From positions 1 to 32,066 of the forward strand of contig JADZEA010000095.1 in assembly GCA_020850775.1 (NCBI GenBank): a stretch of 32,066 nucleotides of DNA. Reading direction: 5' to 3'. The position numbers and the translations under genes are program-made. Below the pieces are notes generated by a model. The model had not been told where the DNA came from. It saw only the letters and a program-made list of their open reading frames with translations, and searched no databases. This DNA comes from a bacterium. GTDB lineage: Bacteria; CLD3. Every line of letters starts with the position of its first letter. The first letter of the stretch is position 1. Shown here one piece after another: positions 1 to 32,066 of the stretch.

Positions 1-1
1 C

Positions 2-1351
2 CAGGTAACTGAAGACGTTGCGAGACCACTTGAGAGAGGACCTACAAAACGTTGGTGGATTGCATTTTTGGTTTCATTTTCGGTGGTCATGGTTGGATTT
101 GTGTCTGTTGTTTACCAAATCAAAACAGGAATTGGAACCTGGGGACTTAACAAGACTGTAGGTTGGGCTTTTGACATCACAAATTTCGTGTTTTGGGTTG
201 GAATTGGGCACGCAGGAACTTTGATTTCTGCAATTCTGTTCCTTTTCCGCCAACGTTGGAGAACTTCGATTAACCGTTCCGCAGAAGCGATGACAATTTT
301 TGCGGTAATGTGTGCTGGAGTTTTCCCGATAATTCACATGGGAAGACCCTGGCTTTTTTACTGGATTGCTCCTTACGCTAACTTTCGTGGTCCTTTGTGG
401 GTAAATTTTCGTTCGCCGCTGCTTTGGGATTTTTTTGCGATTAGCACTTACTTCACAATTTCTTTTGTTTTTTGGTACATCGGATTAATTCCTGATTTGG
501 CAACAATGCGGGACAGAGCGAAATCAAAAATCAAAAAAGCAATTTATCGTTTCACAAGTTTTGGCTGGAATGGTTCAGTCCGCACCTGGAATCGCTACGA
601 AACTGTTTACATGCTTTTGGCAGCTTTGGCAACTCCTTTGGTTGTTTCTGTTCACACGATTGTAAGTATGGATTTTGCAACTTCAGTAATTCCTGGCTGG
701 CACACGACAATTTTCCCACCTTATTTTGTTGCGGGAGCTATTTTTAGTGGTTTTGCGATGGTTTTGACTTTGATGATTATTGCCCGAAAAGTTTTGAATT
801 ACGAAGAATACATCACGGTTGACCACATTGAAAAAATGTGTAAAGTGATTGTTGCAACAGGTGGAATTGTTGGCTTAGCTTACGGAACTGAAATGTTTAT
901 GGCTTGGTATTCAGTAAACCACTACGAAAGATTTGCTTTTATGAACCGTGCTTTAGGTCCTTTTTCGTGGGCTTACTGGACGATGGTAACTTGTAACGTG
1001 ATTTTGCCGCAATTACTTTGGTTCAAAAAATTGCGACGAACGGTTTGGTTTGTATTTTTAATGACAATCGTTGTAAACATTGGAATGTGGTTTGAGCGTT
1101 TTGTAATTATTGTTACTTCAATTCACAGAGATTTTCTTCCTTCAAGTTGGGCTGATTATTCACCTTCAATCATTGAAATTTCAACTTTTATCGGAAGTTT
1201 TGGTTTGTTTTTTACAGCTTTTTTACTCTTTGCCCGTTTCGTTCCGTTTATTGCAATTGGTGAGGTAAAAGGTGTTTTGAGCTATGGAAAACAAGCTGAG
1301 AAAGAAATTGAACCTAACCAAAAAAACAAACTTGAAACGATGGAGGCATAG
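2..1351 (+). CDS. actC: ActC, NrfD-like integral membrane subunit of alternative complex III (5' partial)
   Basis: This is one of the two large quinol-binding membrane subunits of alternative complex III, which oxidises quinol and passes electrons to cytochrome c or an oxidase. The frame is open from base 2, so the gene starts upstream of the window; a TTG at 68 is internal. About 449 residues are visible, so probably only a short N-terminus is missing. Many long hydrophobic segments fit the roughly ten-helix NrfD/PsrC fold. Visible family features include a [10 protein letters not shown] segment near the start and [10 protein letters not shown] in the next helix pair. The stop codon abuts the ATG of actD at 1352, so the two are translationally coupled. 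The order C-D-E-F is the standard Act order, which makes the call firm. ActA and ActB should lie just upstream. Confidence 0.93.
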
Positions 1352-1879
1352 ATGGATTCACAATTGTTTTTGGGTGTTTTTTCAAATGAACACGATATTC
1401 TTGAGGCTACAAAAGCGACAAAAAATGCAGGTTACACAATTTACGATGTTTACACTCCTTACGCAGTTCACGGATTAGAGAATGCGATGGGTTTGAAGCC
1501 AAGCAGATTGACTTACGTTTGTTTACTTTTTGGAGTTTTGGGTTTGAGCCTTGGTGTTTTCATTCAATTTTGGGTTGGCTCAATTGATTGGCCAATAAAT
1601 GTTGGTGGAAAACCTTTCAATTCTTTACCTGCTTACTTGCCTGTAATTTTTGAACTGACAGTTTTAATTGCAGGATTAGGAGTTGTTTTTACAATGTTTG
1701 TTCGCACCAAACTTCGTCCCGGCAGGAAAAATTTTATGCCTGATTTAAGAATTACAAACGATAAATTTGTGATTGTTTTGGAGAAAAAAGATACCTCGTT
1801 TAATTTTGATTCAGTGCAAAACCTTTGGGGAAATTTTAATGTTCTTGAAACGAGAAAAGTTGAGGAGGTAACAAATTGA
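1352..1879 (+). CDS. actD: ActD, DUF3341 membrane subunit of alternative complex III
   Basis: A 175-residue protein of the DUF3341 family, the small two-helix subunit of alternative complex III. It has a soluble N-terminal part (residues 1-50) that begins with the typical FGVFSNEHDILEA-like stretch. Two transmembrane helices follow, at about 55-75 and 92-115, separated by the WPINVGGKPFNSLPAYLP loop characteristic of the family. The C-terminal tail is soluble. A GATGGAGG-type ribosome site lies at the end of actC, and the ATG follows that stop directly. The TGA overlaps the TTG start of actE. Its catalytic role is unknown in the family; it is regarded as structural. Confidence 0.92.
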   Translation: MDSQLFLGVFSNEHDILEATKATKNAGYTIYDVYTPYAVHGLENAMGLKPSRLTYVCLLFGVLGLSLGVFIQFWVGSIDWPINVGGKPFNSLPAYLPVIFELTVLIAGLGVVFTMFVRTKLRPGRKNFMPDLRITNDKFVIVLEKKDTSFNFDSVQNLWGNFNVLETRKVEEVTN

Positions 1880-2445
1880 AAAAAATAATTTTTTTAGCAA
1901 TAATTTTAATTGGAACTCTTTTTATTCTTGAGCAAATTCTCGGAAAAGACCCAAACAAAAAAAGTTTAGAATTTATGCCTGACATGGTTTATTCTGTAGC
2001 TTACAGGTCTGAATCTCCAAATCCTCATTTTGAGAATGGACAAACTCAACAAAATCCTGTAGTTGGGACAATTGCTCACGGCTACAAACCTTACCATTAC
2101 GAAAATTCCGTTGAAGAATCAATTCGTGCCGGGGAAGAACTTTTTAGTCCGTTCAACGAGCAAAATCCTCCTGATTTGAAACGTGGAAAAAAAATGTTTC
2201 AGGTTTACTGCCAGGTTTGCCACGGAGCAGGTGGAGAAGGCAACGGAATCGTAACAAAACGCGGTTATCCTCCGCCACCTTCTTTGCTTTTGGAAAATGC
2301 AAAAAATATGAAAAACGGACAGATTTATCACATCATCACAAAAGGTTATAAAAATATGCCTTCGTACAGTTCACAAGTAGAACGCCAGGACCGTTGGCAA
2401 ATTGTCTCCTACATCAGAACATTGCAGGAGGTAAAAAATGATTAG
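1876..2445 (+). CDS. actE: ActE, membrane-anchored monoheme cytochrome c of alternative complex III
   Basis: A 189-residue monoheme cytochrome c that receives electrons in alternative complex III. The N-terminal hydrophobic segment (about residues 3-22) is followed by no cysteine, so it looks like an uncleaved membrane anchor and not the lipoprotein anchor often seen for ActE. The heme site is C112-Q-V-C-H116, and M161 in a KNMPSY motif is the likely sixth ligand. The start is a TTG at 1876 that shares bases with the actD stop (TTGA). A strong GAGGAGGT ribosome site at 1863-1870 supports it. The last eight bases overlap actF. A periplasmic heme domain is expected. Confidence 0.92.
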   Translation: MKKIIFLAIILIGTLFILEQILGKDPNKKSLEFMPDMVYSVAYRSESPNPHFENGQTQQNPVVGTIAHGYKPYHYENSVEESIRAGEELFSPFNEQNPPDLKRGKKMFQVYCQVCHGAGGEGNGIVTKRGYPPPPSLLLENAKNMKNGQIYHIITKGYKNMPSYSSQVERQDRWQIVSYIRTLQEVKND

Positions 2446-3631
2446 CACAATCAGTACAATTCCGAATTTTAAAATTTCACCTAAAATCACCCGTTTTGTA
2501 GCAATTGTCAGTGCTTTAGGGTTGATTACTTTTATTTGCGGTCTTTTTCTTGCACCGGAAAGGATTTGGACAAATTTTCTGATTTGTTTTTACTACCTGA
2601 CAGGGCTTGGAGTTGGAGCAGGAATTTTGATTTCAATTCAGTACGTTTCCAACGCAGGTTGGGGAACTGCAATCCGCAGAGTTCCTGAAGCAATTATGGG
2701 AACTTTGCCATTTGCTGCTGTTGGCGGGCTTGTTTTGATTTTTGGAATTCACACGCTTTACGAATGGAGCCACGAAACTGTTCTTACCAATGATTTTATT
2801 TTAAGAGAAAAAAGCGTCTGGCTAAACGAACCTTTGTTCATTGGAAGAATGGTTGGTTACTTTGTGATTTGGATTTTACTCAGCAAATTTCTTGTAACAA
2901 ATTCCATAAAACAAGACAAAGACGGTGATGTCAAATACACAAAAAAGAATGTTAGAAATTCAGTATTTTTCATCATTCTTGGAATTTACACTTTTTGTTT
3001 GGCGAGCATTGACTGGATAATGTCTTTACATCCGCATTGGTACAGCACTATTTTTGGTTGGATGAATTTGGCAAGTATTTTTGAAAGTTCAATAGCTGCA
3101 ACTGTTGTTGTTGTTGTAATCTTGAGACACATCGGATACAAACACATTTTCAAAACTGAACACTTGCACGAGCTTGGAAAATTGATGATGGCATTTTGTT
3201 TTTTTTGGGTTTATACGTGGGTTTCGCAGCACATGCTGATTTGGTATTCCAATATTCCTGAGGAAACTTCTTACTACATTTTCAGGCATTTTGGTGGTTG
3301 GGGTTCGGTTTCATTTATGAATTTAGTGTTGAACTGGTTGGTACCATTTTTAATGCTTTTGCCAAAAGCGTCAAAACAAAACGACAAAGTAATGTTTCAA
3401 GCGGCTGTAATTTTATTAATTGGTCATTGGGTTGATTTGTACATAATGGTTATGCCAGCGCATTTTGGTGCTGAACCTGTTTTAGGAATTTGGGAAATTG
3501 GTACTTTTGCGGGGATGATTTTTGGCTTTTTTTGGTTAGTTTTCAAATCGCTTTCAAAAAATAATTTGATTCCAATAAAAGACCCTTACTTAGTTGAAAG
3601 TTTGCCTGAATTTGAAATTTCAAAAAGTTGA
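2438..3631 (+). CDS. actF: ActF, second NrfD-like membrane subunit of alternative complex III
   Basis: A 397-residue polytopic membrane protein matching the quinol:cytochrome c oxidoreductase quinone-binding subunit 2 (ActF). About ten hydrophobic helices are visible, with family stretches such as WTNFLICFYYLTGLGVGAG in helix 2, SIDWIMSLHPHWYSTIFGW mid-protein and GHWVDLYIMVMP near the end. ActC and ActF are homologous and each spans the membrane next to the quinol site. An AGGAGGT site precedes the ATG, and the gene overlaps actE by eight bases. It is the last gene of the operon and is followed by a strong hairpin terminator. No cytochrome oxidase genes follow, unlike the act-cox clusters of many Bacteroidota. 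Confidence 0.92.
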   Translation: MISTISTIPNFKISPKITRFVAIVSALGLITFICGLFLAPERIWTNFLICFYYLTGLGVGAGILISIQYVSNAGWGTAIRRVPEAIMGTLPFAAVGGLVLIFGIHTLYEWSHETVLTNDFILREKSVWLNEPLFIGRMVGYFVIWILLSKFLVTNSIKQDKDGDVKYTKKNVRNSVFFIILGIYTFCLASIDWIMSLHPHWYSTIFGWMNLASIFESSIAATVVVVVILRHIGYKHIFKTEHLHELGKLMMAFCFFWVYTWVSQHMLIWYSNIPEETSYYIFRHFGGWGSVSFMNLVLNWLVPFLMLLPKASKQNDKVMFQAAVILLIGHWVDLYIMVMPAHFGAEPVLGIWEIGTFAGMIFGFFWLVFKSLSKNNLIPIKDPYLVESLPEFEISKS

Positions 3632-3657
3632 TTCTTTTTACTGCCATACTTAAGAAG

Positions 3658-3701
3658 AAAGCCATAAAAAATCTCCATTGATTATTTTATGGCTTTTTTT
3701 T
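3658..3701 (+). terminator. Rho-independent terminator of the act operon
   Basis: A 12-bp perfect stem (AAAGCCATAAAA at 3658-3669 with its complement at 3685-3696) is extended by four more pairs across a one-base bulge. The loop is TCCATT, and eight T follow at 3694-3701. It sits 27 bases after the actF stop and ends the alternative complex III transcript. Confidence 0.88.
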
Positions 3702-3744
3702 GTTACTCAATTTTTAAATCTTTAGAAAAAAAATGAGAAAATAA

Positions 3745-4167
3745 CTAATTTTGTAGTTTATTTAGCATTGCTTCCAAAATTTGTATTTGAGCATTTGAAA
3801 TATCTTCTGAGGCTTTTGCACAAATTAAAAGGTCAATCGTGATTTCTTTTGAGAGTTTACAAAATATTTCAACTTTTCCTCCAAGTTTTGCATTGAAGAA
3901 TTCTACAAAACTTAATTCTCTAAAATCTTCAAGTTGAACCCAAGAATCTTTGCTTAGTTTACATTGACCTTTTGGAATACAAAAACTTTGATACCGAATC
4001 AGGTTTTGGCAGCCATAACTTAGTTCTCTCATTTTTTGTTTTGATGTAATAATCAAAACTATGTAAGGATAATTTTCCCCATCATTCAATAATACTAAAT
4101 ATTTATCTTTAAATACTTTTTCTTCCAATGGAAAGCTTTTAAAATATAAAATCGTTCCCGCTATCAT
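3745..4167 (-). CDS. Putative toxin partner of a Panacea-type antitoxin
   Basis: A 140-residue protein I cannot assign firmly. It starts with MIAGTILYFKSFPLEEKVFK and then a hydrophobic strand pattern (KYLVLLND, YPYIVLIITS). A Cys/Ile/FxIPKG segment and a WVQLEDFRELS segment follow. This order resembles the small beta-barrel of PemK/MazF-type toxins and of uncharacterised proteins paired with Panacea antitoxins, but I see no diagnostic catalytic residues. The C-terminal 40 residues look helical. It overlaps the upstream DUF4065 gene by 29 bases, with the start inside that gene's 3' end, which implies coupled translation. The toxin role is inferred mainly from the partner gene. Confidence 0.6.
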   Translation of the reverse strand: MIAGTILYFKSFPLEEKVFKDKYLVLLNDGENYPYIVLIITSKQKMRELSYGCQNLIRYQSFCIPKGQCKLSKDSWVQLEDFRELSFVEFFNAKLGGKVEIFCKLSKEITIDLLICAKASEDISNAQIQILEAMLNKLQN

Positions 4168-4729
4168 CTATTTTTGCCCAAAATTGTTCTCTCTCTTTTA
4201 TCTCTTCCATTAATTCAGGATTATCTTTTTTTAAGTAAAAATCTAATGGAATTTCACCATTTGGGTTCTTGTCTATTTCCCAAACTTTATACCAAGGACT
4301 ATCTTGCTCATGAGTTTTTTCAACAATTTCATTTGCATTAACACTTTTGAACTCTTCTGAAATTTCTTTTAAAATTCTAAGTTCTCTTCTTGAGAAATGA
4401 GAATCATCAAATTCTTTCTTCGAATCAAATAACAATTCATCAACCCCATCTTCTCTCGGTATAAAGAAAAAATTAAAATAGTGGTTTAGTTCTGTTTCTT
4501 CTTTTTTATTTGCAGTTTTAGTCACCTCATCAAAAAGTTCTTTTGAACAAGGACCAAACTTCCACGCTTGATATTTTAAACCTGTTACACTTTTTCCAAT
4601 TTCTGTGTAATGTCTAATATCCAATAAATAAAGAAGTTTGAATAATTTTGTTTTTTTGCAACATTCTGTATTGTTCACAAAAAAAACCATTGCATTTAAG
4701 AGTTTCTCTCTTGAATGTGAAACTAACAT
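4139..4729 (-). CDS. Panacea (DUF4065, SocA-like) domain antitoxin
   Basis: A 196-residue protein with a clear Panacea/DUF4065 domain. It opens with a helix ending in FFVNN, then the hallmark KTKLFKLLYLLDIRHYTEIG, then the YQAWKFGPCSKELFDEV segment at about residues 53-69. A long acidic second half ends in a REQFWAKIDDS tail that may contact the partner. Panacea proteins are antitoxins in many toxin-antitoxin pairs, including SocAB, and neutralise unrelated toxins. An AGAGG ribosome site lies five bases before the ATG. The antitoxin-first order with an overlapping second gene fits such a pair. Sampled lines of this locus are about 23-32% GC against about 40% in nuo, consistent with horizontal acquisition. 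Confidence 0.85.
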   Translation of the reverse strand: MLVSHSREKLLNAMVFFVNNTECCKKTKLFKLLYLLDIRHYTEIGKSVTGLKYQAWKFGPCSKELFDEVTKTANKKEETELNHYFNFFFIPREDGVDELLFDSKKEFDDSHFSRRELRILKEISEEFKSVNANEIVEKTHEQDSPWYKVWEIDKNPNGEIPLDFYLKKDNPELMEEIKEREQFWAKIDDSGNDFIF

Positions 4730-4783
4730 TATTGCCTCTTTATAAAATATTTTAAAATCATTACCAAGATAAAAAAGAGCTAT

Positions 4784-4797
4784 GACAACAGTATGTC
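4784..4797. promoter_or_regulatory. Inverted repeat GACA-N6-TGTC, possible operator of the toxin-antitoxin pair
   Basis: Half-sites GACA (4784-4787) and TGTC (4794-4797) lie in the leader between the proposed antitoxin promoter and its ATG. Such pairs often repress themselves at a palindrome in this place. The arms are only four bases, so this is weak evidence. Confidence 0.25.
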
Positions 4798-4816
4798 TTA
4801 TCTTATACTATACTTT

Positions 4817-4845
4817 AAGTTATGTAAAATAGTTGTTTATATCAA
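4817..4845 (-). promoter_or_regulatory. Candidate sigma70-type promoter for the antitoxin-toxin pair
   Basis: On the minus strand, TTGATA (4840-4845) is separated by 17 bases from TAACTT (4817-4822), giving a leader of about 80 bases before the ATG at 4729. The match is reasonable, but the region is so AT-rich that chance matches are likely. Confidence 0.35.
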
Positions 4846-4914
4846 TACCAAAACTTCAATTTACAAATGACTTTACCCCCCAAAAAAAAATTTTGACGTG
4901 TTTTTTTTAGAGTT

Positions 4915-6396
4915 TTACCCAAAATAAATTGTCATCGAATTTTGTATCCAAACAGAAAGTGGATTAAAATAAATCCCAAGTAAAATTGTAAATCCTGCAA
5001 GAACCGAAGCAAGTAAACCACTACCAAGTTCAAACTCAACTTTTTCCCCGGTCAGTGCATCTTCAAGGTACATTGCCCGTGCAATTCGCCAGTAGTAAAA
5101 AAGCGAAACAACACTGTTAAGAAGCCCTAAAACCGCAAGCAGGTAAAGTTTTGCATCAGCTAAAGCACTGAAAAGATAAAATTTTCCAACAAATCCTGCC
5201 ATCGGTGGAAGACCTGTCAGTGAAGCAAGAAAAACGGTCATCGTGAAAGCTAAAAACGGAGCACGGGTTTTTAAACCTTTAAAAGCATAAATTTCTTCGC
5301 TTTTAACTTTTTTAGAAATGTAGTCAACCACAAAAAAAGCACCAAAATTCATAAAAAGATAAGTCGTAAGGTAAAAAACAATCGCTTCTGCACCGCGAAG
5401 CGAAAGTGCTGAAATTCCCATAAGCATGTAACCTGCGTGTGCAATGCTTGAGTAAGCCAAAAGCCTCTTTACATTCGTTTGGCTTAAAGCTGAAAGATTA
5501 CCAATTGTCATTGTCAGCACTGAAACCACAATGAAAATTTCACGAAGCCCAATTTCTTCAAGTGCCGGAATCCAGTTTGCAAGCGTTACATCGTTTGTAA
5601 AAGTCAGAGAAATAAATCTTAGTAAAAGCGAAAAACCAGCCGCTTTCGGAGCAACTGAAAAGAAAGCTGCAACCGGAGTCGGTGAACCCTGATAAACATC
5701 AGGACACCAAAAATGAAAAGGAGCAAAAGCAATCTTGTAACCAATTCCACCCAAAATCATCAAAACCGAAAAGGTTAAAGCATAAGTACTAACTGAATTG
5801 TTGGCTAAGAAAATGTAAATTTCGTGTAAATTTAGTTTTCCCGTAAGCCCGTAAAGAATTGAAGCTCCGTAAAGCATAATTCCCGAAGACATCGCACCGT
5901 AAAGAACGTATTTCAGCGAGGCTTCACTTGATTCCATATTTTCTTTGTTGTAACCCGCAAGAACGTAGGAAACAATGCTAACAATTTCAATTGACATCGC
6001 AATCGTCAGCAGGTTTGAAGAGCCGGACATCAAAAGTGTTCCAAGCGTTGCCGTCAAAATCAAAGCATAATATTCGCCTGAATTTATTTTTCGGCTCGTA
6101 AAAGTTGACATTGAAATCAAAGTTGCAATCGCACCACTTGTCAGAAAAATATACTTGAAATACGTGTTTAAACTATCTGAAACCAACATTCCTGAAAACA
6201 AAAATGCAGGAGGATTTGAGCTGACGGTTAGCGAAACAAAAGCAGCAAGAAAAAACGCAAAAGCAGTTATCCCAACCGTTTCTTTGTTCTCGCCTTTGAT
6301 AAAAAGGTCAACTAAAAAAACTACACAAATTCCAACTGCCAAAATGATTTCAGGCAAAATGTACGGAACGCTTTGTAAAGCTGTTAAAGTATTCAT
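4915..6396 (-). CDS. nuoN: NADH-quinone oxidoreductase subunit N
   Basis: A 493-residue antiporter-like membrane subunit of complex I that contributes one proton channel. E137 in the AMSIEIVSIVSYVLAG helix and K221 in GYKIAFAPFHFWCPDVYQG match the conserved Glu/Lys pair of NuoN. SPTPVAAFFSVAPKAAG follows, with Lys in place of the His seen in NuoL. Length and roughly 14 hydrophobic helices are normal. It is the last gene of the L-M-N operon, 21 bases after nuoM. I see no good Shine-Dalgarno site before its ATG, so translation may depend on nuoM. Confidence 0.96.
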   Translation of the reverse strand: MNTLTALQSVPYILPEIILAVGICVVFLVDLFIKGENKETVGITAFAFFLAAFVSLTVSSNPPAFLFSGMLVSDSLNTYFKYIFLTSGAIATLISMSTFTSRKINSGEYYALILTATLGTLLMSGSSNLLTIAMSIEIVSIVSYVLAGYNKENMESSEASLKYVLYGAMSSGIMLYGASILYGLTGKLNLHEIYIFLANNSVSTYALTFSVLMILGGIGYKIAFAPFHFWCPDVYQGSPTPVAAFFSVAPKAAGFSLLLRFISLTFTNDVTLANWIPALEEIGLREIFIVVSVLTMTIGNLSALSQTNVKRLLAYSSIAHAGYMLMGISALSLRGAEAIVFYLTTYLFMNFGAFFVVDYISKKVKSEEIYAFKGLKTRAPFLAFTMTVFLASLTGLPPMAGFVGKFYLFSALADAKLYLLAVLGLLNSVVSLFYYWRIARAMYLEDALTGEKVEFELGSGLLASVLAGFTILLGIYFNPLSVWIQNSMTIYFG

Positions 6397-6417
6397 AATT
6401 TTTCTACTAAATTTTAC

Positions 6418-7965
6418 TTACTTAATTACTTGTGAAACTTGTTCAGCAACTGCCGGATTGACAACCTCAAGAAGCCTTCCAACAGAAGCATTGATTAAAT
6501 CAAGCATTGGTTTTGGGTAAATTCCAAGTGCAAGAACAATTATTCCAATTGGAATTAAGGTAAGTTTTTCACGCCCGCTAATCTCAACAATGTCTTTAAA
6601 ATGCTTCATTTCCGTGTTTAATTTTCCCATAAAAACCCTTTGCATTGTCCAAAGAAGGTAAGCAGCACCAAGCAAAATTCCAAAAACTGACCAAAGAGTG
6701 ATTGTTGGATAAGTTGACCAGGAACCAACAAAAATTAAAGCTTCAGAAATGAAACCACTAAGTCCCGGAAGCCCTAAAGCCGCAAAAAATGCAAAAGTTG
6801 TGAAGCCTGCGTAAACGGGAACGTGTGAAGCAAGTCCGCCAAAACCTTCAATTTCTCTGTGATGAGCACGGTCATAAATTACACCAACAAGTAAGAACAG
6901 CATCGCAGTAATCGTTCCGTGATTAAACATTTGCATTACCGCACCCGTCATTCCTGCCGGATTGTTTACACTCAAAACTGACATTCCAAGCAAAACGTAA
7001 CCCATGTGGCTGACGGAAGAGTAAGCAACCATTTTTTTCAGGTCTTTCTGAGCCATCGCACAACAAGCGCCGTAAAGAATGTTAATCGCTCCGAAAACTG
7101 CGACAGTCGTTGCAAAATATTGAGTTGCTTCAGGTAAAATCGGGTAAATTATTCTCAAAATTCCGTAAGTTCCCATTTTCAAAAGAACACCTGCAAGAAT
7201 TACTGAAATTGAAGTCGGAGCTTCAACGTGAGCATCCGGCAACCAGGTGTGAAACGGAAACATCGGAACTTTGATTGCAAAACCAATAAACAAACCGAGG
7301 TAAGCCCAAAACTGAAAACCACCGACTTCAAAAGTTCCAAAAACACCTTCTTTTGATTTTGCCATCAGTTCAAAGAAATCAAAAGTTCCTGTTTTAATGT
7401 AGAAAGCAGCCATCACGAGAAGCATAAAAACCGAGCCAAAAAGCGTGTAAAGGAAAAACTTAATTGCTGCGTACTCTTTCCTTGGTCCGCCCCAAATCCC
7501 GATTAAAAAATACATCGGAAGAAGCATAACTTCCCAAAAAACAAAGAAAAGGAAAAAATCTGTTGCCGCAAAAGTTCCTGCCATTCCGGTATCAAGCAGT
7601 AAAAAAAGCGAGAAAAAACCTTTCGGCATTTTGTCAATTTTCCAGGCTGCAAGCACACAAATCGGACACAGCAAAGTCGTCAAAAATATCAGCGGGTAAC
7701 TAAGTCCGTCAATTCCCATTGAGTAATGAATGTTAAACTTTTCAATCCAGGGAAAGTTAATCACGTACTGCATTGAGTTTGCGTCGTTTATTCCAGCAAG
7801 TGCAATATCGTAGTTTAAGTACATCATTATTGCCACAAAAAACGGTGGAATTGTTGTGAAAAGTGCAATCCATTTTGCGTGTTCTTTAGCAATAAATGGA
7901 AGCAAAATAATTAATGCCCCGACAATCGGAAAAAATGTGATAAAGTTTAATTCCCAATGGTACAT
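6418..7965 (-). CDS. nuoM: NADH-quinone oxidoreductase subunit M
   Basis: A 515-residue proton-pumping membrane subunit of complex I. E145 in FVFWEVMLLPMY and K232 in FAIKVPMFPFHTWLPDAH are the conserved channel residues. HVEAPTSISVILAGVLLKMG and VAYSSVSHMGYVLLG are standard NuoM stretches. The length is normal. An AGAGG site precedes the ATG, and the gene lies 22 bases after nuoL in the same operon. Confidence 0.97.
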   Translation of the reverse strand: MYHWELNFITFFPIVGALIILLPFIAKEHAKWIALFTTIPPFFVAIMMYLNYDIALAGINDANSMQYVINFPWIEKFNIHYSMGIDGLSYPLIFLTTLLCPICVLAAWKIDKMPKGFFSLFLLLDTGMAGTFAATDFFLFFVFWEVMLLPMYFLIGIWGGPRKEYAAIKFFLYTLFGSVFMLLVMAAFYIKTGTFDFFELMAKSKEGVFGTFEVGGFQFWAYLGLFIGFAIKVPMFPFHTWLPDAHVEAPTSISVILAGVLLKMGTYGILRIIYPILPEATQYFATTVAVFGAINILYGACCAMAQKDLKKMVAYSSVSHMGYVLLGMSVLSVNNPAGMTGAVMQMFNHGTITAMLFLLVGVIYDRAHHREIEGFGGLASHVPVYAGFTTFAFFAALGLPGLSGFISEALIFVGSWSTYPTITLWSVFGILLGAAYLLWTMQRVFMGKLNTEMKHFKDIVEISGREKLTLIPIGIIVLALGIYPKPMLDLINASVGRLLEVVNPAVAEQVSQVIK

Positions 7966-7987
7966 AAAACCTCTTATTTTTATTTTT

Positions 7988-10126
7988 TTACATTACAATC
8001 ATTGTTAAAAGTGCTAAAATTCCAAGCACCGTAAAAGCAAAGTAATTTTGTGCTTTTCCCGTTTGGAAAAATGTCAGAACCATTCCGGCTGCACGCATGG
8101 AAAAACCCGAAGCGTTAACGAGTAAATCAACAACGTACTTGTCAAACAAACCTGAAATTTTAGAAACAAAAACCGTCAGCGAAGCAGTTAAATTGACGAT
8201 TCCGTCAACGATTACACGGTCAGTCCAGGCAAGCAGATTGTTCAGGTTCAGTAAAAATCCTTTGACGAGAACGTTCACGTAAAACTCATCAACGTAATAT
8301 TTATTGAAGGAAAGCGTGTACAAAATTCCCATTCTTTTTGCCCAGTCATCGGCACTGAGACTTTTCTTTTGGTACATTAAGTAAGAGGCTAAAATTCCTG
8401 TCCCGGCAACAATCAAAGAAATCACAGTAGCCGGAATGTGTGCTGCGTGAGTGTAGTGTTCAAGGTGTTCAAGAAGTTCGTGAGTTTCTGCGACTGCAAT
8501 TTTTGGAAGTGCAATCAGGTGCAAAAACCAGGAATTTTCAGCGTTTGCTCCAACAATAAAACTTAAAATATCTTTTGGCGCCCACCAAATCCAAAAACTC
8601 AGACCTGCTAAAATCATTAACGGCAAAGTAATCTGAATTGGGTTTTCGTGATGAATTTCATCGTAGATTTCTTTCTTTTGTGGCTCGCCGTGGAAGGTCA
8701 TCCAAATTATTCTGAACATGTAAAAAGCGGTCATCAAAGCTGCTCCAAAACCAAAAACAGGCAAAATAAAATGACTCGTGTGGCTCATTGAAAATGCTAA
8801 AGAACCAGCTAAAATTGCATCTTTACTCAAAAATCCTGAGAAAAACGGAACTCCGGCAATCGCACAGGTTGCAATTAAAAAAGTCCCGTAAGTTATCGGA
8901 AGTTTGTTTTTCAATCCGCCCATGTTTCGCATGTCTTGCGGGTCTGTGTGATGGTCGTGCAAGTGATGAAGTGCGTGGTGCATTGCGTGAATTACGGAGC
9001 CGGAGCCAAGAAACAAACAAGCCTTAAACATTGCGTGAGTTACAAGGTGAAAAAATGCGGCACTGTAAGCACCAACACCTAATCCCATAATCATGTAACC
9101 GAGTTGTGAGATTGTTGAGTAAGCTAAAACTTTTTTGATGTCATTTTGGGTGATTGCGATTGTCGCTGCAAAAAATGCCGTAAACCCGCCAATGTAAGCA
9201 ATCACGAGCATTGAGTCCGGAGTCAGGATTGGGAAAATCCGTGCAACCAAGTAAACTCCGGCAGCAACCATCGTCGCAGCGTGAATCAGTGCGGAAACAG
9301 GAGTTGGACCTTCCATCGCGTCAGGAAGCCAAACGTGAAGCGGAAATTGTGCCGATTTCCCGATTGCACCGCAAAACAAACCGATTCCCGCAAGCGTCAG
9401 CATTGTTCCGGCAAGTTCGCCTTTTTCAACCAAAGCGTAAACACCTTCGCTTTCGCCGATGCTTGGCAAAACCAAAGTTCCAACCGTGATAAAAACAATC
9501 AAAATCCCTAAAAACATTCCGATGTCGCCGATTCTGTTCGTGAGAAAAGCCTTTTTACAAGCATCAGCGGCAGTATCTTTTTCAAACCAAAATCCAATCA
9601 AAAGGAAGGATGAAAGCCCGACAAGTTCCCAGAAAATGTAAAGCCCGAACAAAGAATGCGAAAGTACAAGCCCAAGCATTGAGAACGAAAACACGGAAAG
9701 GAAAGCATAAAACCTTGAAAATCTTGGGTCACCTTTCATGTATTCAAACGAAAAAAGATGCACAAGCGAAGAAATCAGCGTAACAACCATCAGCATAATC
9801 GCCGTCATGTTGTCAATCATAATTCCCATTGAAATTTTCATTTGCGGGATTGCAAAAAATACCCAGCTAAAATCCCAAACCTCAAGATGATTCGGGTCGT
9901 ACCTGTTCACAACCAAATCGGTAAAAATCACCGTTGACATCGCCAAGCCCGAAAAAATGGCGGCAAACGGCAAAATTGTCGCAAAGGCAGGATTAACTGC
10001 CTGCATCTTTTTACCAAAAATAATTTGAATTAAAAACGAAAAAAGTGGCAAAAGAAGTATCCAAATTGATAGTTGGATATTCCTTGAAAGTTCAGAAGTA
10101 ATTGCTTGAGTAATTGTTTCTGGCAT
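7988..10126 (-). CDS. nuoL: NADH-quinone oxidoreductase subunit L
   Basis: A 712-residue distal proton-pumping subunit of complex I. E167 in IFWELVGLSSFLLIGFWF and K257 in GAIGKSAQFPLHVWLPDAM are the conserved channel residues; GPTPVSALIHAATMVAAGVY follows. The long C-terminal part fits the lateral amphipathic helix and the last membrane helix of NuoL. A loop at residues 380-393 carries eight histidines (H380, 383, 384, 387, 388, 390, 392, 393), extending the usual short HAMHH segment before DMRNMGG. A GAGG site lies five bases before the ATG. It is the first gene of a nuoLMN operon; no other nuo genes occur in the window. Confidence 0.97.
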   Translation of the reverse strand: MPETITQAITSELSRNIQLSIWILLLPLFSFLIQIIFGKKMQAVNPAFATILPFAAIFSGLAMSTVIFTDLVVNRYDPNHLEVWDFSWVFFAIPQMKISMGIMIDNMTAIMLMVVTLISSLVHLFSFEYMKGDPRFSRFYAFLSVFSFSMLGLVLSHSLFGLYIFWELVGLSSFLLIGFWFEKDTAADACKKAFLTNRIGDIGMFLGILIVFITVGTLVLPSIGESEGVYALVEKGELAGTMLTLAGIGLFCGAIGKSAQFPLHVWLPDAMEGPTPVSALIHAATMVAAGVYLVARIFPILTPDSMLVIAYIGGFTAFFAATIAITQNDIKKVLAYSTISQLGYMIMGLGVGAYSAAFFHLVTHAMFKACLFLGSGSVIHAMHHALHHLHDHHTDPQDMRNMGGLKNKLPITYGTFLIATCAIAGVPFFSGFLSKDAILAGSLAFSMSHTSHFILPVFGFGAALMTAFYMFRIIWMTFHGEPQKKEIYDEIHHENPIQITLPLMILAGLSFWIWWAPKDILSFIVGANAENSWFLHLIALPKIAVAETHELLEHLEHYTHAAHIPATVISLIVAGTGILASYLMYQKKSLSADDWAKRMGILYTLSFNKYYVDEFYVNVLVKGFLLNLNNLLAWTDRVIVDGIVNLTASLTVFVSKISGLFDKYVVDLLVNASGFSMRAAGMVLTFFQTGKAQNYFAFTVLGILALLTMIVM

Positions 10127-10172
10127 TACATCCTCAAAAATAAATCAAACACACTCATAAAATTAAGGCTTG

Positions 10173-10200
10173 AATATAGAAACTTAAAAAAGCAAATCAA
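10173..10200 (-). promoter_or_regulatory. Candidate sigma70-type promoter of nuoLMN
   Basis: On the minus strand, TTGATT (10195-10200) and TATATT (10173-10178) are 16 bases apart, giving a leader of about 40 bases before the nuoL ATG at 10126. Position and match are good for an AT-rich genome, but this is a pattern only. Confidence 0.4.
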
Positions 10201-10278
10201 AGAAATTTTACCTTACTTTTTTTAAACTTTTATTTTTACATTCCTACCGAATAAAATGAAAAAAACAAGCTGACTGTT

Positions 10279-10306
10279 AAATTAAAGATTTGGAACTCTT
10301 TAATTT
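10279..10306. promoter_or_regulatory. 9-bp inverted repeat upstream of the Rieske operon
   Basis: AAATTAAAG (10279-10287) and its exact complement CTTTAATTT (10298-10306) are separated by ten bases, one helical turn, as expected for a dimeric regulator. It lies 122 bases before the Rieske ATG and could serve either divergent operon. AT-rich sequence makes chance repeats possible. Confidence 0.3.
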
Positions 10307-10427
10307 GAGAGAACCAATTTTAGATTTTTCTTAAAAATCAATAACTTAAATAAATGAAACTAATGGCATAATTTTTATTAAAGGAAGACAAGTTTTAAAA
10401 CTGCAAAAAAATTCAAGAGGTTTTTTT

Positions 10428-10895
10428 ATGGATAGTTCTAAAAAAGATGACGTTTCCCGCAGAAATTTCCTTTCCACAACTTTAATGGGAGTCGGCTTGG
10501 TTGCAAGTTATGGTGTAACTACTTTTTACGCTGCAAATTTTATTGCTCCTGAAGATAAAAAGAAAATTTACCGTTCATTGTACGTTGCTCCTGAAAAATC
10601 TGTTCCTGTCGGCAAAAGTATTGATTTTGAAGACTTAAAAGGTCGCAAAATTGCAATTACCAACACAGGAGACGGATTTAAAGCACTTTCTACAAGCTGC
10701 ACTCATCTTGGTTGCCAGGTTCATTGGGAAAACGAAAAAAATGCGTTTTACTGCCCTTGCCACGAAGGCTACTTTGATTCTGACGGAAACGTGACGAAAG
10801 GTCCTCCGCCAGCTCCGCTTGCAAAGTACGATGTTGAAATCATTGACGGGAATATTTTTGTAAAAGTTGAGGAGGTTTACAATGCAATCAGTTGA
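10428..10895 (+). CDS. Rieske [2Fe-2S] protein of a cytochrome bc-type complex
   Basis: A 155-residue Rieske iron-sulfur protein that takes the first electron from quinol. A twin-arginine motif (SRRNFL, residues 10-15) precedes a hydrophobic segment at about 16-37, so export by Tat with an N-terminal anchor is expected. The cluster boxes are C91-T-H-L-G-C96 and C109-P-C-H112, with cluster ligands C91, H93, C109 and H112 and the disulfide pair C96/C111. A GPPPAPL turn follows. An AAGAGG site lies seven bases before the ATG. The gene overlaps cytochrome b by 14 bases. The symbol could be petC or qcrA; I leave it open. Confidence 0.95.
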   Translation: MDSSKKDDVSRRNFLSTTLMGVGLVASYGVTTFYAANFIAPEDKKKIYRSLYVAPEKSVPVGKSIDFEDLKGRKIAITNTGDGFKALSTSCTHLGCQVHWENEKNAFYCPCHEGYFDSDGNVTKGPPPAPLAKYDVEIIDGNIFVKVEEVYNAIS

Positions 10896-11931
10896 TAAAA
10901 AAAATTGGTTTGCTGAAAGAATTCCTGTTGATTGGAATTCTCTAAAGCATTTTACGAATGAACCCGTTCCAAATCACCTGAAACGTTGGTGGTTTGCACT
11001 TGGCGGAACTCCTGCTTACCTTTTTATGGTTCAATTAATTACAGGAATTTTCCTGACTTTTTACTACGTCCCAACTCCTGAACAAGCTTTTGAAAGCATT
11101 ACAAGGATTACTTATGAAATCCGTTTTGGCTGGTTTATTCGCGGGCTTCACATGTGGAGTGCAAATTTAATGGTTATCGCCGTTATTCTACACATGCTCA
11201 GAGTGTTTTTCACGGGTTCGTACAGAAAACCGCGAGAACTGAACTGGATTGTTGGAGTTTGTATTTTGCTTGTAACGGTAAGTTTCGGGTTTACAGGCTA
11301 TTCCTTAATTTATGAACAACTTTCTTACTGGGCTGCAACTGTCGGAACAAACATTGCCCAAAGTGTTCCTGTTGTCGGTCCTTTTATGGCTGCTTTTATT
11401 CGTGGCGGTGAAGAAATTGGTCCAAACACTTTGACCCGTTTTTTTGTGTTTCACATCGGAGTTTTACCAACTGTAATGTTTATTTTTGTCTCAACTCATA
11501 TTTTCCTTGTCAGAACTACCGGAGTTACAGAGTTTAAATTCAAGGAACAAGAAAATGAAAAGGAAGAAACTTTCCCGTTTTTCCCAAATCATTTGCTAAC
11601 AGAACTAATCATTGGATTGCTTTTAATGTACATCCTCACAATGCTTGTTGTAATTTTCCCGCCTGAAATGCACCAAAAAGCCAATCCTTTAGTTACTCCG
11701 GAACACATCAAACCTGAATGGTATTTCTTCGCTTCTTTCCGTTGGCTAAAGTTAAACAGTTTAATTGTCGGAATTATCGGACAAGCTGTAGCCGTAATTT
11801 TAATAATGGCTTGGCCCTGGATTGATAAAATTTTCAGACGTAAAAATGAAAATTCAGAACTAAGTCTTTGGATTGGAGTTGCTGGATTTCTTGCGTTTTT
11901 AGCTCTCACTGTTTGGGAAGCAATGGTTTAA
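10882..11931 (+). CDS. Cytochrome b (b6/subunit-IV fused type) of a Rieske/cyt b complex
   Basis: A 349-residue diheme cytochrome b carrying both quinone sites. I chose the ATG at 10882 because GAGGAGG (10869-10875) lies six bases upstream; a TTG at 10867 lies upstream of that ribosome site. Heme ligands H90/H104 (13 residues between) and H191/H206 (14 between) show the b6-like spacing. P278-E-W-Y281 is the Qo-site motif. The C-terminal half (PFFPNHLLTELIIG onward) looks like subunit IV, so one chain combines both parts. No cytochrome c1 or f gene follows; an octaheme cytochrome occupies that place. Confidence 0.95.
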   Translation: MQSVDKKNWFAERIPVDWNSLKHFTNEPVPNHLKRWWFALGGTPAYLFMVQLITGIFLTFYYVPTPEQAFESITRITYEIRFGWFIRGLHMWSANLMVIAVILHMLRVFFTGSYRKPRELNWIVGVCILLVTVSFGFTGYSLIYEQLSYWAATVGTNIAQSVPVVGPFMAAFIRGGEEIGPNTLTRFFVFHIGVLPTVMFIFVSTHIFLVRTTGVTEFKFKEQENEKEETFPFFPNHLLTELIIGLLLMYILTMLVVIFPPEMHQKANPLVTPEHIKPEWYFFASFRWLKLNSLIVGIIGQAVAVILIMAWPWIDKIFRRKNENSELSLWIGVAGFLAFLALTVWEAMV

Positions 11932-11964
11932 AAAAAAGTAAAACTAATTTTAATAGGTGTAAAA

Positions 11965-13431
11965 ATGTCTTTAAATGCTAAAAGAATCGTTATCGCTCTA
12001 CTAAGTTTTGCATTTCTTGCTGCATTACTTTTAGTTGGCTACATTGAAGGGAACAAAAGAATTCTTGGTAAAAAAGCCGAAATTAAAGTTCCTGTTGCAA
12101 GCGAAAATTGTGTTGCTTGCCATAAAATCAAAACTCCTTCTCTCGTTTCTCAGTGGGAAGACAGTAAACACGCAGTTAAAGGTGTTTCCTGTATGGAATG
12201 CCACACTGCTGAAGAAGGTGATACTGATGTTTTTGAACACGAAGGTAAAAAAATTGCTATCGTTGTTTCGCCAAAAGACTGTTCAAAGTGTCATCAAAAG
12301 GAATTTACTGAATTCCAAAAATCACACCACGCTTCCGGTGCTAAAATTTTAGGTTCGCTTGACAACGTTCTTGCCGAAGTTGTTGAAGGCGACATGGGAA
12401 GGCTTGCTTTCCACGGCGAATCTCCTGCTGCTGTCAGCGGTTGTAAACAATGCCACGGTTCAGTAGTTAAAATTATGGAAAACGGAAAACCTGACCCGGC
12501 AACCTGGCCAAACACAGGAATCGGAAGAATTAATCCTGACGGTTCACTTGGAGCTTGTTCCGCTTGCCACTCAAGACACAATTTCACTCCTGAAGTTGCA
12601 AGGAACCCTGAAAATTGTGGAAAATGCCATCTTGGACCTGACCACCCGCAAAAAGAAATTTATGAAGAATCAAAACACGGTGTTGCTTTCAGAAGTTTCA
12701 AGGAATACATGAATCTTAACGCTCAACCCTGGAGAGTTGGAATTGAGTACACTGCGGCACCAACTTGTGCAACTTGCCACATGAGTGCAACAGAAGAACA
12801 AGCTGTTACTCACGATGTCGGAGATAGAATTTCCTGGACACTTCGCCCACCAGTTTCTGAAAAAATCGATGCTAAAGCGAAAAGAGACGGCAAAGAAGTT
12901 TTGTCTTGGGAACAACGAAGAAAAAATATGCAAAACGTCTGTCAAAAATGCCATTCTCCTGAATACGTAAACGGATTTTACCAACAGTTTGACTCAGCAA
13001 TCAATCTTTACAACGAAAAATTTGGTATCCCTTCAACCAAAATTTACAAAATGATGCGTGAAGGAAAAGTCCTGACCGCAACAGAATTTGACGAGGAAGT
13101 TGAATGGTCTTACTACTACTTGTGGCACCACGAAGGAAGACGTGCAAGACACGGAGCTGCAATGATGGGACCAGATTACACCCAATGGCACGGATTTTTT
13201 GAAGTCGCTGAAAGATTCTACACCGAGTTCGTTCCACAAACAAAAGAAGCTTGTGAAGAAGCAGTCAAACACGGAGGCGAACCAGCAATCGCTGCTAAAA
13301 ACGTTCTCAAAGAACTTGACGATGTTCTTAACAGAGAAGAACACAAGTGGTACCTCGGTAAACTTTCCGATGAAGAAAAAGCAAAACGTAAAGCCGCTGC
13401 GGAAGAGTTTAAGAAACGTTACACAAATTAA
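11965..13431 (+). CDS. Octaheme cytochrome c of the hydroxylamine oxidoreductase (HAO) family
   Basis: A 488-residue exported cytochrome with eight CxxCH sites, beginning at C49, C76, C106, C160, C198, C218, C268 and C326. This number and spread, plus the block LWHHEGRRARHGAAMMGPDY (386-405) followed by TQWHG (406-410), place it in the HAO-like octaheme family. The N-terminal hydrophobic stretch (about 9-27) looks like an uncleaved anchor. Family members oxidise hydroxylamine or hydrazine, or reduce nitrite or hydroxylamine, or only carry electrons; the sequence alone does not decide. It lies 33 bases after cytochrome b with an AGGTG ribosome site, so it may replace cytochrome c1 as electron acceptor. 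A Lys/Glu-rich helical tail (about 450-488) ends the protein. Confidence 0.9.
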   Translation: MSLNAKRIVIALLSFAFLAALLLVGYIEGNKRILGKKAEIKVPVASENCVACHKIKTPSLVSQWEDSKHAVKGVSCMECHTAEEGDTDVFEHEGKKIAIVVSPKDCSKCHQKEFTEFQKSHHASGAKILGSLDNVLAEVVEGDMGRLAFHGESPAAVSGCKQCHGSVVKIMENGKPDPATWPNTGIGRINPDGSLGACSACHSRHNFTPEVARNPENCGKCHLGPDHPQKEIYEESKHGVAFRSFKEYMNLNAQPWRVGIEYTAAPTCATCHMSATEEQAVTHDVGDRISWTLRPPVSEKIDAKAKRDGKEVLSWEQRRKNMQNVCQKCHSPEYVNGFYQQFDSAINLYNEKFGIPSTKIYKMMREGKVLTATEFDEEVEWSYYYLWHHEGRRARHGAAMMGPDYTQWHGFFEVAERFYTEFVPQTKEACEEAVKHGGEPAIAAKNVLKELDDVLNREEHKWYLGKLSDEEKAKRKAAAEEFKKRYTN

Positions 13432-13461
13432 AAATTACCCTTTTGTTTAGTTTTTTTATTC

Positions 13462-13505
13462 AAAAGCCTTCAAAATCCACCAGCGATTTTGGAGGCTTTT
13501 CTTTT
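13462..13505 (+). terminator. Rho-independent terminator of the Rieske-cyt b-octaheme operon
   Basis: A 16-bp stem with a single G-T pair (arms 13462-13477 and 13485-13500), a seven-base loop and a T-rich tail after GGCTTTT. It follows the octaheme stop by 30 bases and ends the operon. Confidence 0.85.
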
Positions 13506-13611
13506 ATAAGTTTGATTTTTAGAGTTAGTTTAGACTCCTAAAATTGAAAAGGAATAATTTTATCCGACAATAAAACTCCAAAAGTAAAAGTTATTTCAAA
13601 GTAAATTTCCC

Positions 13612-13640
13612 TTGTTTGCCAATCAATTACAATTTAATTT
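13612..13640 (+). promoter_or_regulatory. Candidate promoter of the giant regulator gene
   Basis: TTGTTT (13612-13617) and TAATTT (13635-13640) are 17 bases apart, 31 bases before the ATG at 13672. No sigma54-type GG/GC (-24/-12) element is evident there. Confidence 0.3.
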
Positions 13641-13671
13641 CTTAGAAAAATAAAAGCCTTAGGGAAAAAAA

Positions 13672-16600
13672 ATGACTGAACTCCTTTTTAATCGTTACCA
13701 AAAACTTGCTAAACTACCAACTAAATCACAAAACGAGGTTTTTAAAGTTCTTGACACTTTTACGGGACAAGTCTTAGCACTAAAATTACTTGTAAATCCT
13801 GACTACTCTCAAGATTTTAAAATTGAGTTCCAAAGGCTAAAAACCTTAAACTCTCCAAACCTTGTCAAGGTTTATGATTTTGCCTTCACTAACGAAAAAC
13901 AACTTTACTTTACAATGGATTTTATTGATGGAGTTCATTTTAACGACTTTTTTAGCAAAGCCAAAAAAGAATCTCAAAACCTTGTTTTAAAACAAATTAC
14001 TTCGGTTTTGCAATACCTTCACTCACAAAATTTCATTCACGGTGACCTAAAAACAGAAAATATTTTGGTAAATAAAAGCAGTGGTTTTTACTCCGTTAAA
14101 CTCATTGATTTTGGCTTGTCAAATTTTAAATTTAAAGTTAGGATTTCAGGAACTCTTGACTACTTACTTCCCGAAGAAATTGAAAAAAAGCCCTTTGCTC
14201 CCTACGAAAAGGATTTTTATGCTTTTGGAATCTTACTCTACAAATCAGTTTTTGGTAAAACTCCTTTTGAAAGCAAAACTTCAAGCGAAACTCTAAGCAA
14301 AAAAATAAATTATAAATCAAAAGAAATTTTTGAAAAATGCCAAAACTTGGAAGAACCACTAAAAACACTCATTCCCAAGCTGCTTGAAAGAGAACAGAAC
14401 AAAAGACTAAAAAATTTTGAAGAACTGTTCCAAATCCTTCAGGGCGAATCAGAAATTGAAAGAAACAAAGATTTTCACAAAGAGAAATTTTGTGGACGAA
14501 AAAAAGAGTTTGAATTTTTGAAAAATAGTTTTGAGAGAGTTTACGATGCAATTCCTTGTTCAATTTTGATTGAAGCAGAGACTGGAGTTGGAAAATCAAG
14601 GTTAGTTTCTGAGTTTAAATCTTTTTTACAACTTCAAGAAACAAGCGTATTTACCGCTAATTGCCTTGATAATTTTCATGGTGAAAACTTTTTTTCAGCA
14701 GGTAAGATTTTAGCTCAAATTCTTTTTGTTGACGAGTTTAAAAACCTGCTTTCACAAAAAAGAAAGCAAATTTTTTCACAAACTCTGAACGTTTTAGCCA
14801 AAGAAAAAACTAATGAAAATTTTTTAAAAAGTGAGTTGTTCCTAAATTTTTATGAATTTTGTGCCGAAATTTCCAAACAAAAACCAATCGTAATAATTTT
14901 GGATAACATTCAGCAGGAAGATTTTGGTGGAATTGAACTTTGGAACTACTTTTTAAGCAAACTTAAACAAAGAAAAAATGCTAAAATGCTTTTGGTTTTC
15001 ACTCAAAAAAAAGAAGAAATTTCTGAACTCAACAAAACCCTTTGCAATGAAATTTTATTACTTGAAGATTTTTCACAAAACGAGGTTTTTGAGTTTATCA
15101 CTTTTGCAGTTGGAGAAAAAATTGCGAAGGAATTTTCGCAGGAAATATTTGAACAAACAAAAGGAAATCCACTACTTTTGGTAGAAATGATTAGTTTTTT
15201 AGTTCAAAATTTTGGTTCAAATTTTAAAGGGGACCTTGAAAAAGTCCCAAAAGTTTTTGATGAAATTTTCCTTGAGAAGCTAAAAAAACTTTCTGAAGAT
15301 GAAATCCAAACCCTTCAGGATTTGGTAATTTTTGGAAATGCTTTTGAGTTGTCCTGGCTTGAAAGATTTGTAAAACAAAATAAAAAACTGATGCAAAACA
15401 TCGGCTTGCTTGTCAAAAAAAAGTTTTTGGAGCAAGAAAAAACTCGCTTTGAATTCAAACACCAAAAATTCAGGGAAATTGTTTACTCAAAAATTCCACA
15501 AAAAGAAAAGGCTAAGAAACACACCTTAATCGCAAATTTTTTCCTTGCTGAAAAATTTATAAAACCTGAAATTCTTGCTTTTCATTTTTCTAAAAGTGAA
15601 AATCCAAAACTTGCACTTCCTTTTATTTTAGAAGCAGTAAAAAACTCAATTCATTCTTTGGCTTACAGAAATGCTCAAAAACACATTTCAGAAGGTGAAG
15701 TCTTGCTTGCTAAAATTTCACAGAAAACTAAAAAAGAAGAAGAAATTGAGTTTAAGATTTTGAATTATTACAAAGATACTTCAGAATTTTTGGGGTACAG
15801 GGGTTTGAAAGAAAAGTTTTTAAGACAATTGGAACTTGGGCAAAAACTTGGTGAAGAACAAACTTTGGAAGCACTTTCAAACCTTGCAAAATATTTCCAC
15901 AAAGCTGAAATTAACATTGAAGAAAGCCTGAAATTTATTGAACAAGCACTTGATTTTTATAAAAATGGACGTAAAAAAGATGTCCTTTACGTTGATATTT
16001 TGCTTAGAAAAATAATTGTTGTTTACAGTAGAAAAGATGCAAACCTTTTAGAAATGCTTACAGAGACACTTGAAATCGTTTCTAAACTTGAAAATGCTGA
16101 AAGATTACTTTGCTCAACTTACAATCTTTTTGCAGTTTACTATGAAAAGGAAGGACAAAGTTTTAAAGCAATTGAATTTTACGAAAAGGCTTTTCAAATT
16201 GCTGTAAAGAACAAAATTACTTCTGAAATTATTGTTTTACAAACAAACCTTGCAGACCAGGTCGCAAAAAAAATCTCTCCTGAAATGGGAACTCAAATGC
16301 TTGAAAATTCTTACCTTGAAGCAAAAAAAACAGGTTTTTCTTTTCATGAATTTAATGTTGGAAATTCACTTGCACTAAATTTAGCAAAAGTGCATAAATT
16401 TTCCCCGTTTGCGGGGCTTTTTACCGAGCTAAACTTTGCATTGGAAGAAATTGGAAACAAAATTTATGAAATCCAACTTCACTTGTCAATTTGGCATTAC
16501 TATTTTGAGCTTGGTTATTTTGTAAAAGCCCTGGAAAGCATTGAAAAGCTAAGAAATGAAGTTGAGAAAGCTAATTTTCACGTCCCAATTTCACTTGGAA

Positions 16601-18732
16601 TTTATATTTTTGCAATTGGAAATCAAGCAGAAATTTTACTTTCTGAAGGCAAAAATGAACAGGCGCTTGAAATTGTTTCAGATAAAAAATTTCCAAACTT
16701 CCCTTTTCCTGAAATTTTAGAACTAAAGGAGCTTTTTTACGGAATAATCCTTTTTAAAATTAACCAAATCACAAAAGCTAAAGAAATTTTTAGAAAAATT
16801 GCAAAAGGAACAAATCTGCCTTTGCAATTTGCGGAAACAGCAAAATCTTACCTTGCAAGGATTGAAAACGACTTTGAAAGCTCGGAAAAAATTGTGATTA
16901 GCAAAAATTTTTTTATTCACTCAAAAACCGAACGAAACAGAATTTTGTGGAATCATTTTCTTTTGGCCAGGGAAACAAACCAAAGTTTGGAGCTTCAAAA
17001 GAAGATTTTAGATGAAGCCTTTGAGCTGGTTCTTGTTTCAAGTTTGACAATAAAATCTAAACTTGACAGGAAAAATTTCCTTCTCAAAAACCTCTTTGCC
17101 TCAAAAATTTTTAGTGCTTACTTTCATTTTCATTTTGGAGAGAATTTTCAAAATGAAAGGGAGAAATTCCTTGAAAAATTTTGTGAAGCAAGTTCAGAAC
17201 TTGGTAAAATCTTTGCAAACACAAAACAACCAAAACAAAGCATTGAAATCAGTAAAATTGTAGAAATCAGCAATCTTTTAAATTCTTCTTCTGAACCACA
17301 AATTATTTTGAATAACTTGATTGACCTTGCAATTGAACACTTGAAAGCTGACAGAGGATTAATCATTCTTCACGATAAAAATAGCGGTGAACTAACGGTA
17401 AAAGTTGGTAGAAACGTTGAAAAAGAAACGATTTACGATGTTACACAAATTTCAAAAACAATAATTAAAGACGTTAGCAAAGGTGGAAAATCCATTTTTG
17501 CTTTCAAACTTGATGAAGACGAAAGATTTGCACAAAATATTAGCGTTGTAAACCTAAAAATTCGTTCTCTTGTGTGTGTTCCATTAAAAAAAGAAAATGA
17601 AATTTTTGGAACAATTTATCTTGATTCTTTGAATGAGCAGAAAAGTTTTGGTGAATATGAAGTTGAATTTCTTGAAACAATTGCAAACCTTGCAGTTGTT
17701 GCGATGGAAAATGCAGAAATTTACAAAAAAATTCATCAAAAAACCTTAACGCTACAAAAAACTGTTGAAGGGAAATTTAGCTTTCACAAAATCATTTCTA
17801 AAGATGAAAAAATGATGCAAATTTTTTCTGAACTTTCAGAAGTCGCAAAAACGGAGATTTCGGTTTTAATTTTGGGCGAAAGTGGAACAGGAAAAGAATT
17901 GATTGCGAAAGCAGTTCATTTTCAAAGCCAACGAAAAGAAAATAATTTTATTGCGATTGATTGCGGAGCGATTCCTGAAACGATGATTGAAAGTGAACTT
18001 TTTGGACACAAAAAAGGTTCGTTTAGTGGAGCAGTTAGCGATAAAAAAGGATTATTGGAAGAAGCAAACAATGGAACTGTTTTTCTTGACGAAATCACAA
18101 ACACAAGTTTTTCCTTTCAAGCAAAGTTTTTGAGGGTTTTGCAGGAAAAGGAAATTCGTAGAGTTGGTGAAAATTTTTACCGTAAAATCAATGTTAGAAT
18201 TCTTGCTGCAACAAATCTTGACATTCTTGAGGAAATTAAAAAAGGAAATTTTAGAGAAGATCTTTACTTTAGGCTAAACAATTTTTCATTTTATCTTCCA
18301 CCGCTTAGAGAACGAAAAGATGACATTCCACTCTTGGTTAGCCATTTTGTTGAGGAATTTTCAAAATCTTACAATAAAAAAATAGTTGGAATTTCACAAA
18401 AACTTTTAGATTTGCTAACAAGTTTTGAGTGGAAAGGTAATGTTAGAGAACTTCGTTCAGTTGTTAGCGAAATAATTTTACGCGAAAAAGGTGATTTTCT
18501 TTCAGAGGAAAGTTTGCCAAAAAGATTTTCTAATTTTGTAAAACCCCACAACCTAACAATCAAAATCACAACAGAAAAAGAGCAACTTGTCAGCCTTGAC
18601 GAAAGCCAAATTTTTTACATCCAAAAAGTTCTGCAAGAAACAAAAGGCAACAAATCTGAAGCTGCAAGAATTTTAGAAATCCCACTCTCAACCTTAAGGT
18701 CAAAAATGCAAAAATTAGGAATGAAAAACTAA
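13672..18732 (+). CDS. Giant regulator: Ser/Thr kinase-like, STAND-like ATPase, helical repeats, GAF, sigma54 AAA+ and Fis HTH
   Basis: A 1686-residue cytoplasmic protein with no membrane segment. Domains in order: a protein-kinase fold (1-260; K38, HGDLK at 123-127, D146-F-G); a predicted ATPase (about 275-620; Walker A around K307, Walker B IVIILD at 406-411); a long TPR-like helical region (about 620-1195); a GAF domain (about 1204-1350); a sigma54 activator AAA+ domain (about 1365-1615; Walker A GTGK 1405-1408, loop G1449-S-F-S-G-A1454, Walker B VFLDE 1470-1474); and a Fis-type helix-turn-helix (about 1642-1684). The kinase glycine loop is degenerate and the catalytic loop is HGD, not HRD. 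The GAFTGA loop reads GSFSGA, a conservative change. The kinase/ATPase/TPR/GAF arrangement is known in bacterial signalling proteins; the added enhancer-binding module implies direct control of sigma54 promoters. Confidence 0.9.
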
Positions 18733-18763
18733 CCAATTTTCCTTTTTGACTTTGCTAAAAAAT

Positions 18764-18781
18764 TTGCTTTTTTCAAAGCAA
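18764..18781 (+). other. Small hairpin between the regulator gene and fumC
   Basis: TTGCTTT (18764-18770) pairs with AAAGCAA (18775-18781) across a TTTC loop, 31 bases after the regulator stop. The following sequence has few consecutive T, so it would be a weak terminator at best. Confidence 0.3.
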
Positions 18782-18818
18782 TTTATAAACTTAAAATTTT
18801 TTAAAATCAGGAATAAAA

Positions 18819-20210
18819 ATGGATTACAGAATTGAAACTGACTCAATGGGCGAAATTCAAGTCCCGAACAATAAATATTACGGTGCACAAACTGCCCGCT
18901 CACTGATGAATTTTAAAATCGGCGGCGACAAGTTTCCACGCGAAATGATTAAAGCACTCGGAACTCTCAAAAAAGCCGCAGCTCTCGTAAACGCCGAACT
19001 TGGAATTTTGACAAAGGAAAAAGCCGAACTCATCGTCCGTGCAGCTGACGAAGTGATTGAAGGAATACTTGACGAACATTTTCCGCTTGTCGTTTGGCAA
19101 ACAGGCTCAGGAACGCAAACAAACATGAACGCAAACGAAGTAATTTCAAACCGTGCAATTGAACTTGCCGGCGGAAAACTCGGAAGCAAAAAACCCGTTC
19201 ACCCAAACGACGACGTAAACAAAGCCCAAAGCTCCAACGACACTTTCCCAACTGCAATGCACATCGCAATTGCTTCTGAAATCCACAGACGCTTAATCCC
19301 AATGCTTACACAACTCAGAAACACTTTTGCCCAAAAAACTGAAGCCTTCAAAAATATCGTCAAAATTGGCAGAACTCACCTGATGGACGCAACTCCTTTG
19401 ACTTTAGGACAGGAATTTTCTGGTTACACAACCCAACTTTCGCATAGTTTGGCAAGAATTGAAAAATGTTTGCCTTCAATTTACGAACTTGCAATCGGCG
19501 GAACTGCTGTCGGAACAGGTTTGAACACTCACCCTGAATTCGCCGAAAAAGTCGCTGAAAAAATCGCTGAACTAACTCAAATCCCTTTTGTCAGCGCCGA
19601 AAACAAGTTTGAAGCACTCGCAACTCACGACGCAGCTGTTGAAGTCAGCGGAGTTTTAAAAACTTTAGCCTGCTCACTTATGAAAATTGCAAACGACGTT
19701 CGTTGGTTAGCTTCCGGTCCACGCTGCGGAATTGGTGAAATTTTTATCCCCGAAAACGAACCCGGCTCTTCAATTATGCCCGGAAAAGTCAATCCTACAC
19801 AATCCGAAGCGATAACAATGGTTTGTGCTCAGGTTCTCGGAAACGACGTAACAATCAACATCGGTGGCTCGTCGGGAAATTTTGAACTGAACGTTTTTAA
19901 ACCCGTGATAATTTTTAACTTGTTGCAATCAATCCGTTTGCTTGCTGACGCTTGCGAATCCTTTGACGAACATTGTGCGGCAGGAATTGAAGCAAACGAA
20001 ATTAACATTGAGAAAAACCTGAACAATTCATTAATGCTTGTAACAGCTTTAAATCCACACATTGGTTACGACAACGCTGCAAAAATCGCTAAAAAAGCAC
20101 ACAAAGAAAATAAAACTCTAAAACAAGCAACTGTTGAACTTGGCTTACTAACTTCTGAACAGTTTGACACTTTAATCAAACCCGAAGAAATGACAAAACC
20201 GGGCTTGTAG
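18819..20210 (+). CDS. fumC: Fumarate hydratase class II
   Basis: A 463-residue class II (iron-free) fumarase interconverting fumarate and malate in the TCA cycle. The fumarate lyase signature G316[10 protein letters not shown]326 is intact and carries the catalytic serine loop. Other family blocks are present: [18 protein letters not shown] (about 96-113), [15 protein letters not shown] (about 127-141) and [16 protein letters not shown] (about 183-198). Length and start are normal, with an AGGA ribosome site before the ATG. It is transcribed alone between two intergenic hairpins. Base composition is visibly richer in GC than the regulator gene before it. Confidence 0.96.
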
Positions 20211-20222
20211 AAAAACCTCTGC

Positions 20223-20261
20223 TTAGTGAGAGTATGACTTTTTAGCTCAGCCTCTCACTAA
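20223..20261. other. 10-bp perfect hairpin between fumC and pfk
   Basis: TTAGTGAGAG (20223-20232) pairs exactly with CTCTCACTAA (20252-20261) around a 19-base loop, 13 bases after the fumC stop. No T-run follows on the plus strand, so it is not a classic intrinsic terminator. It may stabilise the fumC 3' end or act on pfk, 86 bases downstream. Confidence 0.5.
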
Positions 20262-20347
20262 ACCTTAACTCTTAAATTTTAATTCTTAATTAATCTGTTT
20301 TTAGTATTAAATTTCGTTGTGAAAAACTAATTTTTTAGGAGCGAACA

Positions 20348-21442
20348 ATGAAAAGGAAAATTTTAATTGTTACAGGCGGTGGCGATTGTCCTGGTTTGAA
20401 CGCCGTGATTCGTGCAATCTGTAAACGTGCCTGGCAAGAGGCAGGAGTTGAAGTTTACGGAAGCATTGAAGCCTACAACGGAATTATGAACGAGCCAATG
20501 AAAATCATTGAGCTGACTCCCGAAAACATCTCAGGAATTCACGTTAAAGGCGGAACAATCCTGAAAACTACAAACAAAGGAGGACCCTTTAACTGGCCAG
20601 TAAGAACCAACGATGGTTGGAAAACAGTTGACCTTTCAGACGAACTGATTAAAAAATTGTCTTACTACGGATTTGATTGTGTAATTAGCATCGGCGGAGA
20701 CGGCTCACAAAAAATCTCTCAAAAACTCTACGAAAAAGGTGTAAACATCATCGGAATCCCGAAAACAATTGATAATGACCTCTCCTGCACTGATTTTACT
20801 TTTGGTTTCCAGACTGCTGTTGAAATCGCAACCGACGCCGTTGACAAACTCGTTACAACCGCAGCGAGCCACAACCGCGTGATGGTTCTTGAAACAATGG
20901 GAAGAGACGCAGGCTGGATTGCCTTGAGTGCGGGAATTGCCGGCGGCGCCGAAGTGATTTTAATCCCTGAAATTCCTTACGACGTGGAAAAAGTCGCTAA
21001 ACGGCTCAACGAAAGGATTGACTCAGGTAAAGGTTTTGCAATCATTGTCATCGCTGAAGGTGCAAAATCCATCAGCACCGGAAAGTACTACGTTAAAAAC
21101 AGAAACGACCTCGGCTACAAAAACCAGTTGCTCAGCGCTGTTGGTGGCGAACTTGCTCACACCTTGTCAGACATTGTTAATGCTGATTTCAGGACTACGA
21201 TTCTCGGGCATTTGCAACGCGGCGGAACTCCGATTGCTTACGACAGAATTTTATCCGCACAGTTTGGGATTAAAGCTGTTGAGTTGTTTTTGGAGAACAA
21301 GTTCGGTCAGATGGTTTCTTACAAGCATCCGGAACTCGTTTCCGTTCCAATCGCTGAAGCAATTAAAGAGTACAACGTAATCAAACCAGACAGCTACCTG
21401 TTGAAAACTGCAAGAGGCTTGGGAATTTGTCTTGGAGACTAA
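20348..21442 (+). CDS. 6-phosphofructokinase (group A, probably ATP-dependent)
   Basis: A 364-residue phosphofructokinase of the PfkA superfamily that phosphorylates fructose 6-phosphate. TGGGDCPGLNAVIR (about 9-22) is the nucleotide loop. G116-G-D-G-S120 has Gly at the site (E. coli 104) that is Asp in pyrophosphate enzymes, while P138-K-T-I-D-N-D144 has Lys at the site equivalent to E. coli 124, as in many pyrophosphate enzymes. The catalytic Asp is D142. Family knowledge says the first site mainly sets the donor, so ATP is favoured. ETMGRDAGWIA and GHLQRGG are normal. A TTAGGAG site precedes the ATG. A two-helix protein starts three bases after the stop. Confidence 0.92.
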   Translation: MKRKILIVTGGGDCPGLNAVIRAICKRAWQEAGVEVYGSIEAYNGIMNEPMKIIELTPENISGIHVKGGTILKTTNKGGPFNWPVRTNDGWKTVDLSDELIKKLSYYGFDCVISIGGDGSQKISQKLYEKGVNIIGIPKTIDNDLSCTDFTFGFQTAVEIATDAVDKLVTTAASHNRVMVLETMGRDAGWIALSAGIAGGAEVILIPEIPYDVEKVAKRLNERIDSGKGFAIIVIAEGAKSISTGKYYVKNRNDLGYKNQLLSAVGGELAHTLSDIVNADFRTTILGHLQRGGTPIAYDRILSAQFGIKAVELFLENKFGQMVSYKHPELVSVPIAEAIKEYNVIKPDSYLLKTARGLGICLGD

Positions 21443-21445
21443 AAG

Positions 21446-21637
21446 ATGAAACACTTTTTTTTCTGCTTAGCAATTTTTTTGCAACTAATTGGGATGGGAC
21501 TTGCACTTTTCGGGCTTTACGAAGGTGTTTACGAAGCGAAACCAATGGAAAAAATGACTCAGGAAATCGTGCTTGGGACAGTTGGTTTTTTGCTTTTTTT
21601 TATCGGAACAAAAATGAGAAGTAACTTTTCAGAATAA
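21446..21637 (+). CDS. Small two-helix membrane protein
   Basis: A 63-residue protein of unknown function. Two hydrophobic helices (about 4-24 and 42-56) flank a short polar loop (about 25-41) with EAKPMEKM. No signal cleavage site or cysteine pattern is clear. The GGAG at the end of pfk serves as ribosome site, and the ATG is three bases after the pfk stop, so it is probably cotranscribed with pfk and the FAD oxidase that follows 20 bases later. Coding is supported by the tight spacing and the continuous frame; I know no family for it. Confidence 0.65.
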   Translation: MKHFFFCLAIFLQLIGMGLALFGLYEGVYEAKPMEKMTQEIVLGTVGFLLFFIGTKMRSNFSE

Positions 21638-21657
21638 TTTTCAGAAGGAACAAAAAA

Positions 21658-22812
21658 ATGAATTTACCAAAGAAAGCTGACGTTGTGATTATTGGCGGAG
21701 GACTTACAGGAATTGCAATTGCTTACTACCTTGCTCAAAAAAAATGCACTGATGTTGTGGTTTTGGAACGCAACAAACTTCTTGGAATTGAATCAACAGG
21801 AAGAAATGCAGGAGGAATCCGGGCGCAGTTTGGTACGAAAGTAAACATTGAATTTTCCTTTGAAACGATTAAAATCTTTGAAAACTTTGAAAAATTAGTC
21901 GGCGAACCGCTTGAGTTTAATCAGTGTGGCTATCTTTTTATGACTGAAAATCAAACTTTGTGGGAAAACTTTAAGAAAAATGTCAAATTACAAAATGATT
22001 GCGGAGTTGATTCCAAACTTGTAACTCCTGAAGAAATCAAAAAACGTTACCCTTTGATTAAAACCGAAGATTTGCTTGGCGGAACTTTTTGGCAAAGAGA
22101 TGGAATTATTGACCCAAGTTCTGTTTTGCTCGGCTACGAAAAACAAGCACGTAAGGCAGGAGTAAAAATTATCACGGAAGCAGAAGTAAAAAACATTGAA
22201 ACAAGTGGCAAAAAAATCACAAAAATCATCACAAATCTTGGAGAAATCCAAACTGACACAGTTGTAATCGCTGCGGGAGCGTGGTCAAAAAACATCGGAA
22301 AAATGGTTGGAATTGATTTTCCTGCAATTCCGATAAAACGGCAAATTGTTTCAACTTTGCCGTTAGGGATTCCTGAAGATTTTCCGATGGTTGTAAACAT
22401 GGACACAGGTTCTTACCTTCACAGAGAAAGCGGTGGAATTTTGATGGGCTGGGCAGACCCAAACCAAAAGGAAAGTCTTTCAATTGAAACTGATTTTGAT
22501 TACACAATGGAAATCATTGAAAGGTCGGTGCCAAGGCTTCCAATTCTTGAACAAGCTGAAATTCTTACCGAGTGGGCAGGACTTTACTGTACGACACCGG
22601 ACCACCACGAAATTTTGGGAAAAGTAAAAGAATTTGAAGGGCTTGTTTGTGCTTTTGGTTTCAGCGGACACGGAATTATGCACGCTTCGGCTGTTGGGAT
22701 TTGCATCGCTGAAGAAATCGTTGACGGGAAAGCAAGTTTCATTGACCTTGAACCTTTAAGGTTTGAAAGATTTGCAAACGGGAAATTGATTGAAGAAAAA
22801 AACGTAATTTAA
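21658..22812 (+). CDS. FAD-dependent oxidoreductase, DAO family (sarcosine oxidase beta / DadA-like)
   Basis: A 384-residue flavoprotein of the DAO family that oxidises an amine such as an amino acid; the substrate is not fixed by sequence. The N-terminal dinucleotide fold is clear: VVIIGGGLTGIAIAYYLA (9-26), with an acidic VVLERN strand end. ESTGRNAGGIRAQFG (about 43-57) is typical of the sarcosine oxidase beta/proline dehydrogenase/HcnC subgroup. A GFSGHGIMHASAVG block (about 335-349) closes the FAD site. No alpha or gamma subunit genes are nearby. An AGAAGGAA site precedes the ATG. There is no signal peptide, so it is cytoplasmic or peripheral to the membrane. Confidence 0.88.
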   Translation: MNLPKKADVVIIGGGLTGIAIAYYLAQKKCTDVVVLERNKLLGIESTGRNAGGIRAQFGTKVNIEFSFETIKIFENFEKLVGEPLEFNQCGYLFMTENQTLWENFKKNVKLQNDCGVDSKLVTPEEIKKRYPLIKTEDLLGGTFWQRDGIIDPSSVLLGYEKQARKAGVKIITEAEVKNIETSGKKITKIITNLGEIQTDTVVIAAGAWSKNIGKMVGIDFPAIPIKRQIVSTLPLGIPEDFPMVVNMDTGSYLHRESGGILMGWADPNQKESLSIETDFDYTMEIIERSVPRLPILEQAEILTEWAGLYCTTPDHHEILGKVKEFEGLVCAFGFSGHGIMHASAVGICIAEEIVDGKASFIDLEPLRFERFANGKLIEEKNVI

Positions 22813-22819
22813 TTTTAAA

Positions 22820-22853
22820 AAGCCTTCAGGATTTTCTCTAATCTTAAAGGCTT
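22820..22853 (-). terminator. Terminator of pgi on the minus strand
   Basis: AAGCCTT (22820-22826) pairs with AAGGCTT (22847-22853), and an inner six-pair stem continues across one mismatch. On the minus strand the stem is followed by TTTTAAAATT, giving a usable T-tract. It lies between the convergent FAD oxidase and pgi genes and may work weakly for both. Confidence 0.65.
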
Positions 22854-22865
22854 GAAACAAAAGTT

Positions 22866-24140
22866 TTATTTTTTTCCAAGTAAAGCAAACATATTTTTTT
22901 TGTACTGCTCAACTCCTGGTTGGTCAAAAGGATTTACTTCTAAAAGGTAACCACTCATTGCAACAGCTTTTTCGTAAAAGAAAATTAATTGTCCAAGTGT
23001 GTGTTCATCAATTTTTGGCAATTCAATTGTCAAGTTTGGAACTCCTCCGTCAAGGTGTGCTTGTGCTGTTCCTTCGTAAGCCTTTAAGTTCACAAAATCT
23101 AAGGTTTTTCCTGCAAGAAAATTTAATTTATCCGCATCAAGGTGTTCGTGATTGATTTTTAACGAGTTTGGTTGTTCGTGCAAAATGATAAAAGTTTCGA
23201 ATAAATTCCTGATTCCATCTTGAATGTACTGACCAAGTGAATGCAGGTCTGTTGTCAGACAAGCAGAAACGGGAAAAATTCCCTTGTGGTTTTTACCTTC
23301 GCTTTCGCCAAAAAGTTGTTTCCACCACTCCGCAAAAAATGAAAGCCGCGGCTCAAAGTAAGACATAATTTCCATTGTTTTACCTTGGTTGTAAAGTGCA
23401 AACCTTGTTGCTGCGTACTTGTAAATCGGGTTTGCGTCAATTTTTGTTTCTGTTTGTTCAGCAAAAAATTCTGCTCCTTCAAGCAATTCTGAAATCTCAA
23501 AACCTGCAATCGCAATTGGTAAAAGCCCGACAGGAGTTAAAACGGAAAACCTTCCACCGACGTCGTCAGGAATTACAAAAGTTTTGTAACGTTCAGTTTT
23601 TGCGATGTTAAACAAAACTCCGCGTGAAGCATCAGTGATTGCTACAATTCTTTTGTTGTAGTCGTAATAAAATTTTTCTCTGAGCAGGTTTTTCAAAAGC
23701 CTGAAAGCAATTGAAGGCTCTGTTGTTGTTCCCGATTTTGAAATCACAACCAAGGCAAAATTTTTGTCCTGCAAGTAATCAATCAATGCCTGGTGGTAAT
23801 GCGAACTCAAAGTGTGTCCCGCAAAAATTATTTCCGTTCTGTTTTTTTTGAAAGGGTTTGAAAGTGCTTCAATTACAGATTTTGCTCCAAGGTAAGAGCC
23901 TCCAATTCCAATAATTACAACAACTTCATAGTTTGCACGAAGTTCATCAGCAGTTTCCTGAATTGATTGCAATAACTGAACTGAAGTGTTTGTTGGCAAA
24001 TCTAACCATCCAAGAAAATCACTTCCTGAACCCGTTCTTTTTGCAAGTTGTTCGTTGCAAACATCAATTTTGGTTTGAAGAGAGTTTAATTCAGCGTCAG
24101 AAACAGAAATATTTTTAAAATTAAAAGTAATTTCAGACAT
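22866..24140 (-). CDS. pgi: Glucose-6-phosphate isomerase
   Basis: A 424-residue isomerase of glucose 6-phosphate and fructose 6-phosphate, of the short form found in many bacteria (E. coli's is about 550). GIGGSYLGAKS (78-88) and VISKSGTTTEPS (132-143) bind the phosphate. R197 in GGRFSVLTPVG, E279 in FGESEGKNHKG and H300 in TTDLHSLGQ are the expected catalytic residues. The C-terminal VNPFDQPGVEQYKK is the second family signature. An AGGAG site precedes the ATG. The gene is divergent from an ABC ATPase with only 57 bases between, containing a perfect palindrome. Confidence 0.97.
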   Translation of the reverse strand: MSEITFNFKNISVSDAELNSLQTKIDVCNEQLAKRTGSGSDFLGWLDLPTNTSVQLLQSIQETADELRANYEVVVIIGIGGSYLGAKSVIEALSNPFKKNRTEIIFAGHTLSSHYHQALIDYLQDKNFALVVISKSGTTTEPSIAFRLLKNLLREKFYYDYNKRIVAITDASRGVLFNIAKTERYKTFVIPDDVGGRFSVLTPVGLLPIAIAGFEISELLEGAEFFAEQTETKIDANPIYKYAATRFALYNQGKTMEIMSYFEPRLSFFAEWWKQLFGESEGKNHKGIFPVSACLTTDLHSLGQYIQDGIRNLFETFIILHEQPNSLKINHEHLDADKLNFLAGKTLDFVNLKAYEGTAQAHLDGGVPNLTIELPKIDEHTLGQLIFFYEKAVAMSGYLLEVNPFDQPGVEQYKKNMFALLGKK

Positions 24141-24176
24141 TTTTCATTTCTCCTGATTTTTTAGTTATTTTTGAAC

Positions 24177-24196
24177 CTTTAAATTGTAATTTAAAG
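24177..24196. promoter_or_regulatory. Perfect 9-bp palindrome in the pgi/ABC divergent region
   Basis: CTTTAAATT (24177-24185) and AATTTAAAG (24188-24196) are exact complements with a two-base centre. The element ends one base before the ABC ATG and occupies the place of its ribosome site, where I see no Shine-Dalgarno sequence. The tiny centre argues for a protein-binding site in DNA, not an RNA hairpin. Confidence 0.5.
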
Positions 24197-24197
24197 T

Positions 24198-24971
24198 ATG
24201 AAACCTATCCTTAAAACAAAAAACTTAAAAGTAGGCATTGGAAACCAAATTTTTCTTGAAAACCTTAATTTAGAACTCTTTGAGAGTGAACTTTTATGGA
24301 TTATCGGCAGAAATGGTTCAGGAAAAACTACTTTGCTCAGAACTTTGTTAAACCTGGCAAACCAACAACAAAGCAACGCGATTTTTCTTGAGAACGTTGC
24401 AATTGAAAAACTTACTGCTTCAGAAATCGCAAAAAAAATCTCTTACGTCCCACAAAAATACGTTGGCTCGTTTGAAATTACTGTGAGTGATTTTTTGGAA
24501 AATTCACGTTTTGTTCACGAAACAAACTCTTTTGGTAAATCGCGGGAAACCTCGCTTTTTGTGAAAAATTACCTTGAATTTTATGGTTTGACCGAATTTA
24601 AAAACCGAAAATTCTCACAAGTCAGCGGTGGAGAACGACAAAAAATAATGGTTTTAGGTGCTTTAATTCAGGAAACACCTTTGGTTTTACTTGATGAACC
24701 ACTAAACTCGCTTGACCCAAACCATCAATTTGAACTTTGCGAATTATTTAAAAAACTTGCTCTGGAAAACCAAAAAACGCTTGGAATTGTGATTCACGAC
24801 TTGACAATCCCATTTAAAATTGGTGGCAGTGTGCTTGTTTTTGAAGGGAACGGAAAGTATGCTTTTGGAAAAGTTAAAGAGGTTTTAACTGAAAACTACC
24901 TTACAAAAATTTACGGTGTGAACTTTCAGTTGCTAAAAGCACAAAATTTTCAAGTTCCCTTTTTTAGTTAA
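24198..24971 (+). CDS. ABC transporter ATP-binding protein (iron-siderophore/cobalamin type)
   Basis: A 257-residue ABC ATPase. Walker A is G37-R-N-G-S-G-K-T44, the Q-loop is VPQ (Q86), the signature is VSGGERQ (142-148), Walker B is LVLLDEP (to 168) with a D-loop SLD, and the switch histidine is H200. The SYVPQ context and the overall order resemble FecE/BtuD-like importers. No permease or binding protein lies beside it, so it is an orphan whose partner is elsewhere. The start lacks a recognisable ribosome site and is overlapped upstream by a palindrome. LpxB follows after 29 bases, probably in the same transcript. The substrate is unknown. Confidence 0.88.
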   Translation: MKPILKTKNLKVGIGNQIFLENLNLELFESELLWIIGRNGSGKTTLLRTLLNLANQQQSNAIFLENVAIEKLTASEIAKKISYVPQKYVGSFEITVSDFLENSRFVHETNSFGKSRETSLFVKNYLEFYGLTEFKNRKFSQVSGGERQKIMVLGALIQETPLVLLDEPLNSLDPNHQFELCELFKKLALENQKTLGIVIHDLTIPFKIGGSVLVFEGNGKYAFGKVKEVLTENYLTKIYGVNFQLLKAQNFQVPFFS

Positions 24972-25000
24972 ACATTCAAGGTTTGGAAAAATCACAAAAA

Positions 25001-26011
25001 ATGAAAAAGCCACTTTTGATTGTTTGCGGAGAGTTTTCCGCACAAGTTTACGCAGAAAAAATTATTGAAAAGCTAAAACAAACAGACATTTTTTTAGTTT
25101 CCTTCCTGCCTTCCCAAAAAGTGGAAAAATCACGAAATTTTTTGATTGGAGAACTTGCTGAAATCGGCTTCACAAATCTTACAACAAGGTTTTTAAAAGG
25201 ATTTCAGTTCCAAAGAGAAATTCTTGAACTTGTAAAAACCAACAAAATTCAAACGGCACTTTTGGTTGACCTTCCTTCTTTCAACCTGCCACTTGCAAAA
25301 GAACTAAAAAAACTTGGCTTAAAAGTAAATTACTTTGTTTCTCCAAAGTTTTGGGCTTGGAATTTTTCCCGTGTAAAGGAGCTAAAACTCTCAACTGACG
25401 TTGTGTTTTCTATTTTTCCTTTTGAAGCTGAACTTTTACAAAAAAACGGAGTGAAAAGTTTTTATTGCGGAAACGTTTCAAGATTTTTAGTTAGTCAAAT
25501 TGAAGCAAAACAAAAGACTAACGAGCTTTTACTTTTGGCTGGAAGCAGGCAAAAAGAGGTTGAGAATTTTTTTGTAAACTTTGATTTTGCAAAAACGGAG
25601 TGTGTTTGTTCGTGTCTGGAGTTTTTAGTTTACCCAAAAAATGTGCAAAAATCCTGCAAAAACTCGCTTGAACTTTTAGCAGAAAGCAAAAAAGCAATTG
25701 CAACTTCGGGAACGGTAACTTTGGAAGCAGCGCTTTCAGGAGTTCCGACGGTTGTGGTTTACAAGTTAGATTTTTGGGCTTATTTTTTAGCAAAACGTTT
25801 TATAAAAGTTCCGTTTGTGAGTTTGCCGAGCATAATTTTAGGCAGAAAGGTTTTTCCTGAACTTTTGCAGGAAAATTTTTGCACAAGAAACATTTTGGTT
25901 GAACTAAAACAGCTTGAAAAAATGGATTTTACGGCAACCAAAGAAGAGTTGGAGAAGATTTTAGGTTTTCAAAACCCTTTTGAATTTGTAGTGGAAAACT
26001 TAGTGTTTTGA
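25001..26011 (+). CDS. lpxB: Lipid-A-disaccharide synthase, divergent
   Basis: A 336-residue glycosyltransferase of the LpxB family that joins UDP-diacylglucosamine to lipid X. Blocks in family order: LIVCGEFSAQ (N-terminal loop), LVDLPSFNLPLAKELKK, SPKFWAWNFSRVKEL, IFPFEAELL, LLLAGSRQKEV, SGTVTLEAALSGVPTVVVYK and VFPELLQE. Several positions differ from the usual form: GExSGD reads GEFSAQ and the later SLPN reads SLPS. It is also shorter than the roughly 380 residues of E. coli LpxB. I prefer the ATG at 25001, where the conserved beta-strand begins; an in-frame TTG at 24983 adds six residues. The enzyme acts at the inner membrane in outer-membrane synthesis. Confidence 0.85.
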   Translation: MKKPLLIVCGEFSAQVYAEKIIEKLKQTDIFLVSFLPSQKVEKSRNFLIGELAEIGFTNLTTRFLKGFQFQREILELVKTNKIQTALLVDLPSFNLPLAKELKKLGLKVNYFVSPKFWAWNFSRVKELKLSTDVVFSIFPFEAELLQKNGVKSFYCGNVSRFLVSQIEAKQKTNELLLLAGSRQKEVENFFVNFDFAKTECVCSCLEFLVYPKNVQKSCKNSLELLAESKKAIATSGTVTLEAALSGVPTVVVYKLDFWAYFLAKRFIKVPFVSLPSIILGRKVFPELLQENFCTRNILVELKQLEKMDFTATKEELEKILGFQNPFEFVVENLVF

Positions 26012-26100
26012 TAAGAATTTTTGATTAACTCTAAATTTTCTTGTTTCAAAAAATTTTCTTTGACTTTAACTTTAAGAAATAAAAATTTTGGAGAATCAGA

Positions 26101-27477
26101 ATGATTAAAAAACATATTTTTCGCGAGTACGACATTCGCGGAGTGGTTGACGTTGACCTGACAGACGAGTCGGTTGATTTGATTGGTAGAGGTTTTGCTT
26201 CTTACGTTCACAAAGTTTGCCACAAAAAAGACAGAAACCTGGTTGTAACGCTTGGCAGAGACGTGAGACTTAGTTCAAAAAGGTTTCGCGACATTCTTGT
26301 AAAAGCCTTTGTTGAATCCGGGCTTGATGTGATTGACCTTGGCGAAGTTACAACTCCGGTAACTTATTATTCCGCTCATTTTTTAGCACCGGATGCAAAC
26401 ATTATGATTACAGGAAGCCATAACCCTTCAAATTACAATGGTTTTAAGACAGGAATTGGAACAGGAACGGTTTTCGGAGCAGAAATCCAAAAAATCCTTT
26501 CAATCATTGAAAACAAGGATTTTGTAAATGGAACAGGTTCGCTTAAAGAGAAAAATATCAATGATGACTACGTGGAAATGGTTTGTTCAAAAATTAAACC
26601 TGCAAAAAAATTAAAAGTTGTTGTTGATGCGGGAAATGCAACAGGCGCTTTGTTTGCTCCACAACTTTTGCGAAAAATCGGTGCGGAAGTGATTGAGCTT
26701 TTTTGCGAAGTTGACGGAAACTTTCCGAACCATCATCCTGACCCGACAGTTGAGCACAATTTGCAGGATTTGATAGCGAAAGTTAAGGAAACAAATGCAG
26801 ATTTAGGAATTGGTTACGATGGTGATTGCGACAGAATTGGAGCGATTACAAACAAAGGAAACGTAATTTGGGGCGACCAGCTTTTGGCAATTTTTGCGAG
26901 AGACGTTCTTTCAAGAAACCCAAAACAGGAAATTGTTTTTGACGTGAAGTGTTCACAAGGCTTGATTGAAGACATTGAAACTCACGGCGGAAAGCCATCA
27001 ATGTGGAAAACAGGGCATTCACTTTTGAAGAACAGAATGAAAGAAATTCACGGTTTGATTGCGGGAGAAATGAGCGGACACATTTTTTTTGGTGAAAATT
27101 ATTTTGGTTTTGATGACGCAGTTTACGCTTCCTGCAAACTGCTTGAAATCGTTTCCAAAACGAACCAAACCTCTGATGAAATTCTAAAATCAATTCCATA
27201 CTACAATTCAACCCCTGAAATTCGTGCTGAATGCGAAAATGATGAAGTAAAATTTCAAATTGTTAAGCAAGCAATGAACTATTTTACAAAAAAATACAAA
27301 ACGATTGATATTGATGGAGTTAGAATTTTATTTGACGAAGGTTGGGGATTAATTCGTGCTTCAAACACACAACCTGTAATTGTTTTGCGGTTTGAAGCAA
27401 AAACAAAAGAAAACTTGAATAAATACCAGGACTTGGTGGTTAGTAAATTAAGAGAGTTTGGTAAATTTACAATTTAA
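26101..27477 (+). CDS. Phosphomannomutase/phosphoglucomutase (alpha-D-phosphohexomutase)
   Basis: A 458-residue phosphohexomutase moving phosphate between C1 and C6 of a hexose, feeding nucleotide-sugar synthesis. The phosphoserine loop is TGSHNPSNYNG with S106. The Mg site is D240-G-D-C-D-R245, the sugar loop is GEMSGH (322-327), and the C-terminal phosphate loop is RASNTQPVIVLR. FREYDIRGVV at the start is typical of the AlgC/ManB type. A GGAG lies seven bases before the ATG. Mannose versus glucose preference cannot be read with confidence. It is probably transcribed from the 89-base gap after lpxB, which shows no clear element. Confidence 0.93.
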   Translation: MIKKHIFREYDIRGVVDVDLTDESVDLIGRGFASYVHKVCHKKDRNLVVTLGRDVRLSSKRFRDILVKAFVESGLDVIDLGEVTTPVTYYSAHFLAPDANIMITGSHNPSNYNGFKTGIGTGTVFGAEIQKILSIIENKDFVNGTGSLKEKNINDDYVEMVCSKIKPAKKLKVVVDAGNATGALFAPQLLRKIGAEVIELFCEVDGNFPNHHPDPTVEHNLQDLIAKVKETNADLGIGYDGDCDRIGAITNKGNVIWGDQLLAIFARDVLSRNPKQEIVFDVKCSQGLIEDIETHGGKPSMWKTGHSLLKNRMKEIHGLIAGEMSGHIFFGENYFGFDDAVYASCKLLEIVSKTNQTSDEILKSIPYYNSTPEIRAECENDEVKFQIVKQAMNYFTKKYKTIDIDGVRILFDEGWGLIRASNTQPVIVLRFEAKTKENLNKYQDLVVSKLREFGKFTI

Positions 27478-27516
27478 GAAACTTTTAACTTTACAAAGCG
27501 TTACAAAACCTTTACT

Positions 27517-27548
27517 TTGTCAGTAGTTTAAACTACCCTAACTAAATT
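27517..27548 (+). promoter_or_regulatory. Palindrome within a candidate promoter spacer before the Cys-rich gene
   Basis: A perfect 14-bp palindrome, GTAGTTTAAACTAC (27523-27536), directly follows a TTGTCA -35-like hexamer (27517-27522). Possible -10 elements are TAACTA (27539-27544, spacer 16) or TAAATT (27543-27548, spacer 20). A dyad inside a 19-20 base spacer is the arrangement of MerR-type promoters; here that is inference only. Confidence 0.4.
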
Positions 27549-27571
27549 TTACTAAATTGAAAGGAATTCCA

Positions 27572-27901
27572 ATGTTTAAAAAAATTGCCCTGAGTGGAGC
27601 TTTAATTGCTGCTCTTGGAATCAGCGGATTTTTATTCGCAGGTGCAAATTGCACAAAAACAAGTGCTGCTTGTAGCTCAAAAAAAGCAGAAACTACTGCT
27701 AAAACCGTTCAAGCTACAAATTGTACTCCTGAACAAATGGCAAAATGCACTCCTGAAGAAGCTGCAAAATGTGTCGCAAAATGCACTGCTAAAAACGCAG
27801 AAAACAAAACCTGCACACACACTACAGCTACAAAAGAAACAAAAACTGACGTAAGTTTAGTTTCAACAGCCAAAGCAGACGTTAAGAAAGCAGAAAAATA
27901 A
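27572..27901 (+). CDS. Small exported Cys-rich protein with short CTPE repeats
   Basis: A 109-residue protein of unknown function. A signal peptide (KK at 3-4, hydrophobic core about 5-23, then FAGANC) predicts export. The mature part has a degenerate eight-residue repeat, CTPEQMAK then CTPEEAAK, followed by CVAK and CTAK. Cysteines recur at four- or eight-residue spacing, which suggests metal binding or disulfides. The tail is Lys/Thr-rich and low in complexity. I chose the ATG at 27572, with AAGGA six bases upstream; a TTG at 27557 would precede that site. It is a single-gene unit with its own strong terminator and a palindrome in its promoter region. The cysteine in GANC is not a convincing lipobox. 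Confidence 0.75.
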   Translation: MFKKIALSGALIAALGISGFLFAGANCTKTSAACSSKKAETTAKTVQATNCTPEQMAKCTPEEAAKCVAKCTAKNAENKTCTHTTATKETKTDVSLVSTAKADVKKAEK

Positions 27902-27938
27902 TTTTAATGCTCTACTTGGAAGCATAAAAAATCTTTTC

Positions 27939-27972
27939 AGGGAATTTGTGAGAACACAAATTCCCTTTTTTT
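27939..27972 (+). terminator. Strong Rho-independent terminator after the Cys-rich gene
   Basis: A 12-bp perfect stem (AGGGAATTTGTG at 27939-27950 and its complement at 27955-27966) has an AGAA loop and runs into a T-tract ending at 27972. It lies 37 bases after the stop codon. Confidence 0.92.
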
Positions 27973-27985
27973 ATTATTTTTAGTC

Positions 27986-28020
27986 AAACGTGAATCTTTA
28001 CCTGAAAAATGTTCACGTTT
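27986..28020. promoter_or_regulatory. 9-bp inverted repeat before the TolB-like gene
   Basis: AAACGTGAA (27986-27994) and its exact complement TTCACGTTT (28012-28020) are 17 bases apart, 36 bases before the TolB-like ATG. It could be an operator or a leader hairpin. It is more GC-structured than most repeats here, so less likely to be chance. Confidence 0.4.
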
Positions 28021-28056
28021 TACTAAACTTCAAATTCAAACTTTTTAAGGATTTTT

Positions 28057-29073
28057 ATGAAAAAACTTGCCTTCATTTTAGCTTTTACCTCTTTACAAAC
28101 AACATTTGCACAAGAAACTCACTTGAAAAATATCAAACAACTGACTTTCGGCGGCGAAAACGCTGAGGCTTACTTAAACGAAGATGGAACAAAACTAATT
28201 TTCCAATCAACTCACGGAGACTTTGCCTGCGACCAAATTTTCACGATGAACATTGACGGAACAAACAAAAAACTTGTCAGCACCGGAAAAGGACGAACAA
28301 CTTGTGCTTACTACGTTTACGGAACAAACAAAATTATCTTTTCCTCAACTCACCAAAAAGATGAAAAATGCCCTGAACCTGTGATGTTTGCACAAGGAAA
28401 ATACGTCTGGCACATTAACCCAAACTATGATATTTTTGTTTCTGACACAAACGGAGAAGACCTTAAACCACTTGCAAGCTCAAAATATTACGATGCTGAG
28501 GCGACAATTTCAACTGACGGTAAAAAAATTATTTTTACCTCAACACGCGACGGAGATTTGGAACTTTACAAAATGAACACTGACGGAACAAACGTGAAAA
28601 GGCTTACAAACACAGTTGGCTACGATGGAGGAGCATTTTTTTCCGATGACGGAACAAAAATAATTTACAGGGCTTACCACCCGAAAACAGAAGAAGAAAT
28701 TAAAATTTACCAGGATTTACTTGCTCAAGACCTTGTCCAGCCTTCAAAAATGGATTTGTGGATTATGAATTCTGATGGTTCAGAGCAAAAACAAATCACA
28801 AATTTTGGTGCGGCAAGTTTTGCACCTTTTATGCATCCGGATGGAAAACGGGTAATTTTTTGTTCAAATCTTCACTCACAAAAAGAAGGCGGACGAAATT
28901 TTGACCTTTTTATAATTAATCTTGATGGAACAGGACTTGAGCAAATTACTGACAATGAAACTTTTGACGGATTTCCAATGTTCACAAGAGACGGAAAAAA
29001 ATTGGTTTTTGCTTCAAACAGAAACAATGCTAAAAAAGGCGATACAAATATTTTTATTGCTGATTTTGAATAA
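28057..29073 (+). CDS. Secreted TolB-like beta-propeller protein (PD40 repeats)
   Basis: A 338-residue exported protein with a Sec signal ending TTFAQE (about residue 20). The rest is a series of PD40/TolB-type blades, each with a strand such as IFTMNIDGTN, IFVSDTNGED, LYKMNTDGTN, LWIMNSDGSE or LFIINLDGTG, followed by a KxxT/S turn and then an I-F-S/T-S strand. Four cysteines in blades 1-2 may form disulfides. An AAGGA site precedes the ATG. The M28 peptidase starts 15 bases after the stop and carries a very similar signal peptide, so the two form an operon. It is not TolB itself: the N-terminal TolB domain is absent. A periplasmic recognition role is plausible but unproven. Confidence 0.85.
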   Translation: MKKLAFILAFTSLQTTFAQETHLKNIKQLTFGGENAEAYLNEDGTKLIFQSTHGDFACDQIFTMNIDGTNKKLVSTGKGRTTCAYYVYGTNKIIFSSTHQKDEKCPEPVMFAQGKYVWHINPNYDIFVSDTNGEDLKPLASSKYYDAEATISTDGKKIIFTSTRDGDLELYKMNTDGTNVKRLTNTVGYDGGAFFSDDGTKIIYRAYHPKTEEEIKIYQDLLAQDLVQPSKMDLWIMNSDGSEQKQITNFGAASFAPFMHPDGKRVIFCSNLHSQKEGGRNFDLFIINLDGTGLEQITDNETFDGFPMFTRDGKKLVFASNRNNAKKGDTNIFIADFE

Positions 29074-29088
29074 TTTTAAAGGAAAAAA

Positions 29089-30831
29089 ATGAAAAAACTA
29101 ATCCTGACACTTTGCCTCTTTGTCGTAAGCCAAAGTTTTGCACAAGAACTTTTGCGGGAAAACATTGAAAAACACATAAATTTTTTGGCTTCTGATGAAA
29201 TGAAAGGTCGCTTAACAGGAAGTCCTGAAGGCGAAAAAGCTGCTTTTTACATTTCTAAAGAATTTGAAAAATATGGGTTAAAACCAATTAAAACAACTTT
29301 TTTAGAAGAATTTGAATTTAACGCTCCACCCAAAATTGCTCCTGAAAACACTTTTGAAATTACAAAAGACAAAAGGATTTGGCAACTTTACACTGATTTT
29401 ATTCCTGTTGTTTTTTCCACAAACGGAGAATTTGAAAACGAAGTTGTTTTTGGTGGCTACGGAGTAAAATCCACAAACTACAATGATTATGAAAAAATTG
29501 ATGTTAAAGGTAAATTTATTCTAATCTTACGCGGACTTCCCAAAAATTTCCCCGATTCACTGCAATCTTTTGCTTCACTTCACTACAAGGCTTCCGAAGC
29601 ACGTGAACAAGGTGCAAAAGGCGTAATTTTTACAACAGGTTACCACCAAAATGATTTATCGGAACTTGTTGTTTTTAAACCTTACGACAAAAATAAAGAC
29701 ATCGAAATTCCCGTAATTTCGGTTACACGAAAAATTGCCCAGGAATTAATCAAAAAAAACTTACAGGAACTTGAGAAAAAAGCTGAAGAATCTTCAGTTG
29801 CTTTTAGCGGCAAAAAAGTTTACGTAAAACTTAAAATAAATCTTGAACGAACAAAACAAAAGGCTTCAAACGTTGTTGGAATTGTTCGTGGAACAGAAAA
29901 ACCTGAAGAAGCAATCGTAATTGGCGGACACTACGACCATTTGGGACTTGGAGCTTTTGGTTCTCTGACTCCTGACAGTGTCGGGCAAGTTCACAACGGA
30001 GCAGACGACAATGCTTCAGGAACTGCAGGAGTTTTGGAACTTGCAAGGCATTTTACAAAAAACCCGACAAAACGCAGCTTGATTTTTCTTGCTTTTTCAG
30101 GTGAAGAAATGGGACTTTTAGGCTCAAAGGCTTGGCTTGAAAACCCATCTTTTGCAAAGGAAAAAATTGTCGCAATGCTGAACATGGACATGATTGGAAG
30201 GCTGAAAGATGAAAAATTAATCATTAATGGAGTTGGAAGTTCTGAAATTTGGAAGCCAAACATTGAAAAATTTAATGAGAATTATAAATTTCAAATTTCT
30301 TACAAACAAGATGGAGCAGGACCAAGTGACCACGCAAGTTTTTACGAAGAAGGAAAACCTGTTTTAGCATTTTTCACAGACGTTCACGAAGATTATCACA
30401 GCGTTGGCGACGATGTTTGGAAAATCAATTTTAATGGTGAAATGAGAGTTTTAAATCTTGTTAAAGACATTGCAGAAGCCGTTGGAAATTACGGGCAAAA
30501 TATTTTTTTTACAAAAGTTACCTCACAAGATCCTCACGAATCTGTTGGTAAAACAGGGTTTTCAGTTTACGTAGGAACAATTCCCGATTATTCTTACGAA
30601 GGGAATGAGGGAATGAAACTTTCAGGAGCGAAAGCAGGAGGTCCGGCAGACAAAGCAGGCTTGCAAAAAGGCGATTTAATCACGAATTTTAATGGAAGAG
30701 AAGTAAAAAATATTTATGATTTTATGTACGCAATTCAAAATTGCAAAGCAAACGTAACCGTTCCCGTTTTAGTTAAACGTGAAGGTAAAGAAATAACTTT
30801 GCAAGTAACTCCAATCAACAAAAAAGAATAA
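29089..30831 (+). CDS. Secreted M28-family metallo-aminopeptidase with C-terminal PDZ domain
   Basis: A 580-residue exported zinc peptidase. A Sec signal ends SQSFAQE (about 19). A helical segment and a PA-like insert (about 105-235) precede the M28 catalytic domain. Zinc and catalytic residues: H281 in GGHYDHLG, D306 in NGADDNASG, the E339/E340 pair in FSGEEMGLLG, D367 in MNMDMIGR, and H437 in DYHSVGDD. A PDZ domain (about 490-578) with GPADKAGLQKGDLITNFNG follows, an arrangement seen in M28 enzymes of Bacteroidota relatives. It should trim peptides or proteins in the periplasm or at the cell surface. A TAAAGGAA ribosome site precedes the ATG. Its stop lies six bases from the convergent TPR lipoprotein gene. 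Confidence 0.93.
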   Translation: MKKLILTLCLFVVSQSFAQELLRENIEKHINFLASDEMKGRLTGSPEGEKAAFYISKEFEKYGLKPIKTTFLEEFEFNAPPKIAPENTFEITKDKRIWQLYTDFIPVVFSTNGEFENEVVFGGYGVKSTNYNDYEKIDVKGKFILILRGLPKNFPDSLQSFASLHYKASEAREQGAKGVIFTTGYHQNDLSELVVFKPYDKNKDIEIPVISVTRKIAQELIKKNLQELEKKAEESSVAFSGKKVYVKLKINLERTKQKASNVVGIVRGTEKPEEAIVIGGHYDHLGLGAFGSLTPDSVGQVHNGADDNASGTAGVLELARHFTKNPTKRSLIFLAFSGEEMGLLGSKAWLENPSFAKEKIVAMLNMDMIGRLKDEKLIINGVGSSEIWKPNIEKFNENYKFQISYKQDGAGPSDHASFYEEGKPVLAFFTDVHEDYHSVGDDVWKINFNGEMRVLNLVKDIAEAVGNYGQNIFFTKVTSQDPHESVGKTGFSVYVGTIPDYSYEGNEGMKLSGAKAGGPADKAGLQKGDLITNFNGREVKNIYDFMYAIQNCKANVTVPVLVKREGKEITLQVTPINKKE

Positions 30832-30837
30832 AAAAAT

Positions 30838-31389
30838 TTAGTTGTAATTCCCAAGCCCGAAAGAAGCGAGTGTTTTTGCGATTTCCTGCGGGTTTGTTGA
30901 GTGATTTGTTCCTAAAATTATTGCAAGTTGGTTAGCAGATTTCTCGTAGTCGCCGGTGAGGAAAAAATCTTGTGCTAAAAGCAACCGTAAATTTTTTTCT
31001 GTAACTTGAGTGTCGTAGTTGAAAGAGTAGTTTGAATCAAGTTCAAAAAGTTTTTCCAGGATTAAAGTTGAGCTTGAAAATTTTGCAGTTTTTGAGTACA
31101 AAATCCCGATTCCCGAGAGTGCGTCTGTAAATTTCACGTCAAGGTTTAAAACAATGTTAAATTTTTCAAGGCTTGCGTCAAAATTTTCTTGTTTAAGATT
31201 CACCCAACCTAAGCCTGTGTTTGCTTCTACCTCTGATTCGCCTCGTGAAAGTGCTGTTTCAAAGTTTTTTGTTGCTGATTCGTAGTCTTGCTTTTCGAAA
31301 GCAGACCAACCAAGTCCAACGTAAGTTTTTTCGTCAACTTCGCAAGAAGTTAAAACAACCAAAAGAAGTAAGTAAATTATTTTTTTCAT
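30838..31389 (-). CDS. TPR-repeat lipoprotein
   Basis: A 183-residue predicted lipoprotein with a short signal ending in the lipobox LTSC (C16). Tetratricopeptide repeats follow: about 23-55 (YVGLGWSAFEKQDYESATKNF), 57-90 (ANTGLGWVNLKQENFDASLEKF) and a further pair to about 165. TPR proteins scaffold protein contacts; the partner is unknown. The gene starts three bases after the stop of the upstream secreted protein with no clear ribosome site, suggesting coupled translation. The stop faces the M28 gene six bases away with no terminator between. Confidence 0.82.
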   Translation of the reverse strand: MKKIIYLLLLVVLTSCEVDEKTYVGLGWSAFEKQDYESATKNFETALSRGESEVEANTGLGWVNLKQENFDASLEKFNIVLNLDVKFTDALSGIGILYSKTAKFSSSTLILEKLFELDSNYSFNYDTQVTEKNLRLLLAQDFFLTGDYEKSANQLAIILGTNHSTNPQEIAKTLASFGLGNYN

Positions 31390-31392
31390 TTT

Positions 31393-31965
31393 TTAATAAG
31401 TTAAAGTAAAAGTTATCAAATCACCTAAAAGCCTGCCTTTAAAAGTTTTATCAGTGCTTGATTGTATAAATTCTTGTGAATTATCGTAAGAAAACTGAAT
31501 TTCATAAACTCCGGCTTCCATTTTATAGCTTGCAAGTTTAGGTTTTTGGTCGCCTGTTGGAATTAGATTTTGCAAAACGAGTGGAACTTTTTGTTCTTTC
31601 CCGTCAATTTTTATTTTTTCCTGAAGCGGGAAAAATAAAGTTTTGGTAAAGGAATCACCTTTGGCAAGTAAGACAAAATCTTTTTCATTGGCAAGTTCAG
31701 TTTTAGTTCCTGAAAAGGCAAGTTCCGGTTTGATTAAGGAGCCTTTTTTCAGTTTTTCAATAAAATAAATACCTTTTTTATTGAACCAGATATTTTGGTC
31801 AGAAATATTTTTTACCGTAATTTCCACTGCAAGTTTTTCGCCAATTTTCACTTTTGGGTTAGTGATTTCAACCTTAAAATCCAAAGTGCTGTAACTAATT
31901 TGTGAGTTTGCAATTGCGGCTAAAATCGCTAAAAAACATACTGCTAAAACATTTTTCCTAAACAT
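31393..31965 (-). CDS. Exported protein with an Ig-like (BsuPI-like) beta-sandwich domain
   Basis: A 190-residue hypothetical protein. A signal peptide (about 1-21, ending AAIANSQ) predicts export. The mature part starts with LDFKVEITNPKVKIGEKLAV then EITVKNISDQ, the strand pattern of Ig-like domains such as the BsuPI family (a small all-beta domain with N-terminal VTVxN strands). It ends with YKMEAGVYEIQFSYDNS. No catalytic residues are visible. It lies between a DinB-family gene and a TPR lipoprotein on the same strand. A GGAG site precedes the ATG. The family assignment is by strand pattern only. Confidence 0.7.
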   Translation of the reverse strand: MFRKNVLAVCFLAILAAIANSQISYSTLDFKVEITNPKVKIGEKLAVEITVKNISDQNIWFNKKGIYFIEKLKKGSLIKPELAFSGTKTELANEKDFVLLAKGDSFTKTLFFPLQEKIKIDGKEQKVPLVLQNLIPTGDQKPKLASYKMEAGVYEIQFSYDNSQEFIQSSTDKTFKGRLLGDLITFTLTY

Positions 31966-31979
31966 TTTTTACTCCAAAA

Positions 31980-32066
31980 TTATTTAAAATTAGCTTTACG
32001 CATTAAAAAAAAGATTTGTCCTCTGTGGTGAACTTCGTGTTCAATCAGGTGGTAAAGAACCCAGCG
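31980..32066 (-). CDS. C-terminal end of a DinB-family protein (5' partial)
   Basis: The last 28 codons of a gene running in from the right edge. They read LYHLIEHEVHHRGQIFFLMR plus a short tail. HEVHHRGQI is the hallmark final helix of DinB/YfiT-type four-helix bundles, with the third metal-binding histidine. DinB-like proteins bind a metal and many are thiol transferases or are uncharacterised. The stop lies 14 bases before the next ATG on this strand. Confidence 0.8.
   Translation of the reverse strand, partial: RWVLYHLIEHEVHHRGQIFFLMRKANFK

Follow-up and report, generated by a model that had tools for sequence, protein, structure and literature searches.

Octaheme cytochromes of the HAO family that work reductively, such as HAOr Kustc0458 or HaoA with its NapC/NrfH-type partner, receive their electrons from a NapC/NrfH-type or soluble cytochrome and are not known to take them from a Rieske/cytochrome b module. 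Reductive HAOs are nitrite-reducing octahemes without the Tyr cross-link, and the key site is occupied by His in reductive HAOs and by Tyr in oxidative ones (PMC12758564), while association with the periplasmic nitrate reductase Nap has been described for epsilon-Hao (PMC5317091). In Caldithrix abyssi, the genes Cabys_2558, Cabys_2557 and Cabys_2556 encode a Rieske protein, a cytochrome b and an epsilon-Hao beside Nap, the tyrosine is missing from the epsilon-Hao, and NrfA is missing from the genome (PMC5317091). Based on this genome, it was proposed in 2017 that electrons are transferred from Rieske/b to epsilon-Hao, either directly or through NapM (PMC5317091). In Kuenenia stuttgartiensis, Kuste4569-4574 encode a Rieske/b complex with an HAO-like octaheme that was reported to comigrate and for which nitrite reduction was proposed; however, its cytochrome b is split into b6 and subunit IV, the cluster also includes a further hexa- or octaheme cytochrome as well as an NAD(P) oxidoreductase, and the HAO-like octaheme is additional rather than a replacement of cytochrome c1 (PMC12954380).

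Here we analyzed a stretch of 32,066 nucleotides from a bacterium of the CLD3 lineage (contig JADZEA010000095.1), hereafter the window. It carries a three-gene unit that resembles the one of Caldithrix abyssi in its genes, their order and their proposed role, and the features of this unit are as follows.

10428-10895, plus strand: Rieske [2Fe-2S] protein of 155 aa with an SRRNFL twin-arginine motif (PF00355, 8.7e-13)
10698-10715 and 10752-10763, plus strand: Rieske cluster motifs CTHLGC and CPCH, respectively, intact in sequence
10882 (ATG) to 11931, plus strand: cytochrome b of 349 aa, a single chain with b6 and subunit-IV regions (PF00033, 3.3e-56; PF00032, 9.6e-12)
11965-13431, plus strand: octaheme cytochrome c of 488 aa, HAO/IhOCC family, with eight CxxCH motifs and an N-terminal membrane anchor, predicted nitrite reductase
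12442-12456, plus strand: fourth CxxCH of the octaheme (C160-H164), invariant, matching one-to-one the motif of HAO catalytic heme 4
12640-12645, plus strand: D226-H227 of the octaheme, aligned with HAO Asp267-His268 (1fgj) in the distal pocket
13189-13191, plus strand: H409 of the octaheme, placed by a bridged alignment at the cross-linking Tyr467 of HAO
13462-13500, plus strand: terminator-like hairpin closing the three-gene unit, with a 16-pair stem, a loop of 7 and a T-rich tail

The Rieske and cytochrome b genes overlap by 14 bases (10882-10895), 33 bases lie between the end of cytochrome b and the start of the octaheme, and the closing hairpin is the top-scoring terminator-like site of the region. 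An earlier note on this DNA had reported these gene positions, the overlap and the gap, an eight-CxxCH HAO-like gene and a strong terminator behind it. The same coordinates were recovered, eight motifs were counted in a protein that sequence and fold searches both place in the HAO/IhOCC family, and the terminator corresponds to the hairpin described above. That note had also named anammox bacteria as precedent, which holds as a looser parallel only, the closest precedent being Caldithrix abyssi (PMC5317091). The genes of an alternative complex III (ACIII), which the note had recognized in the same genome, sit at the window start and encode an NrfD-family subunit, ActD and a cytochrome c. NuoL/M/N-type genes are located upstream on the opposite strand, these names being our reading of antiporter-type subunits, and the genome also has a heme-copper oxidase. 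No convincing regulatory site shared by the window and the CLD3 genome described below was seen upstream of the unit.

The cytochrome b contains four heme-b His with H-13-H and H-14-H spacing and the Qo motif PEWY, and both the four His and the Qo motif (as PEWY or PEWF) are kept in all 16 linked homologues, i.e., those encoded beside a Rieske protein and an octaheme. The Rieske protein possesses the CxH...CxxH cluster ligands required throughout the bc1/b6f superfamily (CTHLGC and CPCH). Judged by its cluster motifs, heme-b His and PEWY/F, the Rieske/b module is intact. Canonical bc1 or b6f complexes have cytochrome c1 or f as acceptor subunit. A search for cytochrome c1 (PF02167) gave no match in either the window's genome or 8 related genomes, in line with the earlier note, which had seen no c1 gene, and the octaheme takes the place of this subunit. 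The window's genome has one cytochrome b match at E <= 1e-62.

To describe the distribution of this arrangement, 386 genomes sampled across the domain were scanned with an octaheme query and with a cytochrome b query, the latter scan being unbiased with respect to the octaheme. Among the top 12 genome matches to cytochrome b (332-792 bits, 386 genomes), an octaheme of this family was encoded directly downstream in all 12. The next matches, from 295 bits, mostly had other multihemes downstream, with 4, 5, 9 or 11 hemes, and one of them (L173) had an octaheme of a different HAO-like type; a multiheme instead of c1 is the rule among related cytochromes b. Rieske, cytochrome b and octaheme occur in the same order at a minimum of 16 examined loci, and records carrying the unit come from three Planctomycetota MAGs, one uncultured bacterium and CLD3. 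The nearest relative of the window's genome, a CLD3 genome of the same family (G001), has the same three-gene order and an octaheme 78% identical to that of the window. A Gemmatimonadota contig ends at the octaheme.

The 16 linked cytochromes b formed one clade (100/99) in a tree that also included 31 others taken from genomes with an octaheme. Pairwise distances of the octaheme were correlated with those of cytochrome b (r = 0.904) and of the Rieske protein (r = 0.858), with 0 of 2000 permutations reaching values as high, and host kinship contributes to these correlations. Thus, the synteny check proposed in the earlier note found the three genes conserved as a unit. Relatives in which the pair adjoins a normal cytochrome c1 and the octaheme is an occasional neighbor, which would have spoken against that note, were not seen among the 12 nearest cytochromes b of the 386 genomes, and no c1 was found in the class. 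Since the arrangement recurs at at least 16 examined loci, it is not a product of chance. The three proteins very likely work together.

Two simpler accounts of the locus were considered and rejected. Chance juxtaposition is ruled out by the recurrence, by the single cytochrome b clade and by the correlated distances, and a normal bc1 complex with a stray octaheme nearby is ruled out by the 12/12 adjacency and the missing c1.

The linked octahemes are found in at least two deep places of the octaheme tree, namely the window/CLD3/Planctomycetota group and a Caldithrix-like group that is 35-37% identical, with unlinked relatives falling between both. A single origin of the linked octahemes was therefore not supported: they do not form one clade (7 changes on the tree), although their cytochromes b do, and some of the unlinked cases are cut-off contigs. 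Because the linked octahemes are scattered in this way, partner exchange or repeated loss of linkage is indicated. The genome G351 (locus L112), which fits Caldithrix by its gene order, has adjacent genes ordered as in Caldithrix abyssi, and its cytochrome b shares a clade with that of the window, so that the window unit falls with the Caldithrix type in both respects, while its octaheme is 35% identical to that of L112 and lies in a different octaheme clade.

The sequence search with the octaheme returned IhOCC of Ignicoccus hospitalis (4QO5) at 1e-50 and HAO/HDH at 1e-16 to 1e-18, with HOX also as a distant match. In a profile of 29 homologues, all eight heme motifs aligned with those of IhOCC/HAO-type structures. 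The AlphaFold2 model of the protein (pLDDT 80.8) shows a long N-terminal helix (residues 3-33), and the linked octahemes share an N-terminal membrane helix of similar sequence. A Foldseek search with this model returned, at E <= 0.001, only 4qo5 (IhOCC), 6h5l (Kustc0458), 1fgj (HAO) and 6hif (HDH). Eight aligned CxxCH motifs and the same fold, the marks of the HAO/OCC family, are hence both present. The apo model superposed poorly at the global level (TM about 0.3), and these low TM-scores probably reflect modelling without hemes. IhOCC is the closest solved structure (profile 1.5e-117, Foldseek 2.5e-13, eight CxxCH aligned), yet it lacks residues aligned to H227, H388 and H409 of the window octaheme, and the IhOCC-like sequences of the alignment form a separate clade whose examined loci have no adjacent Rieske/b genes. 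Kustc0458 (6h5l) is a remote match (1.5e-17), but shares with the window octaheme the absence of the Tyr cross-link.

Within the predicted active site, D226-H227 is kept in all linked homologues, except for a change of D to E in one; its counterpart in HAO, Asp267-His268, is what we take to be the catalytic pair. H409 was matched to HAO Tyr467 (in GGWTYTEGWG) through sequence-based C-terminal alignments bridged by 6h5l/Kustc0458 and an HAO-like homologue. Of the 14 aligned linked sequences, 13 have a His at this position, and the remaining one is without that segment. The Tyr467 that cross-links to heme 4 in oxidative HAO/HDH is thus replaced by His409, and the pattern of reductive epsilon-HAO/HAOr, with Tyr467 replaced and Asp-His kept, is what the octaheme displays. 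Further conserved His are located at 69, 92, 122, 205, 238, 283 and 388, and together the conserved His would be enough to serve as distal ligands for seven hemes, leaving heme 4 open. Because Asp-His is kept and Tyr467 is replaced by His409, a reductive function is suggested. The octaheme quite likely reduces nitrite or a close relative of nitrite.

The surroundings of the unit were then compared. At 8 of the 16 linked loci (L032, L033, L036, L071, L089, L112, L113 and L114), NapA or another nap gene is encoded no more than about 5 kb away. Under a stricter definition (CLD3 NapA query, >= 40% identity), Nap adjoins 6/16 linked versus 2/51 unlinked loci (Fisher p = 0.0017, an optimistic value given the phylogenetic non-independence of the loci). 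Nap is absent from the neighborhood of several linked loci, and a NapA match at E <= 1e-100 is missing in 6 of 14 unit-bearing genomes. Two NapA proteins, that of CLD3 among them, were checked against NCBIfam and both scored above the curated NapA cut-offs. In the CLD3 genome, the unit is immediately preceded by a divergent nap operon (NapD and putative NapA/G/H/B/F) and immediately followed by a YgbA_NO gene. In contrast to Caldithrix abyssi, where nap is adjacent, napDAGH of the window's genome is found on another contig (C44).

Neither genome of the window's family encodes NrfA. In the sister family, which lacks this octaheme, NrfA was detected at 586-600 bits in 5 of 7 genomes, plus one truncated copy, and in at least three genomes (G006, G007 and G008) the Rieske/b unit is instead combined with an 11-heme protein. 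Across the checked unit-bearing genomes, full-length NrfA is missing in 12 of 14 and present in 2. At locus L085, a related octaheme without Rieske/b is followed by a NapC/NirT-type pentaheme (PF03264, 1.4e-7), and L077 is a weaker case. Given that such octahemes stand beside different quinol oxidisers, the octaheme appears to be a terminal reductase joined to various ones.

On balance, we favor the reading that the unit encodes a membrane-bound menaquinol:nitrite oxidoreductase, whose octaheme nitrite reductase would be driven by a Rieske/b module operating a Q-cycle. Complex formation, direct Rieske-to-octaheme transfer, substrate, product and proton translocation are all features that we infer. 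Menaquinol would be oxidised at the Qo site by cytochrome b and the Rieske protein in a bifurcating Q-cycle reaction as in bc complexes, with one electron passing to the Rieske protein and the second one reaching the Qi site by way of the b hemes. The Rieske head may then hand its electron directly to the membrane-anchored octaheme, standing where c1 would be, and seven of the octaheme hemes would relay electrons to heme 4, where nitrite produced by Nap would be reduced, most likely to ammonium. The earlier note had suggested that the octaheme takes electrons from the Rieske center and either passes them on or reduces a nitrogen compound. The first part is plausible, the unit being conserved without c1, and the evidence favors reduction of a nitrogen compound clearly over a simple relay.

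Such a relay would make the octaheme a non-catalytic, c1-like wire to a periplasmic acceptor, which might be NapA via NapB, a soluble cytochrome c or an oxidase. The presence of Nap at half of the loci, the heme-copper oxidase in the genome, the 4- to 11-heme proteins that take the same position in related Rieske/b loci, and the consideration of NapM as an intermediary in Caldithrix (PMC5317091) would all fit a wire. However, the HAO catalytic Asp-His is conserved together with a reductive-type His at the Tyr467 position, most genomes that carry the unit have no full NrfA, and some relatives encode an octaheme of the same family beside a different likely quinol oxidiser. We therefore regard the relay as rather unlikely. 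Electron flow in the reverse direction, with the octaheme oxidising hydroxylamine or NO and feeding the quinone pool through Rieske/b, can draw on the homology of the octaheme to HAO and HDH, but the replacement of the cross-linking Tyr of oxidative members by His (PMC12758564) and the Nap and YgbA_NO neighbors, which point to reduction, leave it very improbable.

It is also conceivable that the genes are co-transcribed for regulation only, with Rieske/b serving Nap or the cytochrome pool and the octaheme being fed by soluble carriers (ACIII or NapM-like) instead of by the Rieske protein directly. ACIII is encoded in the same genome, the ACIII and NapM routes were both listed by the Caldithrix authors (PMC5317091), and members of this octaheme family are also found at loci with no Rieske/b neighbor. 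Against this stand the strict co-inheritance of the genes and the single clade of their cytochromes b, the similar membrane helix on the linked octahemes and the lack of c1 in the genome, and we consider this explanation improbable.

The window unit is a further, more divergent member of the kind already proposed for Caldithrix abyssi, and the arrangement is more widespread than the single cultured bacterium reported in 2017. What is new here is this breadth, the single clade of cytochromes b, the test for c1, the distribution of NrfA among the members of one class and the assignment of His409.

When nitrite is reduced to ammonium in the dissimilatory way through the non-electrogenic NrfHA or NapC-type routes, oxidation of the quinol is not considered to conserve energy. 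More tentatively than for the menaquinol:nitrite oxidoreductase itself, we suggest that a single widespread complex, whose Q-cycle module would directly reduce a catalytic octaheme, might make the nitrite step of nitrate ammonification proton-motive and replace NrfA in several lineages. If true, this could explain nitrate ammonification in genomes without NrfA, and the hypothesis that Rieske proteins passed their electrons to multihemes early in evolution could be tested directly. A bc-type complex ending in its own nitrite reductase would then alter the energy yield assigned to such lineages, including Planctomycetota and Calditrichota-like uncultured bacteria.

An octaheme of the same family as the window octaheme (54% identity) was also found beside Rieske/cytochrome b genes at locus L066 in the sampled genome G050.

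G050:C7:304500-316000, 834-6165, minus strand: L066 gene cluster

Within this cluster, the octaheme gene is followed by an ORF encoding a 629-aa oxidoreductase-like protein, the Rieske gene, a 520-aa cytochrome b-like ORF and a tetraheme ORF, a gene set similar to the NAD(P)-oxidoreductase Rieske/b clusters of anammox bacteria. The cytochrome b-like protein falls in a clade other than that of the linked cytochromes b (those encoded with an adjacent Rieske protein and HAO/IhOCC-family octaheme). L066 may represent a second Rieske/b-octaheme association, independent of the window-type unit.

Other multiheme cytochromes are also paired with Rieske/b genes. At locus L173 (G178:C20), a Rieske/b unit occurs with an octaheme from another HAO-like subfamily, of the FHANPDY type, which shows about 27% identity to the window protein and has a similar N-terminal membrane helix. 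Three loci in sister-family genomes carry a different cytochrome.

L180 (G007), L182 (G006) and L185 (G008): Rieske/b genes, then an 11-heme cytochrome

This protein, about 485 residues long and carrying 1-2 membrane helices, is a putative alternative to cytochrome c1.

Among the linked cytochromes b, 9 of 16 (L031-L034, L086, L090, L094, L113 and L114) possess a Cys at the (W/F)xCLGG-type position, which binds heme c_i in b6, while the window protein (A39; 10882-11931) and that of CLD3, its nearest relative, have Ala. Covalent heme c_i may thus be variably present within a single cytochrome b clade.

Two further features of the window were recorded.

3745-4729, minus strand: SocA/Panacea-domain antitoxin-like gene and overlapping 140-aa partner
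13672-18732: 1686-aa protein, domains read from the translation

The former pair is placed between the alternative complex III and complex I genes, and the 140-aa partner was assigned to no known family. In the 1686-aa protein, a Ser/Thr kinase-like domain appears to be fused with ATPase/TPR-like and GAF-like regions as well as a sigma-54 activator domain.

Directly 3' of the CLD3 unit (L036) lies one more gene.

L036:9598-9945: YgbA_NO gene (PF11756, 2.3e-39)

This neighbour suggests a link to reactive nitrogen species.

Follow-up and report, generated by a model that had tools for sequence, protein, structure and literature searches.

A predicted sigma54 activator with kinase, STAND, TPR and GAF domains represents an apparently undescribed family in Calditrichota and part of the Acidobacteriota

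Sigma54 activators are textbook machines that usually take their input through receiver, GAF or PAS domains. The window analyzed here, a stretch of 32,066 nucleotides that lies in contig C95 of a Calditrichota genome (3.09 Mb, 265 contigs; sister genus of the MAG CLD3), contains an open reading frame of 1686 residues at 13672–18732 on the forward strand, with an ATG start and without an internal stop. An earlier note had read this frame as a kinase-like domain, a STAND-like ATPase and a GAF domain joined to a sigma54 activator. It was asked what kind of protein this is, whether it stands alone, and which promoters it may act on.

The domain order was found to be Ser/Thr kinase, STAND ATPase, TPR superhelix, GAF, sigma54 AAA+ motor and Fis-type helix-turn-helix (HTH), all on the forward strand. 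The Hanks-type kinase domain occupies residues 21–250 (13732–14421; Pfam PF00069, E 3e-38), matches DAPK/CaMK kinases in Foldseek, and carries the catalytic loop HGDLKTEN (residues 123–130, 14038–14061). It is followed by the nucleotide-binding domain of a STAND NTPase (AAA_16, residues 272–434, 14485–14973; PF13191, E 9e-17) with the Walker A motif AETGVGKS (residues 302–309, 14575–14598). The subsequent TPR-like alpha-hairpin superhelix (residues about 645–1172, 15604–17187), presumed to be the STAND sensor, was delimited from AlphaFold secondary structure and TPR_12 matches; the Pfam match near residues 793–844 is weak, and TPR_12 was also found in the paralogues. The C-terminal part comprises a GAF domain (residues 1209–1344, 17296–17703; PF01590, E 2e-13), a long helix joining it to the motor (residues 1328–1368, 17653–17775), the sigma54-activating AAA+ domain (residues 1374–1539, 17791–18288; PF00158, E 1e-68), its lid (AAA_lid_14, residues 1546–1621, 18307–18534; PF25601, E 5e-22) and the Fis-type HTH (HTH_8, residues 1649–1682, 18616–18717; PF02954, E 1e-9).

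The protein was modeled with AlphaFold in two parts, residues 1–1190 (mean pLDDT 81.6) and 1118–1686 (mean pLDDT 81.9). The N-terminal model comprises a kinase fold, then a STAND core that ends in a winged-helix-like region (strands 586–595), and the superhelix without interruption. Its top Foldseek match was the STAND-TPR structure 6mfv (E 4e-13), followed by Hanks kinases. The C-terminal model shows the GAF fold, the long helix, the EBP AAA+ domain and the HTH, and it matched the AAA+ domains of the solved sigma54 activators NtrC1, ZraR and FleQ with TM scores up to 0.95. The Pfam search and both models concur, and the domain assignments of the earlier note were thereby borne out. The three nucleotide sites proposed there also stand as candidates, namely, the kinase site with Lys/Asp/Asp intact, the STAND Walker A, and the EBP Walker A GESGTGKE (residues 1402–1409, 17875–17898).

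The window protein is very probably a sigma54 activator. Its motor carries, in addition to Walker A, the Walker B FLDE and an intact FREDLYFRL region, and together with PF00158, HTH_8 and rpoN in the genome, these are the features of bacterial EBPs. The sigma54-contact loop reads GSFSGA (residues 1449–1454, 18016–18033), and as it departs from GAFTGA at two positions, the protein could be read as a degraded or sigma54-independent homologue that works as a sigma70 regulator, as TyrR or VpsR do. However, Phe3 is retained, and the substitutions A2S (LevR) and T4S (BkdR) are each singly present in validated activators (PMC3162934); the loop was therefore counted as functional in type, and it is so throughout the family. 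Moreover, a single rpoN was found on contig C179 (E 3e-53), which removes the absence of rpoN that had been named in advance as grounds for refutation. With the Walker motifs and the FREDLYFRL region intact as well, a sigma70 regulator is highly improbable. It was also considered that the protein is a Ser/Thr kinase scaffold in the first place, regulating by phosphorylation of other proteins, with the EBP part serving mainly for oligomerization and DNA anchoring. The window kinase does keep K38 of VAIK, D125 of HxD, N130, D146 of DFG and P167-E168. Across 25 family members, K38, K127, N130, D146, the APE-type P167-E168, and G305 and G307 of the STAND Walker A are conserved, while D125 and K308 are nearly so. 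All nine kinase matches above the Pfam cut-off in the genome, that is, all clear kinases found there, belong to family genes or to contig-edge fragments consistent with them. Nevertheless, the kinase varies more than the motor: the Gly-rich loop GxGxxG is absent from the window clade, where it reads TKSQNE, although several other members have it, and DFD replaces DFG elsewhere in the family. Given this abnormal loop, ATP use at the window kinase site is likely but not assured. As the motor is complete and sigma54 promoters stand beside members (see below), a kinase scaffold is unlikely to be the main role.

The surroundings of the gene allow a more local reading. Upstream lies a Rieske–cytochrome b–multihaem cytochrome operon (10428–13431), and fumC begins 86 bp after the regulator gene, in the same orientation; from this adjacency, the window protein could regulate its neighbors, and the respiratory operon had been suggested as a possible target. 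However, a strong intrinsic terminator closing the operon (13462–13500, forward strand; 16-bp stem, −20.2 kcal/mol, z −6.5) separates it from the regulator gene, and promoter scans found no -24/-12 promoter ahead of the operon, the regulator gene or fumC. The orthologue in CLD3 (L052), moreover, has other, unrelated neighbors, including a CHASE2-cyclase gene. The proposed respiratory target is therefore not supported, and local regulation of the operon or fumC is very unlikely. Beside the window gene and its three closest relatives, no -24/-12 site was found. A scan of the whole window for TGGCAC-N5-TTGCW with up to two mismatches gave 25 matches against 18 expected, which is near chance; the best upstream match, at 21490, was rejected because it falls within a short unannotated reading frame. 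This frame (21449–21645) encodes a short membrane protein, lies between phosphofructokinase and FAD-oxidoreductase genes, and holds the -24/-12 match by chance. On the reverse strand, a nuoL, nuoM and nuoN cluster (4915–10126) is divergent from the Rieske–cytochrome operon.

The description of the regulator as standing alone proved wrong at genome scale. A paralogue search of the contigs returned about nine such proteins, with full-length copies on C8, C147, C183 and C239 and the remainder cut at contig ends; the C8 paralogue is 54% identical to the window protein over residues 1–1684. As the C69 fragment ends in sequence with which the C222 fragment begins, the two are probably one gene. In CLD3, 19 members were found, and at least one member was present in each of the nine Calditrichota genomes examined. 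In the tree, the window protein pairs with L052, to which it is 57% identical, and the C8 paralogue pairs with L053, also of CLD3.

Related loci in GTDB genomes were searched with an alignment of the first 560 residues as the query, since a single-protein query returned none. In the 80 loci most closely related to the kinase-STAND half, a histidine-kinase motif was seen at least 19 times and a sigma54 motor only 4 times, so the output end is as unusual as had been suggested; three acidobacterial loci among these 80 had the full architecture. Strong matches (E ≤ 1e-105), mostly in frames of 1450–1850 residues, were obtained in 30 of 297 sampled Acidobacteriota (approximately 10%). Kinase, GAF and EBP were encoded in one reading frame in 19 of the 20 acidobacterial regions retrieved, the twentieth being cut at its 5' end, and most also had a STAND match. 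With the architecture in all nine Calditrichota genomes and in a fraction of the Acidobacteriota, its presumed uniqueness did not hold. No published description of it was found in the open-access literature searched; the window protein is a true member of this family of sigma54 activators, which appears to be undescribed. One pair of members, L015 and L057, has an alignment gap at the STAND Walker A and retains only kinase, TPR, GAF and EBP; judged from this alignment, the STAND part is therefore not indispensable within the family. The clade with DFD for DFG is expanded in CLD3 (L054, L058–L060, L062, L063 and L066) and mostly lies beside T9SS-sorted proteins; the one of these scanned by Pfam has LDL-receptor class B (YWTD) repeats.

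Candidate targets were sought in 28 family loci from two genomes. The textbook consensus TGGCAC-N5-TTGCA, which was not fitted to these loci, was found at ≥9/11 matching positions at 15 sites upstream of exported-protein genes, whereas 200 permuted consensi gave a mean of 0.4 and a maximum of 4 upstream sites. The exported-protein class was assigned by simple signal-peptide and T9SS-tail patterns, with a Pfam check for a few proteins. The pattern TGGCAY-N5-TTG, picked after inspection of the data, occurred 19 times in the 28 loci, and 17 of these sites were located 6–240 bp upstream of a T9SS-sorted or signal-peptide gene on the right strand. No enrichment was obtained with a log-odds -24/-12 matrix at a threshold of 11 (4 upstream, 44 elsewhere), which excluded A after TTG, although A often replaces C at this position in the lineage. 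A perfect TGGCACACAACTTGCA stands ahead of the gene of a 1513-aa T9SS-sorted protein adjoining a family member. A member-target pair is conserved in both genera (C239/L012 and L056). Because of the promoters beside them, several family members are likely to act on nearby exported-protein genes. For the window protein itself, exported-protein targets are a tentative suggestion, and its clade probably acts in trans.

A further candidate site comes from a sister family of the class, in which the member gene follows a BrkB-family (BrkB/YihY) gene in all six loci. In five of five Calditrichota genomes of this sister family (L070–L074), the palindrome GACGG-N5-CCGTC is followed by GGCAT-N5-TTGA before the gene of a lipoprotein of approximately 310 residues, with 67–91 bp from the palindrome to the promoter in every case; no sixth copy of this palindrome occurs in the 84.6 kb. 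The lipoprotein gene lies near the member gene, and in four of the five genomes it is directly adjacent and convergent. Homologues of this lipoprotein in the window family also carry a -24/-12 promoter. The recognition helix differs between the window clade and the sister-family clade; therefore, the sister-family site is not transferable to the window protein. Another palindrome, TGATGAAATTTCGTCA, lies 30–100 bp ahead of two genes for family members and one for a T9SS protein (G001:C50:140070, L013:15279 and L053:3111). Upstream of the C8 and L053 members it resembles a UAS and may act as one, but its copy at C183 in the own genome forms a terminator hairpin, and no sigma54 promoter was found after the remaining copies. 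TGTAC-N6-GTACA before the f1 lipoprotein was dropped, being exact in only one of two genomes.

In its C-terminal part, the window protein resembles the GAF-type EBPs NifA and NorR, which have GAF, sigma54 AAA+ motor and Fis HTH in identical order. Its best PDB match by sequence was a Nif-specific regulator (9qq6), and its best NCBIfam match was NifA, below the cut-off. Unlike in NifA and NorR, however, kinase, STAND and TPR add approximately 1200 residues ahead of this part. Mycobacterium tuberculosis PknK is not known to have a GAF domain or a sigma54 motor. As in the window protein, a Ser/Thr kinase is fused to a MalT-like STAND part in PknK (PMC4381067, PMC1262709). MalT itself combines a STAND ATPase, a winged-helix region, a superhelical repeat arm and a DNA-binding output in one chain (PMC4381067), and the window protein has the Walker A, an IIILDN-type Walker B, the winged-helix-like strands and the repeat sensor of this class. 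The two differ in output, as MalT recruits RNA polymerase via its own DNA-binding domain, whereas the window protein uses as its output a second ATPase, which remodels sigma54 polymerase; the window protein also adds a kinase and a GAF domain. Large chains with an N-terminal Ser/Thr kinase and GAF are also known from the cyanobacterial dual kinases HstK and cbSTKIII (PMC2176072, PMC1262709). These end in a histidine kinase, whereas no C-terminal HisKA or HATPase was present among the listed Pfam and NCBIfam matches of the window protein. The nearest relatives found include cyanobacterial loci that combine the kinase-STAND half with a histidine-kinase motif.

Taken together, the window protein is probably a one-component sigma54 activator with a MalT-like STAND/TPR switch and with GAF and kinase inputs. 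The domains and motifs are seen in the sequence and the models, and we infer the coupling between them. At rest, the STAND part, with ADP bound, and the GAF domain would hold the motor back from ring formation. A ligand or partner acting on the TPR arm, the GAF domain or both would open the STAND part, whose oligomerization would gather the motors into a hexamer on upstream sites; ATP hydrolysis by this hexamer would then open sigma54 promoters. The kinase may tune the switch, with its own chain or a partner as substrate. The seeding of the hexamer by the STAND part is proposed because of the precedent of MalT, in which the STAND part opens on binding of inducer and ATP and multimerizes, leading to cooperative DNA binding (PMC4381067). 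For the window protein, such STAND-gated oligomerization is favored slightly over even chances. If true, linking the sigma54 motor with a STAND switch and with a Hanks kinase would be a new way to gate hexamer assembly. Ready candidate targets are the sister-family palindrome with its -24/-12 promoter in five genomes and the promoters before exported-protein genes beside members. With this cis evidence, the idea of sigma54 as a controller of the bacterial exterior (PMC3162934) is extended to Calditrichota. A wider reading is possible though doubtful: the AAA+ hexamer may be seeded by a STAND wheel instead of a phosphorylated receiver, in a chain that also carries a eukaryotic-type kinase, and the Calditrichota expansion may consist of matched regulator/exported-protein pairs that choose which surface proteins are made.

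Genome-wide promoter scans were also compared with reversed controls. In the own genome, a loose pattern gave 30 sites versus 24 in the control, hardly above it, and 22 of the 30 were outside genes. A stricter pattern was above the control both in the own genome (8 versus 1) and in CLD3 (34 versus 7). Downstream of the loose sites in the own genome are genes that we take, by eye from sequence, to be groES-, dnaK- and ric-like. At C8:19900, a separate GAF-type EBP gene (L209, L013:18175–19863) is divergent from the ric-like iron-sulfur repair gene, which has a -24/-12 promoter, as expected for a NorR-type regulator.
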